From: Poritiphilus flavus
GTDB taxonomy: Bacteria; Bacteroidota; Bacteroidia; Flavobacteriales; Flavobacteriaceae
Reading direction: 5' to 3'
NCBI RefSeq assembly: GCF_009901585.1
Contig: NZ_WXYO01000008.1
Coordinates: 248,001 to 312,000 of the forward strand
Length of the DNA: 64,000 nt
Shown: piece after piece, positions 1-64,000 of the stretch
Position numbering within the stretch: position 1 is the stretch's first letter
Layout of the letters: each line of letters begins with the position of its first letter
Translations under genes and position numbers: made by a program
The notes under the pieces: model-generated
What the model saw: only the letters and a program-made list of their open reading frames with translations
Told to the model about the DNA's origin: nothing
The model's database searches: none

Positions 1-586
1 CGGATTTTGTCAGAGTCAGGGCGTATAGATTGTTTAGGGTGTTGAACAGAAAATGCGGATGGATCTGGGTTTTCAGGAACTTCAGTTCATTGGTCACTTT
101 TTCTTTGCGCAATACCTCCAGGTCGTGTTTTTCTCTAAACCTTTCCAGGATCATCTTAACAGCAAGCATTAAAAAGGCGGTAACGTAAATGGCCGGGGCG
201 TAGACGGCCAGAAGGTAATAGGGGTCAGAAACGATCTCCATTACGGATTCCTGTTCGAAATCCGTTCGGATAAAGGGTTCTGCGATATGCACTATCCCAA
301 GCCTGGCCAGGACAGAAAAAAAGTAGATGAAAAATAAGAAGCTTACAAAAAACAAAAGATACTTCTTCCGCAGCAATAGCTTAGGTACCTGATAGTACAC
401 CAGGGTATAGGCAGCCATCATTTGAAAAGGAAGCAGGGTCAGGTAATTGATGAATTGTTGCTTAACTCCACCCGTATTCAAAATGGCCAGAAGGGTCAGG
501 ATAAAGAATAATCCGCCCCAAAACACCAGGTGGGATAACCACCTGCGTTTTAAAATGTGATCAACAAATCCGTTATTGGAGCTCAT
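1..586 (-). CDS. Sensor histidine kinase, LytS/YpdA type (N-terminal part, runs off the window)
   Basis: An open frame runs from an ATG at 584-586 leftward off the window, about 195 codons. The first 160 residues are rich in hydrophobic stretches, consistent with several membrane segments. They are followed by the start of a His_kinase (PF06580) domain: the string QIHPHFLFNTLNNLYAL places the phosphoacceptor His at about residue 178. The ATPase domain lies outside the window. Family knowledge: such kinases usually pair with a LytTR response regulator, here presumably beyond the left edge. No regulator gene lies on the right side, where the next gene diverges at 795. The product class is well supported; the stimulus cannot be inferred. 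Confidence 0.85.
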   Translation of the reverse strand, partial: MSSNNGFVDHILKRRWLSHLVFWGGLFFILTLLAILNTGGVKQQFINYLTLLPFQMMAAYTLVYYQVPKLLLRKKYLLFFVSFLFFIYFFSVLARLGIVHIAEPFIRTDFEQESVMEIVSDPYYLLAVYAPAIYVTAFLMLAVKMILERFREKHDLEVLRKEKVTNELKFLKTQIHPHFLFNTLNNLYALTLTKS

Positions 587-761
587 CACTACAACATTAA
601 AGAAAATTAACACTTCTCAAGCCCAAAATCGATAAAAAAGGTATAAGTACCCATTTATCCGGAGTTTTGGATGACCAATGCGATAAGCAGGCCAAAAAGG
701 CTTTCCGGTTGTGGAAAACGCCGTTTCATCTACTTTACAAAAAACCACTTATTTTCCTTGC

Positions 762-769
762 TATGTTTG
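762..769 (+). promoter_or_regulatory. Putative -7 element (TATGTTTG) for the ankyrin gene
   Basis: TATGTTTG matches the Bacteroidota TAnnTTTG -7 consensus and lies 25 bases before the ATG at 795. No clear TTTG sits 19 bases upstream, so only the -7 half is supported. Confidence 0.4.
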
Positions 770-794
770 GGAGTGAATATAAAATCCTAATAAA

Positions 795-1763
795 ATGAAA
801 TATGTAGCTTCACTTTTGATATCACTCTTATTCTCCGTGGTCCTGAATTCCCAATCCGACAATTGCGACGACCTTCTAAGGGCTATCTGGTCTAAAGACG
901 CCAGGGAAGTAGAACGACTTCTTCAATCCCAAAATCCAAATTGTACCTACTATGGAGAGGATCAGCCGAGGTCCCCCCTGGGTGTGGCAGCCACCGTGGG
1001 CGATCTCAATATTGCCAAACTACTTGTAAAATACGGGGCGAAAGTGTCTTTCTATGCCAAAAACGACGCGAATGCCCTGATGATCGCTGCTGAATCCGGC
1101 AACCTGGAACTCGTATCCTTTCTCATAGAGCAGGGGGCCAACGTCAATGCCCGGATTCAGAACGACGGCACACCGCTTATTGCCGCGGTAAGGGGAAAAA
1201 ACATTGATGTAGTAAAACTACTTCTCAAAAAAGGTGCCGACCCGGATATTGACATGGATGGAGACGGAAGTCCTATTCTGATAGCGGCAAAAACCGACCA
1301 AATAGAGGTATTGAAGCTACTTATGAGCTACTCTGCGGATATTGATAAGGAAAGCCCGGGAGATGGAACCGGATTGATCCGTGCCGCTGCCAAAGGAAAC
1401 CTGGACATGGTTATGGCTATGGTAAAACTAGGGGCGGATGTAAACAAAGCCAGCGATGGAGATGGAAACCCGCTTATTATGGCTGCGAGATCCGGACATC
1501 TTGAGGTCGTAAAATACCTGGTGGAGTCCGGTGCAGATGTAAACCGGCACGTAAGAGGAGACGAAACCCCCTTGATCCGCGCAGCCTGGAATGGGCACCT
1601 TGAAACTGTAAAATACCTCGTAGCCAAAGGAGCGGATGTTAATACCACGGTACGCGACGGTTATGGATTCAATTCCGAAAGAAGGAACGCCCTTAAAATG
1701 GCCAAAAGAGAAGACCATGATGAGGTAGTGAGATTTTTGATCAGTAAGGGGGCGAAAGAGTAA
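795..1763 (+). CDS. Secreted ankyrin-repeat protein
   Basis: 322 residues. The N-terminus has a short basic start, a hydrophobic core and a probable signal peptidase site near residue 20, so the protein is expected in the periplasm or outside. The rest is about eight consecutive ankyrin repeats of 32-33 residues from about residue 55 to the end, with the recurring pattern PLIxAAxxGHLExVKxL followed by GADVN. No catalytic domain is visible. Ankyrin arrays bind other proteins; the partner is unknown. The ATG is the only sensible start because it opens the signal peptide. The gene stands alone between the divergent kinase gene and the VOC gene. Confidence 0.85.
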   Translation: MKYVASLLISLLFSVVLNSQSDNCDDLLRAIWSKDAREVERLLQSQNPNCTYYGEDQPRSPLGVAATVGDLNIAKLLVKYGAKVSFYAKNDANALMIAAESGNLELVSFLIEQGANVNARIQNDGTPLIAAVRGKNIDVVKLLLKKGADPDIDMDGDGSPILIAAKTDQIEVLKLLMSYSADIDKESPGDGTGLIRAAAKGNLDMVMAMVKLGADVNKASDGDGNPLIMAARSGHLEVVKYLVESGADVNRHVRGDETPLIRAAWNGHLETVKYLVAKGADVNTTVRDGYGFNSERRNALKMAKREDHDEVVRFLISKGAKE

Positions 1764-1878
1764 GCCTGAATTCCAAATTGTCCAAAATTATATCGCCTTG
1801 TAAACGCGATTTATTGGGTGTGATTGCCAGTCAAATTCCGGGTGAAATTCACTATTTTTAGTGCAAACAACCCGGATT

Positions 1879-2256
1879 ATGGCAGAAAACAAGGAAAACT
1901 TTTCGCATTCGGCTACCATATTGAGCGTATCCAATATGGAAGAATCCCTCAGCTTTTACAGTGACAAACTCGGCTTCAACATCAATTTCACCTGGAGGGA
2001 ACCAATAGAATACGCCGTACTTAAGCGGGGGGATGTCAATGTGCATCTCAGCCTTCAGGATCCTGAAGTGACCAACAATGGACTTCACACCAACCTCTAT
2101 GTTTTCGTCTATGATGTAGACGGGCTGTACCAGGATTTTGTGAACAAAGGTGTGAACCGAATATCTAAGCCGGAGACCCACGATTACGGTATGAGGGATT
2201 TCGATGTCAGGGATCCTGACGGCCATGTCTTGTGTTTTGGAAGAGGTACGGAATAG
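1879..2256 (+). CDS. VOC superfamily (glyoxalase/bleomycin-resistance-like) protein
   Basis: 125 residues from the ATG at 1879. The protein has the beta-alpha-beta-beta-beta fold signature of the glyoxalase/dioxygenase (VOC) superfamily: SVSNMEESLSFYSDKLGF near the N-terminus and DPDGHVLCFG at the C-terminus. A GTG at 1861 would add six residues, but a -7-like TATTTTTA at 1853-1860 suggests transcription begins near or after it, so the ATG is preferred. Members bind metal or sequester or modify small molecules. Substrate cannot be told from the sequence. The downstream oxidoreductase gene starts 24 bases later and may be co-transcribed. Confidence 0.8.
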   Translation: MAENKENFSHSATILSVSNMEESLSFYSDKLGFNINFTWREPIEYAVLKRGDVNVHLSLQDPEVTNNGLHTNLYVFVYDVDGLYQDFVNKGVNRISKPETHDYGMRDFDVRDPDGHVLCFGRGTE

Positions 2257-2279
2257 GGGATCCATCGAATGATTGAAGG

Positions 2280-3245
2280 GTGAAAGCAATATTGCATACC
2301 AGATACGGACCACCGGAAGTTCTATTGCTGTCAGATCTGCCAAAACCAACTCCAGGGCCAAAAGAATTGCTGATCAGAGTACATAAGACTGCGGTTAACC
2401 GGACCGATTGCGCGATGCTGCGGGCCAAACCTTTTATTATGCGCTTTCTTACCGGACTATTCAAACCAAAAAAACCCGTATTAGGCACTGAATTTGCAGG
2501 GGAAGTGGAGTCTGTAGGTGAAGAAGTCTATAGTTTCCGTCCAGGGGATAGGGTATTTGGCTTTGACGACAGCGGCCTTGGAACCTATGCGGAATATTTT
2601 ACCGTTACAGAAAACAAAGGCATCGCAAAACTGCCCGAAGCTTTAGCTTATGCACAAGTTATTGGTGGTATTGAAGGCCTTCACTATGCCTACAACTTTG
2701 TCAACAAAGTAGATTTTAAATCGGGTGAACGGGTTTTGATAAATGGAGCAACCGGAGCCATTGGCTCAGCGATGCTGCAGTTGCTTAAAGCCTATGGCGC
2801 ATGGGTCACCGCTGTTGGAAACACCCGGAACCTGGAATTGCTGAGAAAGCTTGGCGCTGATGAGGTAATAGACTATCAGCAAGAGGATTTCACCAAAAGC
2901 GATAGGCAGTATGATTACGTTTTTGATGCTGTAGGAAAGAGTTCATTTTTTAAGTGCAAACGACTTTTAAAAGCAAAGGGAACCTATATCTCCTCCGAAT
3001 TAGGATATATGATCCAAAACCCTGTTCTCGCCCTGCTAACCCCCTTAACAGGTGGCAAAAAGGTGCGATTTCCGATACCTTTGCAGATCGATAAAAGTAT
3101 TGAGCTGGTTAAAGCGTTGATAATTGAAGGAAAATACGAAGTGGTGATCGATAAAAAGTACAGCCTTGAGGAAGTCCCTCAGGCTTTCAAATATGTAGAA
3201 ACAGGTCAGAAAACTGGAAATGTTGTAATTGATGTTGTTTCGTAA
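2280..3245 (+). CDS. NAD(P)-dependent MDR oxidoreductase (quinone oxidoreductase-like)
   Basis: 321 residues starting at a GTG. It belongs to the medium-chain dehydrogenase/reductase superfamily: an N-terminal GroES-like domain (GTEFAGEVESVGEEV at about 70-85, then RPGDRVFGF) and a Rossmann domain with INGATGAIGSAMLQ near residue 155 that binds NAD(P)H. The structural-zinc cysteine cluster is absent, as in the zeta-crystallin/quinone reductase branch. Likely role: reduction of quinones or activated alkenes in the cytosol; substrate unknown. It follows the VOC gene closely, and its 3' end precedes the start of the peptidase gene by about 20 bases. Confidence 0.85.
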   Translation: MKAILHTRYGPPEVLLLSDLPKPTPGPKELLIRVHKTAVNRTDCAMLRAKPFIMRFLTGLFKPKKPVLGTEFAGEVESVGEEVYSFRPGDRVFGFDDSGLGTYAEYFTVTENKGIAKLPEALAYAQVIGGIEGLHYAYNFVNKVDFKSGERVLINGATGAIGSAMLQLLKAYGAWVTAVGNTRNLELLRKLGADEVIDYQQEDFTKSDRQYDYVFDAVGKSSFFKCKRLLKAKGTYISSELGYMIQNPVLALLTPLTGGKKVRFPIPLQIDKSIELVKALIIEGKYEVVIDKKYSLEEVPQAFKYVETGQKTGNVVIDVVS

Positions 3246-3264
3246 TCTTATAAAATCCGTGATC

Positions 3265-4782
3265 ATGCCTTTAAATCCAAAATTAACCCTCCTTTTAACC
3301 CTGATCTTTGCTGCAGGAACATGCATGGCCCAATCCGGCACTGATAGGGATAAACAGGCAGAAGAATACAGCCAGAGGTCCTTTCCAGTGCTTAAGGAAA
3401 TACTCAGTATCCCTAACGACGCCTTTTATCCTGAAGCTATCGAAAAAAACATCCAGTGGTGCGAGGTAGCTTTTCAAAAACAAGAATTCCAAACCACCCA
3501 TATATCAACAAAAACCGCCCCCTTGCTACTGGCTGAACGCAAACATCCCAGGGCTGGCAAAACGGTATTGGTGTATCTGCAGATAGACGGTCAACCGGTA
3601 GACAGCACTCGCTGGTTTCAGCAGAGTCCGTACATCCCGGTTCTGAAAAGACCATCCGGGAACGGCAAATGGGAGGAGTTACCCTGGGAGCGGATTGCGG
3701 AATACGAAGATGATTGGCGCGTGTTTGCCCGATCGGCCAGCGATGCCAAAGGCCCTGTAGCCATGTTTTTGAGTGCTCTGGAGGCTATTCGAGACGAGGA
3801 TCACAGTCCAAATTTCAACCTGAAAGTCATCATGGACTTCGAAGAGGAGTTAGGGTCGCCCAACCTTCCTGAAGCGGTAGAACAAAATAAGGAATTGCTG
3901 TCTGCGGACATGCTGGTTATCTTTGACGGCCCCAGACATATTTCAAATAAACCCACGCTAACCTTTGGTGCCCGCGGTATAGCCACAGCTACGCTAACTA
4001 CCTACGGGCCTGTGGTTTCTCAACACAGCGGGCATTTTGGAAATTACGCGCCTAATCCTGCCTTAAGACTTGCCAAAATCCTGGCTTCAATGAAAGACGA
4101 TGAAGGGCGAGTAACCCTTGAGGGATTTTACGATGGGATTTCTATAAGCCCGGAAACCGAAGCGGTGCTGCGTGCCGTACCAGACGACGAAAATGGAATC
4201 AAAGAACGGCTTCAGATAGTAAATTCAGATAAAGTCGGGAGCTATTATCAGGAAGCAATTCAATATCCCTCTCTGAACATCCGGGGGATGCAGTCCGGAT
4301 GGATAGACGAAAAAGTGAGGACCATTGTACCTGCCTGGGCCAGGGCGGAAATTGATGTTCGACTGGTTCTGGAGTCGGACCCGGAAAGGCTGCTAAAGCT
4401 GATCGGAGACCACATTCGCTCCATGGGGTACTATGTGATCGACAGAGAACCCAGCAGGGAGGAAAGGCTTAGCCATGAAAAGATCGCGACCTATACCACA
4501 GAGATCTCCTATCAATCCTTTAGAACGGATTTTGATTCGGATGTTGGCCTTTGGCTTCAAAGGGCTTTGTTTAAGACCTTTGGTGAGAAACCCGTAATGA
4601 TCCGTATGAGCGGAGGTTCCATCCCGATCTCCCCATTTGTGAATACCCTCGGGATTCCCGCCGTTACAGTACCCACAGTGAATCGGGACAATAACCAACA
4701 CAGCCCGAATGAAAATCTGCGGTTGGGGAATTACCGGGAGGGCATCCAAACCATGATCGCCATTTTGAAAGAACCCCTGTGA
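3265..4782 (+). CDS. M20-family metallopeptidase-like protein, exported
   Basis: 505 residues from the ATG at 3265, chosen because it opens a signal peptide with a probable cleavage site after CMA. The M20 peptidase pattern is present: SASDAKGP (bridging Asp), DFEEELGSP (catalytic and metal Glu), IFDGPR, and a late His in NQHSPNE. The first metal ligand, usually His in an HxDGQPVD motif, is Gln here (LQIDGQPVD, about residue 106). A dimerisation domain sits between the two catalytic halves. The family hydrolyses dipeptides or acylated amino acids with two zinc ions. With His replaced by Gln, the activity may be altered. The fold assignment is solid, the substrate is not known. Confidence 0.8.
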   Translation: MPLNPKLTLLLTLIFAAGTCMAQSGTDRDKQAEEYSQRSFPVLKEILSIPNDAFYPEAIEKNIQWCEVAFQKQEFQTTHISTKTAPLLLAERKHPRAGKTVLVYLQIDGQPVDSTRWFQQSPYIPVLKRPSGNGKWEELPWERIAEYEDDWRVFARSASDAKGPVAMFLSALEAIRDEDHSPNFNLKVIMDFEEELGSPNLPEAVEQNKELLSADMLVIFDGPRHISNKPTLTFGARGIATATLTTYGPVVSQHSGHFGNYAPNPALRLAKILASMKDDEGRVTLEGFYDGISISPETEAVLRAVPDDENGIKERLQIVNSDKVGSYYQEAIQYPSLNIRGMQSGWIDEKVRTIVPAWARAEIDVRLVLESDPERLLKLIGDHIRSMGYYVIDREPSREERLSHEKIATYTTEISYQSFRTDFDSDVGLWLQRALFKTFGEKPVMIRMSGGSIPISPFVNTLGIPAVTVPTVNRDNNQHSPNENLRLGNYREGIQTMIAILKEPL

Positions 4783-4847
4783 GATCAAATGACGATTGAT
4801 TTTAAGCAGGGAATACCCTAACTTTAGTCTGTAAAATCCGCTGAAAT

Positions 4848-5825
4848 ATGCTCAGGCATTTTTGCTTTCTTTTTCTTCTACTAACTGGAGCTTCGCTACT
4901 TGGGCAGGATGTCATAACGGGCTACGTCAGTCTTAAAGAGCCGGCCCTGTGGGAAAAGCAGGTTTACCTTTCCCGGATTGAGCTCAATGAGTTACAGCGT
5001 ATTGACAAAACCAGGCTCATTGCAGTATCCCCTATAAGCCAGGATGGTTATTTTTCATTTAAACGGGAACTGCTACCAGAAAAGGAATCCGTATACCGCC
5101 TGCATATAAAAGCCATTAAGAAGGCGATCGGGCAGCTGCCTAAACACGATCAACTGATCTTACTTTCCAATAAAGACAGGCTTCATTTTGAAAAGGGAGA
5201 TGCCATCTTTGACAAGTACCGCACTACCAATCTGGCCGACAGGGAATGGCAGCGTTTGCGAAGGTTTGAGCGGGAATTTTACGCCAGTGAGGATAAGGAA
5301 GAGCACCTAATATCCGGGCGAGATAAGGCTTACAGGTCTTTTGCCAAGGATTCTCTTCAGATCCTTATGGTTAAGTTGATCAGCATCCGGGAATTAGCGA
5401 ACAAGCAATTGTTGAACAAGGATATTCTGGAGAACCCGACCTATTACCAGGGATTGCTTGAAGAACTCAGATCAAGCGAAATAGATCAGGCCGAGTACTA
5501 CTTTTTAGAACAAAGACTATTGCTGGTTTTAGGAAACAAAACAGCCAGGAATTATGAGATCAGCATATGGGTAAATCTGCTTCTTGGTGGCCTTGTATTA
5601 TTTCTATTGGGATTGATGTTAAAAGCCCGGAAAAAGCGTCAGGAGGTTTCTGTGCCGCTCAGCAGACAGGAAAGCAATGTCCGTAGCCTGATCCTGGAAG
5701 GTAAGACCAACAAGGAAATCGCGAATGAACTTTTCATAAGCGTTAATACGGTCAAAACACATATCACCAACATTTATCAGAAGCTTGATGTGAGGAGCAG
5801 AAAAGAGCTTCTGCAGAAAAAATAA
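4848..5825 (+). CDS. Membrane-anchored LuxR-type transcriptional regulator
   Basis: 325 residues: signal-like N-terminus ending in LLGQD, a region of about 210 residues without a recognised domain that should lie outside the cytoplasm, one transmembrane segment at about 240-260 (LLLGGLVLFLLGLML), and a C-terminal GerE/LuxR helix-turn-helix at about 268-325 with the hallmark EGKTNKEIANELF and VNTVKTHITNIYQKL. This is a one-component layout in which an external cue would be passed directly to a membrane-bound DNA-binding domain. The outer-membrane receptor gene follows after 128 bases on the same strand and may be a target. Ligand unknown. Confidence 0.8.
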   Translation: MLRHFCFLFLLLTGASLLGQDVITGYVSLKEPALWEKQVYLSRIELNELQRIDKTRLIAVSPISQDGYFSFKRELLPEKESVYRLHIKAIKKAIGQLPKHDQLILLSNKDRLHFEKGDAIFDKYRTTNLADREWQRLRRFEREFYASEDKEEHLISGRDKAYRSFAKDSLQILMVKLISIRELANKQLLNKDILENPTYYQGLLEELRSSEIDQAEYYFLEQRLLLVLGNKTARNYEISIWVNLLLGGLVLFLLGLMLKARKKRQEVSVPLSRQESNVRSLILEGKTNKEIANELFISVNTVKTHITNIYQKLDVRSRKELLQKK

Positions 5826-5953
5826 CATCCTCACAGCGGTGGTAAAGTTGGAATTCCATCGCCGCGCTGACAATTTAGTACCCGTACTAGTACCAATTTC
5901 AAACCAGGATCCCATTACCGGAAGGCCCTAAAGCTGTTATTTGCCAAACGTTT

Positions 5954-8281
5954 ATGACGTACAAATTGGCAGCATTATTCTGGGTCAGCTTATGTGCGAC
6001 CTTGCAGGCACAGCAAACCGTTTCCCTTGAGGGGATGGTAACAGAGGCTACGGCCAAAGTGGTATCCGTAGGTGACGCCTTGCTTTTCGATCAAAGAGAA
6101 AAGGAGCCTGTGGCTTATACCGCGGTTCTTGAAGGTCGTTTCCGCTTCAATGAGGTCCCTAAAGGTAATTACCGACTAAAGATCTCCTGCCTTGGTTTTG
6201 CCTCCTACGAACAAGAAATTACTTTGTTTGAAAACGAATACCTGAGCATTGTTCTGGAAGAAAAAGCGACCGAACTGAAAGAGGTAGAACTGGTAGCTGC
6301 CAAACCCTTATTTGGCTTTAAGAATGGGAATGTAAGTATGGATGTTACCAACCCGGTATTGTCCGCTATCCCAGATCCTTTGGAAGTACTATCAAAACTA
6401 CCGGGCGTTCAACTCAGTCCTGACAGAACCTCAATCAATGTGATCGGGCGGGGTGCACCCCTGATCTATCTGGGCAACCAAAGGATCTCGGTAGAGGAAC
6501 TCACTGCCATGTCTGTAAGTGACATCCAGAGTGTGGAACTGATCAATAACCCTTCTGCAAAATACGAGGCGGAAGGTAGAACAGTATTGCTGATCACCAC
6601 AAAGCAGTCTACTGGCAAAGGCCTAAAACTCGGTATTGTGGAAACGGCTTCACAAAAGCGGAATTTTAATAATTATCTGAACTTTACAGCGAATAACAGC
6701 GGAGAAGATCTTACACTCAAGGGCAGCCTGGCAAGGAACGACCTTCAAACCTGGGAAAGCAATAGTTTTGAATTCCTTATTCCCGAAAGGGATATACTTA
6801 CGGATTACCTGGTACTTATTCCAAGAAATGACCGCTTGCAAATAAACAGTAACCTTGGGCTTTTGTACGACTTGAATAAGGAGGATTATATCTCACTCAA
6901 TCTCAATCTTCAAAGACAAACAGACCAATTTCCAATTGAAACCAGTACGCTGCTTCAGGAAGGTAATATTACAGATCGAATCCTTACAAAGACCACGAAT
7001 GACAATAGCAGAGACCTTTTTAGCGGTAGTTTTAACTACAATAATAGATTGTCCAGCAATCTAACATTGTTTTCAGGGGTCCAGTACACCTGGTACGACC
7101 AAAAACTGCAAACAGCCATAAACAATAATTTGAATGATGCTGGTTTTATTCCTTCACAGAACAGGAACCAACGCTATAGCATCGAATCCAAAGCCGTACG
7201 CGTAGACCTGGAAAAAAACTTTAAGAAGGGGCTTAAGGCTGAGTTTGGAATGACCCTGAACAAAGCGGATGCAGATGCCTTTACCCGGATCTCTAATATC
7301 AATGACGGATCGGATGAGGTGGTTAATTACGACTATTCCGAAACAACTACCGCGGCCTATTTACAGTTTTCTGGCGAAGGTAAACGATTTAGTTACGGCG
7401 CAGGTATGAGAGTGGAAACCAATGAGGCGAGGGGTGAATTTACAGATGATAGCCTGCTTGCCCTGGATCGGAAGAACACCAATTTTTTCCCAAGAGTGAA
7501 CACAAGTCTTGAACTGGACAGTACCAAAAGCATTCAACTCAATTACGCCAAAACGATCCGCAGGCCTAATTTTAGGAATACCAGTACCATCACGGTTTTT
7601 ATTAATCCCTTTCTGGAGGGCTCCAATAACGTAAACCTTTTACCCGCGATCACGGAGGAATGGTCAGTCAATTTTCAATGGAAAGACAAAAGCTTGAGTT
7701 TGCGCTATTCAGAACAGGATAACCCGATTTATTACAGTATCCGTTATGACGAACAGGCAGACAGGGCTGTCCTTGCCCCAACAAATTTTAAAGGAGAGAC
7801 CGGATTGGACATCAACCTGGGATTGCCTTTTAATCACAAAATATGGACTTCTACAAACTGGGTCTCCTTGTTATACAGAAGGATCCGGGATCCGGAAGCA
7901 GCCTTAAGTGATTCCCGGCCATACCTTTATTACTACACCAATCATCAGTTCAAAATTGCCAGGGATACTACTATTTCCGTCGGAGGCTGGGGATTGACCA
8001 AAAGAAAAGAGGGCATTTACGAAAGAAATGGGCTTTTCGTCCTGGAGGCTGCCTTTTCCAAAACATTCTTTAAGAAACTTCAATGCTCCCTGCGCTTGAG
8101 CGATATCACCAGGGGGCAAAACTACCGGGAAAGTTATAATATCGCCGGAGTTGTGGCGGAGGGGATATACTTCGGAGATGCAAGGGAGATTGCCCTTAGC
8201 CTGCAGTACAGTTTCGGAAGCAGCAAAGCGAATGAGTACAGGAACAAGGAAGTGGATGACAACCTGGACCGAATTCAGTAA
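5954..8281 (+). CDS. Outer-membrane beta-barrel (TonB-dependent receptor-like) protein
   Basis: 775 residues with signal peptide. Residues about 20-110 form a carboxypeptidase-regulatory-like (CarboxypepD_reg) domain (NEVPKGNYRLKISCLGF). Next comes a plug-like segment (DPLEVLSKLPGV, then IDVIGRG-type text as INVIGRGAPLIYLGN), and from about residue 210 to the end an outer-membrane barrel of the OMP_b-brl_3 type, rich in alternating aromatic strands. Family knowledge: such proteins are TonB-dependent-receptor relatives in the outer membrane of Bacteroidota; many take part in nutrient uptake or assembly. No SusD partner is adjacent, so uptake of polysaccharide is not indicated. The nearby LuxR gene may control it. 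Confidence 0.8.
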   Translation: MTYKLAALFWVSLCATLQAQQTVSLEGMVTEATAKVVSVGDALLFDQREKEPVAYTAVLEGRFRFNEVPKGNYRLKISCLGFASYEQEITLFENEYLSIVLEEKATELKEVELVAAKPLFGFKNGNVSMDVTNPVLSAIPDPLEVLSKLPGVQLSPDRTSINVIGRGAPLIYLGNQRISVEELTAMSVSDIQSVELINNPSAKYEAEGRTVLLITTKQSTGKGLKLGIVETASQKRNFNNYLNFTANNSGEDLTLKGSLARNDLQTWESNSFEFLIPERDILTDYLVLIPRNDRLQINSNLGLLYDLNKEDYISLNLNLQRQTDQFPIETSTLLQEGNITDRILTKTTNDNSRDLFSGSFNYNNRLSSNLTLFSGVQYTWYDQKLQTAINNNLNDAGFIPSQNRNQRYSIESKAVRVDLEKNFKKGLKAEFGMTLNKADADAFTRISNINDGSDEVVNYDYSETTTAAYLQFSGEGKRFSYGAGMRVETNEARGEFTDDSLLALDRKNTNFFPRVNTSLELDSTKSIQLNYAKTIRRPNFRNTSTITVFINPFLEGSNNVNLLPAITEEWSVNFQWKDKSLSLRYSEQDNPIYYSIRYDEQADRAVLAPTNFKGETGLDINLGLPFNHKIWTSTNWVSLLYRRIRDPEAALSDSRPYLYYYTNHQFKIARDTTISVGGWGLTKRKEGIYERNGLFVLEAAFSKTFFKKLQCSLRLSDITRGQNYRESYNIAGVVAEGIYFGDAREIALSLQYSFGSSKANEYRNKEVDDNLDRIQ

Positions 8282-8298
8282 ATGGAGTTTGCTGATCT

Positions 8299-9195
8299 CT
8301 AATCCGAAGTAAGTTCCGTAAATAAACTTTCCAGGTTCTTGTTCTTTCTGCTTAGCTGCAGGGTTTTCAGCTTGTTGTCATGAGCGAAGTCGAATACTGC
8401 CGGCCTCATGTCTTTGTCCGTATCAAAGCTTATTTCATAGACAAAGCCACCCGTATTCTTCACTGTGGTGGCATTGGGTAATTTTTTAAGCAGAACTTCT
8501 TCCACCCGGTAATCGAACTCCACTTCAATAATTTGTTCTTCCTCCTGCCGAAGGTCATCCAGGTTTTTGTCGCTCACTATACTGCCTTTGTTGATGATAA
8601 TAGCCCTGTCGCAAACAGCTTCTACCTCTTTCATGATATGGGTAGAGAGTAAAATGGTCTTCTCTTTGCCGATCTTACGGATTAGCCGGCGAATATCCAA
8701 TAATTGGTTCGGATCCAGGCCCGTAGTAGGCTCATCGAGAATTAACACCTCCGGATCGTGCAACAGTGCCGCGGCCAGACCAACACGCTGACGGTATCCT
8801 TTGGAAAGCTGCCCGATTTTTTTGTGCGCTTCAGGACTAAGCCCGGTCTGCTCTATAACTTCGGCTATGCGCGACTTGGGAACTTTGTACACCTCTGCAT
8901 TAAAGGCCAGGTATTCTTTTACGTAAAGGTCCAGGTAAAGCGGGTTATGTTCCGGCAGGTAGCCAACACTTTTCTGAACGCTTCTGGGCTCCGAGACCAC
9001 GTCAAAGCTGTTCACTTTGGCTTCTCCCGAATCTGAAGCACTATAAGTGGTAAGGATCTTCATTAGGGTGGATTTCCCTGCCCCGTTAGGCCCCAGGAAA
9101 CCTACAATTTCCCCCTTGCTGATCTCAAAAGAAACCTCGTTCAGTACTTTCTGGGACCCAAAGGATTTGCTAATGTTCTTTACCGATATGGACAT
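8299..9195 (-). CDS. gldA: Gliding motility ABC transporter ATP-binding subunit GldA
   Basis: 298 residues, an ABC-type ATPase: Walker A GPNGAGKST at about 35-43, signature LSKGYRQRVGLA at about 133, Walker B VLILDEPTTGLDP. Length, N-terminal MSISVKNISKSFGSQKVL and the C-terminal extension match the flavobacterial GldA family, which works with the membrane proteins GldF and GldG in gliding. gldFG are not in the window. The gene is convergent with the barrel gene (17-base gap) and divergent from the aromatic operon. The alternative is another single-component ABC-2-type ATPase, but the GldA match is good. Confidence 0.85.
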   Translation of the reverse strand: MSISVKNISKSFGSQKVLNEVSFEISKGEIVGFLGPNGAGKSTLMKILTTYSASDSGEAKVNSFDVVSEPRSVQKSVGYLPEHNPLYLDLYVKEYLAFNAEVYKVPKSRIAEVIEQTGLSPEAHKKIGQLSKGYRQRVGLAAALLHDPEVLILDEPTTGLDPNQLLDIRRLIRKIGKEKTILLSTHIMKEVEAVCDRAIIINKGSIVSDKNLDDLRQEEEQIIEVEFDYRVEEVLLKKLPNATTVKNTGGFVYEISFDTDKDMRPAVFDFAHDNKLKTLQLSRKNKNLESLFTELTSD

Positions 9196-9321
9196 TCACT
9201 TTTTTTGGTAAAAATAAACAATGGAAACAAGATGAGACATGGAAAAGGACAATTTTCAGGAGGATGAAACGTTCTCTCATCGATGAACTATTATCAATAA
9301 TATCAGCGTTTTCAAAAAAAA

Positions 9322-9348
9322 TCCGCAACGTAGTCCAAATTTTGCGGA
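9322..9348 (-). terminator. Hairpin with T-tract on the minus strand
   Basis: TCCGCAA (9322-9328) and TTGCGGA (9342-9348) form a 7-bp stem. On the minus strand it is followed by eight T residues (complement of 9313-9321). It faces leftward in the gap between the aromatic leader and gldA, where no minus-strand gene ends, so its purpose is unclear. Confidence 0.35.
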
Positions 9349-9374
9349 AGATTCAAAAAAAGGAAGGCATATTA

Positions 9375-9404
9375 TTTGAATTTTAAAATTAATAGCTACA
9401 TTAG
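9375..9404 (+). promoter_or_regulatory. Promoter of the aromatic amino acid operon leader
   Basis: TTTG at 9375-9378 and TACATTAG at 9397-9404 are separated by 18 bases, close to the TTTG-N19-TAnnTTTG promoter of Bacteroidota. Transcription would begin near 9411, about a dozen bases before the leader ATG. Confidence 0.5.
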
Positions 9405-9422
9405 CCCCTGAAATAAAGGAAA

Positions 9423-9494
9423 ATGACACGCACATATTTTTGGAACAGCTTTTACTTTTACTTCTTCTTTAAGAGGGGTACGGGACTGTTCTAG
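9423..9494 (+). CDS. Phe/Tyr-rich leader peptide of the aromatic operon
   Basis: A 23-codon frame (ATG 9423 to TAG 9492-9494) encodes MTRTYFWNSFYFYFFFKRG plus four residues. Eleven of 23 residues are aromatic: seven Phe, three Tyr, one Trp, with a run of seven consecutive aromatic codons at 9450-9470. It lies directly before a rho-independent terminator and the Phe/Tyr biosynthesis operon. This is the expected layout of a translation-coupled transcription attenuator: ribosome stalling at Phe/Tyr codons when charged tRNA is scarce would permit readthrough. The peptide itself has probably no other role. It is too short for ordinary gene callers. Confidence 0.8.
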   Translation: MTRTYFWNSFYFYFFFKRGTGLF

Positions 9495-9548
9495 TGTGCA
9501 TGAAACAATATCGCATATGAAGTCCCGTGAATTACGGGACTTTTTTTT
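9480..9548 (+). terminator. Attenuator: competing antiterminator and terminator stems before pheA
   Basis: The terminator is AGTCCCGT (9521-9528) paired with ACGGGACT (9534-9541), five-base loop, then eight T (9541-9548). An identical copy of the 3' arm, ACGGGACT, lies at 9480-9487 inside the last codons of the leader peptide. It can pair instead with 9521-9528 and block the terminator. A ribosome stalled in the aromatic run leaves 9480-9487 free (readthrough); a ribosome at the stop codon covers it (termination). The arms are seen directly; the mechanism is inferred from classical attenuation. Confidence 0.8.
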
Positions 9549-9575
9549 GGGATAAACTAAGTATTAAAGGCGCAT

Positions 9576-10424
9576 GTGGCCGGTAAAAACAACATATTGA
9601 AAAAAAAGATCGCCATACAGGGTATTAAGGGATCTAACCACCATCAGGTGGCCGAAGAGTATTTCGGGAATGGCATTGAATTGGTGGAATGCCTCTCCTT
9701 CCACGGTCTGGTAGATGAACTGATCAGCAAAAGGGCAGATCAGGGGGTTATGGCCCTGGAGAATTCTATTGCCGGTTCCATAATTCCGAATTACGCCCTG
9801 GTCTACGAGAACAATCTGCACATTATCGGAGAACATTACCTGAATATTCATCACAACCTCATGGTTCTGAACGGGCAAAGTCTGGGCGAGATCACCGAGG
9901 TGCATTCACATCCCATGGCTTTATTACAGTGTAGGGAGTATCTGAAAACTCAACCGCATATAAAGATGGTGGAAGATGTGGATACCGCGGAAACTGCCAA
10001 ACGTATACAGGATAATAAGTTAAAAGGAATTGCCGCCATAGCGCCCAAGGGCGCTGCAAAACTGTACGATCTGGAAATTATCGCCCCGGAAATCCAGACT
10101 ATTAAGAATAATGCTACGCGTTTCATCATTGTCAAAACCAGGAACAAGGAACTCCCACGGGAAGAGATCAACAAGGCATCGCTGAGGTTTATTACAGATC
10201 ATAAAAGGGGTAGCCTGGCAACTGTACTCAATGTAATGAGTGATTGCAATTTGAACCTTACCAAAATACAATCACTACCAATCATAGAAACACCCTGGAA
10301 GTATTCCTTCTTTGTAGATGTGACCTTTGAATCTTATGATCATTTCGCCAAGGCCAAATCACTACTAGAGATCATGGCTGAAGATTTTAAGGTATTAGGA
10401 GAATATAAAAATGCGAGATTATGA
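9576..10424 (+). CDS. pheA: Prephenate dehydratase
   Basis: 282 residues from a GTG at 9576. Converts prephenate to phenylpyruvate in phenylalanine synthesis, in the cytosol. The PDT domain occupies about residues 12-185 and includes the catalytic TRF motif in NNATRFIIVKT. A C-terminal ACT domain (about 195-280: GSLATVLNVMSDCNLNLTKI) should mediate Phe feedback. No chorismate mutase domain is fused here; that activity is in the last gene of the operon. A TTG further in (near 9597) is a possible alternative start. The gene lies 28 bases after the attenuator T-tract and overlaps the next gene by four bases (ATGA). Confidence 0.92.
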   Translation: MAGKNNILKKKIAIQGIKGSNHHQVAEEYFGNGIELVECLSFHGLVDELISKRADQGVMALENSIAGSIIPNYALVYENNLHIIGEHYLNIHHNLMVLNGQSLGEITEVHSHPMALLQCREYLKTQPHIKMVEDVDTAETAKRIQDNKLKGIAAIAPKGAAKLYDLEIIAPEIQTIKNNATRFIIVKTRNKELPREEINKASLRFITDHKRGSLATVLNVMSDCNLNLTKIQSLPIIETPWKYSFFVDVTFESYDHFAKAKSLLEIMAEDFKVLGEYKNARL

Positions 10425-11572
10425 TCCCTGTTGCAAATCGATTACATACCGTTGAAGAGTACTACTTCTCCAGGAAGTTGAGAGAGGTAAGGGAATTGGC
10501 AGCCCAGGGCAAGCCCATTATCAATATGGGTATAGGCAGTCCGGATCTTCCGCCCTCGCCAGAGGTTATCTCCAGTTTACAGGAGGCCATGTCCGCTGTA
10601 AGTGCCCACCAGTATCAGAGCTACCAGGGTTTACCCGAACTCAGAACCGCGATTAGTGGATTTTACAATAGAATGTTTGGAGTTCAGGCAGACCCGGGTA
10701 CTGAAGTGCTTCCCCTGATGGGCTCTAAAGAGGGTATTATGCATATTAGTATGGCTTTCCTGAATGAAGGGGATGAGGTGCTGATCCCGGATCCGGGATA
10801 TCCTACTTATACCTCCGTTTCCAAATTAGTAGGTGCCATACCAAGAAAGTATCACCTCACAGAGGCAAACAATTGGCTGCCAGACCTGAACGGGCTGGAA
10901 AAGGAGGATCTTTCCCGGGTTAAGTTGATGTGGGTAAACTACCCGCATATGCCTACGGGAGCCAAAGCCAGTGAGGAACAATTAGCTGATTTAATTGGCT
11001 TTGCAAAGCGAAACGATATTCTGGTTATTAATGATAACCCCTATAGTTTTGTTCTCAATGACCAGCCCACCAGTCTTTTAAAGGTAGAAGGCGCCAAAGC
11101 AGTGGCTCTGGAATTGAATTCATTGAGTAAGACCTTTAATATGGCCGGATGGCGAATAGGGATGGTTCTTGGAAGCAGCGAACATATCAATGCCATACTT
11201 AAGGTAAAAAGCAATATGGATTCAGGCATGTTTTACGGCCTGCAGAAAGGCGCGATTTCGGCTCTTGGCAGCAGCGCCTCCTGGTACGCCGGGCAAGATC
11301 GTATTTACACTTCCAGACGCAGCCTTATTTTTGAGTTGGCGGACAGACTGGGTTGTACTTATGACAGTTCTGCGGCAGGGATGTTTGTATGGGCTAAACT
11401 GCCGACAGGGGCAGCGAGCTCAGAATCTTATATTGATGAGTTGCTCTATGACAAACACCTTTTTGTGGCCCCGGGTACTGTTTTTGGTAATAATGGGGAA
11501 GGTTTTATCCGTTTTTCCCTCTGTGTGAAGGAACCCAAAATAGAGGAGGCCATAAATAGAATTAATAGCTAG
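10421..11572 (+). CDS. PLP-dependent class I/II aminotransferase (aromatic operon)
   Basis: 383 residues. Fold-type I aminotransferase with the PLP-binding Lys in SLSKTFNMAGWRIG at about residue 235, the Asn/Tyr cofactor pair in NDNPYSF, and the substrate-carboxylate Arg in FIRFSLCV near the C-terminus. It resembles aspartate/LL-diaminopimelate-type aminotransferases. Its position between prephenate dehydratase and prephenate dehydrogenase points to transamination of phenylpyruvate and 4-hydroxyphenylpyruvate to Phe and Tyr, which is an inference from context. It overlaps pheA by four bases and precedes tyrA by one base, so translation is probably coupled. Confidence 0.88.
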   Translation: MIPVANRLHTVEEYYFSRKLREVRELAAQGKPIINMGIGSPDLPPSPEVISSLQEAMSAVSAHQYQSYQGLPELRTAISGFYNRMFGVQADPGTEVLPLMGSKEGIMHISMAFLNEGDEVLIPDPGYPTYTSVSKLVGAIPRKYHLTEANNWLPDLNGLEKEDLSRVKLMWVNYPHMPTGAKASEEQLADLIGFAKRNDILVINDNPYSFVLNDQPTSLLKVEGAKAVALELNSLSKTFNMAGWRIGMVLGSSEHINAILKVKSNMDSGMFYGLQKGAISALGSSASWYAGQDRIYTSRRSLIFELADRLGCTYDSSAAGMFVWAKLPTGAASSESYIDELLYDKHLFVAPGTVFGNNGEGFIRFSLCVKEPKIEEAINRINS

Positions 11573-11573
11573 T

Positions 11574-12437
11574 ATGGATGTATTTGTAATCGGTATAGGA
11601 TTGATTGGAGGTTCCCTGGCAAGGGATATCCGGAGGTTTCAGGAAGATGTCAGGATTTACGGCCTGGACGACAACCCTGCCCATATGAACGAAGCCCTGC
11701 GACTGGGACTGGTGGATGAGGAAGCAAGCTATGATCAGCTTTCAGAAGCCGATGTTGTGCTGGTAAGTATCCCTGTAGATGCTTCCGTAAGGGAATTGCC
11801 AAAGATCCTGGATAAGGTAGGGGACGACACCCTGGTAATAGACGCGGGTTCTACCAAAGCATTAATCTGCAACACGCTATCAGATCATCCCAAAAGAAGG
11901 AATTTTATGGCCTGCCACCCCATAGCCGGTACGGAGTTTTCCGGCCCGACTGCAGCAATCGATGAACTGTACCAGGGGAAAACAAATATCATCTGTGAAG
12001 TAGAAAAGACCGCCTTTAAATTACAGGAAAGGGGGCTTGAGCTCTTTAAAAAGCTGGGAATGCGTATTCGGTATATGAATCCTGAGGCGCATGACAAGCA
12101 CATTGCCTATGTTTCCCACCTTTCCCATATCAGTTCTTTTATGCTGGGCAAGACGGTCATAGAAAAGGAAAAGAACGAAAGGGATATTTTCGATATGGCC
12201 GGCAGTGGTTTTGAAAGTACTGTGCGCCTGGCCAAAAGCTCACCCGATATGTGGACCCCTATTTTTGAACAGAATAAGGAAAACGTATTGGAAACACTTG
12301 AGGAGTACATCCGGAACCTGGAGGAATTCAAACAGAAACTGTTGCAGGATGATTACGAGGGTATCTACGGAGAAATGAATAACACGAACAAAATAAAAGA
12401 GATCTTAAAAGGTATTGTACCACAGAACAAAAACTAG
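11574..12437 (+). CDS. tyrA: Prephenate dehydrogenase
   Basis: 287 residues. Oxidises prephenate to 4-hydroxyphenylpyruvate for tyrosine synthesis. An N-terminal NAD(P)-binding Rossmann motif is seen as GIGLIGGSLARDI (residues 6-18). The conserved HPIAGTEFSGP is at about 115-125, and the helical dimerisation domain fills the C-terminal half with HxxHISSF around residue 182. There is no ACT or mutase extension, so it is the short monofunctional form. It is third in the tightly packed aromatic operon and should be controlled by the leader attenuator. Confidence 0.92.
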   Translation: MDVFVIGIGLIGGSLARDIRRFQEDVRIYGLDDNPAHMNEALRLGLVDEEASYDQLSEADVVLVSIPVDASVRELPKILDKVGDDTLVIDAGSTKALICNTLSDHPKRRNFMACHPIAGTEFSGPTAAIDELYQGKTNIICEVEKTAFKLQERGLELFKKLGMRIRYMNPEAHDKHIAYVSHLSHISSFMLGKTVIEKEKNERDIFDMAGSGFESTVRLAKSSPDMWTPIFEQNKENVLETLEEYIRNLEEFKQKLLQDDYEGIYGEMNNTNKIKEILKGIVPQNKN

Positions 12438-12445
12438 AACAAGAA

Positions 12446-13528
12446 ATGGAGAATTCAAAAGCATTAAGGACCTGGTTAGACGATATGAATTTACCGCATC
12501 CTTTGGTCATTGCCGGGCCCTGCAGTGCTGAAACTGAGGACCAGGTATTGCAAATAGCCCATGAACTGAAAGACACCGACGTGAACTACTATCGCGCTGG
12601 CATCTGGAAGCCAAGGACCAGACCTGGTAACTTTGAAGGGGTAGGCGCCATAGGACTAAAATGGCTGCAAAAAGTAAAGGAGGAAACAGGGCTGAAGACG
12701 GCGATCGAGGTAGCCAATAAAACGCATGTAGACCTGGCCCTGGAGCACGATATAGACATGTTGTGGATCGGAGCCCGCTCTACGGTAAGCCCTTTTATAG
12801 TTCAGGATATTGCGGATGCCCTTAAGGGAACCGATAAAATAGTGCTGGTAAAGAACCCCGTAAATCCGGACCTTTCGCTTTGGCTTGGTGCGGTGGAGCG
12901 CCTGCATTCTGCAAACATTAAGAAACTGGGAGTGATCCACAGAGGCTTTTCCACCTATGAGAAGACCAAATACCGGAATATTCCGGAGTGGCAACTGGCC
13001 ATAGAATTGCAGACCAGGTTCCCGGACCTTCCCCTGATCAACGACCCATCTCATATTACCGGGAAGCGCGATATGATCCTGGATGTCTCCCAGACCGCGT
13101 TAGACCTGAATTTTGACGGTCTGATGATTGAAACCCATTGCGATCCGGACAATGCCTGGAGCGATGCGGCACAACAAGTAACCCCTAAAAGATTGGTACA
13201 GATTATGGAAGATCTAAGGATAAGGAAAGAAACGGACACGGAAGCGGAATTCAAGAGCCAATTGAGCAATCTTCGGGCACAGATAGACATCATTGACAAC
13301 CAACTAATTGAAACCCTGGGCAAGCGTATGAAGATCTCCGATAGCATCGGTGAGATCAAGAAGCAGCGAAACGTTGCAGTACTTCAGACCAACCGCTGGA
13401 ATTCTATCCTTGGGAAGATGATCCTCGAGGGCGAATCCAGGGGACTGAGCGAAGAATTCGTGCTGCGTATGTTCAAGGCGATTCACCAGGAATCCATCAA
13501 CCACCAGGAGAAGATTATCAATTCATAA
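12446..13528 (+). CDS. Bifunctional DAHP synthase / chorismate mutase
   Basis: 360 residues. Residues about 1-260 are a type I-beta 3-deoxy-D-arabino-heptulosonate-7-phosphate synthase (AGPCSAETEDQV near residue 20, GARSTVSPF, LINDPSHITGKRD). Residues about 270-355 are an AroQ-type chorismate mutase (IDIIDNQLIETLGKRMKISD). One protein thus covers the first step of the shikimate pathway and the branch-point step to prephenate, supplying the two enzymes encoded upstream. Family knowledge: in such fusions the mutase domain also transmits feedback to the synthase. It is the last gene of the operon, eight bases after tyrA, and is followed by a hairpin at 13593-13625. Confidence 0.9.
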   Translation: MENSKALRTWLDDMNLPHPLVIAGPCSAETEDQVLQIAHELKDTDVNYYRAGIWKPRTRPGNFEGVGAIGLKWLQKVKEETGLKTAIEVANKTHVDLALEHDIDMLWIGARSTVSPFIVQDIADALKGTDKIVLVKNPVNPDLSLWLGAVERLHSANIKKLGVIHRGFSTYEKTKYRNIPEWQLAIELQTRFPDLPLINDPSHITGKRDMILDVSQTALDLNFDGLMIETHCDPDNAWSDAAQQVTPKRLVQIMEDLRIRKETDTEAEFKSQLSNLRAQIDIIDNQLIETLGKRMKISDSIGEIKKQRNVAVLQTNRWNSILGKMILEGESRGLSEEFVLRMFKAIHQESINHQEKIINS

Positions 13529-13592
13529 GTGCATGACTTTGCCTATCTTTAGGAGCTTAAGATGGGCAGATGTGATAGCTAACATTATTACT

Positions 13593-13633
13593 ACACCCGA
13601 AAGGCCTTTTTGGATTTTCGGGTGTGGCGTTTT
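13593..13633 (+). terminator. Probable terminator of the aromatic operon
   Basis: ACACCCGAAA (13593-13602) pairs perfectly with TTTCGGGTGT (13616-13625), a 10-bp stem with 13-base loop, followed by GGCGTTTT. The T-run is short, so strength is uncertain. Confidence 0.6.
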
Positions 13634-13703
13634 ATATCAGGTCAGTTCCATGCTGAGAGCGAGGTGCCGTACCTCCTGCATCACTAATACTTAAACTCAA
13701 TCT

Positions 13704-15374
13704 ATGAAAAAGACGCTTCTTCTATTGGTACTTATTGCTATTTCCAGCTTGTCCTTTGGCCAGATAACTGAAAGTCAGGCAATCGACAGTATTTTTTCCC
13801 AATGGGATAGCCCAGAGGTGCCGGGTTGTTCCCTGGGAATCATCAAAGAGGGTTCCCTGATCTATTCCAAAGGCTATGGCCTGGCAAATATGGAATACGG
13901 CATTCCCAACTCCGGCAAAACGGTATTTAGAATAGGTTCCACCTCAAAACAGTTTACCGCGGCTTGCATCGTCCTGCTCGCGGAACAGGGAAAGCTCAGT
14001 CTGGAAGACAACCTAAAGGATCTGTATCCGGATTTTCCCGATTATGCCAGCAAAATTACGATAAGACACTTACTCAATCACACCAGTGGGATTAGAGATT
14101 ACCTGGCGTTGTCCTATTTAAAGGGGTTGAGAGGGGATGATTATTACGAGGATGCGGAAATTATGCAATGGCTGATCAATCAGACCGATCTGAACTTTGA
14201 TCCGGGAGAGGAATACTTATACAGCAATTCCGGGTATTGGCTGTTGGGCCAGATTGTAGAAAAGGTCTCCGGGAAAAATATGGCTGATTTTGCCAGGGAG
14301 CAGATCTTTGAGCCTCTCAACATGAACAGCACCCATTTTCATAATGATCATAAGCAAATCGTCAGGAACAGGGCATTCGGATATGCTCCGACTGGCGAAG
14401 GTAGCTACAGAATAAGCATGACCACCCTAAACATGATCGGTGATGGAGGAATTTTTACCAGTATTCAGGATATCAAAAAATGGGATGATGCGTATTACAA
14501 TTCAACCGTATTAAGCAAGGAATTTTGGGATATGATGACTCAACAGGGTGTTCTCAATGACGGCGAAGTAATAAGCTATGCCTCCGGCTTGGACATTGAA
14601 GAATATAAGGGTTTAAAGACCATTAGGCACGGCGGAGCGTTTGTAGGGTTCAGGGCAGAATTATTGCGCTTCCCTGATCAGCGTCTGTCCATAGCGATTT
14701 TTGCCAACAGGGCTGATGCCAGTCCATGGGAAATGGCGAACCAGGTGGCAGATGTTATGCTCAAAGACAGTTTTATGAAGGCGGCTACCAATGCCAGTGA
14801 GTCAAAAAAGAGCAATAACAAGGATACCTTCATCAAACTAAGCCTCGAAAAGCTCGGAAAATACACCGGGGACTATTGGAATGAAAGCGATGCCTACACC
14901 AGAAGGATCTACGTAAAGAATGATACCCTGAGATATTACCGCAATGCGAATAGTGAAAGTGCATTGATGCCGCTTAGTGAGAAGGAATTTAAGATGATCA
15001 ACGTAAGCGCTGATGTAATTATTAGATTTGATGACAAAGAGAAACGCACAATGCAGGTTACTGTAAATGACGGAGATCCGTCGAACTTTAACGCGTATCA
15101 ACCAGTAAATTATACTAATGAAGCGCTTTCCGGCTATGAGGGGAGATATTTCAGCAAAGAACTCGACATCTTCTATTCTCTTGAACTTGAGAACGATTCC
15201 CTGATCCTTTATATCAATGACAATAAAAAGTCACTCCTGAAACCCATAGTGGCAAACCTGTTCACAAATGACGATTACGGCACCTTTCAATTCACCTCCG
15301 CCCCGGATGGAAAACCAGCGGGTTTTACACTGGCCGCCGGGAGAGTAAAAAATCTAAAGTTCGAAAAGAAATAA
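13704..15374 (+). CDS. Serine hydrolase of the beta-lactamase/DD-peptidase (class C-like) family, exported
   Basis: 556 residues with a signal peptide ending at SFGQ. The catalytic domain (PF00144) spans about 25-350: the nucleophile motif S79-T-S-K82 (GSTSKQFT), YSNSGYW near 171 as the Tyr motif, and HGGAFVGF near 310 in place of KTG. The remaining 200 residues form a beta-rich lipocalin-like C-terminal region often seen in this family. Such proteins are usually esterases or D-amino-acid peptidases rather than true beta-lactamases. Probable location is the periplasm. It stands alone with its own upstream region. Confidence 0.85.
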   Translation: MKKTLLLLVLIAISSLSFGQITESQAIDSIFSQWDSPEVPGCSLGIIKEGSLIYSKGYGLANMEYGIPNSGKTVFRIGSTSKQFTAACIVLLAEQGKLSLEDNLKDLYPDFPDYASKITIRHLLNHTSGIRDYLALSYLKGLRGDDYYEDAEIMQWLINQTDLNFDPGEEYLYSNSGYWLLGQIVEKVSGKNMADFAREQIFEPLNMNSTHFHNDHKQIVRNRAFGYAPTGEGSYRISMTTLNMIGDGGIFTSIQDIKKWDDAYYNSTVLSKEFWDMMTQQGVLNDGEVISYASGLDIEEYKGLKTIRHGGAFVGFRAELLRFPDQRLSIAIFANRADASPWEMANQVADVMLKDSFMKAATNASESKKSNNKDTFIKLSLEKLGKYTGDYWNESDAYTRRIYVKNDTLRYYRNANSESALMPLSEKEFKMINVSADVIIRFDDKEKRTMQVTVNDGDPSNFNAYQPVNYTNEALSGYEGRYFSKELDIFYSLELENDSLILYINDNKKSLLKPIVANLFTNDDYGTFQFTSAPDGKPAGFTLAAGRVKNLKFEKK

Positions 15375-15492
15375 TTCTGGCTATCCCCCAACTGATCTGG
15401 CTTTACGGCCGGACTCTTGCGGTGCGGAACGGAGCATGTTTTAGGCAGAGGCTCATTTTATTGGATTTTTTGGCAAAAAAAATGCATGAAAT

Positions 15493-15524
15493 TGTAACAA
15501 ATCCGTAGCGTATGCATCTTTTAG
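15493..15524 (+). promoter_or_regulatory. Possible ECF-sigma promoter of the head-GIN gene
   Basis: TGTAAC (15493-15498), a 17-base spacer, then ATCTTTTAG (15516-15524), 23 bases before the ATG. GTAAC plus a CGTC/ATCT-like -10 resembles ECF promoters of flavobacteria as I remember them. The ECF gene at 27311 has a similar GGCAAC-N17-CGTC upstream. Confidence 0.35.
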
Positions 15525-15546
15525 AAAAACACTAAATCAAAAAGAA

Positions 15547-16224
15547 ATGAAAAAAATATTTACACTCCTTTTCCTCCTTGCCGGATTTACTACTTTTTCC
15601 CAACGTATCATCGATAAAGACGTGGGCCAATTTAATGAGATAAAGGTTTTTGACCTGATCGAAGTGAATCTGATCAAGTCTGACGAGAATCGTATACTGA
15701 TCAAAGGGGAAAACGTGGATGACATTCGTTTTGTCAATAAGAATGGGACGCTGAAATTACGAATGCATCTGGACAAAAGATTTATGGGTGAGGATACCTT
15801 TATTGAGGTTTACTATACCGATCTGGATATCATTGATGGCAATGAAGGGGCCAAGATCGTTTGTAATGAACTCATCGAACAGAACCGAATAGAACTGCGT
15901 ACCCAGGAAGGTGCTATGATCAAAGCAGGCCTGGATGTAGAGAACTTGGATGTACGGGCGGTTACCGGAGGCATCATTGAGACTTCCGGACTGGCCACCA
16001 ACCAATTCATAGTACTGAACACCGGTGGAATTTTCGAAGGCAGGGAACTCAAGACCCAGGCCAGCAGTATTAAAATATCCGCTGGGGGCGAGGCGGAACT
16101 CTATGCCTCAGAGAAGGTAGATATCAATATCAGGGCCGGAGGTGATGTTTACGTCTATGGAAATCCCTCTCAGATAAATAAGAATACCTTTGCCGGTGGC
16201 AGAATATTTATAAAGGACTTCTAA
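15547..16224 (+). CDS. Exported head-GIN domain (DUF2807) protein
   Basis: 225 residues with a signal peptide (MKKIFTLLFLLAGFTTFS). The mature part is a repetitive beta-helix-like region typical of DUF2807/head GIN proteins: DVGQFNEIKVFDLIEVNLI at the N-terminus, then recurring GGxxE and AGGDVYVYGNPS near the C-terminus. Family knowledge: these putative auto-transported or periplasmic proteins are common in Bacteroidota and their function is not established. It ends in a strong bidirectional terminator shared with the convergent gene at 16288. Confidence 0.8.
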   Translation: MKKIFTLLFLLAGFTTFSQRIIDKDVGQFNEIKVFDLIEVNLIKSDENRILIKGENVDDIRFVNKNGTLKLRMHLDKRFMGEDTFIEVYYTDLDIIDGNEGAKIVCNELIEQNRIELRTQEGAMIKAGLDVENLDVRAVTGGIIETSGLATNQFIVLNTGGIFEGRELKTQASSIKISAGGEAELYASEKVDINIRAGGDVYVYGNPSQINKNTFAGGRIFIKDF

Positions 16225-16240
16225 GCCCTTAAAAGGCAAT

Positions 16241-16270
16241 AAAAAACCCCTGAATTTCAGGGGTTTTTTT
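16241..16270. terminator. Bidirectional rho-independent terminator
   Basis: AAAAAACCCCTGAA followed directly by TTTCAGGGGTTTTTTT gives a stem of about 12 bp with A-tract and T-tract on opposite sides. It sits between two convergent genes and can serve both. Confidence 0.85.
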
Positions 16271-16287
16271 GTATTCAGATCTTTATT

Positions 16288-16728
16288 CTATTTCTTAAAG
16301 ATGTAACGGGTGATAAAAATACCCTGATTATCTCCTTTTCCGCCTGCACTTTCAACTGCACTGGTAACAAAAGCCAATTCCCATCCGTCCGCAATCATAG
16401 AGTTGATCATAGAAGTGATAAGGGCATCGTTTGCCGCGATGTTCTGAAAGCGAATTCCACCAATATTAAAGAAGTTCAATAACTTGGTTTCTTCAAAATT
16501 CTTTACCCGGATCTCTTTTCGGTTCGATTTGTTACGAGTGTTGTCGTCCTCGGTCTGCACGCTGGTGTATTCTTTGTAATCTTTGTCTTCCAAAGCATTG
16601 ACGATCCTGGATCTACCCAGACCGTTAGGTACAATGGACTCCACACTGGTGATTACTTTAAACTGTTGAGCGTTAGCGTCTAAGGTTGCAGCCAGGGCAA
16701 GGAACGCGATAAAAAGGATTTTTTTCAT
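16288..16728 (-). CDS. Exported hypothetical protein with DUF4177-like C-terminus
   Basis: 146 residues with a signal peptide ending at ANAQQ. The mature part has no enzyme motif. The C-terminal stretch DGWELAFVTSAVE followed by a strand ending in YIFKK resembles the small DUF4177 domain. Function unknown. Its promoter probably includes the minus-strand TATATTTG at 16773-16780. It is convergent with the head-GIN gene and divergent from rsgA. Confidence 0.7.
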   Translation of the reverse strand: MKKILFIAFLALAATLDANAQQFKVITSVESIVPNGLGRSRIVNALEDKDYKEYTSVQTEDDNTRNKSNRKEIRVKNFEETKLLNFFNIGGIRFQNIAANDALITSMINSMIADGWELAFVTSAVESAGGKGDNQGIFITRYIFKK

Positions 16729-16772
16729 AATGGAAATTTTAGTTGGAAATTTAAATAGTTCATTGTCTTTGG

Positions 16773-16780
16773 CAAATATA
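16773..16780 (-). promoter_or_regulatory. -7 element TATATTTG for the gene at 16288-16728
   Basis: A perfect TAnnTTTG match on the minus strand, 45 bases before the start codon at 16728. No TTTG is present 19 bases upstream. Confidence 0.4.
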
Positions 16781-16832
16781 ACGGATAGCTTAGCGGATTG
16801 TTGTTTCTTTGTGAAGAAAACAAGAAAAATTA

Positions 16833-17783
16833 ATGCAGGGAACGGTTTACAAGTCTACCGGAAGTCAATATATCGTCAGGACAGACGATGGCCAGCAATT
16901 TACCTGCAGAATTAAGGGCAAATTCCGCATTCAGGGTATTAAAAGTACAAACCCCATTGCCGTTGGGGATGTTGTGCGTTTTGACACTGAGACCATAGGG
17001 GATGAAACCATAGGGATAATAAATGAAATTGAAGACAGGAAGAATTATATCATACGAAAATCCGTCAAACTATCGAAGCAAACCCATATTATCGCTGCCA
17101 ATATAGACCAGGTATTTTTATTGATCACCCTTAATAACCCTAAGACCTATACCATCTTCATTGACCGTTTCCTGGTTACTTCTGAGGCCTACGATATTCC
17201 AGCCGTATTGTTGTTCAACAAAGTGGATACCTATGACGAAGAGGAAATGCTTGAGGCGAAATATCTTGCAGACCTTTACAGGAAGATCGGGTATACCTGT
17301 ATAGGGATCTCGGCAAAGACCGGGAAAAACGTGGATCAGGTACAGCAATTGATGGAGGGAAAGACCAGTATGTTTTCCGGGCATTCGGGAGTCGGAAAAT
17401 CTACGCTGATCAACTTTCTGGAGCCCCAGCTCAACCTAAAGACCGAAGAGATCTCCGAACAACACCTACAAGGGCAACATACCACCACATTTGCCGAGAT
17501 GTACGACCTGAGTTTTGGTGGCAGGATCATAGATACACCAGGGATCAAGGGTTTTGGGATAGTGGATATGGACAAGGACGAGATCGGAGACTACTTCCCC
17601 GAACTGTTCCGCCTTAAGGAGGGGTGTAAATTCAATAATTGCCTTCATCTGGACGAACCAAAGTGCGCCGTTAAACAGGCCCTGGAGGAGGACGAGGTAA
17701 GCTGGAGCAGGTACCGCAGTTATCTGCAAATGATCACGAACGAAGAGGACAGCTACCGGATAGATAATTATGCGGAATCATGA
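16833..17783 (+). CDS. rsgA: Ribosome small subunit-dependent GTPase A
   Basis: 316 residues. A circularly permuted GTPase that helps late maturation of the 30S subunit. Layout seen: an OB-fold (residues about 1-75), the permuted G-domain with G4 FNKVD at about 130 before G1 GHSGVGKST at about 185 and G3 DTPGIKGFG, and a zinc-binding knuckle CKFNNCLHLDEPKCAV at about 268-283. All expected motifs are present. It overlaps the next gene, dtd, by four bases (ATGA), so the two are translationally coupled. Confidence 0.93.
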   Translation: MQGTVYKSTGSQYIVRTDDGQQFTCRIKGKFRIQGIKSTNPIAVGDVVRFDTETIGDETIGIINEIEDRKNYIIRKSVKLSKQTHIIAANIDQVFLLITLNNPKTYTIFIDRFLVTSEAYDIPAVLLFNKVDTYDEEEMLEAKYLADLYRKIGYTCIGISAKTGKNVDQVQQLMEGKTSMFSGHSGVGKSTLINFLEPQLNLKTEEISEQHLQGQHTTTFAEMYDLSFGGRIIDTPGIKGFGIVDMDKDEIGDYFPELFRLKEGCKFNNCLHLDEPKCAVKQALEEDEVSWSRYRSYLQMITNEEDSYRIDNYAES

Positions 17784-18232
17784 GGGCTGTCATCCAGAGG
17801 GTATCAGAAGCCAGTGTAACCGTTGAGGGGAAAAGGATCTCAGAGATCGGAATGGGCCTTCTTGTACTACTGGGGATAGAGGAGGCCGATAACAACGAAG
17901 ACATAAGCTGGTTATCCAGGAAAATAGTCAACCTGAGGATATTTAACGACAGCGAGGGGGTTATGAACCGTTCGCTTCTGGATATTGATGGAGAGGCCAT
18001 AGTTGTGAGTCAGTTTACCCTTCACGCTTCAACAAAAAAAGGCAACCGGCCATCTTATATTAAAGCGGCGAAACCAGATATCGCCATACCGCTTTACGAA
18101 GTTTTCGTGGGTCAGATGGAGCAGGACCTGGGCAAAAAAGTAGGAACAGGGATCTTTGGGGCGGATATGAAAGTTGCTTTGCTCAATGACGGCCCCGTGA
18201 CGATTTGTATAGATACCAAAAAGAAGGAATAG
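17780..18232 (+). CDS. dtd: D-aminoacyl-tRNA deacylase
   Basis: 150 residues. Hydrolyses D-amino acids mischarged on tRNA, protecting translation. It carries the two diagnostic DTD motifs: SQFTLHAS at about 75 and the Gly-cisPro motif NDGPVT near 137. N-terminal MRAVIQRVSEASVTVEG and overall length match the family closely. It overlaps rsgA by four bases. Confidence 0.93.
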   Translation: MRAVIQRVSEASVTVEGKRISEIGMGLLVLLGIEEADNNEDISWLSRKIVNLRIFNDSEGVMNRSLLDIDGEAIVVSQFTLHASTKKGNRPSYIKAAKPDIAIPLYEVFVGQMEQDLGKKVGTGIFGADMKVALLNDGPVTICIDTKKKE

Positions 18233-18313
18233 CACCTTTTATCGATTTTTTTGAATAATATTGTAGGAATTAACACAGCTTTGTTGCGTTGATTTTCGAA
18301 CCAAACAAACTGA

Positions 18314-20230
18314 ATGCGTCCCTTCTACATCTACCTACTGCTTTTCTGTAGCCTGATTTCTTTCGGTCAGGAAGCGGATTATCGTATTAGCGCTATAAGT
18401 CCGGAACTTCTCAAGAATGCTAATGCGGTATATCGTCTGGACGAAATGAAGATCCATCTCAATTCCAGTCGTGATATGCGCTCCACTTTTAAACAGGTCG
18501 TGACCGTCCTGAACGAATTGGGCAATAAGCATGCGAACATGAGTGTGCATTATGACAAGGAAAGGAAAGTTAAGAGTATTGAGGCATACGTGTATGACAG
18601 CAATGGAAAGGAACTGGAACGGATCAAAAGAAAGGACTTCCAGGATGTTAGCGCTGTTGACGGATTTTCACTTTATGTGGACGACCGGCGACTCTATTAC
18701 AACTATACCCCGGTTCAATACCCTTATACCCTGGAATTCTCCTACGAAGTGGAAACTTCGGATACCGGATTGTTTCCTTCCTGGTACTTTTTACCGGGAT
18801 ATACGGCCAGTGTAGAGAAGAGTATTTATAGCGTTTCCTATGGGAATGAATCACTAAAACCCATCGTAAAAGAGCATCACCTTGAGGGAATTGAGGTAAC
18901 CAGGACTGAAACTCCTGGGATTACCAGCTTTACCGCCAGAAATATCCCTGCTGTAAAAAAAGAAAGTCTAAGCCCCTCCTTTCGCAAGATCGCCCCTAAA
19001 GTGGCTATCCGCTTACCCAAATTTCATTTTAAAGGCTATGATGCAGCCATTGATAGCTGGGATGATCTTGGAGTGTGGATACATAACCATCTCCTAAAGG
19101 AACAGACAGAACTTCCGGAACATACCAAAACTGAGATCCGAGGCCTGATGAAGGGAGTTACAGACCCCCTGGAAAAGGCTAAGATTGTTTATGATTACGT
19201 TCAGGAGAACACCAGGTATATCAGCGTTCAGATCGGAATAGGCGGATTCAAGCCCATTAGCGCTATGGAGGTAGACCGCGTAAAATACGGAGATTGCAAA
19301 GGGCTGTCTAATTACGCTAAAGCCCTGCTTTCTGTAGTAGGAGTGGATGCTTATTACGTACACGTGCAGGCCGGTCCGGACAAAGTGGATTTTGAAGAGG
19401 ATTTCGCGGACCTGGTGCAGGGTAATCATGCTATTCTCGCCATTCCTTATAATGATATGTATTATTGGGTAGATTGTACTTCCCAGGTACATCCTTTTGG
19501 CTTTGTGGGGGATTTTACGGACGACAGGAAGGTTCTTGTTGTGAAACCGGACGGTGGTGAGATCGTGAAAACCGTGTCCTATCTTAACAAAGAGAACCAT
19601 CAACATACCAGGGCCCGCCTTAGTTTGAACGCGCAGGGCGGAATTCAGGCTGAGGTAAGTATACAGACCAGGGGAACACAGTATGACAACCACTTTAAGA
19701 TCGAAGACGACACCCCGGAAGAAATCGATAAACACTACAAGGAATACTGGGGGAATATCAACAATCTGAAGCTGGAAAGCTACAGCTTCAAGAACGACCA
19801 GGACAGTGTGTTATTTGAGGAAAACGTGACGCTTATAGCTGAGAATTACGCTTCTAACAGCGGGGAGAGAATACTCTTTACTCCAAATGCCTTTAACCGC
19901 AATGATTATGTGCCAAACCGTCACAGGACCCGCAAACTTCCGTTTGAGATACAAAGGGGGTATATGGACGAGGACGAGTTTGAAATCGTTCTGCCTGAAG
20001 GCTACAGTATTGAGGCGATGCCCTCTCCGGTTAAGGTGGAGACCGAATTCGGACATTATCTCACCGAATTGATCCATGAAGAGGAGTCCGGAACCATATT
20101 GTACAAGCGTAGCCTGTTTATTAAGCAAGGGGATTACTCCAAAGAAAAATACAAGGCTTATCGCGCTTTTCGCAAGCAGGTAGCTGCCAACGACAATGCC
20201 AAGATCGTTCTCATACGTTCCAAAACATAA
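18314..20230 (+). CDS. DUF3857 / transglutaminase-like protein with intact catalytic triad
   Basis: 638 residues with a signal peptide (YLLLFCSLISFG). An N-terminal DUF3857 domain (about 40-210) is followed by a transglutaminase-like papain fold. The triad is visible: Cys328 in KYGDCKGLSNY, His in GNHAILAIPY and Asp in YYWVDCTS. A beta-rich C-terminal domain completes the protein. Family knowledge: periplasmic proteins of this type are common in Bacteroidota; substrates are unknown, and peptide cleavage or cross-linking is possible. The next gene, 33 bases downstream, is a paralogue that has lost the triad. Confidence 0.82.
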   Translation: MRPFYIYLLLFCSLISFGQEADYRISAISPELLKNANAVYRLDEMKIHLNSSRDMRSTFKQVVTVLNELGNKHANMSVHYDKERKVKSIEAYVYDSNGKELERIKRKDFQDVSAVDGFSLYVDDRRLYYNYTPVQYPYTLEFSYEVETSDTGLFPSWYFLPGYTASVEKSIYSVSYGNESLKPIVKEHHLEGIEVTRTETPGITSFTARNIPAVKKESLSPSFRKIAPKVAIRLPKFHFKGYDAAIDSWDDLGVWIHNHLLKEQTELPEHTKTEIRGLMKGVTDPLEKAKIVYDYVQENTRYISVQIGIGGFKPISAMEVDRVKYGDCKGLSNYAKALLSVVGVDAYYVHVQAGPDKVDFEEDFADLVQGNHAILAIPYNDMYYWVDCTSQVHPFGFVGDFTDDRKVLVVKPDGGEIVKTVSYLNKENHQHTRARLSLNAQGGIQAEVSIQTRGTQYDNHFKIEDDTPEEIDKHYKEYWGNINNLKLESYSFKNDQDSVLFEENVTLIAENYASNSGERILFTPNAFNRNDYVPNRHRTRKLPFEIQRGYMDEDEFEIVLPEGYSIEAMPSPVKVETEFGHYLTELIHEEESGTILYKRSLFIKQGDYSKEKYKAYRAFRKQVAANDNAKIVLIRSKT

Positions 20231-20263
20231 CCACAAATCACCAAACCAATAAACAAAACACTT

Positions 20264-22309
20264 ATGAAAAACCTATTGTTGCTCCTATGCATTTTTACCG
20301 CTTCCCTAAGCCTGGCGCAGGAAGTGAAATTCGGAAAGGTTTCCAAAGCGGAACTCTCAGAAGCCTTTTACGAAAAGGACTCCTCGGCTTCGGCTGTGGT
20401 CCTCTTCAGGAATATAAGCCACAAATTCAACTATATCCAAAATGACGGATTTCACCTGGTGACCCATGTTCATGAGCGGATCAAGATCTACAATAAGAAC
20501 GGGTTTGACTATGCCACAATAAGCGAAGCGCTCTATCACGATGGTAGTACCAGGGAGGCGTTGCAAGGACTAAAGGGTTATACCTATACCCTGGAGGAAG
20601 GAGAAATTGTAAAGACCAAATTAAAGAGTTCCGAAAGCTTTACCAGTTCTGTCAATAAATATTACGACCAGGAGAAATTCACCATGCCTAATGTAAAGGA
20701 AGGCTGTGTTATTGAGTACCAATACCGTCTGGATTCACCTTTTTGGTATAGTGTGGATGAGATAGCTCTGCAACTGGATATCCCGGTAAAGTATCAGGAC
20801 GTTTCCATAGCCATTCCGGAATACTTTTCTTTTAAACCGAATTTTAAGGGATACCTGGGTGTAATGCCCAAATACTCCAAGAGTAATGCCAAGATAAACT
20901 ATACATCAAAAACGAGAACGGGTAACAGAATGCATGCCAGGACCAATTTTAGCAATGAAGCTATTGACTACACTCTCAATACCACTCAATTTCTGATGGA
21001 GGATGTTCCGGCACTAAAGGAAGAGCCCTATGTGAATGATATGGACAATTACCGGGCGGCGGTTAACTACGAACTGCAATATGTCCAGTTTCCAAATTCC
21101 ATCAGAGAGAGTTACAGCACTACCTGGGAAAAAGTGGTCGAAAAGATCTACAAGAGTGATTATTTTGGAAAACAATTGGCTCTTTCCAAATACTTCAGGG
21201 ACGATCTGGCACAGATCATGGCAAACGTTCAGGGCGATGCGGATCTGGCAGCCGCGATTTTCCATCATGTACAACAGCGTATGAGTTGGAATGGCCTCAA
21301 TAGTCATTACACCTATAACGGGGTGAAAGAAGCCTATAAGGAAAAATCAGGGAATACGGCAGATATTAACCTGATGCTGGCCGCAATGCTAAGGGAGGCC
21401 GGTCTGGAAGCCAACCCTGTACTCATCAGTACCCGAGACAATGGCATACCGCTTTTCCCAACCCGGGAAGGGTTCAACTACGTGGTGGTTGCCCTTGAGT
21501 TGGGCGAGTCCATGCTCTTTCTCGACGCCTCCAACAAATACACCAAACCCAATTTGCTGCCAATAAGAGCGCTTAACTGGATGGGTAGGGTAATCAAAAA
21601 AGATGGCACACATGTTTCTGTAGGGGTACGTCCCAGATCGCTTTCCAGAGAAGGGAATATGGCCGATATACAATTAAATCTGGATGGTACCATAGAAGGT
21701 AAAATGCGTAAGTCCTATACGGAATACCGAGCCTATAACTTCCGAAACATATACAACAAGGTAAGCGAGGAAGATTACCTGGAAAAGTTTGAGAATAAGC
21801 ATGGTGGGATTGAGGTGTCTGATTATACCATTAAGAACAGGAACACCATTGGGAAACCAATCACGGAAGACTTCAGCTTCTATATGGAAGATCAATTGGC
21901 CGTTACAGGAGATAAGATCTATTTTTCTCCCTTGTTCTTCCACACTATGACAGAGAATCCGTTCAAACTGGAAGACCGGAAGTTTCCTATAGACTTTGCC
22001 TATCCATGGAGGGACAATTGTATGTTTACGATCACTATACCACAGGGATATGAGGTGGATTTTCTACCTGAAAGCATAAAAATGAGCTTGCCGGAAAATG
22101 CAGGTAGTTTTGTGTACCGTCTGGCTCAAAAAGGGAATAAGATACAGGTTATGGCGGATCTCAAGATCAATGAAGCCCTGATACCTGCTGAAAGTTATGC
22201 GGTGGTGAAAGAATTGTTCAGTAAAATAGTGGAAAAAGAATCAGAAAAGGTAGTTTTGTCCAAAACGTCTGAAAATGAACATACAGAACGCTCAGCAGGC
22301 GGTAGATGA
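20264..22309 (+). CDS. DUF3857 / transglutaminase-like paralogue lacking Cys and His
   Basis: 681 residues with a signal peptide ending at SLAQE. The domain order matches the preceding gene, but the region that should carry the nucleophile reads SGNTADINLML, so the Cys position is Thr365. The His position reads NYVVVALEL, so His is replaced as well. The Asp appears kept (MLFLDAS). The protein is probably a non-catalytic partner or binding protein rather than an enzyme. Its last 35 bases overlap the start of the mazG-like gene. The pairing of an active and an inactive copy suggests joint work, which is inference. Confidence 0.8.
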   Translation: MKNLLLLLCIFTASLSLAQEVKFGKVSKAELSEAFYEKDSSASAVVLFRNISHKFNYIQNDGFHLVTHVHERIKIYNKNGFDYATISEALYHDGSTREALQGLKGYTYTLEEGEIVKTKLKSSESFTSSVNKYYDQEKFTMPNVKEGCVIEYQYRLDSPFWYSVDEIALQLDIPVKYQDVSIAIPEYFSFKPNFKGYLGVMPKYSKSNAKINYTSKTRTGNRMHARTNFSNEAIDYTLNTTQFLMEDVPALKEEPYVNDMDNYRAAVNYELQYVQFPNSIRESYSTTWEKVVEKIYKSDYFGKQLALSKYFRDDLAQIMANVQGDADLAAAIFHHVQQRMSWNGLNSHYTYNGVKEAYKEKSGNTADINLMLAAMLREAGLEANPVLISTRDNGIPLFPTREGFNYVVVALELGESMLFLDASNKYTKPNLLPIRALNWMGRVIKKDGTHVSVGVRPRSLSREGNMADIQLNLDGTIEGKMRKSYTEYRAYNFRNIYNKVSEEDYLEKFENKHGGIEVSDYTIKNRNTIGKPITEDFSFYMEDQLAVTGDKIYFSPLFFHTMTENPFKLEDRKFPIDFAYPWRDNCMFTITIPQGYEVDFLPESIKMSLPENAGSFVYRLAQKGNKIQVMADLKINEALIPAESYAVVKELFSKIVEKESEKVVLSKTSENEHTERSAGGR

Positions 22310-22601
22310 TTGGATAAAGGCGCATGGCGTACGCTATTTTAATGAGCTTACCAATATGGCTCAGCTTACTGAAGAGGTAGGGGAGGTAGCCCGGATCATT
22401 GCCAGGAGGTATGGAGAGCAAAGCGAAAAGGATTCTGATAAGCGAAAAGACCTGGGTGAAGAACTTGCTGATGTGGTCTTTGTGGTCTTGTGTTTGGCCA
22501 ATCAGACAGGGATAGACCTACAGAAGGCTTTTGATCATAAATTGGCCCTCAAAACCCAACGGGATCATCAGCGCCATCAAAACAACAAAAAGCTCAAATA
22601 G
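22275..22601 (+). CDS. MazG-like nucleotide pyrophosphohydrolase
   Basis: 108 residues, all-alpha NTP-PPase (MazG-like) fold. The metal-binding pattern EEVGEVAR at about 33 and DLGEELADVVF at about 60 gives the ExxE plus ExxD set. Likely hydrolyses nucleoside triphosphates to monophosphates as house-cleaning; exact substrate is not evident. The start lies inside the preceding gene (35-base overlap, other frame), implying translational coupling. A hairpin with T-tract overlaps its stop codon. Confidence 0.85.
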   Translation: MNIQNAQQAVDDWIKAHGVRYFNELTNMAQLTEEVGEVARIIARRYGEQSEKDSDKRKDLGEELADVVFVVLCLANQTGIDLQKAFDHKLALKTQRDHQRHQNNKKLK

Positions 22602-22625
22602 TACTATATTTGGGCTTTCTTTTTT
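22589..22625 (+). terminator. Hairpin/T-tract at the mazG end, overlapping a TAnnTTTG element
   Basis: AAAGCTCAAATA (22589-22600) pairs with TATTTGGGCTTT (22607-22618) over 12 bp with one G-U pair, six-base loop, then CTTTTTT. The right arm also contains TATATTTG (22605-22612), a perfect -7 element placed to start transcription for aroA. Confidence 0.6.
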
Positions 22626-22638
22626 AAACCCAGGTATT

Positions 22639-23868
22639 TTGAACTTGTATCTCTCCGGACCAGCTGAAAAGGTTTTAAAATCCGATATTGAAATTACCGG
22701 CTCGAAAAGCGAATCCAATCGCCTGTTGCTTCTCCAGGCGCTTTATCCTGATCTGAGTATCGATAATTGCTCCAATTCGGATGACGCCAGGGTGATGAAA
22801 AAGGGACTTGGGATCTCAAGCGGAGAAGTGGATATCCACCATGCCGGTACAGCCATGCGTTTTCTAACCGCATATTTTGCCTCCCAGCAAGGGAAAGAAG
22901 TAGTGCTCACCGGATCCAAACGTATGCAGGAACGTCCCATAGAGGTCCTGGTTGAAGCCCTTAAAGATCTGGGAGCAGATATCAGCTATTTGAAGACTTC
23001 AGGATGCCCTCCGATCAAGATCAAGGGAAAACGCTTGTATGGGGGTAAGGTGAGTTTGCCGGCCAATATCAGCAGTCAGTATATTTCTGCCTTACTATTG
23101 GTAGCTCCGCGCCTGGAAAGGGGATTGGAACTGGAATTGATCGGAACCATAACTTCAATACCCTATATCAAAATGACCCTTGGCCTGCTTGAACAAATTG
23201 GGGTCGGGCATTCTTTCGAAGGAAATATCATTAAGGTCGCCCCGCTTGATACCGTTTCTCCAAGAACACTGGTCGTTGAATCTGACTGGAGTTCCGCTTC
23301 CTATTTCTACAGTATCCTGGCGCTAAGTGAAGCCGGTTCCACCATCAGGCTTTCAGCTTACCGGGAACACAGTTTGCAGGGAGACAGTATACTGGCGGAT
23401 CTCTACAAAGCACTTGGAGTAGACACCCAATTTCAGGAAAATAGTATAGTATTAACAAAGACTTCGAGGCCGCTGCCTTCCAAAATCGACCTGGATCTTA
23501 GCAATGCGCCTGACCTGGCGCAGACCCTGGTGGTAACTTGCTTTGGCCTTGGACTTCCCTGCCATCTTAGCGGATTACACACCCTGAAGATAAAGGAAAC
23601 GGACAGGCTGGAGGCCCTGAAAAATGAGTTGGGCAAACTAGGTGCAGATATCTCTGTTACGGACAAAAGCCTTAGGCTGGAAGCCGCGACAAGCATAAAT
23701 AAAGCAGTGAGCATAGCGACCTATAACGATCATAGAATGGCTATGGCCTTTGCTCCGTTGGCCCTTCGTACGGACTTGATCATCGATGATGCAGAAGTAG
23801 TCTCCAAGTCTTATCCCGACTTTTGGAAGGACCTGGACCGGCTGGCTTTTCAGATAAAGGAGGTTTAA
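22639..23868 (+). CDS. aroA: 3-phosphoshikimate 1-carboxyvinyltransferase (EPSP synthase)
   Basis: 409 residues from a TTG at 22639. Transfers the enolpyruvyl group from PEP to shikimate-3-phosphate, the sixth shikimate step. Motifs: ITGSKSESNRLLLLQAL at about 13-29 (substrate-binding Lys, Ser, Arg), HAGTAMRFLTAYF near 76, KETDRLEAL near 325, and NDHRMAMAF near 365. The frame is open further upstream, but that would extend into mazG and across the terminator hairpin. The TTG gives the family-like N-terminus MNLYLSGP. It lies outside the aromatic operon at 9.5 kb. Confidence 0.9.
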   Translation: MNLYLSGPAEKVLKSDIEITGSKSESNRLLLLQALYPDLSIDNCSNSDDARVMKKGLGISSGEVDIHHAGTAMRFLTAYFASQQGKEVVLTGSKRMQERPIEVLVEALKDLGADISYLKTSGCPPIKIKGKRLYGGKVSLPANISSQYISALLLVAPRLERGLELELIGTITSIPYIKMTLGLLEQIGVGHSFEGNIIKVAPLDTVSPRTLVVESDWSSASYFYSILALSEAGSTIRLSAYREHSLQGDSILADLYKALGVDTQFQENSIVLTKTSRPLPSKIDLDLSNAPDLAQTLVVTCFGLGLPCHLSGLHTLKIKETDRLEALKNELGKLGADISVTDKSLRLEAATSINKAVSIATYNDHRMAMAFAPLALRTDLIIDDAEVVSKSYPDFWKDLDRLAFQIKEV

Positions 23869-23890
23869 GCTCAATTATTACCCCATTTAC

Positions 23891-23922
23891 TTGACAACCC
23901 CTATCTCGGGATTGTATATTTG
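23891..23922 (+). promoter_or_regulatory. Strong-looking promoter of queA
   Basis: TTGAC at 23891-23895 and TATATTTG at 23915-23922, spaced 19 bases, fit the Bacteroidota consensus very well. Start expected near 23929, giving an untranslated leader of about 90 bases. I see no convincing preQ1 aptamer in that leader. Confidence 0.7.
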
Positions 23923-24017
23923 CAGCCGCAAAAATCCGGATCTGAAAGCATTAAGGCGGAAAAGTCTTTGCGCAAATGGCAAGCCACAGATCACAAATCC
24001 AAAAAGTAAACACATAG

Positions 24018-25067
24018 ATGAAATTATCGCACTTCAATTTTGAGTTACCTAAAGATCTTCTGGCTGAGTACCCGGCTGAGAACAGAGATGAATCCAAACT
24101 AATGGTGATTCACCGGGAGACCGGTAAAATTGAACACCGTATGTTCAAAGACCTTATCGAGTATTTTGATGAAGGGGATGTTATGGTCCTGAACAACACC
24201 AAGGTGTTTCCGGCAAGGCTTTACGGTAACAAAGAAAAAACCGGAGCCAGGATTGAAGTATTCCTACTGCGCGAATTGAACGAAGAACAAAGATTGTGGG
24301 ACGTACTGGTAGATCCTGCGAGGAAGATTCGTATTGGAAATAAGCTGTACTTTGGAGATGATGAGAGCCTGGTTGCTGAGGTGATAGACAATACCACTTC
24401 CAGGGGAAGAACATTGCGTTTTCTCTACGACGGGTCTTACACAGACTTTAGAAGAAAACTGAGAGAGCTTGGAGAGACGCCGCTTCCCAAGTACATTAAA
24501 AGGGACGTGGAGCCAGAGGACGAAGACCGTTACCAAACGATCTACGCGAAGCACGAAGGTGCGGTTGCCGCCCCTACCGCAGGCCTGCATTTCTCTAAAC
24601 ATCTTCTGAAGCGATTGGAGATCAAAGGAATTGACTTTGCCGAGCTCACCTTACACGTTGGATTGGGTACTTTCAACCCTGTGGAAGTTGAAGACCTTTC
24701 CAAACACAAAATGGACAGTGAGGAGCTGGTGATCGAAGAAAGGGCCATTGAGGTGGTAAACAATGCGAAAAGGAACAAGCGCAAGGTTTGTGCTGTAGGG
24801 ACTACCGCAATGAGAGGCCTGGAAAGCGCGGTTTCTTCGGAACATATGCTGAATACTTTTGACGGGTGGACGAATAAGTTCATTTTTCCTCCCTATGACT
24901 TCAGCATAGCCAATGCCATGGTTACAAATTTTCATTTGCCGAAATCTACGCTTTTGATGATGGTTTCTGCCTTTATGGGGCACGATCTTATGAAAAGGGC
25001 TTATAAGGAGGCTATTCTGGAAGGATATCGCTTCTATTCTTATGGCGATGCTATGCTCATCCTGTAA
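24018..25067 (+). CDS. queA: S-adenosylmethionine:tRNA ribosyltransferase-isomerase
   Basis: 349 residues. Transfers and isomerises the ribosyl moiety of SAM onto preQ1 at tRNA position 34, giving epoxyqueuosine. The family text is clear: [20 protein letters not shown] at the N-terminus, [12 protein letters not shown] at about 58, [13 protein letters not shown] near 180, [12 protein letters not shown] near 212, TNFHLPKST near 300 and YSYGDAMLI at the end. Length is standard. It has its own promoter and a probable hairpin terminator before rlmN. Confidence 0.94.
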
Positions 25068-25090
25068 GCGGCAAGTTGTACATAATATTG

Positions 25091-25136
25091 AAAATCCTGT
25101 CCACATGATCTACTAAAGTGCGGCAGGATTTTTGTC
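25091..25136 (+). terminator. Possible terminator between queA and rlmN
   Basis: AAAATCCTG (25091-25099) and CAGGATTTT (25124-25132) form a 9-bp stem with a 24-base loop and a short T-run. It ends ten bases before the rlmN start, so it could also influence rlmN expression. Confidence 0.45.
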
Positions 25137-25142
25137 TTTAAT

Positions 25143-26186
25143 ATGGAAAAAAAGAAAAAAGACATCAGAGCGCTGAGCAAGCAACAACTCCGTGATTTTT
25201 TTGAGGATCAGGGAGAGCAGGCCTTTCGAGGAAACCAGGTTTACGAATGGCTCTGGCGTAAGTCTGCGCATTCTTTTGATTCCATGACCAATATTTCCAA
25301 GGCTACCCGGCAAATGCTGGAAGCGAATTTTGTGATCAATCACATAGAGGTTGACCAAATGCAAAGAAGCCAGGACGGCACTATAAAGAACGCGGTACGT
25401 TTACACGATGGCCTGGTGGTAGAATCCGTACTGATCCCCACGGAGACCCGGACCACCGCCTGCGTTTCCAGCCAGGTGGGTTGTAGCCTGGATTGTAAGT
25501 TCTGTGCCACAGCCCGGTTGAAGCGGATGCGAAATTTGAATCCGGATGAGATCTACGATCAGGTGGTGGCTATTGACAGGGAAAGCAGACTGTATTTTGA
25601 CCGCCCCCTAAGTAATATCGTTTTTATGGGGATGGGGGAGCCGCTTATGAACTACAATAATGTCCTGAAGGCCATAGACAAAATAACCTCAAAAGAAGGA
25701 CTGGGAATGTCCCCCAAAAGGATAACCGTCTCTACCTCCGGAGTCCCGAAAATGATCCGAAAACTGGCAGATGATGAGGTGAAATTCAAACTGGCCGTTT
25801 CTCTGCACTCGGCCATAGACGAGATACGTACTTCCATAATGCCTTTCAATGCTACCTTCGACCTTAAATCCCTGAGGGAAGCGCTTATCTACTGGTATCA
25901 GAAAACCAAAAGCAGGATCACCTATGAATATGTGGTTTGGGAAGGCATAAATGATAGCCAGGCTGATATTGACGCCCTGCTGGAGTTTTGCAAATTCGCG
26001 CCTTCCAAAGTGAACCTGATCGAGTACAATCCCATAGAAGAGGACGGAGACTTCCGGCAGGCGGCAGACAAAGCCATAGATCAATATGTTAGTTCTCTGG
26101 AGGCTCACGGAATTATTGTTACGGTACGAAGATCCCGCGGTAAAGATATTGATGCCGCTTGCGGACAATTGGCCAATAAATCCTAA
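25143..26186 (+). CDS. rlmN: 23S rRNA (adenine(2503)-C(2))-methyltransferase
   Basis: 347 residues. Radical-SAM methylase acting on A2503 of 23S rRNA and on some tRNAs. The [4Fe-4S] motif CKFCATA (CxxxCxxC as CSLDCKFCATA) is at about 115-125. GMGEPLMNYNNVL is near 163, and the C-terminal Cys in DAACGQL near 341 is the methyl-carrying catalytic residue together with a second Cys. The N-terminal accessory domain reads FRGNQVYEWLWRK. The ATG at 25143 is followed by a Lys-rich stretch typical for this group. It is followed 63 bases later by the polyprenyl synthase. Confidence 0.94.
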   Translation: MEKKKKDIRALSKQQLRDFFEDQGEQAFRGNQVYEWLWRKSAHSFDSMTNISKATRQMLEANFVINHIEVDQMQRSQDGTIKNAVRLHDGLVVESVLIPTETRTTACVSSQVGCSLDCKFCATARLKRMRNLNPDEIYDQVVAIDRESRLYFDRPLSNIVFMGMGEPLMNYNNVLKAIDKITSKEGLGMSPKRITVSTSGVPKMIRKLADDEVKFKLAVSLHSAIDEIRTSIMPFNATFDLKSLREALIYWYQKTKSRITYEYVVWEGINDSQADIDALLEFCKFAPSKVNLIEYNPIEEDGDFRQAADKAIDQYVSSLEAHGIIVTVRRSRGKDIDAACGQLANKS

Positions 26187-26249
26187 ATTAACCTCTTTAT
26201 TTTCCCTAATTTTACCGGACCAGATTAACGTTTCGAAAAACTAACCTGA

Positions 26250-27227
26250 TTGAAAGTCGCTGCTCAAATAAGAGAGCCTATAGATAAGGAGATGGAACTT
26301 TTTGAAGAAAAGTTCTACGAGTCCATGTCTTCTAAAGTTGCCCTGCTGAATAGGATCACCTATTACATTGTCAACAGGAAAGGAAAACAAATGCGTCCGA
26401 TGTTTGTTTTTCTTACCGCCAAACTACTCAATAAGGGCGAAGTGAATGAGCGCACCTATAGAGGGGCCTCGGTTATTGAGCTCATCCATACCGCCAGTCT
26501 GGTGCATGACGATGTTGTGGACGACAGCAACAAAAGACGGGGATTCTTTTCCATCAACGCCTTGTGGAAAAACAAAATAGCCGTTCTGGTAGGGGATTTT
26601 TTACTGGCCAGAGGCATGCTACTTTCAGTAGACAACGGGGATTTTGACCTTTTGCGAATTATCTCAGTGGCCATGCGGGAGATCAGCGAGGGGGAATTGT
26701 TACAGATAGAAAAAGCCCGGAGGTTGGATATTACCGAGGATGTCTACTACGACATCATAAGGCAGAAGACGGCCACGCTTATCGCTGCCTGCTGTAGTAT
26801 TGGGGCATGTTCCGTTAAGCCGGATTCCCCGGAGGTGGAAAAATTTCGAAAATTTGGTGAACTCTGTGGGATGGCCTTCCAAATCAAAGACGATCTATTT
26901 GATTACGGAGAAGAAAAGATAGGCAAGCCTACGGGAATTGACATCAAGGAACAAAAAATGACCCTCCCGCTTATCTACGCGCTCAACCAGGCGGACAAAA
27001 AAGAGAAAAAATGGCTCATTAACTCGGTCAAAAACCACAATAAGGACAAAAAGAGGGTAAAAGAGGTGATCACTTTCGTTAAACAAAAGGGAGGTCTTAC
27101 CTATGCCGAGAAGAAAATGCACGAATTCAAGGAGTCTGCACTATCCTTATTAGATACCTACCCCCCTTCGGCCTATAAGGATTCACTTAAATTGATGGTG
27201 AATTACGTCGTAGACCGCAAGAAATAG
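26250..27227 (+). CDS. Polyprenyl (all-trans) diphosphate synthase
   Basis: 325 residues from a TTG. Class I prenyltransferase: first Asp-rich motif DDVVDDS at about 86-92, second DDLFDYG at about 210, and GKQMRPMFVFLTAKL near 47 with the substrate-binding Lys/Arg. It elongates an allylic diphosphate with isopentenyl diphosphate in the cytosol. Flavobacteria use menaquinone-6, so a hexaprenyl product for the quinone side chain is plausible, but chain length is not determined from the sequence. Not in an obvious operon with quinone genes here. Confidence 0.87.
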   Translation: MKVAAQIREPIDKEMELFEEKFYESMSSKVALLNRITYYIVNRKGKQMRPMFVFLTAKLLNKGEVNERTYRGASVIELIHTASLVHDDVVDDSNKRRGFFSINALWKNKIAVLVGDFLLARGMLLSVDNGDFDLLRIISVAMREISEGELLQIEKARRLDITEDVYYDIIRQKTATLIAACCSIGACSVKPDSPEVEKFRKFGELCGMAFQIKDDLFDYGEEKIGKPTGIDIKEQKMTLPLIYALNQADKKEKKWLINSVKNHNKDKKRVKEVITFVKQKGGLTYAEKKMHEFKESALSLLDTYPPSAYKDSLKLMVNYVVDRKK

Positions 27228-27266
27228 CGATTACCTTATCGGGCTTTAGAAAAAATCCGGGGTCCG

Positions 27267-27293
27267 GGCAACTATTTTCAGTATTAGCTCGTC
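27267..27293 (+). promoter_or_regulatory. Possible ECF-type promoter before the sigma factor gene
   Basis: GGCAAC (27267-27272), 17-base spacer, CGTC (27290-27293), 18 bases before the ATG. The layout suggests autoregulation by the encoded sigma factor; it is a pattern inference. Confidence 0.35.
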
Positions 27294-27310
27294 TTTTTAG
27301 TAGAGACCAA

Positions 27311-27904
27311 ATGAAAAAAATCAATCCGTTGAAGATCATTCCGTTTTACAAGAATGAGAAAGTGCTGATCAAAAGGGCAATTTCCGGAAACCGGGAGGCC
27401 CAAAAATGGTTATACGACTCTTTTGCACCCAAAATGTTAGGTGTTTGCCGTCAGTATATCAAGGATCTTCAATTTGCTGAGGATGTTATGATAGAAGGAT
27501 TCGTAAAAGTCTTTAGGCACCTGGAAGGATTTAAGCACGAAGGCAGTTTTGAGGGATGGATAAGAAGGATCATGATACGGGAATGTATTTCTCATTTGCG
27601 CAAAAGGCAATTCGTGGTCTATGACGATGAGGTCTTTGAAAAGAACCATATGGAAACAACTCCGACAGGAGAGCCTTTGGATGAGAACCATATGCAATAC
27701 CTGATTGACGGCTTACCTGAGGGTTATAAGATGGTCTTTGTCCTTTATTCAGTGGAAGGGTATAAACATGCGGAAATTGCGGAAATGCTCTCTATATCTG
27801 AAAATACATCCAAGTCCCAGCTTTTCAAGGCCAGGAGGATGCTGAGGGATAAATTAAGGGCACTGGAGATGAGGGAAGCGAGAAATATATCGAACAAAGC
27901 ATAG
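27311..27904 (+). CDS. ECF-type RNA polymerase sigma-70 factor
   Basis: 197 residues. Sigma region 2 at about 45-110 (YIKDLQFAEDVMIEGFVKVF, then FEGWIRRIMIRECISHLRK) and region 4 at about 135-185 (LPEGYKMVFVLYSVEGYKHA, then ISENTSKSQLFKARRML). Directs core polymerase to a small regulon. It is followed by a single-pass membrane protein gene with an anti-sigma-like layout and by a coiled-coil/barrel protein gene, probably one operon. A GGCAAC-N17-CGTC pattern upstream may be its own promoter. Confidence 0.9.
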   Translation: MKKINPLKIIPFYKNEKVLIKRAISGNREAQKWLYDSFAPKMLGVCRQYIKDLQFAEDVMIEGFVKVFRHLEGFKHEGSFEGWIRRIMIRECISHLRKRQFVVYDDEVFEKNHMETTPTGEPLDENHMQYLIDGLPEGYKMVFVLYSVEGYKHAEIAEMLSISENTSKSQLFKARRMLRDKLRALEMREARNISNKA

Positions 27905-27956
27905 CCACCTACTGAATGACAGAGCGGCGATAAAAGTATAGTCTAAAAATTGAAGC

Positions 27957-28718
27957 ATGGAATTGAATGAGTTGGAAAAGTTAGCCAGGGAGAAGTTAGG
28001 GTCCAGGGAGATCAGGCCGTCTGATCGGGCGTGGACTGAAGTGGCCGGACGTATAGATCATCAGAAAAAATCGCCAAAGCGCTTTAAACCATGGTATGCC
28101 GCTGCGGCCGTCCTGATCGGGTTGATTATCGGTTCAATGGTGCTGCTAAATAAGCCGGAGATGGCGGTTGGAACCGAGGAGATCGTTAATACTCCTCTGA
28201 ATGAGGAGGCGCCGGCTGAAGCCAAAGCACCTCAGGATATTCCGCCAAAGACAGCTGAAACCAATCCGGTTGTACTGGCCGAAACTGAAGAGCCTTCAGA
28301 AGAGAATCAGGTCTTAACCGGGGAATTGCATGAAGAGGATGAAATTTTGGATGATAATCAGCAAATAGCAACGGTAGTGGAAACCGAAACTCCGGTTGAA
28401 TTAGGAACAGATATTTCCCTGCTGGACGAGGAGGACAGCGTAATCGCATCTAAGGTAGCCGAAGTGGTTTCCCAGGTGGCCCTCCTGGAACAGAACGACG
28501 GTACAGTCAGCGATGCCGAGGTGGATTCCCTTCTGCGAAAAGCGCAGGAAGAGCTATTAAAGGAAAGGATCTTTAGGAAAGACAATAGCGTGGATGCCGT
28601 AGCCCTCTTGAATGAAGTGGAGGCGGAACTGGATCAAACCTTCAGGGACCGGATATTTGAAAAATTAAAAACAGGTTTTATAAAGGTACGCACAGCTGTT
28701 GCTGACCGTAACAACTAA
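27957..28718 (+). CDS. Single-pass membrane protein, probable anti-sigma partner
   Basis: 253 residues. A cytoplasmic N-terminal part of about 45 residues (MELNELEKLAREKLGSREIR) is followed by one transmembrane segment at about 47-66 (WYAAAAVLIGLIIGSMVLL), then a very acidic, Glu/Pro-rich stretch (70-150) and a helical C-terminal part. No named domain is recognised. The position 52 bases after an ECF sigma gene and the topology suggest an anti-sigma or sigma-regulating role, which is inference only. The third gene of the cluster follows after 126 bases. Confidence 0.7.
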   Translation: MELNELEKLAREKLGSREIRPSDRAWTEVAGRIDHQKKSPKRFKPWYAAAAVLIGLIIGSMVLLNKPEMAVGTEEIVNTPLNEEAPAEAKAPQDIPPKTAETNPVVLAETEEPSEENQVLTGELHEEDEILDDNQQIATVVETETPVELGTDISLLDEEDSVIASKVAEVVSQVALLEQNDGTVSDAEVDSLLRKAQEELLKERIFRKDNSVDAVALLNEVEAELDQTFRDRIFEKLKTGFIKVRTAVADRNN

Positions 28719-28844
28719 TCCAACACATCGGGAAAAGCATATATAATTCTTCATTAGATCGTGAAGAACAGGAGAGTTTTATTCATCAATCAGCCAACAT
28801 TCCGGAACAGTTTACCGGGATGGTGGAAAATCAAAAACACCAAT

Positions 28845-29918
28845 ATGAGAACATTAAGTAGGTTCATAGTACTGATTTTGCTTACACTTCTTGCGCAAAA
28901 CGCAACGGCCCAGCAAGACTATGAAAGGGAAATTGCCAGGCTTAAAGAGCAAAAGGAGCGAGTGATGCTTCAGGAAAAAGAGGCTCTTAAAAAGGAAATA
29001 GAGGAGATAAACGAACGACTGGAGGCGGGTGAGATCAGTTTGGTCAGAGCAGACAGGCTTAAGGAGGAGGCTGCAAGGAAAAGGGCTCTGAATATCGAAG
29101 ATCGTCTGGCCATACTGGATAACCGGATTGCCTTGTTGGAACGCAATAAGGGGGATGTGCTAAAGGACAACCGGGATCGTTTTGACATCGATGAGGAGGA
29201 TAGGCGCGCCAGAATTACCATTAATGAGAGGAGTTGGGATCCTTTTGAGTCCCGTTACAGAAGGGCTAAATACGACCGCCGCACCTATTCGGACCTGGTG
29301 GTGGCCGTGGGTCTGAATAACGCTATTATAGAAGGGCAATCCCTGGACGATACTCCCTATAAAGTGGGCGGAAGCCGCTTTTTTGAACTGGGTTGGGCCT
29401 GGAGAACAAGGGTTTTTCGAAATACCAACTTTATGCGCATCAACTACGGTTTTAGCTTTCAGTTTAACGGACTTAAGCCCAAAGACAATATGTATTTTGT
29501 TTCTGAAGGTGGGCAGACCAGCCTTCAGGATTTTGAAATCGCCGAACTGCAAAAATCCAAATTGAGGATGGATAACCTGGTTTTCCCCCTCCACCTGGAA
29601 TTTGGCCCTTCCAGATTTATTGAAAGCGAAGACAAGATCAGATACTCCCTGAGAAGACAGTTCAGACTGGGCCTGGGAGGATATGCCGGGTTCAACCTGG
29701 GAACCAGGCAAAAACTAAAATACCGTCTTGATGGTGACAGGATAAAAGACAAGGTGAAGGGGGCTTTTAATACCAACGACTTTATTTACGGGCTTAGTGC
29801 CTATGTTGGGGTTGAAGGGATCTTACTCTACGCTAAATACGACCTGAATACCATCTTTAAGGATGGGGCAGCACCGGAACAACGAAATATATCACTGGGC
29901 CTTCGGTTCGATCTGTAA
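28845..29918 (+). CDS. Exported protein with coiled coil and probable outer-membrane barrel
   Basis: 357 residues from the ATG at 28845, selected because it opens a signal peptide ending at ATAQQ. An upstream GTG at 28761 would add 28 residues without signal character. After the signal, about 110 residues are a charged coiled coil (heptad-like EIARLKEQKERV and later RADRLKEEAARK). The rest has alternating aromatic strands ending in SLGLRFDL, the C-terminal pattern of outer-membrane proteins. Function unknown. It closes the ECF sigma cluster and is followed by a terminator. Confidence 0.7.
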   Translation: MRTLSRFIVLILLTLLAQNATAQQDYEREIARLKEQKERVMLQEKEALKKEIEEINERLEAGEISLVRADRLKEEAARKRALNIEDRLAILDNRIALLERNKGDVLKDNRDRFDIDEEDRRARITINERSWDPFESRYRRAKYDRRTYSDLVVAVGLNNAIIEGQSLDDTPYKVGGSRFFELGWAWRTRVFRNTNFMRINYGFSFQFNGLKPKDNMYFVSEGGQTSLQDFEIAELQKSKLRMDNLVFPLHLEFGPSRFIESEDKIRYSLRRQFRLGLGGYAGFNLGTRQKLKYRLDGDRIKDKVKGAFNTNDFIYGLSAYVGVEGILLYAKYDLNTIFKDGAAPEQRNISLGLRFDL

Positions 29919-29935
29919 CCAATCACTTCTTCCAG

Positions 29936-29969
29936 AAAGCCACTCCTTCATATCGCGGGGTGGCTTTTT
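29936..29969 (+). terminator. Terminator after the ECF sigma cluster
   Basis: AAAGCCACTCC (29936-29946) pairs with GGGGTGGCTTT (29957-29967), followed by further T residues. It is also usable from the convergent zinc-ribbon gene. Confidence 0.75.
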
Positions 29970-29983
29970 ATATTGTGATTGGA

Positions 29984-30259
29984 TCACTGGAAGTTCGCGA
30001 ATTCCTGTTCCATTTCTGCTGTGAATTCTTCTTTATAGTATGTTCGTTTGCAATGCGAACAGGAGGCAAATCGACTGGTTTGGACGCGAAACAGTGGGAT
30101 CCAGAACAGGTGGAAATAATTCGGGACCTCGGTTGCCTGTAAACTGCCCTTTTGTTCACAGAAGGGGCAGATACTTTGTGTAAGGATTCTTGTTCTTTGC
30201 TTTCCGGGCCTTGTGCCAAAGAAAAGTATCATAGAAATAAGGGTTTCAAAACCGATCAT
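29984..30259 (-). CDS. Small zinc-ribbon protein
   Basis: 91 residues. A hydrophobic N-terminus (MIGFETLISMILFFG) is followed by a zinc ribbon with two CxxC knuckles: CPFC at about 31 and CSHC at about 67, separated by FHLFWIPLFRV. The spacing and intervening text match the zinc_ribbon_15 type of small proteins. Function is unknown; membrane association through the first 15 residues is possible. The gene is short and overlapped by an open frame on the plus strand, but the paired cysteine knuckles make the minus frame the real one. Confidence 0.7.
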   Translation of the reverse strand: MIGFETLISMILFFGTRPGKQRTRILTQSICPFCEQKGSLQATEVPNYFHLFWIPLFRVQTSRFASCSHCKRTYYKEEFTAEMEQEFANFQ

Positions 30260-30351
30260 AAATTTAAGGATTTAGGAGGAATCCACTCCGGATCTTCACT
30301 TTTTAAAACGCATTGGTTTTCTTATTTTTACCTGCTACAGAAGCTTCAATT

Positions 30352-32331
30352 TTGATTTCAAAGAGCACTATAGACCAAGTATATGAAACTGCCCGCCTTG
30401 AGGAGGTGATCGGGGATTTTGTGCAGTTAAAGAAATCAGGAGCGAACTTCAAGGGGCTGAGTCCGTTTACGGACGAACGCACTCCCAGTTTTATGGTTTC
30501 CCCGGTAAAACAAATATGGAAGGATTTTAGTAGTGGTAAAGGAGGTAATGTAGTGGCCTTTCTTATGGAACACGAACACTTTACCTATCCGGAAGCTATC
30601 AAGTACCTGGCTAAAAAGTACAATATTGAGGTAGAGGAGACCCAGCGTACAGATGAGCAAAAGCAGGAAGCCAATGAGCGGGAAAGCATGTACCTGGTCT
30701 CTGAATTTGCCAGAGACCATTTTCAGCATAATCTGTGGGAATCGGAATTGGGGAAGGCGATCGGCCTGTCCTATTTTAAAGAACGGGGATTTGAGGAGGA
30801 GACGATCCGGTCTTTTGGTTTGGGTTACTGCCTCGATCACTGGGATGATTTTACCAAGGCTGCACTTGAAGCAGGCTACCAATTGAATTATCTGGAGAAA
30901 ACCGGGCTAACCATCATTAAGGAAGGGGCCGCTGAAGGAGAGAGTAACCGAAAGTTCGATCGCTTTAAAGGCAGGGTTATGTTCCCCATACATTCTATGA
31001 GTGGCAGGGTACTTGGCTTTGGAGGTCGTATTTTGGGAAACAACAAAAAGGCTGCAAAATATCTGAATTCCCCGGAAAGTGAGATCTATCACAAGAGCAA
31101 GGTCCTATATGGGATCTATTTTGCGAAGAAGGCCATTGCCAAAGAAGACAATTGCTTTTTGGTGGAAGGGTATACGGATGTAATCCAGTTTTATCAACGC
31201 GGGATCCAAAATGTGGTGTCGTCCAGTGGTACAGCACTTACCCCGGAGCAGATCCGCCTGATAAACCGACTTACGAAGAACATAACCGTCCTTTTTGATG
31301 GGGACGCCGCAGGGCTTAGAGCCTCTTTGCGCGGAGTGGATCTCATTCTTGAGCAGGGAATGAATGTGAAGATATGTACCTTCCCTGAAGGAGAAGATCC
31401 GGATAGTTTCGCCAAAAATAACAGCCTGGAAGAACTACAGCATTATCTACAGGAGAACTCCAAGGATTTCATCCAATTCAAAGCCTCTCTGCTGGCGGAG
31501 GAATCTGCTAATGACCCTATAAAAAGAGCGGACACCATTCGGGATATCGTCAACAGTATCTCCAAAATACCGGATACTATAAAACGGGAAGTTTATATCC
31601 AGGAGTGTGCCCAAATCATGAATATCTCTGAACAGGTCTTATTCAATACGCTGGCTCAGATCGGGCAAAAAGCATTGTCTGATGCTGGAAAAAAGGCCAG
31701 AGAAGCTCAGAAGGCCTTTGAGGTGGTGAAATCGGAACCTGTTCAGGAAAAAATAGACCTGCAGTACGAACTGGAACGAAAGATCATAGAGGTCCTCCTG
31801 CTTTACGGCAATGAAGAGGAAGAGTTTGAGGATTTGCTACTCCGCGAGAACGAGGCAGGAGACCTGGTTCTGGAGCCAGAAAGTATGGCTGCTAAGGTCT
31901 ACGAAAAGATCTTCCTGGACCTGCAGGAAGATGAGATCGAACTCACCCATGAAAAATTCAGAACGATCTATTATTTATTGATCTCCAGTTTAAGTGAGAA
32001 CGAGGATTTTTCCATCAATACTTTTCTAACCGATCTGGACAGGGAACTGGTAGAGGAAGTATCTTCAATTTTAATGGAGGAGGAAAGATATACCTTGCAC
32101 CAATGGGAGCGAAAGGATATTTACCCAAAGGAAAAACAAGCAGGGGTTTCGCAACTCGTAAGTGAAACCATACTTACGCTGCGATGTTACCTCATTAAGA
32201 AAAGGATACACTCACTTCAGCAAAATACGGAAGGTTCCTCTGAAGACCACCGGGAGACCCTGGAAGAGATCATGAATTACCTCCAACTGAATACACTTTT
32301 AAACAAAAAACTCAACCGGGTATTGTCTTAA
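30352..32331 (+). CDS. dnaG: DNA primase (flavobacterial type without zinc ligands)
   Basis: 659 residues from a TTG at 30352, giving the family-like N-terminus MISKSTIDQVYETAR. Makes RNA primers at the replication fork. The TOPRIM domain is intact (FLVEGYTDVIQFYQRG at about 270 and VLFDGDAAGLRA near 320), and a C-terminal helicase-binding region follows. The N-terminal CHC2 region is recognisable, but the four zinc ligands are replaced: LSPFT where CPFH is expected (Ser37, Thr40) and KDFSSG where CFGC is expected (Asp58, Ser61). From memory this is shared by other Flavobacteriaceae. Confidence 0.92.
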   Translation: MISKSTIDQVYETARLEEVIGDFVQLKKSGANFKGLSPFTDERTPSFMVSPVKQIWKDFSSGKGGNVVAFLMEHEHFTYPEAIKYLAKKYNIEVEETQRTDEQKQEANERESMYLVSEFARDHFQHNLWESELGKAIGLSYFKERGFEEETIRSFGLGYCLDHWDDFTKAALEAGYQLNYLEKTGLTIIKEGAAEGESNRKFDRFKGRVMFPIHSMSGRVLGFGGRILGNNKKAAKYLNSPESEIYHKSKVLYGIYFAKKAIAKEDNCFLVEGYTDVIQFYQRGIQNVVSSSGTALTPEQIRLINRLTKNITVLFDGDAAGLRASLRGVDLILEQGMNVKICTFPEGEDPDSFAKNNSLEELQHYLQENSKDFIQFKASLLAEESANDPIKRADTIRDIVNSISKIPDTIKREVYIQECAQIMNISEQVLFNTLAQIGQKALSDAGKKAREAQKAFEVVKSEPVQEKIDLQYELERKIIEVLLLYGNEEEEFEDLLLRENEAGDLVLEPESMAAKVYEKIFLDLQEDEIELTHEKFRTIYYLLISSLSENEDFSINTFLTDLDRELVEEVSSILMEEERYTLHQWERKDIYPKEKQAGVSQLVSETILTLRCYLIKKRIHSLQQNTEGSSEDHRETLEEIMNYLQLNTLLNKKLNRVLS

Positions 32332-32344
32332 GCTCAAGGCAAAA

Positions 32345-32372
32345 GAAAAGCCCCGGCTATCTGCCAGGGCTC
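32345..32372. terminator. Hairpin between convergent dnaG and response regulator genes
   Basis: AGCCCCGGC and GCCAGGGCT pair over nine positions with one mismatch around a five-base loop. A-rich sequence lies on the left and T-containing sequence on the right, so it may act in both directions. Confidence 0.55.
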
Positions 32373-32396
32373 TGTATTTCATGTGTTTAGAACTAT

Positions 32397-33026
32397 TTAG
32401 TACAACTCCAGGGCTTTGGCCTGCTGTAACAGGTCTACCAGGTTGTCCACATTGAGTTTTTTCATCAAACGGGCTTTATACGTACTTACCGTTTTCTCGT
32501 TCAAATTCAGTCCCAGTGCCACGTCTTTGTTTCGCTTTCCGCTGGCTAACAATTTCAATACTTCAACCTCTCTTGTAGAGAGTTTTCTAAAGAATCTTCT
32601 CGGTTTCTGTGTTCCTTCATCAAAAGCAAGGCGTTGTGCCAACTCGTTGGTGATGAACATGTTTCCCTCGCTTACCTTTCGCACAGCACTGATGATATAA
32701 TCCAGGTCTGCGGTTTTAGAAAGATATCCGAAAGCTCCAGCTCTTATTGTGCTCAGCGCATAAACGTCTTCAGATTGTCCGCTGTAGATCAATACCTTAA
32801 TGTCGGGAAACTCTTGTTTGATCTTTCTTAAGGTTGCAATACCGTTGATTTCTGGAATATCCATCTCCAACATTACAACGTCCGGGGTAACTTTTTCCAA
32901 TTTTTCGAATAGCTCTGAAGTAGTGGAAACATCCTCAATTACTTCAAAATCCGAAGCAGAATTGAGCACCTGCTTTATTCCCATTCTCACAATTGGATGG
33001 TTGTCTGCAATTAGTACTTTGATCAT
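32397..33026 (-). CDS. Orphan NarL/LuxR-type response regulator with Glu at the phosphoacceptor position
   Basis: 209 residues. Receiver domain at about 1-120 (IKVLIADNHPIVRMGIK) and LuxR helix-turn-helix at about 145-205 (LSTREVEVLKLLASGKRNKD, then NEKTVSTYKARLMKKL). In the receiver the usual PDVVLMDxxMP reads PDVVMLEMDIP, so the phosphorylated Asp is Glu54 (codon GAG), with Asp56 two residues on. The conserved switch Ser82 and Lys104 are present. No kinase gene is adjacent. Either control does not use phosphorylation or Asp56 substitutes. A TATTTTTG -7 element lies upstream on the minus strand. Confidence 0.88.
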   Translation of the reverse strand: MIKVLIADNHPIVRMGIKQVLNSASDFEVIEDVSTTSELFEKLEKVTPDVVMLEMDIPEINGIATLRKIKQEFPDIKVLIYSGQSEDVYALSTIRAGAFGYLSKTADLDYIISAVRKVSEGNMFITNELAQRLAFDEGTQKPRRFFRKLSTREVEVLKLLASGKRNKDVALGLNLNEKTVSTYKARLMKKLNVDNLVDLLQQAKALELY

Positions 33027-33064
33027 TGTGGTTTTTTTTCTAGACTTTTAACGCCTAACGCGTC

Positions 33065-33072
33065 CAAAAATA
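33065..33072 (-). promoter_or_regulatory. -7 element TATTTTTG for the response regulator
   Basis: TATTTTTG on the minus strand matches TAnnTTTG and lies about 40 bases before the start codon at 33026. The -33 element is not clear. Confidence 0.4.
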
Positions 33073-33192
33073 CTGACATGCAATGTAGGGTTAAATTATC
33101 TAATTTCAGAAACAAAAATGTACTTTTTTTCTTAATTAACACGAATTTTTATGACTTTATTCGACTTAAATACCTGATTTTTAGTTAAGAGG

Positions 33193-33981
33193 TTATTTTA
33201 GCTCTTCAGGTATCTCGCAAACTGGAATAGGAATCATCTTATGTTGGTTTGCGGTATTATATTTTTTAAATATAACAAAAACTTCCTGTTCTCTCCCGCT
33301 AAAATCTTCTGCTGTTTTTCCCAAGTCATTCATACGCATTGCCCACTCCAGTTCCGGATATGAAGCCCCTATTTGATCTTCGTCTGTCCTGTGGTCTCCC
33401 CAAAGCCCATCAGTGGGTGGAGCCTGGATAATCGCATCACTAACACCGACGAATTTTCCAACTTCATAGACCTCAGTTTTCAAGAGGTCGGCTATCGGAC
33501 TGAGGTCCACCCCTCCGTCCCCGTACTTGGTGTAAAACCCAATGCCAAAATCCTCAACCTTATTTCCCGTACCGGCTACAAGGTATTTCTTCAGTGCTGC
33601 AAAATAATACAATGTGGTCATCCGCAGACGTGCCCGGGTATTGGCAAGAGACATGAAGCGTTCTTCTTCATTCTCCACAGCGGGCAATGCTGCTACCAGA
33701 TTGTCGAAAACAGGAGTAAGGTTAACAGGTATCCTGTCTACATTCTTATAGTTTTCCTGTAACCAGGCGATGTGATCCGCTGCCCTGGAGACCTGATTGG
33801 CACCCTGGTGAATGGGCATTTCAACACATAGCAGTTTCAAACCGGTTTTCGCACAGAGCGTGGAGGTTACGGCAGAATCAATACCTCCGGAAACCCCGAT
33901 CACAAATCCTTCCATGCCGGCCCTGGTGGCATAATCCTTAAGCCAGGTTACTATGTAGTCTGTTACTTTTTCTGTATTCAT
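33193..33981 (-). CDS. nadE: Ammonia-dependent NAD+ synthase
   Basis: 262 residues. Amidates nicotinic acid adenine dinucleotide to NAD+ with ATP. The PP-loop SGGIDSAVTS is at about 30-39. KVEDFGIGFYTKYGDGGVD near 145 and the EVG/GVSDAI region near 170 are standard. There is no N-terminal glutaminase domain, so ammonia is the nitrogen donor. It is divergently arranged with gldB across a 76-base gap that must hold both promoters; this nadE-gldB-gldC arrangement is familiar in flavobacteria. Confidence 0.92.
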   Translation of the reverse strand: MNTEKVTDYIVTWLKDYATRAGMEGFVIGVSGGIDSAVTSTLCAKTGLKLLCVEMPIHQGANQVSRAADHIAWLQENYKNVDRIPVNLTPVFDNLVAALPAVENEEERFMSLANTRARLRMTTLYYFAALKKYLVAGTGNKVEDFGIGFYTKYGDGGVDLSPIADLLKTEVYEVGKFVGVSDAIIQAPPTDGLWGDHRTDEDQIGASYPELEWAMRMNDLGKTAEDFSGREQEVFVIFKKYNTANQHKMIPIPVCEIPEELK

Positions 33982-34009
33982 ATAGCCTCTCTATTAGATT
34001 GAAAACTAC

Positions 34010-34017
34010 TAACTTTG
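34010..34017 (+). promoter_or_regulatory. -7 element TAACTTTG for gldB
   Basis: TAACTTTG fits TAnnTTTG and lies 41 bases before the gldB start. No good -33 match is seen at the usual spacing. Confidence 0.4.
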
Positions 34018-34057
34018 CCCCCGTAAAAATAAGGTGTAGGAACGTAATAATAAAATA

Positions 34058-35032
34058 GTGGATAAATTACTTTACCGCTACCTGACGGGCTTTTTCGGGA
34101 TAGTTTTTTTAATGGTTTTTGCCGCTTGCAGGGAAGAAGATAAAACCGTGTCCGAAATTGCGGGAATTGAGATCGATCTGGAAGTACTGCGCTTTGATCA
34201 GGAGTTTTCCAGGGCTGAACCTGAGGAATTTCCAAAACTGAAAGCGAGGTATCCCTATTTGTTCCCGGGACCCGACAGCGTCTGGCTAGCCAAGATGGAA
34301 GACACCCTTCACCTACAACTGTTTCAGGAATCGGAGAAGTTGTTTGAGGATTTTGAGCAAGAAAAAGATCTGCTTAGCCAATTCTTCAAACACAGTAAGT
34401 ATTACTTTCCACAGTCTACTACGCCTAAGGTGATCACCCTGATCAATAATGTAGATTATGAAGCCAGAATTATTCTGGCGGATACGCTTTTGTTAATAGG
34501 GCTTGACAATTATCTCGGAAGTGAACACGGGTTTTACCGCGGTATCGACCGCTATATCGCTGCCGGTATGGACAAGCAATACCTTACCAGTGATCTGGCC
34601 TCAGCCTTTGCTAAATCCGTAGTGAGATATCCATCGGACCGCAGTTTCCTGGCACGTATGATTTACTACGGTAAAGAACTTTACCTAAAGGACAAATTAC
34701 TGCCGGGTGCCACTGAGGCGCAGCGTATAGGCTATACTCCGGAACAATTGGAGTGGGCCAGGGAAAATGAAGAGCAGATCTGGCGCTATTTTATCGAGAA
34801 GGAGCTACTTTACAGTACAGATCTCAAACTGGGCCCCCGATTTCTGGATCCGGCCCCTTTTTCCAAGTTCCGCTTAGAACTGGATAACGAATCTCCGGGC
34901 AGGCTGGGGCGCTATATGGGATGGCAGATCGTACGGGCTTTCGCGGATAAGAATGAGCTGGAGCTTAAACAAATACTCGCTTTACCAGAGGAAGAAATTT
35001 TTAAGAGAGCAAACTATAAACCAAAAAAATAG
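34058..35032 (+). CDS. gldB: Gliding motility lipoprotein GldB
   Basis: 324 residues from a GTG at 34058. The N-terminus has a lipoprotein signal: a hydrophobic run ending VFLMVFAAC, with the lipidated Cys at residue 24. The mature part carries the GldB-family text EIDLEVLRFDQEF at about 38-50 and HGFYRGIDRYIAAGM near 155. Family knowledge: GldB is an essential component for gliding and SprB secretion/stability in flavobacteria, sitting in the cell envelope. It is directly followed by gldC and divergent from nadE. Confidence 0.92.
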   Translation: MDKLLYRYLTGFFGIVFLMVFAACREEDKTVSEIAGIEIDLEVLRFDQEFSRAEPEEFPKLKARYPYLFPGPDSVWLAKMEDTLHLQLFQESEKLFEDFEQEKDLLSQFFKHSKYYFPQSTTPKVITLINNVDYEARIILADTLLLIGLDNYLGSEHGFYRGIDRYIAAGMDKQYLTSDLASAFAKSVVRYPSDRSFLARMIYYGKELYLKDKLLPGATEAQRIGYTPEQLEWARENEEQIWRYFIEKELLYSTDLKLGPRFLDPAPFSKFRLELDNESPGRLGRYMGWQIVRAFADKNELELKQILALPEEEIFKRANYKPKK

Positions 35033-35035
35033 ATA

Positions 35036-35371
35036 ATGTCGGTATTACATACTTCAGAGATCGTCTTAAGGGTAGGTCTTGATGAGAACAGGGTCCCCGA
35101 AGAATTGAGCTGGTCTGCTCAGGATGGTGGAGTGACCAATGAAGAGGCCAAAGCCATGTTGCTGTCTGTCTGGGATAGCAAGAATCAAGAGTCCCTGAAA
35201 ATAGATCTTTGGACCAAGGATATGCCTGTGGACGAAATGAAGGTGTTTTTTCATCAAACGTTGGTTTCGCTCACTGATACCTTTATGAAGGCTACCCAGG
35301 ATGAAAAAATGACGGCCACCATGAAGGATTTTTGTGATTATTTCGCAGAAAAGCTGGAATTGGGTAAATAG
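35036..35371 (+). CDS. gldC: Gliding motility protein GldC
   Basis: 111 residues. The text ILRVGLDENRVPEELSWSAQDGG-type (residues about 8-28) and the C-terminal FCDYFAEKLELG match GldC, a small cytoplasmic protein. Family knowledge: gldC mutants show reduced gliding rather than complete loss. It starts three bases after the gldB stop and is convergent with the marR gene, whose stop lies six bases away. Confidence 0.9.
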   Translation: MSVLHTSEIVLRVGLDENRVPEELSWSAQDGGVTNEEAKAMLLSVWDSKNQESLKIDLWTKDMPVDEMKVFFHQTLVSLTDTFMKATQDEKMTATMKDFCDYFAEKLELGK

Positions 35372-35376
35372 CGATC

Positions 35377-35976
35377 TTAACCCACTGGCTGATGTTCAGG
35401 GCAGTCGATCCTATGGTCTCCGGGGCTAAGTACTTTTTCCAGGAATCTACAATAGGTGCCGTTTTCAGATCTTTCGAAAAATTTACAGGATACACACATA
35501 CGGTTGACCGAGATGACCCCGTCACTCGAAAGCCTCGATATGAGGTAATATAGCTCATGGAAAAAAGCCTCTTTCCTGCTTTGGGGCATATCCTTGAGCG
35601 GGGCTTCAATAACCGAGGCAAAGTCCGAAATTTTCGAGACCAATTCAAGGCCTGTTTCGCTAAGGTGAATGCTGTAACTTCTACTGTCACCCGGGTCACG
35701 CATCCTTGTAATCAATTCTTTCTTACCCAAGAGGCGTACCGTTTCACTAATGGTAGCCTTAGCCACATTAAACTCCCGGGCAAGGTAGTTTACTTTGGAT
35801 TTTTCAGGGGGATGAAAACGTACGAACAGCAGCAACTGCAATTGCAGAGGAGTTAGGCCGTATTCCTTCCCTTTTTTCCAGAGCAAAACTTTGAAAGCCT
35901 CTGAGATGCGCTCCAGTGCGACCACGATTTTGCTTTCAATATGCCGGGACTGGTGATGTGGATCAAATGTTTCCAT
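35377..35976 (-). CDS. MarR-family regulator with four-cysteine C-terminal tail
   Basis: 199 residues. Winged-helix MarR domain at about 15-145 (LTPLQLQLLLFVRFHP, VAKATISETVRLLGKKELI, RDPGDSRSYSIHLSETG). An additional C-terminal segment has C161-x2-C164-x11-C176-x15-C192 followed by His195, a set suited to bind zinc or an iron-sulphur cluster. This suggests redox or metal sensing (inference). A 31-base palindrome at 35991-36021 just before its start should be its own operator. Two genes upstream on the same strand encode a lipoprotein and a CxxC thioredoxin-like protein, each with a related palindrome. Confidence 0.87.
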   Translation of the reverse strand: METFDPHHQSRHIESKIVVALERISEAFKVLLWKKGKEYGLTPLQLQLLLFVRFHPPEKSKVNYLAREFNVAKATISETVRLLGKKELITRMRDPGDSRSYSIHLSETGLELVSKISDFASVIEAPLKDMPQSRKEAFFHELYYLISRLSSDGVISVNRMCVSCKFFERSENGTYCRFLEKVLSPGDHRIDCPEHQPVG

Positions 35977-35990
35977 CGGCCTAAAATAAC

Positions 35991-36021
35991 CCTAAACAAT
36001 TAGCTTACCTAACTGTTTAGG
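35991..36021. promoter_or_regulatory. Palindromic operator before the marR gene
   Basis: Left arm CCTAAACAATTAG (35991-36003), spacer CTTAC, right arm CTAACTGTTTAGG (36009-36021): 13-base arms with a single mismatch. It ends 15 bases before the marR start codon, so autoregulation is likely. Confidence 0.75.
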
Positions 36022-36043
36022 GTAAAATTAAAAATGAATAAGA

Positions 36044-36784
36044 CTAAAGTCCGCTGACGCGGTAGGGGAGGGACAGATCGCCGGAAGCGACACTGTACAC
36101 GCTATAAACCCCTAGTAAAGGCAGATCAGCGTTTGAAGTGTTTACCTGCATATATGCGGTAACCGCATCAAAACTGAAATGCTTTCTATTGTTCATACGA
36201 TACTGCGGGACGACCACTTTGATGGTATTTCCGCTGGTAATAACTGGAAAACCTGGAGAATCCATATACATGGGCATTCCCGGATTGGTAGTAGGCAGCG
36301 TTACCGAGGTATCGGCCTTTTTGAATTCTATCACTGACAGGCCGCCGTTTACTCGCTCATCCTTTCTGAGTACCACCCAGTGGGGATGCCAGATTACGCC
36401 ATCATCGTCATAAACCTGGTTAGCGTTTTCGTCCCAAAGCGGGGTATCGTCAAAATCCGGATGTGAAGTGAGCGCGAGGGCAACAATACCCTCAACTTTA
36501 GAAAACCCCACGTCTTCCGAAGAAAGACTGGTAGGAAAAACATAGCCTAAAACAGGGGCTCCGTCCATTTGTCCCGCCTTGGCAGGTACACTGGCGCCGG
36601 CATTACCCTTTACTTCTATGGAGAAGATCAATAGTTCCAGTTCTGGCTGGTAATTGACTTCTGCACTTGTGATTTTTAGGTCCTCCGTTGTCTGAAAATC
36701 CGGTGATTCATTTGTTTTTTGCCCATAGCAACTGTTCAGACTCAGCAGAAGAACAAAGGCAAAATGGATTAAAGTTGTTTTCAT
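36044..36784 (-). CDS. Probable exported hypothetical protein (lipoprotein-like)
   Basis: 246 residues. N-terminal hydrophobic run LIHFAFVLLLSLNSCYGQ: LNSC resembles a lipobox (Cys19), and a signal peptidase I site after YGQ is an alternative. The mature part is beta-rich, contains Asp/Asn-rich text (DENANQVYDDDG) and no enzyme motif. I do not recognise the family. It lies between the CxxC thioredoxin-like gene and marR on the same strand, and a TTAGTT-A-AACTAA palindrome sits 12 bases before its start. Confidence 0.65.
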   Translation of the reverse strand: MKTTLIHFAFVLLLSLNSCYGQKTNESPDFQTTEDLKITSAEVNYQPELELLIFSIEVKGNAGASVPAKAGQMDGAPVLGYVFPTSLSSEDVGFSKVEGIVALALTSHPDFDDTPLWDENANQVYDDDGVIWHPHWVVLRKDERVNGGLSVIEFKKADTSVTLPTTNPGMPMYMDSPGFPVITSGNTIKVVVPQYRMNNRKHFSFDAVTAYMQVNTSNADLPLLGVYSVYSVASGDLSLPYRVSGL

Positions 36785-36795
36785 GATAATTAAAA

Positions 36796-36808
36796 TTAGT
36801 TAAACTAA
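36796..36808. promoter_or_regulatory. Palindrome TTAGTTAAACTAA before the lipoprotein-like gene
   Basis: Perfect 6-base arms around one base. It shares TTAG/CTAA words with the palindromes at 35991 and 37102, suggesting one regulator. Confidence 0.5.
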
Positions 36809-36827
36809 CTATATGGTGTAAAAAATT

Positions 36828-37064
36828 TTAAGACTTTAAGTCTTCCAGCGCAGCCCCGAAATTGATGTGCAAAACATTATCGTCTATTACGAGTGCTGGT
36901 ACCGATTGTACCCCAAGGCCTTCAGCTACGGGTATCTGATCTGTTGACTGTCCCAGGTGAACGGTATGGACCCGGACCTTTCTGGGATCTACAAGATTTA
37001 GGATCTCTTCTTCTGCGTTGACACATACCGGGCATCCGGCATGATAGAATGTGGCATTTTTCAT
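36828..37064 (-). CDS. Small thioredoxin-like CxxC protein
   Basis: 78 residues. Thioredoxin/glutaredoxin-like fold with the redox pair Cys11-Pro-Val-Cys14 (FYHAGCPVCVNAEEE) and a cis-Pro motif in QSVPALVIDD at about 54-63. Likely a cytoplasmic thiol-disulfide carrier or arsenate-reductase/peroxide-linked small redoxin; partner unknown. Its promoter is well defined (37093-37123), with a palindrome filling the spacer. It is the first gene of a minus-strand group that ends with the Cys-rich MarR regulator. Confidence 0.82.
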   Translation of the reverse strand: MKNATFYHAGCPVCVNAEEEILNLVDPRKVRVHTVHLGQSTDQIPVAEGLGVQSVPALVIDDNVLHINFGAALEDLKS

Positions 37065-37092
37065 TGTATTGGATTTAAAATTAAACTTGGGA

Positions 37093-37123
37093 CAAATATA
37101 GTTAGTTAAACGAACTAAACAAA
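37093..37123 (-). promoter_or_regulatory. Promoter with embedded operator before the thioredoxin-like gene
   Basis: On the minus strand TTTG (complement of 37120-37123), exactly 19 bases, then TATATTTG (complement of 37093-37100). The spacer holds the palindrome TTAGTT-N5-AACTAA (37102-37118), so a bound repressor would occlude the promoter. Confidence 0.7.
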
Positions 37124-37182
37124 ATATTTAACGTTCCCTTAGGTTTTGGAGCTTCTATAGCTCTTGGGAATGGAGTGGATAA

Positions 37183-39348
37183 TCAGGCCTGATCCAATGC
37201 CAGCGGCATACTTCTAAGGCGCTCGCCGGTAAGACGGAAAACCGCATTGGCAATAGCGGCCCCTATGGGTCCAAGGGGTGGTTCCCCAACCGCTCCGGGT
37301 TTATCCGCATTTTCAAGGATCACTACTTCTATTTCTTTGGGAGCGTGTTTCATCAGGGCCATGGCGTATGGACCGTAAATCACGGGGCGTAATTCCCCAT
37401 TTTCAACCTGCATACGCTCGAACATAGAGGCGCTTAAGCCCATAATAATGGAACCTTCGCATTGAGCCCGGATCTGATCCGGGTTTACTGCCATGCCCGG
37501 ATCTATGGCACAGGTGACTTTATGAACTTTGATCTCATTTCCTTCAATGGATACCTCGGCAACCTGGGCACAAGGGGTATTTGCATCCGTAGAGGCAGCG
37601 AAGCCCATTGCCTTTCCATTGACCACCTGATCTGTCCAACCCGCTTTTTCAGCTGCGGCCTTGATCACCTCTTTCAGCCGGTGGCCACGTTCATCATCCT
37701 GGATCTGCGCCAGCCTGAATTCTACCGGATCTTTGCCAGCCTTCAAGGCCAGTTCATCTATAAAGCTCTCTACAGCAAAGGTATTTGCCAGGAGTCCGAG
37801 GCTACGCCACCAACTGGTCGCGAATGGCAGCCTTACCCTCCAGCAAACGGCCCGATGATTCGGAATAGCTCCGTACTGGTTGAATCCTCCTCGTATAGCA
37901 CCTACATCCGCGCCAAGGATGGGTTCGGCGATACCTGGAAGCAGTGGTGACCCAAAACCTACATCCCCACTGGAAAAATTGTGTTCCAGCGCTTGTATCA
38001 AACCGTCATCTCCAAGAACAGCTTTTAGTAGGTGATGGGTAGGAGGCCGGAACATGTCGTGCTGAAATTCTTCCTTTCTACTGAAGTAGTATTTTACCGG
38101 TTTTCCCACGGCTTTAGACATTAGAGCGGCCTGCACGGCATGAGGTGTATGAAGACGTCTTCCAAAACCTCCTCCCAGATAGGTAGGGATAATATTGACC
38201 TGTTCCGGATCCAGGTCCAGCCGGTCTGCCACTTCCTTTCTGGTTAGTCCGATCACCTGAGTGGAAATGTGAACGGTAACCTTATCACCGTCCACATAGG
38301 CCAGTGCCCCATTGGGCTCCAATTGGGCATGGGCACCTAACGGACTTGAGTATTCCGCGCTAATCAGCTGATCCGAACTCTCCAGTATGCGTTTGGCCTT
38401 TCCTTCCTTTTGGATGGTTTGGGGTTCCCCCTGACCCACCTGGATCATGGCTTCTATATCTTCGGTTTGCCAGTTCTTTTCGGTAATCCAGTTTACTTTG
38501 ATGGCCTCTTTGGCCTTTTCGGCCTCCGGGTAAGATTGGGCTACCACCCCCACAAAGTCCTCCTCCCGGATCACTTTTACCACCCCAGGCATATTTTCTG
38601 CCGCTGAGGCATCCACTTCTCCGAGGCGCGCGCCAATACTACTTGGGCGGACTACGGTTCCGTATAGCATATCCGGCATGCCAGCATCCATACCGAAGAT
38701 AGGCGCCCCAAATACTTTTTCCTTAAGATCAACACGGGGAACGGGTTTGCCTATGAATTGATAAGATTTTAATTCCTTTAACTGTGGGGTATCCGGAACT
38801 TCCCATTCGGTGACGCCATCGGCAATTTCCGCATAGGTCATAGAATTTCCCCCACTGCTAACACTGCCTTGTGAAGTGGACAGGCTCCCAACATCAACCC
38901 CCATTTTTTTTGCGGCTTCTATTTTGATCATTTCCCGCATAGTGGCTGCAAGTTCCCTTAAGGGTTGCCACAGACTGGAAATGGAAGTACTGCCACCCGT
39001 ACTGAATCCGTCTATATTGCCGGAAGCTGTCTGAGCATGAACAACCCTGATCTGCTCCATATTGACATCCAACTCGTCCGCTGCAATTTGCGCCAATCCG
39101 GTAAAGGTTCCCTGACCCATTTCTACTTTTGGGCTGTGCAGCAGTACCAGGTTGTCTTTAGTTATTTCAAACCAGAGTATAGGATCGTCTGTCTCCCCTA
39201 TATAGGAAAGGTCTGCCGAGTTTGCGAAACTCAAAATAGACCGGCGGATGGGGTGGCGGAAGAGGTATGCCCCTACCGCCAGGACACCGACGGTTCCAAG
39301 GGTACCCCGGATCAGAAACTTTCGTCTTGATACTTTCTTTTTGCCCAT
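37183..39348 (-). CDS. Molybdopterin-binding large subunit, isoquinoline 1-oxidoreductase (IorB)-like
   Basis: 721 residues from the ATG at 39348, which gives a twin-arginine signal (VSRRKFLIRGTLG) and so export of the folded enzyme. Xanthine-dehydrogenase-family aldehyde/N-heterocycle hydroxylase: GGSTSISSLWQPLR, GGGFGRRLHTP near 425, and GEPPLGPIGAAIANAV near the C-terminus with the catalytic Glu. The cofactor should be molybdopterin cytosine dinucleotide. Substrate cannot be inferred. It is translated right after the [2Fe-2S] subunit gene and the diheme cytochrome gene, forming one electron-transfer unit under a TetR regulator. Confidence 0.87.
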   Translation of the reverse strand: MGKKKVSRRKFLIRGTLGTVGVLAVGAYLFRHPIRRSILSFANSADLSYIGETDDPILWFEITKDNLVLLHSPKVEMGQGTFTGLAQIAADELDVNMEQIRVVHAQTASGNIDGFSTGGSTSISSLWQPLRELAATMREMIKIEAAKKMGVDVGSLSTSQGSVSSGGNSMTYAEIADGVTEWEVPDTPQLKELKSYQFIGKPVPRVDLKEKVFGAPIFGMDAGMPDMLYGTVVRPSSIGARLGEVDASAAENMPGVVKVIREEDFVGVVAQSYPEAEKAKEAIKVNWITEKNWQTEDIEAMIQVGQGEPQTIQKEGKAKRILESSDQLISAEYSSPLGAHAQLEPNGALAYVDGDKVTVHISTQVIGLTRKEVADRLDLDPEQVNIIPTYLGGGFGRRLHTPHAVQAALMSKAVGKPVKYYFSRKEEFQHDMFRPPTHHLLKAVLGDDGLIQALEHNFSSGDVGFGSPLLPGIAEPILGADVGAIRGGFNQYGAIPNHRAVCWRVRLPFATSWWRSLGLLANTFAVESFIDELALKAGKDPVEFRLAQIQDDERGHRLKEVIKAAAEKAGWTDQVVNGKAMGFAASTDANTPCAQVAEVSIEGNEIKVHKVTCAIDPGMAVNPDQIRAQCEGSIIMGLSASMFERMQVENGELRPVIYGPYAMALMKHAPKEIEVVILENADKPGAVGEPPLGPIGAAIANAVFRLTGERLRSMPLALDQA

Positions 39349-39350
39349 AG

Positions 39351-39833
39351 CTAAGGGATTTTCCGGGCCGCTTCCTTTTGCAGTTCCGCGGCCTTGTATA
39401 TAGCCTTGCGCATGCGATAATAGGTTGCACAGCGGCAAATATTTATAATATTATTATCTATATCCTCATCTGTTGGTTGTGGGATTTTCTCCAGCATGGC
39501 GGCTGCGGCCATCATAAATCCTGGCTGGCAGTAGCCACATTGCGGAACTACCTCCTCTATCCATGCCTGTTGTACAGGATGCGGGTTTGCTTCGGATCCC
39601 AGGCCTTCAATGGTAGTGATCTCCTTTCCCTCCGCGAATTTTACGGCATAGGAACAAGAACGCACTGCCTCACCATTCACGTGTATCGTACAGGCGCCAC
39701 AGGCGGCCTTCCCACAGCCAAATTTGGTGCCCTTGAGGTCCAGGACATCCCGGATAATCCACAGAAGAGGGGTATTGCCATCCGCTACTTCCACGGTTTG
39801 CGGGCTTTTGTTCAACTTAAAAGATATTTTCAT
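39351..39833 (-). CDS. [2Fe-2S] small subunit, isoquinoline 1-oxidoreductase (IorA)-like
   Basis: 160 residues. The plant-type ferredoxin cluster is seen as FGCGKAACGACTIHV with a later Cys (VRSC). The second, C-terminal cluster is CGYCQPGFMM plus INICRCATY, exactly the two [2Fe-2S] sites of molybdenum hydroxylase small subunits. It passes electrons from the Mo centre in the IorB-like subunit to an acceptor, here probably the cytochrome encoded immediately upstream. There is a two-base gap to the large-subunit gene. The protein lacks its own signal and would be exported with the Tat-dependent partner. Confidence 0.9.
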   Translation of the reverse strand: MKISFKLNKSPQTVEVADGNTPLLWIIRDVLDLKGTKFGCGKAACGACTIHVNGEAVRSCSYAVKFAEGKEITTIEGLGSEANPHPVQQAWIEEVVPQCGYCQPGFMMAAAAMLEKIPQPTDEDIDNNIINICRCATYYRMRKAIYKAAELQKEAARKIP

Positions 39834-39851
39834 TTGCTCAGATTATCGGAT

Positions 39852-40463
39852 TTACTCTTCAGGAATTATCGCACCACTATCAAACCAGGCTTTTACGGCT
39901 GTTATATAGGCTTCTTTGGGTACCGGGGGTTTCTCCCTGGGTCTACCCTCCGCGTCTACGCCTGGTTCCCAGGCCCATAGTACGAGTTCGTGTTCCGTAA
40001 GGTGATGCATTATGTCTTCGTGAGATCTGTTCCCGTTTCTAGCGCGATCCAGCATGCTTTTTGCGATTTCCGTCCTGCTCAGACCCTCCCATTGCATACT
40101 CATTGGAGCCAGGGACCATTCCGGGGCTCCCGGGACTCCGGAAAAGGAATTGTTTTCTGCCTGGTGGCAGGTATTACAGCGTACGGCCGGCATTCCGTGA
40201 TTGTCTGTCCCTCTTAATACACCAAAACGATGTGGATGACTATCTTCTCCCTGCTTCGGTGAATTGTCCGAAGGGTGGCAATTCACACAACGTTTGTGAG
40301 TAAGCACAGCCATCATTTGATCAAAAGCTTCAGAGTCCGTGAGCGGTGCCTCTTCCTGCTCCTCCGGGACCGGCGTATACTCCGATTCAGCTATGGGGTA
40401 GGCCATTGCCAAAACCAGGATGGTGACAAATAAAAAGGTCAATGAGGCCAGATATTTTCTCAT
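39852..40463 (-). CDS. Diheme c-type cytochrome
   Basis: 203 residues from the ATG at 40463. A signal/anchor segment (SLTFLFVTILVLAMAY) is followed by two heme attachment motifs: CVNCH at about 70 and CNTCH at about 106. Several Met and His residues further on (APMSMQW, HEDIMHH) could supply axial ligands. A TTG at 40484 would add seven residues but lies closer to the operator, so the ATG is preferred. It is the likely electron acceptor of the IorA/IorB-like hydroxylase, with which it forms an operon. A TetR-type palindrome lies 27 bases upstream. Confidence 0.82.
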   Translation of the reverse strand: MRKYLASLTFLFVTILVLAMAYPIAESEYTPVPEEQEEAPLTDSEAFDQMMAVLTHKRCVNCHPSDNSPKQGEDSHPHRFGVLRGTDNHGMPAVRCNTCHQAENNSFSGVPGAPEWSLAPMSMQWEGLSRTEIAKSMLDRARNGNRSHEDIMHHLTEHELVLWAWEPGVDAEGRPREKPPVPKEAYITAVKAWFDSGAIIPEE

Positions 40464-40489
40464 GTTTATCGGGCTTATAAACAAGTGAG

Positions 40490-40503
40490 TGAGTGATCAC
40501 TCA
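40490..40503. promoter_or_regulatory. Palindromic TetR-type operator before the cytochrome gene
   Basis: TGAGTGATCACTCA is a perfect 14-base palindrome inside GTGAGTGAGTGATCACTCA. A similar GTGAGT-containing palindrome lies before tetR at 41085-41098. Confidence 0.6.
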
Positions 40504-40557
40504 TGTCTTTTGGATATTTAAAATGTACGAAAATTTTGATACACTAGCAAATCTGCT

Positions 40558-41076
40558 TTAACCGTATTTACGGATCAGGAATTGTTTTAATGACATTTGC
40601 GCTTCTTTACCATCCCGCAGAATGGTCGTGGAGATCCCTTCAATAATATGACTAAGAATTTCCGCTTCTTTTTTTGGAGACTTATAGTCCAGTTGCGAAA
40701 ATGACCAGCTCAGTTTGTTGATCAGCGGTTGCATTTTGTTATCCTCAGAATAATCCGTTTCCCACTTGAGCTTGAACAGTAGTTTCCAAAACGGATATTC
40801 TTTAGCGGGAATTTCAAAAGGCAGGCTGATGGCCATCCGTATGGCCTTTTTGGGGTCTGCCTGAAGGATGATAGGGGCAAAGAGGTTGATCGTTCGTTCA
40901 CCGGCCTGCACTTTTATGGCGTCCAACAAACCCTTCTTACTCTTGTAATGACGAAAAATGAGACCTTCGGACACACCGGCCTTTTCAGCGATCCTACGTG
41001 TAGAAACGGCCGTGTAACCTTCGGAAGCGAACAGCTCCAGGGCAGTATTCAGGATTTTCTCTTTTTTACTGATCAT
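40558..41076 (-). CDS. TetR/AcrR-family transcriptional regulator
   Basis: 172 residues. N-terminal helix-turn-helix: ILNTALELFASEGYTAVSTRRIAEKAG and SEGLIFRHYKSKKGLLDAI at about 8-55. The C-terminal ligand-binding part is variable. It lies directly upstream of the cytochrome-IorA-IorB genes on the same strand and has palindromes both before itself and before the cytochrome gene, so it probably represses that cluster and itself. Ligand unknown, perhaps the hydroxylase substrate. Confidence 0.88.
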   Translation of the reverse strand: MISKKEKILNTALELFASEGYTAVSTRRIAEKAGVSEGLIFRHYKSKKGLLDAIKVQAGERTINLFAPIILQADPKKAIRMAISLPFEIPAKEYPFWKLLFKLKWETDYSEDNKMQPLINKLSWSFSQLDYKSPKKEAEILSHIIEGISTTILRDGKEAQMSLKQFLIRKYG

Positions 41077-41084
41077 AAATAGTG

Positions 41085-41098
41085 AGTAAGTACTTACT
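41085..41098. promoter_or_regulatory. Palindromic operator before tetR
   Basis: AGTAAGTACTTACT is a perfect 14-base palindrome starting nine bases before the tetR start codon; autoregulation is likely. Confidence 0.6.
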
Positions 41099-41124
41099 TT
41101 TGCTGTTTGCTTATGATCCGTCTA

Positions 41125-42741
41125 TCAGGGATCGAGGGATACCGTTATTGGCCAACCTTCAAATTGAGCGGCATCTTCATTTCGTACATCCACATTCCTC
41201 GGCCAGCATTCAAAAGTTACCTCCCTGTTCGATTTCTGAAAACGGATCAAACCATAACCGCCCCCTTTGGAAGGGCTTTCAGGATTTACATAGGCCCACA
41301 TACTGATCCTGTTTTCAAAACCATCCCTGTAGTCACCAGTCCAGGGTAAATTCGTATTCACATTAGGGTTGGTACCTGCCCGCTCGTCTTCAGGCCACCA
41401 CCATCTGCTATAGTAATCGTTTACTATCGCCGGAACCACAAAAGCCCATGGCCCGTCCCTGAACTCGTCAATACCGTGTTGTATTACCGTCGCCAGGTGT
41501 TGATCTCCGGCAATATGTACGGCATTCGCTTTTTTGATAAGGCGCAAGGCCTTGTTTCTTCCTGTTTGTGGCCAGCCATTGGAATCCAGGTCGGCATGTA
41601 GCCTGTTATCCAGGGAACCGTGAATATGCGCCCCGCCACAGAAGCCGGTTTGAGATAAAACGGCCTTGATCAGCGCGGTATCCCGCGATCCCCAATCGTC
41701 CAGGAACTTGAGCTGTCTTTCTCCTAAAAGTGTCAGTCCGGGCAAATCGATAGAAGCGGGATCGTATTCCGGGTTTCTTATGTGGTCTGGTCTGGGACCT
41801 TGCTGTGGAATCTTTCCTTCAGGGCCGGATTTAAACTTTCGGTCTTCTATAACGGCAAAATCAACGCCCCCGATTTCCAGATTCGTAAAGTAGACCCCAA
41901 TACTGCGGTTGATGGGCTCCGGATCATAAGGGTCCGGGAGATGCGCCGTCTGGCATCGTTCAACCATTTTTACATATTCCGGATGGTATTTGTAACCCCC
42001 GTCAGGACTTCCTGCGCTTACTGATACCTTGCCGTTTTCTCCCCAGAGATTGCCCTGTCCTATATCGTGATCATCCGGAATGCTTACACATGGCCTGTTC
42101 CTGAAGGTTTCACGGAACTGCAGTCCAAACTTGAGCCAGGCAGCCGTATGTTCCGTATGGTCATAGGATTGATCGCCGGCAAAAAAGATCAGGTCCGGGT
42201 CCTGGTAGTTAATATTCCTGACATAGTTTTCCCGCATACCCCTATCCTTGTTGGAGTTGCAGGAAAGCGCTGCCAGTACGATCTCGTCCTTGTTTATGGG
42301 ATCTTTACGTATAAGGCCTTCATAGTAGGCCTTTGGCCCGTGCAGAATACGGTATTTTACATCTTTGGAGTGGTCCCAGTCCGCGATCCGGAACAAAGCG
42401 CTCCATCCAAGTTCATTCACTGCCTTACTTTGAATTTCCTCCCATTGCCCATCCTTCCAGAGGGCTAATCGCACTTCGCGGGTCTCTTCGGGATATAGCG
42501 GATAAAGCTGTGCGGACAATTTAAGGACACCCTTATGTACGGTATAAAGTCCGAAAGCCACCACGCTGTCTCGATTTACGTTAAGGTCTATTATCTCGTT
42601 CCCCGGACGATTCCACCAATCATTCGTGGCAAGAGTGTCCAGCTCTGTAAACGGGGCTTTTAAAAAGTTTTTGTCATTTGTTTGTTTTTCCTGACAACAC
42701 AGGAATAAGCATAGGAGTACTAACAGCGTAATGTTTCGCAT
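41125..42741 (-). CDS. PhoD-like phosphatase/phosphodiesterase, lipoprotein
   Basis: 538 residues from the ATG at 42741, which opens a lipoprotein signal (TLLVLLCLFLCCQEK). The metallophosphoesterase core shows LIFFAGDQSYDH near 207, IPDDHDIGQGN near 243 (the PhoD-type DDHD motif), and IAGDQHLATVIQHG near 410. The family cleaves phosphomonoesters or diesters, often with iron and calcium. An upstream open stretch adds 33 residues without signal character and is not used. It follows the beta-lactamase gene after 37 bases on the same strand, so co-transcription is possible. Confidence 0.82.
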   Translation of the reverse strand: MRNITLLVLLCLFLCCQEKQTNDKNFLKAPFTELDTLATNDWWNRPGNEIIDLNVNRDSVVAFGLYTVHKGVLKLSAQLYPLYPEETREVRLALWKDGQWEEIQSKAVNELGWSALFRIADWDHSKDVKYRILHGPKAYYEGLIRKDPINKDEIVLAALSCNSNKDRGMRENYVRNINYQDPDLIFFAGDQSYDHTEHTAAWLKFGLQFRETFRNRPCVSIPDDHDIGQGNLWGENGKVSVSAGSPDGGYKYHPEYVKMVERCQTAHLPDPYDPEPINRSIGVYFTNLEIGGVDFAVIEDRKFKSGPEGKIPQQGPRPDHIRNPEYDPASIDLPGLTLLGERQLKFLDDWGSRDTALIKAVLSQTGFCGGAHIHGSLDNRLHADLDSNGWPQTGRNKALRLIKKANAVHIAGDQHLATVIQHGIDEFRDGPWAFVVPAIVNDYYSRWWWPEDERAGTNPNVNTNLPWTGDYRDGFENRISMWAYVNPESPSKGGGYGLIRFQKSNREVTFECWPRNVDVRNEDAAQFEGWPITVSLDP

Positions 42742-42778
42742 GGAGAATCGGCTTTTAAACAGAAAGATACTAATAATG

Positions 42779-43588
42779 TCAGTCCAGCGAAAAAAGTTGA
42801 TAGGTATAATCCAGTAATTCGGTGCCCCCGGCCTTACCATGTCCCGGAACCACTATTTCTATTTCCGGGAATTTTCTTTTGATCGCTTCGATGGTCCGGC
42901 TCCATTGTTCGGTATTAGCGTCTGCAAGGTTGCCCTTTTGGGCATTTAATGATTTTACCATACAGCCACCAAACAACAGCTTCTCCTCCGGGATGTAACT
43001 TACAATATTGTCCTTGCTATGGGCCTCTCCGGGATGGACATTGATGATGGTTTTATCCCCGACCTGAAGTTCCAGGGTCCCGGAAAAACCATGAATTGGA
43101 ACAACTTCCGACCCTTCAGCCGCTAATTTTATGGTCGCTTCATTGGCGTAGGAGGGAACATCCAGCTCATGAAAGGCCTTTAGTCCACCCAGGCAGTCAT
43201 TGTGAAAGTGATTGATCACTACCGCGGATATCTCGGCCCCGAGGTCCTTGGTAATCCATCGGATCAATTCCTGTGTACTCGGAATATTTGGTGGGGTATC
43301 CATTACTACTGCTTTTCTGTCGTTGACATAGACGAGGCCATTGCAGGCCACTTTTCCGTAACCAGGCGCATACAGGTAAGATATGTGTATAAAACTCTTA
43401 GAGCTTAGAGGTACAATTTTTATTTGTTCAAGATTGTAAGCCTCTCCAACATTCGCGGACTTACATGCTGAGAGGATCAGCAGGAGGCAGCATACAATGG
43501 GACAGATAGCCTTTTGAATACAATGTATTAATTTACGTCTGGGATAAAGAGACACAGGAATACAGTTTATATGGAATACGAAGATCAT
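42779..43588 (-). CDS. Subclass B1 metallo-beta-lactamase-like lipoprotein
   Basis: 269 residues. All six B1 zinc ligands are present: His127, His129 and Asp131 in NHFHNDCLGG, His190 in PGEAHSKDN, Cys209 in FGGCMVKS and His250 in VPGHGKAGG. The B1-specific Lys (CMVK) and GNLADANTEQW support the subclass. A lipobox LILSAC (Cys42) predicts outer-membrane anchoring. It should hydrolyse beta-lactams including carbapenems, if expressed. The ATG at 43588 overlaps the divergent gene by 18 bases; a GTG at 43555 is a reasonable alternative that leaves the lipobox in place. Confidence 0.87.
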   Translation of the reverse strand: MIFVFHINCIPVSLYPRRKLIHCIQKAICPIVCCLLLILSACKSANVGEAYNLEQIKIVPLSSKSFIHISYLYAPGYGKVACNGLVYVNDRKAVVMDTPPNIPSTQELIRWITKDLGAEISAVVINHFHNDCLGGLKAFHELDVPSYANEATIKLAAEGSEVVPIHGFSGTLELQVGDKTIINVHPGEAHSKDNIVSYIPEEKLLFGGCMVKSLNAQKGNLADANTEQWSRTIEAIKRKFPEIEIVVPGHGKAGGTELLDYTYQLFSLD

Positions 43589-43954
43589 AAAAAACTCTTA
43601 TTTGTTTACAACGCGGATTCGGGAATCCGAAATGCCATTTTAGACAGTGCGCATAAAATTCTGAGCCCGGCTACCTATGATTGTAATCTGTGTGATATTA
43701 CCTTCGGCATCTTTTCGGAGAACAAAGAATGGAAGGAATTCCGCGAAAGCAGCGAGCTGAAGATGGAGTTCCTTCACCGGGACGAATACCGCAAGCAGTA
43801 CGCTTCAAAATTCGGACCCAAGTTTACTTTTCCGATCGTTTTGTTTGATGACGGGCAGGAATTATCCGTCTTGCTGGGTACGGACAGCATAAACCAACTG
43901 CAATCCGCTGAAGAACTGATCACTGCATTGCAGCAAAGCCTGGCCGGTGCTTAA
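43571..43954 (+). CDS. Conserved-looking hypothetical protein
   Basis: 127 residues. No family recognised. Alpha/beta composition with LLFVYNADSG at the N-terminus, a Cys pair in YDCNLCDITFG near 38, and a strand-like FPIVLFDDGQELSVLLG near 90. No signal peptide, so probably cytosolic. The Cys-x2-Cys and the alternating fold could indicate a thioredoxin-related protein, but the support is weak. It diverges from the beta-lactamase gene and overlaps engB at the stop codons by four bases. Confidence 0.65.
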   Translation: MEYEDHKKLLFVYNADSGIRNAILDSAHKILSPATYDCNLCDITFGIFSENKEWKEFRESSELKMEFLHRDEYRKQYASKFGPKFTFPIVLFDDGQELSVLLGTDSINQLQSAEELITALQQSLAGA

Positions 43955-44571
43955 ACCGGACTACCCGAATCGAAAAATTGCCGGTTTAGTTCTGAGATAT
44001 AGCTCAAAAGCTCATCCCTGCCTGTGCCTTTAGTGGAGGACGTAACAAAAGATGAGGGGACTTCCTCCCAAACATCCTGAAGCAATGCATTTTGGTATTG
44101 ATCCACTTTAGTGGCTACTACTGCCGGCTTAAGTTTATCTGCTTTGGTGAATACAATACAAAAGGGTATCATATTTTCTCCTAGCCATTGCATGAACTCC
44201 AGATCTATTTTTTGGGGTTCGTGCCGGATGTCAATCAGGACAAATGCGCATACCAACTGACGGCGTCTTCTAAAATAATCCGTGATATACTTCTGAAAGG
44301 TTTTTTTTGCTTTCTTGGAGACCCTGGCGTAACCATAACCCGGCAGATCTACCAGGAACCAATTGCCGTTTATTTTAAAATGATTGATCAGTTGTGTTTT
44401 TCCAGGCCTTCCGGAGGTTTTGGCCAGGTTCTTTCTTTGGGTCAACATATTGATCAAGGAAGACTTTCCCACGTTAGACCTTCCTATGAATGCATATTCC
44501 GGTAAGGGTTCTTTAGGGCAGCTCTCCACTTTGGAGTTGCTCATAACAAAGTCTGCCGACTTTATCTTCAT
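43951..44571 (-). CDS. engB: Ribosome biogenesis GTPase YsxC/EngB
   Basis: 206 residues. G1 GRSNVGKSSLIN at about 31-42, G3 DLPGYGYARVS near 76, G4 FTKADKL near 140. N-terminal EYAFIGRSNVGK and length are typical. Assists assembly of the 50S subunit and is usually essential. It is followed upstream on the same strand by an alpha/beta hydrolase gene 13 bases away, so the two are probably one transcript. Confidence 0.93.
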   Translation of the reverse strand: MKIKSADFVMSNSKVESCPKEPLPEYAFIGRSNVGKSSLINMLTQRKNLAKTSGRPGKTQLINHFKINGNWFLVDLPGYGYARVSKKAKKTFQKYITDYFRRRRQLVCAFVLIDIRHEPQKIDLEFMQWLGENMIPFCIVFTKADKLKPAVVATKVDQYQNALLQDVWEEVPSSFVTSSTKGTGRDELLSYISELNRQFFDSGSPV

Positions 44572-44584
44572 GTCCCGAGTGAGA

Positions 44585-45349
44585 TTAGAAATTTCGCTTC
44601 TTAAGCCAGGCCTCCAGAATGGTATTGAAATCGTCCGGATGTTCCATCATTGGGGCGTGGCCACATTTTGGTATCCAAAAGAGTTCTGAATCCGGTAGTA
44701 GTTCGTGGAATTCTTCCGCTACATTAGGAGGAGTAACATTATCGTTTTCGCCCCAAATGATGCAGGTAGGAGTTTGCATATGAGGCAGGTCTTTTGACAT
44801 ATTATGGCGGATGGCACTTTTAGCTATGGACAGGGTTTTTACCAGTTTCATACGGTCATTTACCGTCGCAAAAACCTCATCGACGATCTCCTTGGTAGCC
44901 ACGGCAGGATCGTAAAAAACGTCCTGTGCTTTTTTCTTTATGAATTCGTAGTCTCCGCGCTTCGGGTACCCATCGCCCATGGCACTTTCGTACAGACCTG
45001 AACTTCCGGTGATGACCAGGGCTTTTACCATTTCCGGATAAAGTTTGGTATGTAGGAGACCTATATGTCCTCCCAAAGAATTTCCGAGTAGTATAACATC
45101 CTTAAGACCTTTGTATTCGATGAATTTTTCAAGAAATTTTGCAAAATTCTTGACGTTGGTCTTTAACATGGGCATATCGTAGATCGGTAGCTCGGGCACA
45201 AGCACCTTATATCCCCTTTCTGGAAAATAGTCCGTTACCCCGTGAAAATTACTCAGGCCGCCCATGAGTCCATGCAGTATAATCATCGGAGTACCCTCTC
45301 CTACCTCAATATACCTGTATTTTCCGTCGGCAATTAATTTTTCTTCCAT
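44585..45349 (-). CDS. Alpha/beta hydrolase
   Basis: 254 residues. The oxyanion region HGLMGGLSNFHG is at about 25, the nucleophile elbow GNSLGGHIG near 88 (Ser90), and the catalytic His in KCGHAPMMEHP near 233; the acid is probably Asp in WGENDNVTP near 206. A cytosolic esterase or C-C bond hydrolase is likely; substrate unknown. It precedes engB in the same direction. A minus-strand TATATTTG at 45378-45385 is a suitable -7 element. Confidence 0.87.
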   Translation of the reverse strand: MEEKLIADGKYRYIEVGEGTPMIILHGLMGGLSNFHGVTDYFPERGYKVLVPELPIYDMPMLKTNVKNFAKFLEKFIEYKGLKDVILLGNSLGGHIGLLHTKLYPEMVKALVITGSSGLYESAMGDGYPKRGDYEFIKKKAQDVFYDPAVATKEIVDEVFATVNDRMKLVKTLSIAKSAIRHNMSKDLPHMQTPTCIIWGENDNVTPPNVAEEFHELLPDSELFWIPKCGHAPMMEHPDDFNTILEAWLKKRNF

Positions 45350-45377
45350 TTAAGGTTAGCTTGTGGCTATCAGTTGG

Positions 45378-45385
45378 CAAATATA
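45378..45385 (-). promoter_or_regulatory. -7 element TATATTTG for the hydrolase-engB pair
   Basis: Perfect TAnnTTTG on the minus strand 29 bases before the start codon at 45349. Confidence 0.45.
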
Positions 45386-45547
45386 GGCATTTCCGAATAA
45401 TACTAATACCTTTGTGAGTATCAAGGTTTCCTTTAATAAAAGGGATTTCCAAAGCTGTCATGGCTTCTTTTACCACTAACATCCGAGGCTATTTTAAAGG
45501 CATTTCTTCAGGCTGAAGCCTCTAAATCCGCTAAAATTATCAACAAA

Positions 45548-45574
45548 GTGGTAATTTGTGGTAAATAGTGGTAA
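45548..45574 (+). promoter_or_regulatory. Probable MraZ box: three GTGGTAA repeats with 10-bp spacing
   Basis: GTGGTAA occurs at 45548, 45558 and 45568, exactly one helical turn apart. Family knowledge: MraZ binds direct repeats containing GTGG with 10-base period before its own operon. The box lies just upstream of the -7 element TATATTTG at 45584-45591, as an autoregulatory site would. Confidence 0.8.
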
Positions 45575-45583
45575 TAAATTCTC

Positions 45584-45591
45584 TATATTTG
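45584..45591 (+). promoter_or_regulatory. -7 element of the dcw cluster promoter
   Basis: TATATTTG, expected start near 45598, 24 bases before the preferred mraZ GTG. A good -33 is missing, in keeping with regulation by the adjacent GTGGTAA boxes. Confidence 0.55.
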
Positions 45592-45621
45592 AGTTTATAA
45601 TTGAGAACCAGCCAATTTCAG

Positions 45622-46086
45622 GTGACAAATTTTATAGGGACATACGATTGCAAAGCCGATGTCAAGGGACGGGTTATGATACCTGTTACCTTGAAAAATC
45701 AAATGGCCCCTGTTCTCAACAAGGGCTTTGTTATTAAACGGTCGGTTTTCCAACCCTGCCTGGAGTTATACCCCATGGATGAATGGAATCTGCTCATGCA
45801 GAAAATGAATAAGAAAAACAGGTTCAAGAAAAAGAACAATGATTTCATTCGAAGGTTTTCTGCCGGAGTAAAGCCTATCGAGATCGATGGTACAGGTCGT
45901 CTTTTGATCCCCAAAAACCTGATGTCTGTTGCCGGAATAACCAAGGAAGTCGTCCTCAGTTCAGCGATTAACATCATTGAGATTTGGGACAAGGATAGTT
46001 ATGAAAAGGTCCTGGAAGAAACCGCCGAGAATTTTGCGGAGTTAGCAGAAGAGGTAATGGGCGACGATGGAGACGAACTATCATAA
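45622..46086 (+). CDS. mraZ: Transcriptional regulator MraZ
   Basis: 154 residues from the GTG at 45622, which gives the family N-terminus TNFIGTYDCKADVKGRVMIP. A TTG at 45601 would start almost at the predicted transcription start and is less likely. Two AbrB-like half domains are seen, the second around GTGRLLIPKNL near 92. It represses the dcw cluster by binding direct repeats upstream; such repeats are present. A 20-base overlap with rsmH follows. Confidence 0.9.
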   Translation: MTNFIGTYDCKADVKGRVMIPVTLKNQMAPVLNKGFVIKRSVFQPCLELYPMDEWNLLMQKMNKKNRFKKKNNDFIRRFSAGVKPIEIDGTGRLLIPKNLMSVAGITKEVVLSSAINIIEIWDKDSYEKVLEETAENFAELAEEVMGDDGDELS

Positions 46087-46969
46087 TCCGGTGCTTTTGA
46101 AGGAGTCTGTAGATGGACTCGATATCAAAAAAGATGGAATATATGTGGATGTCACTTTCGGAGGTGGTGGACATTCCAAAGAAATACTAAGCAGATTGGG
46201 CCCGGAAGGTCGCCTTATCGCTTTTGATCAGGATGAGGAGGCGTTGGAAAACAAGCTGGAGGACGACAGGTTTACGCTGATCAATGAAAACTTCCGGTAC
46301 ATCAAAAGGTTTTTAAAGTTCTATGGCATTTTGAAGGTTGATGGCATCCTGGCAGATTTCGGTGTATCCTCCCACCAGTTTGATATTGCTGAAAGAGGGT
46401 TTTCAACTCGTTTCGACGCTGAGCTGGATATGCGGATGAGCAAGCGAACTGAGCTTACCGCATATGAGGTGGTAAATACCTACTCTCACGAAGCGCTGCG
46501 GAAACTACTCTTCAGATATGGAGAGTTGAGGAATGCCGGTAGTATAGCTCAAAGGATAGTACAAGAAAGAGGCAAATCTCCTATATCCACCACGGCAAGG
46601 CTCAAAGAAGTACTGGATCCTTTACTTCCAAAGGCCAGGTCCCATAAGATCCTGGCGCAGATCTATCAGGCCATCCGGATCGAGGTAAATCAGGAGCTGG
46701 TCGTTATCGAGGAATTTCTGCTTCAAACCCCGGAGCTGGTAAAACAAGGTGGCAGGTTAAGCATCATCAGTTACCATTCCCTGGAAGACCGACTGGTAAA
46801 ACGCTTTATACGCGCGGGTCAATTCGAAGGGGAACCGGAAAAGGATTTTTACGGAAATGTGGAGGTTCCTTTCAAAAAAATAGGGGGATTGATCACACCA
46901 TCAGCCGAAGAGATTGCAAAAAATAATCGTGCTCGCAGTGCAAGATTGCGAATAGCTATCAGGATATAA
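46067..46969 (+). CDS. rsmH: 16S rRNA (cytosine(1402)-N(4))-methyltransferase
   Basis: 300 residues. The SAM-binding site is VDVTFGGGGHSKEIL at about 28-42. DGILADFGVSSHQFD near 95, RGFSTRFDAELDMRM, and SYHSLEDRLVKRFIR near 235 are standard RsmH motifs. Methylates C1402 in the decoding centre. It is second in the dcw cluster and overlaps mraZ by 20 bases, implying coupled translation. Confidence 0.94.
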   Translation: METNYHNPVLLKESVDGLDIKKDGIYVDVTFGGGGHSKEILSRLGPEGRLIAFDQDEEALENKLEDDRFTLINENFRYIKRFLKFYGILKVDGILADFGVSSHQFDIAERGFSTRFDAELDMRMSKRTELTAYEVVNTYSHEALRKLLFRYGELRNAGSIAQRIVQERGKSPISTTARLKEVLDPLLPKARSHKILAQIYQAIRIEVNQELVVIEEFLLQTPELVKQGGRLSIISYHSLEDRLVKRFIRAGQFEGEPEKDFYGNVEVPFKKIGGLITPSAEEIAKNNRARSARLRIAIRI

Positions 46970-46984
46970 AGAATTACGAACAGA

Positions 46985-47305
46985 ATGAAAAAAGGTTTTT
47001 TAGACATTTTAAAAGGGAAGTTCCTTGTAAGTGGAGACGCGCCTAAGAACTGGCTGTTCATCATTTTCGCTTCAGGCCTCGCCACTGTTATGATTGCAAG
47101 TTCGCACAGTGCCGATAAGAAAGTGCACCAGGTAGCGGCCCTGAGTGAGGAAGTCAAGGAATTGAAAAACGAATTTGTGGATGTACGCTCAGATCTTCAA
47201 AGATTGAAACTGGAATCCAAGATCACGGAAATACTCAAGGAAGACGAGTTGTATCCCTCGGAAACACCACCAAAAAAAATTAAAGTAAAATCCAATAAGG
47301 AATAA
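46985..47305 (+). CDS. ftsL: FtsL-like division protein
   Basis: 106 residues. Short cytoplasmic start, one transmembrane segment at about 22-40 (NWLFIIFASGLATVMIAS), then a coiled coil (VAALSEEVKELKNEFVDV). Sequence similarity of FtsL is low, so the name rests on topology and position between rsmH and the penicillin-binding protein. Expected to form a complex with FtsQ and a DivIC-like partner at the septum. The stop directly abuts the next gene's GTG. Confidence 0.85.
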   Translation: MKKGFLDILKGKFLVSGDAPKNWLFIIFASGLATVMIASSHSADKKVHQVAALSEEVKELKNEFVDVRSDLQRLKLESKITEILKEDELYPSETPPKKIKVKSNKE

Positions 47306-49312
47306 GTGGCTATCACTGAAAAGAACATATTGACCCGTTTGTACGTCGTAGCCGCTTGCCTCTTCCTTTTTGCAATAGCCGTCGGGATAAAGCTGGTAAC
47401 TATTCAGTTGGTTCATGGAGATAAATACAAGGAAATCGCCATGCAACGAACCGAAAAGATGTTTACCATCCAACCCAACCGCGGAAATCTATACTCAGAC
47501 GACGGCAGCTTGCTGGCTACTTCAGTATCCAGGTATACCATACGTTTTGACGCGGTCACTGTTAATGGCGAAGCCTTTGAATCCCATGTTGGGCCACTTT
47601 CCAGGGCTCTGGGGGATCTTTTAGGGAAATCTTCGGAACATTATGAAAATGTCTTGCGCAAAGCCAGGGCCAACCAGAACCGCTACGCCCTTATAGCAAG
47701 AAACCTGGATTACTCAGAATACATGCAGGTTAAGGACTTCCCGCTTTTCAGAGAAGGACCGTATAAAGGCGGACTCATAGTAGAGCAAAAAACCGTAAGG
47801 GAACATCCTCTGGGAAAGATCGCTGAACGCAGTGTGGGCTATGAGCGATTTGATGAGAACGGCTATGCCACCCGTGTAGGGCTGGAAGGCGCCTTTGGTG
47901 ATTATTTAAGGGGAATTGAAGGTAAACGGCTCAAGCAGAGGATTGCCAAGGGGCAATGGAAACCTATAGGCTTAAACAATATTGTTGAACCCAAGGATGG
48001 CTATGATGTGGTTTCGACCATTGATATCAATATTCAGGATATCGCCCATCACGCCTTGTTGGGTCAGTTGGAGAAATACAAGGCAGACCATGGCTGTGTT
48101 ATTGTCATGGAAACCGCTACCGGTGAAATAAAGGCGATATCCAACCTGGGAAGAACGTCGGAAGGCAAATACTATGAGCGCCTTAACTACGCTATTGGAG
48201 AATCTCACGAACCTGGCTCAACCTTCAAGCTGATGTCTTTGGTTGCCGCCCTGGAAGACGAGGTAATTGATACCAGTGCTGTTATAGATACCGAAAAGGG
48301 CCGGTGGCGAATTTACGATCGAATAGTGAGGGATTCCAAACACGGAGGATATGGCAAAATCTCAGTCTCTGAGGCATTTGAGGTTTCATCCAACACCGCT
48401 TTCGCGAAAATCATCCACAATAGTTATAAGGAGAATCCCGAGGCCTTTGTAGACCGTCTTATGAAAATGGGCTTGCATCAGGAACTTGGCATGCCTATTA
48501 AGGGTGAAGGCAAGCCGGTAATACGATATCCGGGAGATAAAGGCTGGTCCGGAATATCCCTGGCCTGGATGTCCCATGGCTACGAAGTTTCATTAACGCC
48601 ATTGCAAACCCTGGCCTTTTACAATGCCATTGCCAATAACGGCGAATTGCTGAGGCCCAGGCTGATAAAAGAGGTTAAGGAAGGCTACAAGACTATTCAC
48701 AAGTTCGACAAGGAAGTACTGGATCCTGCCATTTGTTCCCAAAAAACCGTTGACCAGGTAAAGCAGCTACTCAAAAACGTAGTGGAAAGCGAAAGAGGTA
48801 CGGGGCACAAGCTCTATTCCCCTAATTTTTCAATGGCTGGCAAAACTGGTACAGCTCAAAAGAACTATGTCACCAAGGATCCGGATAAGCTCAGGTATAT
48901 CTCCACTTTCGCGGGTTACTTCCCCGCCGAGAATCCTAAATATTCCTGTATTGTGGTAATCCATGAGCCCGATAAAAGCGTGGGCTACTACGGTGCTGAT
49001 GTTTCCGGACCGGTCTTTAAATCGGTGGCACAAAAAATATATGCTAATAACCCCCTTATAGACGAGGTGGAATCACTGCAACCCGCTACAGGAGATTTGG
49101 AAACGGAGTACGAGCGCTACTATGCGGAAGCGCGGAAGGAACATAACGAGATCCCCAATGTAAAAGGTATGAGCGGTATGGATGCGGTGTCCATCCTGGA
49201 GAATCTGGGACTGGAAGTTGAGGTGAGAGGAAATGGTAAAGTTAAAAAGCAGTCTGTTCCGAGAGGCACAGATCTGAAACGAGTTAAAAAAATTGTTTTG
49301 CATTTATCTTGA
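47306..49312 (+). CDS. ftsI: Division-specific class B penicillin-binding protein with PASTA domain
   Basis: 668 residues from a GTG. A transmembrane anchor at about 12-32, a dimerisation domain, then the transpeptidase: Ser305-T-F-Lys308, Ser362-Asn363 in EVSSNTAF, and Lys513-Thr-Gly-Thr. A C-terminal PASTA domain (about 615-668, IPNVKGMSGMDAVSILENLG) is present, as in PBP2X/SpoVD-type enzymes. It cross-links septal peptidoglycan together with FtsW. The stop codon overlaps the murE TTG. Confidence 0.92.
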   Translation: MAITEKNILTRLYVVAACLFLFAIAVGIKLVTIQLVHGDKYKEIAMQRTEKMFTIQPNRGNLYSDDGSLLATSVSRYTIRFDAVTVNGEAFESHVGPLSRALGDLLGKSSEHYENVLRKARANQNRYALIARNLDYSEYMQVKDFPLFREGPYKGGLIVEQKTVREHPLGKIAERSVGYERFDENGYATRVGLEGAFGDYLRGIEGKRLKQRIAKGQWKPIGLNNIVEPKDGYDVVSTIDINIQDIAHHALLGQLEKYKADHGCVIVMETATGEIKAISNLGRTSEGKYYERLNYAIGESHEPGSTFKLMSLVAALEDEVIDTSAVIDTEKGRWRIYDRIVRDSKHGGYGKISVSEAFEVSSNTAFAKIIHNSYKENPEAFVDRLMKMGLHQELGMPIKGEGKPVIRYPGDKGWSGISLAWMSHGYEVSLTPLQTLAFYNAIANNGELLRPRLIKEVKEGYKTIHKFDKEVLDPAICSQKTVDQVKQLLKNVVESERGTGHKLYSPNFSMAGKTGTAQKNYVTKDPDKLRYISTFAGYFPAENPKYSCIVVIHEPDKSVGYYGADVSGPVFKSVAQKIYANNPLIDEVESLQPATGDLETEYERYYAEARKEHNEIPNVKGMSGMDAVSILENLGLEVEVRGNGKVKKQSVPRGTDLKRVKKIVLHLS

Positions 49313-50772
49313 AAGTCCTTAAAGACATATTATTCGGTGTGGGTTTGAGCGCGGTAAGCGGGCCAACCGGTATTGAGATCAAATCCATTTGTTTTGATTC
49401 CCGGGAGGTAGGTAAGGGTGATGTATTTGTTGCCGTGAGGGGTGTTGTAACGGACGGGCACAAGTTCATAGCCAATGCGATAAGTTCCGGTGCGATCGCT
49501 ATCGTGTGCGAAGAGCTTCCGGAGCAGATCGAGGACGGGGTCACCTATATTGAGGTACGGGACGCTCAGAGCGCCCTGGCCATCATGGCTTCCAATTACT
49601 TTGATAATCCTTCTAAAAACCTCAAGCTGGTCGGGGTTACCGGAACGAACGGGAAGACAACAGTGAGCAGCCTGCTTTACCAGCTTTTCAAGAAGGCCGG
49701 TTATAAAGTAGGCCTTATTTCTACTATTAAGGTCATGGTGGACGATGAGGAGCATCAAACCAGCCATACTACTCCCGACGCCATCACCATAAACAAACAC
49801 CTGTACACTATGAACGAAGCAGGGGTTGAATTCTGCTTCATGGAAGTGAGTTCCCATGGGATCCATCAAAAAAGGACCCAGGGTCTTTATTTTGAAGGGG
49901 CCATTTTTACCAATATCTCCCATGACCACCTGGACTATCACAAGACCTTCAAGGAGTACAGGGATACCAAGAAGAAATTGTTTGACGAGCTTTCTAAAAA
50001 GGCCTTTGCCCTAAGTAATATAGACGACAAGAATGGCCTGGTGATGTTGCAGAATACCAAGGCCAAAAAATACACCTTCGGACTTCGGACCTATGCCGAT
50101 TATCGTGCACAGGTCCTTGAAAACCAATTTAACGGCCAACTTCTCAAGATTGAAGAAAACGAACTTTGGACCAAACTGATAGGAAGATTTAACGCGTATA
50201 ACATCCTTGCCATTTATGCTACCGCAGACCTTTTGGGGCTGGAAAAGCTGGAAATTCTCCGTTTGCTGAGCGAACTGGAGAATGTAGATGGCAGGTTCCA
50301 ATATTATATCTCCAAGGAGAGAATAACGGCTATTGTTGATTATGCCCATACGCCGGACGCCTTAAAAAATGTACTTGATACAATCAATGCATTGAGGACT
50401 GGAAATGAAAACGTCATCACCGTAGTGGGGTGTGGTGGTGATCGTGACAAGTCTAAGCGTCCGGTAATGGGTCATATCGCATCGGAGATGAGCAACAAGG
50501 CCATTTTTACCTCGGATAACCCAAGAACTGAGCCCCCGAACGCCATCATAGAAGAGATGGAAGCTGGTGTGGAGCCTCAAAATTCCAACAAGGTACTGGC
50601 AATTGAGAACCGCAAACAGGCCATAAAAACAGCCTGCCAACTTGCAGCTGCCAACGATATCATCCTGGTAGCCGGGAAGGGACATGAGACCTACCAGGAA
50701 ACCAATGGTAAACGAGTAGACTTTGACGATTTTAAAATTGTTAAGGAAGTACTGACAAGCTTAAACAAATAA
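49309..50772 (+). CDS. murE: UDP-MurNAc-tripeptide ligase (meso-diaminopimelate adding)
   Basis: 487 residues from a TTG overlapping the previous stop. Adds meso-diaminopimelate to UDP-MurNAc-L-Ala-D-Glu. The ATP loop is GVTGTNGKTTVSSL at about 107-120. The diamino-acid selectivity motif DNPR (TSDNPRTEPP, about residue 404) indicates meso-diaminopimelate rather than lysine. ISHDHLDYH near 205 and DYAHTPDAL near 345 are as expected. Fifth gene of the dcw cluster. Confidence 0.94.
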   Translation: MKVLKDILFGVGLSAVSGPTGIEIKSICFDSREVGKGDVFVAVRGVVTDGHKFIANAISSGAIAIVCEELPEQIEDGVTYIEVRDAQSALAIMASNYFDNPSKNLKLVGVTGTNGKTTVSSLLYQLFKKAGYKVGLISTIKVMVDDEEHQTSHTTPDAITINKHLYTMNEAGVEFCFMEVSSHGIHQKRTQGLYFEGAIFTNISHDHLDYHKTFKEYRDTKKKLFDELSKKAFALSNIDDKNGLVMLQNTKAKKYTFGLRTYADYRAQVLENQFNGQLLKIEENELWTKLIGRFNAYNILAIYATADLLGLEKLEILRLLSELENVDGRFQYYISKERITAIVDYAHTPDALKNVLDTINALRTGNENVITVVGCGGDRDKSKRPVMGHIASEMSNKAIFTSDNPRTEPPNAIIEEMEAGVEPQNSNKVLAIENRKQAIKTACQLAAANDIILVAGKGHETYQETNGKRVDFDDFKIVKEVLTSLNK

Positions 50773-50787
50773 CTGGTAGAATAAAAT

Positions 50788-52008
50788 ATGCTGACCTATC
50801 TCTTTGAATATTTGGAAAAACAATACCAGTTTCCCGGAGCTACCCTGTTCCAGTTCCTCACTTTCCGGGCGGCCATGGCGGTTCTGCTATCCCTCATTTT
50901 GGCTACGGTATACGGAAAACGGGTAATTCTTTTTCTCAGGAGCAGGCAAATTGGGGAAACGGTCCGTGACCTGGGCCTGGAAGGGCAGCAACAAAAATCA
51001 GGAACACCAACTATGGGAGGGATCATTATCATCCTCTCTACGCTGATACCGGTATTGCTCTTTGCCCGACTGGACAATATATATGTGCTCCTACTGATCG
51101 TCACTACCATTTGGATGGGGATCATCGGTTTTATTGACGATTACATTAAGATTTTCAGGAAGAACAAAAAAGGACTTAAGGGCAGATTCAAAGTTTTGGG
51201 GCAGGTTGTGCTTGGCCTCATGGTGGGTGCTACGCTGTACTTTCATCCGGAGGTCACCATGAAGGAGAAGAACAAAACCATTATAACTGAACAGTACACG
51301 GTAGAAGAGGTTGAGGGACTGGAGATCAAATCCACCAAAACCAATGTGCCCTTCTTTAAAAACAATGAACTGGATTATTCTTCGCTGATCTCCTGGATGG
51401 GAGAAGGAGCGGAAAAGTATGCCTGGTTGTTATTTATTCCTATTGTGATCTTCATTGTTACGGCCGTGTCCAACGGCGCTAATCTCACGGATGGGATAGA
51501 CGGCCTGGCTGCGGGCACTTCAGCTATAATCGTACTCACCCTGGGGATCTTCGCCTGGGTTTCGGGTAACATCATTTTCTCCGACTATCTGGACATTTTC
51601 TTTATCCCAAGGGCAGGTGAACTCGTGGTTTTTATCGCTGCTTTTGTGGGGTCTCTGGTTGGTTTTTTGTGGTATAACGCTTTTCCCGCCCAGGTTTTTA
51701 TGGGAGATACCGGTAGTCTGACGATAGGAGGTGTAATTGCGGTTATCGCGCTGATCGTACGAAAGGAATTATTAATACCGCTTTTGTGCGGGATATTTTT
51801 TGCGGAATCGCTTTCCGTGATGATTCAGGTAAGCTACTTCCGGTTTACCCGGAAAAAATACGGCGAAGGCAGAAGGGTTTTCCTCATGTCTCCCCTGCAT
51901 CATCATTACCAGAAAAAAGGATATCACGAGAGTAAAATAGTCACAAGGTTCTGGATCATAGGCATTTTACTGGCTATAGTTACCATAGTGACCCTGAAGG
52001 TAAGGTAG
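50788..52008 (+). CDS. mraY: Phospho-MurNAc-pentapeptide transferase
   Basis: 406 residues, polytopic inner-membrane enzyme. Links phospho-MurNAc-pentapeptide to undecaprenyl phosphate, giving lipid I. The catalytic aspartates are in [13 protein letters not shown] near 115 and [12 protein letters not shown] near 235; [10 protein letters not shown] lies near the C-terminus. An insertion of about 60 residues between the early helices (around 150-215) is typical of Bacteroidota MraY. The stop directly abuts the murD ATG. Confidence 0.94.
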
Positions 52009-53343
52009 ATGGAAAGGTTGGTCATTCTGGGAGGGGGCGAAAGTGGAGTAGGGACGGCCATACTTGGAAAAAAAGAAGGCTTTGAGGTCTTTGTTTCCGA
52101 CAATGGCGAAATAAAAAAAAAGTATAAGGACGTTCTTGAACATTTTGAGATTGATTGGGAAGAACAAGGCCATAGCGAGGCTGAGATCCTCAATGCGGAC
52201 CTGGTCATGAAAAGTCCGGGCATACCGGATACCGTTCCCCTGGTGAAGCAGCTAAATGAGCTTGGAACACCGGTGATTTCCGAAATAGAGTTTGCTTCCA
52301 GGTATACGGATGCGACCATAGTTGGCATAACAGGCAGCAACGGCAAAACCACTACCACCATGCTAACCTATCACATCCTTAGCGAAGGAGGATTGCATGT
52401 GGGGATGGCCGGCAATATCGGGGACAGTTTTGCCAGGATGGTAGCCGAAAACTCCTATGATTTCTACGTTTTGGAGATCAGTAGTTTTCAGCTCGACGGT
52501 ATTGACGGTTTCAGGCCACACATTGCGATGATCACCAATATTACACCGGATCACCTGGACCGATACGCTTACGTCTTTGAGAATTACGTAGCCGCAAAAT
52601 TCCGCATCGCGGAAAATCAGACCTCAGAAGACTATCTGATTTACGACGCGGATGACCCGGTGATCACAGCATGGTTAAAGAAACACCCAGTCAATCCAGG
52701 ATTACTGCCCTTCTCACTTGAGAAAGAGATTGAAGAAGGAGCAGATGTTGAAAATGACGAGATCAGCATCAAAACAGCTAATAAGACAACGACGATGAAA
52801 ACGGAATCATTGGCCTTACAGGGCAAACACAATTTGAAGAACACCATGGCAGCGGCTACAGCAGCTACCTTACTGGGTATCCGAAAGGAAACCATCAGGG
52901 CCAGTGTTGCCAATTTTCAAGGGGCCCCACACAGGCTGGAAAAGGTTCTGAAAATTCATCACGTACAATACATCAATGATTCTAAGGCAACGAACGTCAA
53001 TGCTACCTATTATGCTCTTGACAGCATGAGCACACCTACCGTATGGATCGTGGGAGGCGTGGATAAGGGCAATGACTATAAAGAATTAATGCCCCTGGTA
53101 AGAGAAAAGGTCAAAGCCATAGTTTGCCTGGGTCTGGACAATAGCAAGATAAAAGAAGCCTTTGGCAATGTGGTAGAGCTTTTGGTGGAGACTTATGCCA
53201 TGAGTGAGGCAGTTAAGGTAGCCTACAAGATAGCTGAAAGAGGTGACACTGTTTTACTGTCCCCCGCATGTGCAAGCTTTGATCTGTTTAACAATTATGA
53301 GGATCGTGGGAACCAATTTAAGGAAGCAATAAAGAATCTATGA
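52009..53343 (+). CDS. murD: UDP-MurNAc-L-alanine:D-glutamate ligase
   Basis: 444 residues. The N-terminal UDP-binding loop is LGGGESGVG at residues 5-13. The ATP loop GITGSNGKTTTTML is at about 105-118, ITPDHLDRY near 178 and LSPACASFDLFNNYEDRG near 418. Adds D-Glu to UDP-MurNAc-L-Ala in the cytosol. It starts directly after mraY and overlaps ftsW by four bases. Confidence 0.94.
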   Translation: MERLVILGGGESGVGTAILGKKEGFEVFVSDNGEIKKKYKDVLEHFEIDWEEQGHSEAEILNADLVMKSPGIPDTVPLVKQLNELGTPVISEIEFASRYTDATIVGITGSNGKTTTTMLTYHILSEGGLHVGMAGNIGDSFARMVAENSYDFYVLEISSFQLDGIDGFRPHIAMITNITPDHLDRYAYVFENYVAAKFRIAENQTSEDYLIYDADDPVITAWLKKHPVNPGLLPFSLEKEIEEGADVENDEISIKTANKTTTMKTESLALQGKHNLKNTMAAATAATLLGIRKETIRASVANFQGAPHRLEKVLKIHHVQYINDSKATNVNATYYALDSMSTPTVWIVGGVDKGNDYKELMPLVREKVKAIVCLGLDNSKIKEAFGNVVELLVETYAMSEAVKVAYKIAERGDTVLLSPACASFDLFNNYEDRGNQFKEAIKNL

Positions 53344-54545
53344 GGATAACAGCCTTTTTAAGAAATATAAAAGGCGACAAAGCCATTTGGGGAGTCGTGG
53401 CGCTTTTAGCGCTATTCTCCTTTTTGCCCGTATACAGCGCCAGCAGCAATCTGGTCTATGTGGTGGGTACAGGGACCACTATGGGGCATCTGGTAAAACA
53501 CGGCTTGTTATTGTTCCTCGGTTTTGGGATCATTTACGGAATTCACCGCATCCCAACTCATTTTTTCAAAGGCCTGTCCATTATCGCTATGCCGGTAGTT
53601 CTGGTTTTGTTGATATATACCCTGGCCCAGGGTACCACGATAGACGGAGCGAATGCCAGTAGATGGATAAGGCTACCCCTGGTTGGATTTACTTTTCAAA
53701 CCTCCAACCTCGCTGCCGTGGTGCTCATGATCTACGTGGCCAGATACCTGACCAAGATCAAGGACCGGCAAATCAGTTTTAAGGAAAGTATATTACCGCT
53801 ATGGGTACCCGTTGCCCTGGTAATCGCGCTTATTCTACCCGCGAATTTCTCTACCGCTGCCATTCTCTTTTTTATGGTATTGGTATTGTGTTTCCTGGGA
53901 GGATATCCCCTTAAATACCTTTTTAGCATGGTGGCTGCAGGTATACTTGCTTTAACGCTTTTTGTGCTTACAGCCAAAGCCGCTCCGGATCTTTTTCCAA
54001 ACCGGGTGGATACCTGGATAAGCAGGGTGGAGAGCTTTTGGGATCCTGCGGATACGGAGGCAGATTATCAGATAGAAAAAGCAAAGATCGCTATAGCAAG
54101 CGGCGGATTGGTGGGTAACGGAGCCGGCAAGAGCGTTATGAAGAATTTCCTGCCGCAGAGTTCGTCGGACTTTATATATGCGATCATTATTGAAGAATAC
54201 GGTCTGATAGGAGGTTTTGCCCTGTTGTTCTTTTATCTGCTACTACTGTTTAGGATAGTGGTAGTGGCGAACAGCAACCAGACCATTTTTGGAAAACTCC
54301 TGGTAGTGGGTGTGGGGCTTCCTATTGTGTTTCAGGCATTGATCAATATGGCAGTGGCCGTAGAGCTCTTCCCAGTAACAGGGCAGACCTTGCCACTGAT
54401 CAGCAGCGGGGGGACTTCGATATGGATGACATGCCTGGCCATAGGAATTGTGTTGAGTGCCAGTAGAAATAACGGACTTCCCGAAAAAGCCAGGGAAGAA
54501 ATGGACGAGTCTAACCCTTTAGAAGTCTTGAGTGGCCAACTATAG
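53340..54545 (+). CDS. ftsW: Division-specific SEDS glycosyltransferase FtsW
   Basis: 401 residues, about ten transmembrane segments. SEDS family signature in [18 protein letters not shown] near 345 and [12 protein letters not shown] near 103. The position between murD and murG, with the cognate PBP in the same cluster, marks it as FtsW rather than RodA. It polymerises lipid II at the septum with the class B PBP. The end overlaps murG by 14 bases. Confidence 0.93.
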
Positions 54546-55626
54546 GTTTATACTGTCCGGAGGAGGAACAGGCGGACATATTTATCCCGCCATCGCTATT
54601 GCCAACGAACTGAAGGCAAGGCATAAGGAAGCGGAATTCCTGTTCGTCGGGGCTAAAGACAGGATGGAAATGGAAAAGGTACCCCAGGCGGGTTACCGTA
54701 TTGAAGGATTATGGATTAGCGGATTGCAGAGGAAACTGACCTTAAAGAACCTGATGTTTCCTTTAAAAGTAATAAGCAGCTTAATGAAAGCGAGAAAAAT
54801 TGTATCGAGGTTTAAACCGGACATCGTCATCGGAACCGGAGGTTATGCAAGTGGCCCGGTTTTGCGGGTTGCCGGTAGCCGAAAGATCCCATATGTGTTG
54901 CAGGAACAGAATTCTTTTGCCGGGATCACCAACAAACTACTCGCTAAAAAGGCCTCTAAGATTTTTGTTGCCTATGACGGGATGGAGCAATTCTTCCCTG
55001 CGGAAAAGATCTCAAAGACCGGGAATCCGGTTCGCGCTAAGTTGGTGAGTTCTGAAAGCGGCAAAGAGACCGCAGCGGACTTTTTTGGACTAGATCCTAA
55101 TAAAACCATTGTGCTGATCATTGGAGGTAGTCTTGGCGCCCGGAAGATCAACATGCTCATAGAAGAAAAGCTGTCCTATTTTGAAAAGGAGGGAGTACAA
55201 CTCATATGGCAATGCGGGAAATTGTATTACGAGGAATACAAAAAATACGACAGCGCTTCGGTAAAGGTGTTTGATTTTCTGAATCGAATGGACCTGACCT
55301 ATGCAGCAGCAGATATAATTATCTCCAGGGCGGGGGCAGGATCCGTATCGGAACTCTGTATTGTGGGCAAACCGGTACTGTTTATTCCTTCTCCCAACGT
55401 GGCTGAAGATCATCAGACCAAAAATGCCCAGGCCTTGGTAGATAAGGATGCAGCTTTAATGATCAGTGAAAAGGAACTTCAGGCCGAATTTGAAGAACGC
55501 TTTTCAGCCTTGCTGGGGTCACCAGAGGAGATGACGAAGTTGAGTGCTAACATCAAACTGTTGGCAAGACCTGAAGCTACCCGCAGGATTGCGGATGAAA
55601 TTGAAAAAATACTAAGCAGCAAGTAA
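54532..55626 (+). CDS. murG: Undecaprenyl-PP-MurNAc-pentapeptide GlcNAc transferase
   Basis: 364 residues. GT-B glycosyltransferase: [16 protein letters not shown] at about 9-24, GTGGYASGP near 101, QEQNSFAG near 125, [12 protein letters not shown] near 190 and [12 protein letters not shown] near 263. Converts lipid I to lipid II on the inner face of the membrane. It overlaps ftsW by 14 bases and murC by one base. Confidence 0.94.
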
Positions 55627-56978
55627 TGCGTATTGCAGATATACATAGGGTTTATTTCATCGGTATAGGTGGGATAGGTATGTCTGCCCTGGCACGATAC
55701 TTTGTACTGCTGGGGAAAGAGGTATGCGGTTATGACAAAACCGAGACCCCTTTGACCAGGGAACTCTCAGATCTTGGCATGTCCATCCATTACAATGAGG
55801 ATATTGAGGAGATCCCTGTTGAGTTCAGGGATACGGCACATACCCTGGTGGTCTATACCCCTGCGGTACCTGACTCACATTCAGAGTTGGTGTATTTCCG
55901 GGATAAAGGATTTGATATCAAAAAACGTTCGGAAGTACTGGGGATCATTACAAAGGATACCTTTTGTTTTGCTGTTGCCGGAACCCATGGTAAGACTACC
56001 ACTTCCAGTATACTGGCACACCTGCTCAGGGAAACGAATACACCCTTAACGGCCTTTCTGGGGGGTATCTCTGAAGACTTTAACAGCAACTTCCTTTTTG
56101 AAGGTGATCAATACACCGTGGTAGAAGCGGATGAGTTTGATCGCTCTTTTCTGCGTTTGTCACCGGATATAGCCTGTATTACCTCAGTAGATGCTGATCA
56201 TTTGGACATATATGGAGATCACCAAAGCCTGATGCAGTCCTTCAGGGATTTTATTGGGAAATTAAAACCGGAAGGAAAACTTTTTATCCGCAATGGCCTG
56301 CCTTTCAAGGGTATAACCTATGGTATTGAGGATGATTCCGACTACTGCATTCGGAATTTAAGAATAGAACATGGCACCTACATATTCGATCTGGGAACCC
56401 CCGAAACATTGCTTAAAGGGGTGAAATTTAACAAGCCAGGACGGCATAACCTGCTGAATGGCCTTGTGGCTTTTGCAATGGCGGTACAGACCGGTGCCCC
56501 ACCGTACCGCCTTGCTCAGGCCTTAGAAAATTTCAAGGGCGTACAGCGGCGTTTCTCTTACAAGATCAAAGAAGAAGAACTGGTTTTTATTGATGATTAT
56601 GCCCATCACCCCACGGAAATTGATGCGGTTTACGACGCCATTGCGGAAATGCACCCTGGAAAAAAGGTGGTCGCCGTCTTCCAACCTCATCTCTTTTCAC
56701 GCACCAAGGATTTTGCTGATGATTTTGCGAGAAGCCTGCAGCGTTTTGATGTGGTTTTGCTGTTGGATATCTATCCGGCAAGAGAAGAACCCTTGCCAGG
56801 GATAAGTTCGGACTGGTTACTTGAAAAAATACAGAATCCCAGAAAAAAATTGATCAAAAAAACAAATATGATCCAGGAAATAAAGCAGGAAAATCCCGAG
56901 GTATTAGTAACCATGGGAGCAGGCGATATCGGACTGGAAATAACTCGAATACAAAGTGAACTTGAAGATGCGATTTAA
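55626..56978 (+). CDS. murC: UDP-N-acetylmuramate:L-alanine ligase
   Basis: 450 residues. N-terminal IGIGGIGMSALARYF, ATP loop AGTHGKTTTSSIL near 118, ADEFDRSFL near 168, SVDADHLDIYG near 188, DDYAHHPTEI near 320. Adds the first residue (L-Ala) to UDP-MurNAc. No ddl gene follows, unlike in many Proteobacteria; ftsQ comes next and overlaps the end by 11 bases. Confidence 0.94.
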   Translation: MRIADIHRVYFIGIGGIGMSALARYFVLLGKEVCGYDKTETPLTRELSDLGMSIHYNEDIEEIPVEFRDTAHTLVVYTPAVPDSHSELVYFRDKGFDIKKRSEVLGIITKDTFCFAVAGTHGKTTTSSILAHLLRETNTPLTAFLGGISEDFNSNFLFEGDQYTVVEADEFDRSFLRLSPDIACITSVDADHLDIYGDHQSLMQSFRDFIGKLKPEGKLFIRNGLPFKGITYGIEDDSDYCIRNLRIEHGTYIFDLGTPETLLKGVKFNKPGRHNLLNGLVAFAMAVQTGAPPYRLAQALENFKGVQRRFSYKIKEEELVFIDDYAHHPTEIDAVYDAIAEMHPGKKVVAVFQPHLFSRTKDFADDFARSLQRFDVVLLLDIYPAREEPLPGISSDWLLEKIQNPRKKLIKKTNMIQEIKQENPEVLVTMGAGDIGLEITRIQSELEDAI

Positions 56979-57687
56979 TTGGAATATCATAAAACTATTT
57001 GTTTTAATAATCTGTATTACAGGTCTTTATGCTTTTTCTAACAAGCGAAATGCGGAACGAGCCGTACACGGTATCACTGTAAGGTTCGTTGGGGCGGAGA
57101 ACCTTTATCTGACTGAGGTAATGGTTAATAAATTGTTAATACAAAATTACGGAGGCCTCCGAAATGTGCCCAAAGAAAAATTAGTTTTGAATACTATAGA
57201 AAAGGTCATTGAGACCAATGAAATGGTGAAAAGTGCCCAAGTTTATCTTACTATAAATGGAGAACTTACATCTAAAATTGTTCAGCGGCAACCAATCGGA
57301 AGAATAGAGGGGAATTCAAAATTTTACCTTGATGAGGAAGGCAAACGCATGCCTCTATCCGAAAATCATTCCGCCAGGGTCCCAATAATTACCGGAAAAA
57401 TCACCGGAAAAAGCCTTGAGGATGTGTATGTGATTTTAAAGCACATCAATGAGGATGATTTTTTACGGAAAAACGTGATCGGGATCCATATTGAGGACGA
57501 TGAGAAATATCAATTGAAATTCCGATTGGAAAATTTCGTGGTCAACCTGGGAGATGTAGAGGATTTGGACAAGAAGTTCAACAATTTTAAAGCCTTTTAC
57601 GCCAAGGCCACAAAGGACAAAACATTGGAGGATTATCAAATAGTAAGCTTGGAATTTAATAATCAGGTCGTCTGTACCAAAATTTAG
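56968..57687 (+). CDS. ftsQ: Cell division protein FtsQ
   Basis: 239 residues from the ATG at 56968; a GTG at 56956 would only add four residues. One transmembrane segment at about 6-23 (IIKLFVLIICITGLYAF), then a POTRA-like and FtsQ beta domain in the periplasm, with the family-like VNKLLIQNYGG and FYLDEEGKRMPLSENHS near 120. Sequence conservation is low, but position between murC and ftsA is decisive. It recruits FtsL and partners. Confidence 0.88.
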   Translation: MRFNWNIIKLFVLIICITGLYAFSNKRNAERAVHGITVRFVGAENLYLTEVMVNKLLIQNYGGLRNVPKEKLVLNTIEKVIETNEMVKSAQVYLTINGELTSKIVQRQPIGRIEGNSKFYLDEEGKRMPLSENHSARVPIITGKITGKSLEDVYVILKHINEDDFLRKNVIGIHIEDDEKYQLKFRLENFVVNLGDVEDLDKKFNNFKAFYAKATKDKTLEDYQIVSLEFNNQVVCTKI

Positions 57688-57694
57688 ATCGCAT

Positions 57695-59011
57695 ATGGAA
57701 CAAGGCAAATATTCTGTAGGATTAGATATAGGCACAACGAAAATCGTAGCCATAATCGGTAAGGAGAACGAATACGGCAAAATTGAGGTTTTGGGTATTG
57801 GTAGGTCTAAGAGTTTAGGCGTTCACCGGGGTGTGGTCAATAATATCACCCAAACCATAAAATCCATTCAGCAGGCCGTTGAGATGGCCGAAGGGAATTC
57901 CGGTCTAAAAATAAGTTCTGTAGTGGTTGGTATCGCCGGGCAGCATATCCGCAGCCTGCAGCACAGCGACTATATCACCAGGGCCAACTCGGAAGAAGTG
58001 ATCAATGAAGACGACCTGGATAAATTGTGCAACCAGGTGTACAAACTGGTGATGCTTCCGGGAGAGGAGATCATACATGTATTGCCACAGGAATACAAAG
58101 TAGACGGGCAAGCGGAGATCAAACAACCTATAGGGATGTACGGAGGTAGACTTGAAGCCAACTTCCATGTGGTAGTGGGTCAGGTATCCTCTATCAAAAA
58201 TATAGGGCGTTGCATCAAGAGTGCCGGCCTGGATCTGGGCAATATCACCCTGGAACCCCTTGCTTCATCAGATGCGGTGCTCAGCCAGGAAGAAAAGGAA
58301 GCCGGTGTAGCGCTGATAGATATAGGAGGAGGTACCACGGACCTGGCCATTTTTAAGGACGGGATCATCAGGCATACCGCGGTAATCCCTTTCGGGGGAA
58401 ATGTCATCACTGAGGATATCAAGGAAGGCTGTTCCATCATAGAAAAACAGGCTGAACTCCTCAAAATGAAATTCGGATCTGCATGGCCAGGAGAGAACAA
58501 GGATAATGAGATCGTATCTATTCCCGGACTTCGTGGAAGGGAGCCTAAGGAAATCACCCTGAAAAACCTGTCGAAAATTATACACGCCCGGGTTGTGGAG
58601 ATCGTGGAACAAGTATATGTGGAGATCAAGAACTACGGTCATGAAGAACAGAAAAAGAAGCTTATCGCCGGGATCGTACTAACGGGAGGAGGAAGCCAGT
58701 TGAAACACCTGAAACAATTGGTGGAATACATCACCGGAATGGATACCAGGATCGGCTACCCCAACGAGCACCTTGCCGGTGACTCGGATGTAGAGATCGC
58801 AAGCCCTATGTATGCAACGGCCGTTGGGCTGCTGATGAATGCCATAGAAAATAAACACAAACAAAAGCAATTAGAGGAAGAAGAACTGGCGGAGAAGGAG
58901 TTGGTCCTTGAAGGTCCTTTAGAGAACTCCAATCCACAGAAAAAAGAGCGCAAATCTGTCTTTGATAAATGGTCCGAGAAGTTGAAAGACTTTTTAGATA
59001 ACGCAGAATAA
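57695..59011 (+). CDS. ftsA: Cell division protein FtsA
   Basis: 438 residues. Actin-like ATPase: phosphate 1 motif GLDIGTTKIVAIIGK at about 9-23, phosphate 2 IDIGGGTTDLAIFKDG near 207, adenosine motif LTGGGSQLKHL near 329. The C-terminal KWSEKLKDFLDN is the amphipathic membrane helix. It anchors FtsZ filaments to the membrane. It sits seven bases after ftsQ and 45 bases before ftsZ. Confidence 0.94.
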   Translation: MEQGKYSVGLDIGTTKIVAIIGKENEYGKIEVLGIGRSKSLGVHRGVVNNITQTIKSIQQAVEMAEGNSGLKISSVVVGIAGQHIRSLQHSDYITRANSEEVINEDDLDKLCNQVYKLVMLPGEEIIHVLPQEYKVDGQAEIKQPIGMYGGRLEANFHVVVGQVSSIKNIGRCIKSAGLDLGNITLEPLASSDAVLSQEEKEAGVALIDIGGGTTDLAIFKDGIIRHTAVIPFGGNVITEDIKEGCSIIEKQAELLKMKFGSAWPGENKDNEIVSIPGLRGREPKEITLKNLSKIIHARVVEIVEQVYVEIKNYGHEEQKKKLIAGIVLTGGGSQLKHLKQLVEYITGMDTRIGYPNEHLAGDSDVEIASPMYATAVGLLMNAIENKHKQKQLEEEELAEKELVLEGPLENSNPQKKERKSVFDKWSEKLKDFLDNAE

Positions 59012-59056
59012 CCCCATTAACTTATAAGTTCAACAATAATCAGTAACAAAATAGAC

Positions 59057-60985
59057 ATGAGCAAGAACTCCGAATTTGACAGTATAGCCTTTGATTTACC
59101 TAAGAATCAAAGCAATGTAATTAAAGTGATCGGCGTAGGCGGTGGCGGAAGTAATGCCATCAACCACATGTTCCAGGCGGGAATAAACGGAGTGGATTTC
59201 GTGATATGCAATACGGACGCGCAGGCGCTGCAGAACAGTCCGGTCCCTATTAAAATCCAGTTAGGCGTTTCCCTTACCGAAGGTCTTGGAGCAGGGGCCA
59301 ATCCTGAAGTTGGAGAGCAGGCTGCCCTGGAGAGTATGGAAGAGATCAAGCGTATGCTGGACACCTCTACCAAAATGATCTTCATCACCGCCGGAATGGG
59401 AGGCGGAACCGGCACAGGAGCTGCTCCCATAATCGCTAAGCAGGCCAAGGAAATGGACGTGCTTACCGTAGGGATCGTTACCATGCCTTTCCAGTTTGAA
59501 GGTAAGAACCGCTGTAAGCAGGCGCAGATAGGAATAGAAAAATTGAGGGCAAATGTAGACTCCCTTATCGTTATCAACAACAACAAACTGCGGGAGGTGT
59601 ACGGCAACTTAGGTTTCAAAGCCGGTTTCTCCAAAGCGGATGAGGTACTGGCCACGGCAGCCAGGGGAATCGCCGAGGTGATAACCCACCACTATACTCA
59701 GAATATTGACCTTAGGGATGCGAAGACCGTACTGTCCAACAGTGGAACTGCTATTATGGGCTCTTCCATTGCCGCCGGCTCTTCCAGGGCGCAGGAAGCC
59801 ATAATGAAAGCCCTGGATTCTCCCTTGCTGAATGATAATAAGATCACCGGGGCCAAGAACGTATTGTTACTGATCGTTTCAGGATCTCAGGAGATCACCA
59901 TAGATGAGATTGGTGAGATCAATGATCATATCCAGGTAGAAGCCGGACATGGGGCCAATATCATTATGGGAGTAGGAGAAGATGAAAACCTTGGTGAGGC
60001 TATAGCCGTGACAGTTATAGCAACGGGTTTTAATGTGGATCAGCAGGACGATATTGTAAATACGGAGACCAAGAAGATCATCCATACGCTGGAAGACGAG
60101 CAGAAAGCGGTTCAAGACCTTACGGAAAAGCCTATTGTACATCATTTAGTAACTGAAGAAGAGGAAGTTTTTGAGCCGGTTGTTAAGCACGACCTGGAAA
60201 AGGAAGAAGAGGTAGAACTTATCCCGACTACGAATTTCATCCGGAATTTCAATGTGTTTTACGAAGAAGTGGTGGCCGAAGAGGTTGCTGAGGATGAGTT
60301 CATCATCATAGATTCTAAAGACACTCTGAACGATATAGAGGTGGTAGACCCGATCGTGGTCACTTCTATGCAGGAAGAGAAGGATCAGATGGCTTTTAGT
60401 TTTGATATGCCCCTATCATCCAGGGAGCAAGAACTGGAAGAAGAAAAGGAAAATGTGATAACCTTCAATCTTGACGAGGAAGTGATGGACCTGGATGTGA
60501 AAGACCATATTGAGGTAGTACCTGTATTGGAATACAAGAAGGAAGGGGAGACTCGCTACAGTCTGGACGACTATATGGAACTGGAAAGCAAGCTTACCGG
60601 GGCCAAATCCAAGGCAGAAGGCTACGAACCAAAGATCGTGGAAGATGAGTTGGTCTTTGAGAAGAAAACCTTGAGCGAGGAGGGCAATGCAGAACCTAAG
60701 GCTGCAAATGAAGAGGTTGATCCGATGAACAGCTCCATCGAAGAGCTTTTGAAAGAAAGGGCTGATGAAAGAAGGCGAAAACTTAAGGACTTTAATTACA
60801 AATTTCAGAATGGCGTCAGTAATATTGACGAAATAGAAAAGGAGCCTGCGTATAAACGGCAGGGCGTAGATCTCAATGAAAACCCTAACGAAGGAAAGGT
60901 TTCTAAAACCTCACTTGGCGAAGACAGTAACGGGGATATGCAATTGCGTTCCAACAACTCCTTTTTGCACGGAAATGTGGATTAG
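59057..60985 (+). CDS. ftsZ: Cell division GTPase FtsZ with long C-terminal tail
   Basis: 642 residues. The tubulin-like domain covers about 15-335: VGGGGSNAINHM, GMGGGTGTGAAPIIAK (signature loop), NIDLRDAKTVLSNSG. The rest, about 300 residues, is acidic and low in complexity, far longer than the about 50-residue linker of most bacteria. Near the end is EPAYKRQGVDLN, which resembles the conserved FtsZ C-terminal peptide, and the extreme end RSNNSFLHGNVD looks like a second conserved peptide. Forms the Z-ring with FtsA. A terminator follows. Confidence 0.94.
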   Translation: MSKNSEFDSIAFDLPKNQSNVIKVIGVGGGGSNAINHMFQAGINGVDFVICNTDAQALQNSPVPIKIQLGVSLTEGLGAGANPEVGEQAALESMEEIKRMLDTSTKMIFITAGMGGGTGTGAAPIIAKQAKEMDVLTVGIVTMPFQFEGKNRCKQAQIGIEKLRANVDSLIVINNNKLREVYGNLGFKAGFSKADEVLATAARGIAEVITHHYTQNIDLRDAKTVLSNSGTAIMGSSIAAGSSRAQEAIMKALDSPLLNDNKITGAKNVLLLIVSGSQEITIDEIGEINDHIQVEAGHGANIIMGVGEDENLGEAIAVTVIATGFNVDQQDDIVNTETKKIIHTLEDEQKAVQDLTEKPIVHHLVTEEEEVFEPVVKHDLEKEEEVELIPTTNFIRNFNVFYEEVVAEEVAEDEFIIIDSKDTLNDIEVVDPIVVTSMQEEKDQMAFSFDMPLSSREQELEEEKENVITFNLDEEVMDLDVKDHIEVVPVLEYKKEGETRYSLDDYMELESKLTGAKSKAEGYEPKIVEDELVFEKKTLSEEGNAEPKAANEEVDPMNSSIEELLKERADERRRKLKDFNYKFQNGVSNIDEIEKEPAYKRQGVDLNENPNEGKVSKTSLGEDSNGDMQLRSNNSFLHGNVD

Positions 60986-61019
60986 CCAGTTTTTGATATA
61001 GTCCCCCCAAACCGAGTTT

Positions 61020-61059
61020 AAACCTGGAAACCTAACTGAGTTTTCAGGTTTATTTTTTT
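61020..61059 (+). terminator. Terminator of the dcw cluster
   Basis: AAACCTGGAAAC (61020-61031) pairs with GTTTTCAGGTTT (61040-61051) with few mismatches, followed by ATTTTTTT. It ends the transcript after ftsZ. Confidence 0.75.
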
Positions 61060-61080
61060 ATCTTCGCCTCGCTAAAATCA
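61060..61080 (+). promoter_or_regulatory. Possible start region of the yqeY-like gene
   Basis: TATCTTCG followed by CCTCGCTAAAATC. The 12-base word CTCGCTAAAATC recurs at 61618-61629 directly before the tRNA gene, so it is probably a shared promoter/initiator word. A TATCTTCG deviates by one base from TAnnTTTG. Confidence 0.4.
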
Positions 61081-61087
61081 AGGTGTT

Positions 61088-61537
61088 ATGGGTTTACAAC
61101 AACAGGTAATGGAAGAAATGAAAGCGGCGATGAAATCTAAGGATACCGTTGCTTTGGAATCACTCCGGGCTATAAAATCTGCTCTGCTACTTGCACAAAC
61201 CGAAAAGGGTGCCGGTGATGGACTATCTGAAGCGGATGAGGTAAAACTGGTTCAGAAACTGGTGAAGCAACGCAGGGATAGTGCAGCTATTTTCAAAGAG
61301 CAGGGCAGGGAAGACCTCGCGGCCCCGGAACTGGCACAGGCAGAAGTAATTGCTAAATTCTTACCCGAGCAGCTTACCGAAGAGGAAATAGAGAAAGTAG
61401 TTGTCCAGACTATAGATGATATTGGGGCAAGTGGCATGCAGGACATGGGAAAAGTAATGGGGATTGTTACCAAGGAATTGGCCGGACAGGCAGACGGGAA
61501 AACAATCTCAGCCATCGTTCGTAGCAAATTGGCATAG
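61088..61537 (+). CDS. GatB/YqeY domain protein
   Basis: 149 residues: the YqeY-type helical domain (LQQQVMEEMKAAMKSKDTV at the N-terminus, VQKLVKQRRDSAAIFKEQGR near 60, FLPEQLTEEEIE near 98, DMGKVMGIVTKEL near 123). It resembles the C-terminal tRNA-binding part of the amidotransferase subunit GatB, but stands alone. Role is not well established; involvement with tRNA is supposed. It has its own start region after the ftsZ terminator. Confidence 0.9.
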   Translation: MGLQQQVMEEMKAAMKSKDTVALESLRAIKSALLLAQTEKGAGDGLSEADEVKLVQKLVKQRRDSAAIFKEQGREDLAAPELAQAEVIAKFLPEQLTEEEIEKVVVQTIDDIGASGMQDMGKVMGIVTKELAGQADGKTISAIVRSKLA

Positions 61538-61629
61538 ACGCTTAGGATACGGAAAAAAGAAATACGAATTGAGGGCATTTTATTCGCCCTGGAAAGTTCT
61601 TTTTGCGTAAATTGCGCTCGCTAAAATCG

Positions 61630-61703
61630 GGCCGCGTAGTTCAACTGGATAGAATATCAGATTTCGGCTCTGAGGGTTGGGGGTTCGAATCCTCCCGCGG
61701 TCA
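61630..61703 (+). tRNA. tRNA-Arg (anticodon TCG)
   Basis: 74 bases folding as a full cloverleaf: acceptor GGCCGCG with CGCGGTC (one G-U), D stem GTTC/GAAT, anticodon stem TCAGA/TCTGA around loop TTTCGGC with anticodon TCG at 61664-61666, five-base variable loop, T arm GGGGG-TTCGAAT-CCTCC. Discriminator A. CCA is not encoded, as is common in Bacteroidota. A hairpin with T-tract follows at 61724-61755. Confidence 0.92.
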
Positions 61704-61723
61704 CGAATAAATAGATCAATAAG

Positions 61724-61756
61724 AAAAAACGCCAAGCTTGCTTGAGCGTTTTTTTG
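61724..61756 (+). terminator. Terminator after tRNA-Arg
   Basis: AAAAAACGC and GCGTTTTTTT enclose CAAGC/GCTTG, giving a long stem with T-tract 20 bases after the tRNA. Confidence 0.75.
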
Positions 61757-61764
61757 TTTGGTCT

Positions 61765-62276
61765 ATTTTCAAAGCGGAGCTTTGAGGATCACGAGTGAAA
61801 CGAGTAATCCTCACATAAAATGAAATTCTATCAGGGCAGATCAAGGCAACTAAGAGCATGGTGAAGGCATGCGGCTTTGCATTTTCAAAGCGGAGCTTTG
61901 AGGATCACGAGTGAAACGAGTAATCCTCACATAAAATGAAATTCTATCAGGGCAGATCAAGGCAACTAAGAGCATGGTGAAGGCATGCGGCTTTGCATTT
62001 TCAAAGCGGAGCTTTGAGGATCACGAGTGAAACGAGTAATCCTCATGTGAAATGAAATTTTATCAGGACAGATCAAAGCAATAAAACCATGGTGAAGGCA
62101 TGCAGCTTTGCATTTGCGAAGGGGAGTGCAGTGAGGATCACGAGTGAAACGAGTAATCCTTATGTAAAATGGAATTCTATCAGGGCAGATCAAAGCAATT
62201 AAGACCATGGTGAAGGCATGCGGCTTTGCATTTTCAAAGCGGAGCTTTGAGGATCACGAGTGAAACGAGTAATCCT
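61765..62276. repeat. Tandem array of a 116-bp repeat, four copies plus a partial fifth
   Basis: Units start at 61765, 61881, 61997, 62112 and 62230 (periods 116, 116, 115, 118). Units 1 and 2 are identical over 116 bases; unit 3 and unit 4 differ by scattered changes, and unit 4 has a rewritten first 25 bases; unit 5 stops after about 47 bases. Each unit has a hairpin CAAAGC-GGA-GCTTTG (not in unit 4), then the most conserved core GAGGATCACGAGTGAAACG and AGTAATCC, then an AT-rich part and ATGGTGAAGGCATGC. No spacers as in CRISPR. Read on the minus strand the unit gives an open frame, but this simply follows from the repeat length. Confidence 0.9.
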
Positions 62277-62629
62277 GCCTTTGCTAAGCAGGATTTAGCT
62301 ATGCCGGACAAGTCTTTAGAGGTCACCACAAGCAGAAAATCACGCCCGGATTTAATTAGTTTGATGTTGGGGATTGCCATCCCCTCCCCAATTATAATTT
62401 AGTGCTTCTCCCTGTAAAAAGCTTGCAATTCAAACGCTTCCTTATCGATTTGGTAATTGAGCTCATAGGATCAAGAATAATCCTGCCTTCGCTAAGCAGG
62501 GCTTTGCTCTGGAAGCCAAACATGTGAGGGTCACGAGTTGGACAAAATTGTCCATAATGCCAGACAAATTTGTCTGGTTTATTTATTTTCATTTATCTAA
62601 TTCTATTATTAAGAAAGAAACAATTATCT
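62271..62629. repeat. Intergenic stretch of decayed repeats upstream of the nuclease-like gene
   Basis: No gene is supported here. It contains the 22-base word AATCCTGCCTTYGCTAAGCA plus GG twice (62271-62292 and 62479-62500), in the first copy an 8-bp hairpin AATCCTGC/GCAGGATT. A GGGGAT-TGCC-ATCCCC hairpin lies at 62369-62384. GGGTCACGAGT at 62529-62538 belongs to the 116-bp repeat family, and two palindromes follow at 62540-62577. It looks like a mosaic of older repeat copies. Confidence 0.6.
62540..62577. promoter_or_regulatory. Two tandem palindromes with the core GACAAAWTTGTC
   Basis: GGACAAAATTGTCC (62540-62553) and CCAGACAAATTTGTCTGG (62560-62577) are perfect palindromes with the same 12-base core, centres 22 bases apart (about two helical turns). 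They end 52 bases before the ATG at 62630. They could be a paired operator, or a feature of the degenerate repeat copy in which they lie. Confidence 0.5.
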
Positions 62630-63547
62630 ATGATTTACAAATTATTTGAACAAATATCGCAGGATGTATGGTTTCGACTAAGGGACACAAGTAGAGCGAG
62701 TATTAGGCAGGGGGAAGAAACCATAACTGATATTATCTTATTGGAAATACTACGTTCTGGAAATAAGAATATAATAGTCGTACAAACTCCAAAAATTAAA
62801 GAACCGGAAAAAGGAACTGATTGGGAATGGTGGATAGGAAATGAAAAGACGGGGTGGCTGCGTTATGCTGTTCAAGCTAAAAAAATAGACCCTAAGACCC
62901 TTAATTACAAGTCTTTAAACTATAAATCTGGCAAAAAACCAAATCAAAAAAGACAAGTAGATATTTTAAAAAGGTATGCCGAAAAAAATAATGCAATTCC
63001 TTTATATTCTTTTTACAATTACGTAAGAGTAAGAAATAACGACGATTTGCACTCCTTCTGGCATCAAAACAAAGAAGAGTATCAGATAGAACAATTTGGT
63101 TGGACATGTAGTCCTATTGAGAATATTTTGAAGTTGTTGGATTCTAACGTAAGAGGAAATAAGAATTTTGAAAGCATACATTGCCGTAAAAACACTTTTC
63201 CAATACGATATTTGATGCATTCTAAAAATGTTGAGAATTTACTTAATTCATGTAAGGAAAAAGGAGAAGATGTTGTTGGTTACCATAAATCGTTACCTCC
63301 TTTCTTTAAAAATATTCAGTTATTAATTGATAGAGATGATGAAGAAGAAATGAGAAAAAAAGATAAAGAATATCCATTAGGAATAGCTTACAAAACAATA
63401 TCTGAAGATTCAATATTTATGAGTCCCAATAATTATGATAATAATATTGTCATTAAAAATGCACCTATTATATCTGAAGAATACTATGATAAACAACTCG
63501 GTCTATACCCTAAAAGGATTTTAAAAATTGATATAGGAGAAAAATAA
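62630..63547 (+). CDS. DUF6615-like protein, possible PD-(D/E)xK nuclease
   Basis: 305 residues from the ATG at 62630. The first 90 residues read IRQGEETITDIILLEILRSG, then KGTDWEWWIG and LRYAVQAKKID. This resembles DUF6615 as I remember it. Glu30, Asp64 and Gln82-x-Lys84 could form a PD-(D/E)xK-type active site (inference). The remaining 200 residues have no recognised domain. The gene is markedly more AT-rich than all neighbours, uses many AAA/AAT/TTT codons, and is flanked on both sides by copies of the 116-bp repeat, all suggesting acquisition by transfer. A stand-alone defence or restriction-type role is possible but not shown. Confidence 0.7.
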   Translation: MIYKLFEQISQDVWFRLRDTSRASIRQGEETITDIILLEILRSGNKNIIVVQTPKIKEPEKGTDWEWWIGNEKTGWLRYAVQAKKIDPKTLNYKSLNYKSGKKPNQKRQVDILKRYAEKNNAIPLYSFYNYVRVRNNDDLHSFWHQNKEEYQIEQFGWTCSPIENILKLLDSNVRGNKNFESIHCRKNTFPIRYLMHSKNVENLLNSCKEKGEDVVGYHKSLPPFFKNIQLLIDRDDEEEMRKKDKEYPLGIAYKTISEDSIFMSPNNYDNNIVIKNAPIISEEYYDKQLGLYPKRILKIDIGEK

Positions 63548-63636
63548 AACTAACAAGTAATTAATAAAGCAGGGATATCTTTTGAAAGCTCTCCAATTGA
63601 TTTTAAATCCTGAACCAAAAAGTTTGAACCTTGAAT

Positions 63637-63698
63637 GTTCGGGGTCACTAATGAAACGAGTAATCCTCATGTAAAATGAAATTTTATCAGGGCAGAGA
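63637..63698. repeat. Isolated diverged copy of the 116-bp repeat core
   Basis: GGGGTCACTAATGAAACGAG followed by TAATCCTCATGTAAAATG and ATTTTATCAGGGCAGA repeats about 60 bases of the array unit with a handful of changes, in the same orientation. It places a repeat copy on the right side of the AT-rich gene. Confidence 0.8.
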
Positions 63699-63981
63699 CT
63701 GACCATGAACGACCTCTAGAATAGTCGTGAAGGCTTTGATGAAGACTATAGAAGACATCAGAATATAAAAAAACTATCGACGATTACGTGAAATTGGAGG
63801 TAGTAGCCATGGAAATGGAAGAACAAGATCTGATTTTCTTACACTTCTATTAAAATTCCGTCAACTGATTCAGATCATTTCGGCTTCAAAACACATTCCT
63901 GAGTTTTGTATCTCAAGTTCATGTAGGTATTTTCGGTCAAAATCGTCGGCTGGCAATTTTTTATAACCAAAACCCACAATC
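63699..63981. other. AT-rich intergenic stretch without recognised gene
   Basis: No frame of convincing length. A 31-codon open stretch ending at the TAA at 63851-63853 includes TIDDYVKLEVVAMEMEEQDL and might be a gene remnant, but no start or family supports it. Confidence 0.4.
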
Positions 63982-64000
63982 ATGAAAAATTTTACTTTTT
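63982..64000 (+). CDS. Possible start of a gene running off the window
   Basis: ATG at 63982 followed by AAA AAT TTT ACT TTT, i.e. MKNFTF, the usual beginning of a signal peptide. The preceding AACCCACAATC is typical of leader sequence before such genes here. Only six codons are visible, so this is a guess. Confidence 0.35.

Follow-up and report, generated by a model that had tools for sequence, protein, structure and literature searches.

How a single leader transcript could adjust an operon that makes two amino acids to the supply of both, and how many RNA segments such a response involves, are questions raised by the DNA upstream of pheA in Poritiphilus flavus. The window, which is the whole stretch of 64,000 nucleotides that was analysed, had been predicted to hold a Phe/Tyr transcription attenuator of three segments before an aromatic operon. 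Attenuators of the enterobacterial pheA/pheL type consist of a Phe-rich leader with a protector, an antiterminator, and an intrinsic terminator, and the pheL leader of Escherichia coli is without Tyr codons. The results presented here uphold the type and the job of the predicted element, and overturn its three-segment design. Very likely, the element is a classic transcription attenuator with four segments, in which the ribosome mediates a joint response to charged tRNA-Phe and charged tRNA-Tyr.

Results

The leader region and the operon that it precedes

The leader ORF occupies positions 9423-9494 of the plus strand (ATG at 9423, TAG at 9492-9494) and has an A at -3. Its 23 codons specify the peptide MTRTYFWNSFYFYFFFKRGTGLF, with seven Phe, three Tyr and one Trp, in agreement with the original prediction, and the leader alignment places the control codons F10, Y11, F12, Y13, F14, F15, and F16 at 9450-9470. 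Upstream, at 9375-9404 of the same strand, lies the promoter that had also been predicted, read from the sequence as TTTG (9375-9378), an 18 nt spacer, and TACATTAG (9397-9404), a pair that we take to be of the Bacteroidota type; the sigma-70 promoter scan does not take in promoters of that type. Of 93 distinct leaders, 87 have a TANNTT[A/T]G box no more than 45 nt 5' of the ATG, as compared to 155 of 1860 mononucleotide shuffles, and the box usually ends 18-19 nt 5' of the ATG. An A at -3 is found in 76 of these 93 leaders. The AAGGA that precedes the P. flavus leader ATG was not conserved in the aligned relatives.

The leader is followed by an intrinsic terminator hairpin at 9519-9543, with 11 pairs and then a U-run at 9541-9548. 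The sequence ACGGGACT is present twice, at 9480-9487 and, inside the terminator, at 9534-9541, so that the predicted duplication of the terminator 3' arm is borne out, and its complement AGTCCCGT lies at 9521-9528. Four segments can be delimited on the plus strand. Segment 1, UGGAACAGC (9441-9449), is the core of a protector 1:2 hairpin with 9485-9493, as indicated by pair counts, folding, and synonymous shuffles. Segment 2 (9480-9493) consists of the antiterminator arm ACGGGACT (9480-9487) and of GUUCUA, the 3' arm of the protector. Segment 3 (9519-9529) is the 5' arm of the terminator and includes AGUCCCGU (9521-9528), which pairs with 9480-9487 in the antiterminator. Segment 4 (9533-9548) contains the 3' arm of the terminator (9533-9543) and the U-run. 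In the single-sequence fold, the protector hairpin extends over 9427-9502 at -25.3 kcal/mol, and the fold of 9400-9580 has a z of -4.0, with equal stability in 0 of 200 shuffles. As a pattern the terminator is unremarkable (one found, 1.3 expected from shuffles of 1.2 kb); it is its position after the leader that makes it notable.

The first gene of the operon, pheA (9597-10424, plus strand), encodes a prephenate dehydratase with an ACT-like domain (Pfam PDT, 194 bits; ACT, 21.6 bits, below the cut-off of 27). It is followed on the same strand by genes assigned from ORFs and Pfam to a class I/II aminotransferase (10421-11572), the prephenate dehydrogenase tyrA (11574-12437), and a joined DAHP synthase and chorismate mutase (12446-13528). 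This operon serves Phe and Tyr together. The nearest upstream gene, for an ABC transporter ATPase (8299-9195, ORF and Pfam), is divergent. The pheA start codon is uncertain, being either TTG at 9597 or GTG at 9576.

The same terminator could in principle be shared with a leader that binds a metabolite or a protein, in the manner of a riboswitch, a T-box, or a TRAP-like element. We found no point in support of such a leader, and consider it the least probable of the alternatives weighed here, since at gathering score Rfam 15 has a tRNA as its sole match in the whole window and none in the pheA element, and since conservation follows the ORF together with its arms, the sequence that separates arm 2 from arm 3 being variable. 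The relaxed threshold yielded weak matches below the cut-off, none of them usable. Rfam RF01859 (Phe_leader) scored 18.9 bits (E 0.79) against a gathering cut-off of 55, which places the P. flavus element outside that family. The tRNA gene matched by Rfam is at 61630-61703.

Conservation of the leader within Flavobacteriaceae

Among 299 family genomes, pheA was detected in 268, and the best 30 loci were taken, with P. flavus included. A second collection of 80 named loci was retained from 460 relatives (Muriicola, Eudoraea, Maribacter, Arenibacter, Zobellia, Flagellimonas, and others); the two sets share species, and both were ranked by similarity to the query. All 110 of these close pheA loci (30 + 80) have a leader of this type, with 93 distinct leader ORFs, and a leader ORF in which codons for the products of the operon directly 3' of it form a run is the arrangement of an attenuator. 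The FYFYFFF core is almost invariant among the distinct leaders and codons 2-4 are variable. In the 84 distinct leaders of 23 residues, Phe or Tyr is encoded at codons 12-15 in all 84, at codon 10 in 80, at codon 11 in 78, and at codon 16 in 82. Codon 7 is Trp in just 56 of the 84, and Trp is therefore not a constant control codon.

A script survey of the 450 bases 5' of pheA found the leader and terminator at 157 of 157 family loci (30/30, 80/80, 26/26, and 21/21), a total that counts some species twice. Pooled over all surveyed groups, the controls were positive for 3 of 588 sequences with shuffled dinucleotides and for 5 of 196 antisense sequences. These figures refer to a terminator rule that was relaxed after inspection of Flavobacterium-like loci that a strict rule had missed, and with which the controls were rerun; the strict rule gave 15 of 26 at L158-L183, with controls of 0/609 shuffles and 3/203 antisense. 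Genomes of genus g128, taken for Flavobacterium, carry the pheA leader.

Alternative pairing of four segments

Pairing was examined in an alignment of 55 of the 110 close loci, obtained by removing every row that shared over 80% identity with a retained row. Pairs are formed in 98.9% of cells for the terminator 3:4, in 92.5% for the antiterminator 2:3, and in 90.7% for the protector 1:2 (9441-9449/9485-9493), with four, four, and two pairs changed on both sides, respectively. With the partners slid by 1-3 columns these values fall to 17-66%, 9-56%, and 33-64%. Matched changes occur in arms 2, 3, and 4 of locus L030 and in arms 2 and 3 of L101. With the leader at 110 of 110 loci and the antiterminator arm paired to this degree in the 55 aligned, the relatives retain both the aromatic codons and the arm, whose joint loss would have counted against the original prediction. 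The antiterminator and the intrinsic terminator are mutually exclusive, as they are in an attenuator.

Folding was compared with that of synonymous shuffles (200 per locus, 55 loci). Self-folding of the leader averaged -21.2 kcal/mol versus -11.6 kcal/mol for the shuffles, and was below the synonymous mean at 55 of 55 loci and among the best 5% at 49 of 55. The 2:3 duplex averaged -14.5 versus -9.8 kcal/mol and was likewise below the synonymous mean at 55 of 55 loci, with only 28 of 55 among the best 5%. Self-folding also beat the synonymous mean at 44 of 45 distant family loci and at 18 of 19 loci of other families.

These data bear on the design first proposed, a minimal three-segment device without a protector hairpin and thus simpler than its enterobacterial counterparts. 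Such a device would account for the 2:3 and 3:4 pairings, which are both real, and it gains something from the protector pairs changed on both sides, the count of which does not rise above that of shuffles (it was equalled or exceeded in 330 of 500). However, the helix of 9441-9449 with 9485-9493 is conserved in the 55 relatives far beyond its slid versions, its covariation score exceeds that of shuffles (0 of 500), and leader self-folding has been selected beyond the peptide, not only at the 55 loci, but also at distant family loci and in other families. We consider it very improbable that the element lacks a protector. The protector overlaps the antiterminator arm, as in a four-segment attenuator, although one shuffle measure gives no support. 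Judged by these comparisons, the protector segment is conserved and selected beyond the needs of the peptide, which argues for four segments and not three.

A different view would be that a constitutive upstream terminator simply damps transcription, and that the leader encodes a functional micropeptide. The peptide is indeed well conserved across the close loci, and K17 (65/84) and R18 (62/84) are conserved despite lying outside the core pairings. Conservation outside the aromatic run is nevertheless found mostly at the RNA-paired codons 7-9 and 21-22, the fold is lost on synonymous shuffling, and outside the family the peptide diverges widely while the F/Y run and the terminator persist. Codons 7 and 23, moreover, covary as base pairing demands: the counts for codon 7 (Trp or not) versus codon 23 (Phe or not) are 37/19 versus 2/26 (Fisher p 1.4e-7, uncorrected for kinship), a covariation that fits what the predicted 1:2 pairing would require. 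There is accordingly little probability that a micropeptide explains this leader, and attenuation through four segments is the interpretation carried forward.

Ribosome position and the proposed mechanism

The effect of a ribosome was calculated by folding the RNA left free 3' of it, on the assumption that its leading edge lies 9 nt 3' of the A-site codon. Formation of 2:3 had a P of ~1 with the A site at codons 1-17 and a P of 0 from codon 18 onward. With its final Phe at codon 16, the control run stops just short of this switch, and a ribosome halted in the run masks segment 1 and not segment 2, given the assumed 9-nt leading edge. For the full-length RNA at equilibrium, 3:4 was favoured at all ribosome positions tried, the halted position included (footprints one base off). 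Since the terminator wins at equilibrium, antitermination would need 2:3 to be formed before segment 4 is made, and the decision would be kinetic, as it likewise is in classic attenuators. Because 2:3 must form first, close coupling of transcription and translation would be needed. Judged by title, none of the papers retrieved in a literature search treats such coupling in Bacteroidota.

The ORF, arms, conservation, covariation, and geometry would be explained by leader translation, ribosome stalling, coupling, and regulated readthrough in the following way. Transcription would start ~10-15 nt 5' of the leader ATG, as inferred from the promoter box, and a ribosome would trail RNA polymerase along the leader. 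When Phe or Tyr is short, the ribosome would halt in FYFYFFF and mask segment 1 (9441-9449), leaving segment 2 (9480-9487) exposed to capture segment 3 (9521-9528) as it emerges, so that 3:4 is blocked and the operon is transcribed. When both amino acids are plentiful, the ribosome would reach codon 18 to the stop codon and mask segment 2, which would permit 3:4 to form and transcription to terminate at 9541-9548. If no ribosome is present, 1:2 (-25.3 kcal/mol) would form first and sequester segment 2, and 3:4 would again terminate transcription.

Occurrence beyond the family

A covariance model, R1, was built from the pheA element and, with search filters that lose weak matches, it had matches in 198 of the 299 genomes of the family and, phylum-wide, in 22 of 395. 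In 45 of 47 R1-matched loci examined, pheA lies directly 3'. The other two (L152 and L154, two genomes of family f3) precede a gene read as an aspartokinase, and have a Thr/Ile leader, MIFNTSIITTIIITTG, with a terminator. Nine of the 22 phylum matches are outside the family, and seven of these precede pheA.

By script, the leader and terminator were found at 19 of 27 loci in other families of the same class, or at 24 of 32 when five R1-matched places, all positive and omitted from the 27, are included, and at 4 of 12 loci in other classes, these 12 having been chosen by hand from a longer list. Of the eight misses, two are positive by other means, L205 under the strict rule and L213 by eye, with two units. 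Loci L235-L255 were hand-picked, many of them for a weak or absent R1 match, and the survey lies outside families f2 (order level) and f10 (class level), where R1 matches were too weak to list. The pheA element is thus general in Flavobacteriaceae, frequent in several other families, and, at many distant pheA loci, either missing or not recognised.

Leaders of other amino acid operons

A leader with a His run precedes hisG at 12 of 12 loci (L184-L195; 17 genomes searched), with a terminator found by script at ten and by eye at the remaining two, L191 and L192. The P. flavus hisG leader, MRNNNTHHHFCTGARAR, is at locus L189, near 285753 of G000:C16. The leaders of trpE-like genes (L256-L269) have WWW in 12 of 14 cases and WW in 2 of 14, and a terminator by script in 12 of 14; the genes themselves all score below the trpE family cut-off, with the best match per genome spanning the whole family model. 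In P. flavus, the leader of the trpE-like gene, MKVLTVHTWWWKNLRHKS, and its terminator are at L258, near 59222 of G000:C12. By eye, the trpE-like gene at L257 (genome G679, from a different family within the same order) is preceded by two WWW leaders in series, and a terminator-like hairpin follows each of them.

Upstream of the P. flavus aspartokinase gene thrA (L276) there is a Thr-rich short ORF, for which the scan found no terminator. As a further attenuated operon, ilvD was rejected: no convincing branched-chain leader was found by script at 13 loci, of which L301 is without upstream sequence and L299 has only 242 bases.

Tandem units upstream of pheA

In two other families of the same class, two Phe/Tyr leader-terminator units precede pheA, at 6 of 29 loci in the family of G367 and at 11 of 24 in the family of G333, counts that leave out five incomplete loci; another rule gave 5/30 and 11/28. 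The tandem loci are L310, L313, L317, L320, L333, and L334 in family f9, and L342, L344, L345, L346, L348, L349, L351, L353, L356, L357, and L363 in family f5, with L356 doubtful, as its first terminator falls within or after the second leader. In the controls of this survey, none of 265 shuffles and none of 53 antisense sequences had even one unit. The P. flavus window has one unit, and its family has a single tandem flag, at L240, where the upstream unit is doubtful. The mean z against synonymous shuffles was -0.16 for the first and -0.88 for the second unit, in a comparison that is uninformative for most. In our opinion, this weak signal may arise because the antiterminator arm of these units is mostly 3' of the leader stop codon.

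Discussion

The P. flavus element resembles enterobacterial pheA/pheL (RF01859) in having a Phe-rich leader, a protector, an antiterminator, and a terminator 5' of the gene for prephenate dehydratase. It differs in that Tyr codons are interleaved with Phe codons, unlike in E. coli pheL, and in that tyrA, an aminotransferase, and DAHP synthase are added to the operon, in comparison with enterobacterial pheA. The principle of attenuation is textbook knowledge; here it is kept across a large bacterial group in which it is hardly described. The arrangement suggests how an operon that makes two amino acids could be tuned by both.

Attenuator candidates in Bacteroidetes/Chlorobi were reportedly listed in a survey of 2004. 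In the accessible portion of a 2010 paper, the authors knew of no demonstrated leader-peptide system beyond Proteobacteria and Actinobacteria before their own case in Firmicutes (PMC2965389), and leader-peptide-like ORFs have been noted in Bacteroides in the part available of another (PMC7366714). The available text of a 2021 transcriptome study reports structured 5' elements at pheA and hisG of F. psychrophilum that are conserved in other Flavobacteriaceae, the pheA element having no Rfam match, and mentions "strong clues" that amino-acid operons in general are attenuated through leader peptides (PMC9723704). The original prediction that attenuators of this kind are little described in Bacteroidota is hence fair, provided that it is not taken to mean undescribed, as that text names a 5' element of pheA. 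Compared by description, the F. psychrophilum element very probably corresponds to the one studied here, as it occurs in a different genus. The account of it in the sections available gives no leader sequence, arms, signal, four segments, reading of Phe and Tyr, or spread beyond the family (PMC9723704).

Our search, which covered subscription journals thinly, found no paper on the anatomy of the pheA element or on tandem leader peptides for the same signal. As far as the literature could be read, the anatomy, the spread to several other families, the sister leaders of P. flavus for His and Trp, and the same-signal tandems are new. Breadth in Bacteroidota, the joint reading of Phe and Tyr, and the tandem versions are the parts that merit specialist attention, and R1 supplies a model of an element that Rfam 15 does not match.

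It seems rather probable that leader-peptide attenuation of aromatic, His, and Trp synthesis is old and Bacteroidota-wide, with one leader that reads both Phe and Tyr for the whole branch, sister His, Trp, and Thr/Ile leaders at hisG, trpE, and thrA, and a same-signal double lock in some families. If so, transcription and translation would be tightly coupled in a phylum without Shine-Dalgarno-led initiation, because no unit could work without a ribosome that follows RNA polymerase closely, and the attenuators of Bacteroidota would be natural reporters of ribosome-RNA polymerase proximity. The available part of one report describes mRNAs without Shine-Dalgarno sequences in F. johnsoniae and its phylum (PMC6847099).

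Two leader ORFs in series are known to attenuate one operon in Salmonella, where those of mgtCBR respond to ATP and proline, according to the part of the paper available (PMC3641672). The tandem pheA units are like this system, as described there, in their seriality, and differ from it in that both units carry Phe/Tyr codons. Tandem attenuators for the same signal allow a comparison against single ones. By eye, L213 and L216 also have two pheA units in series.
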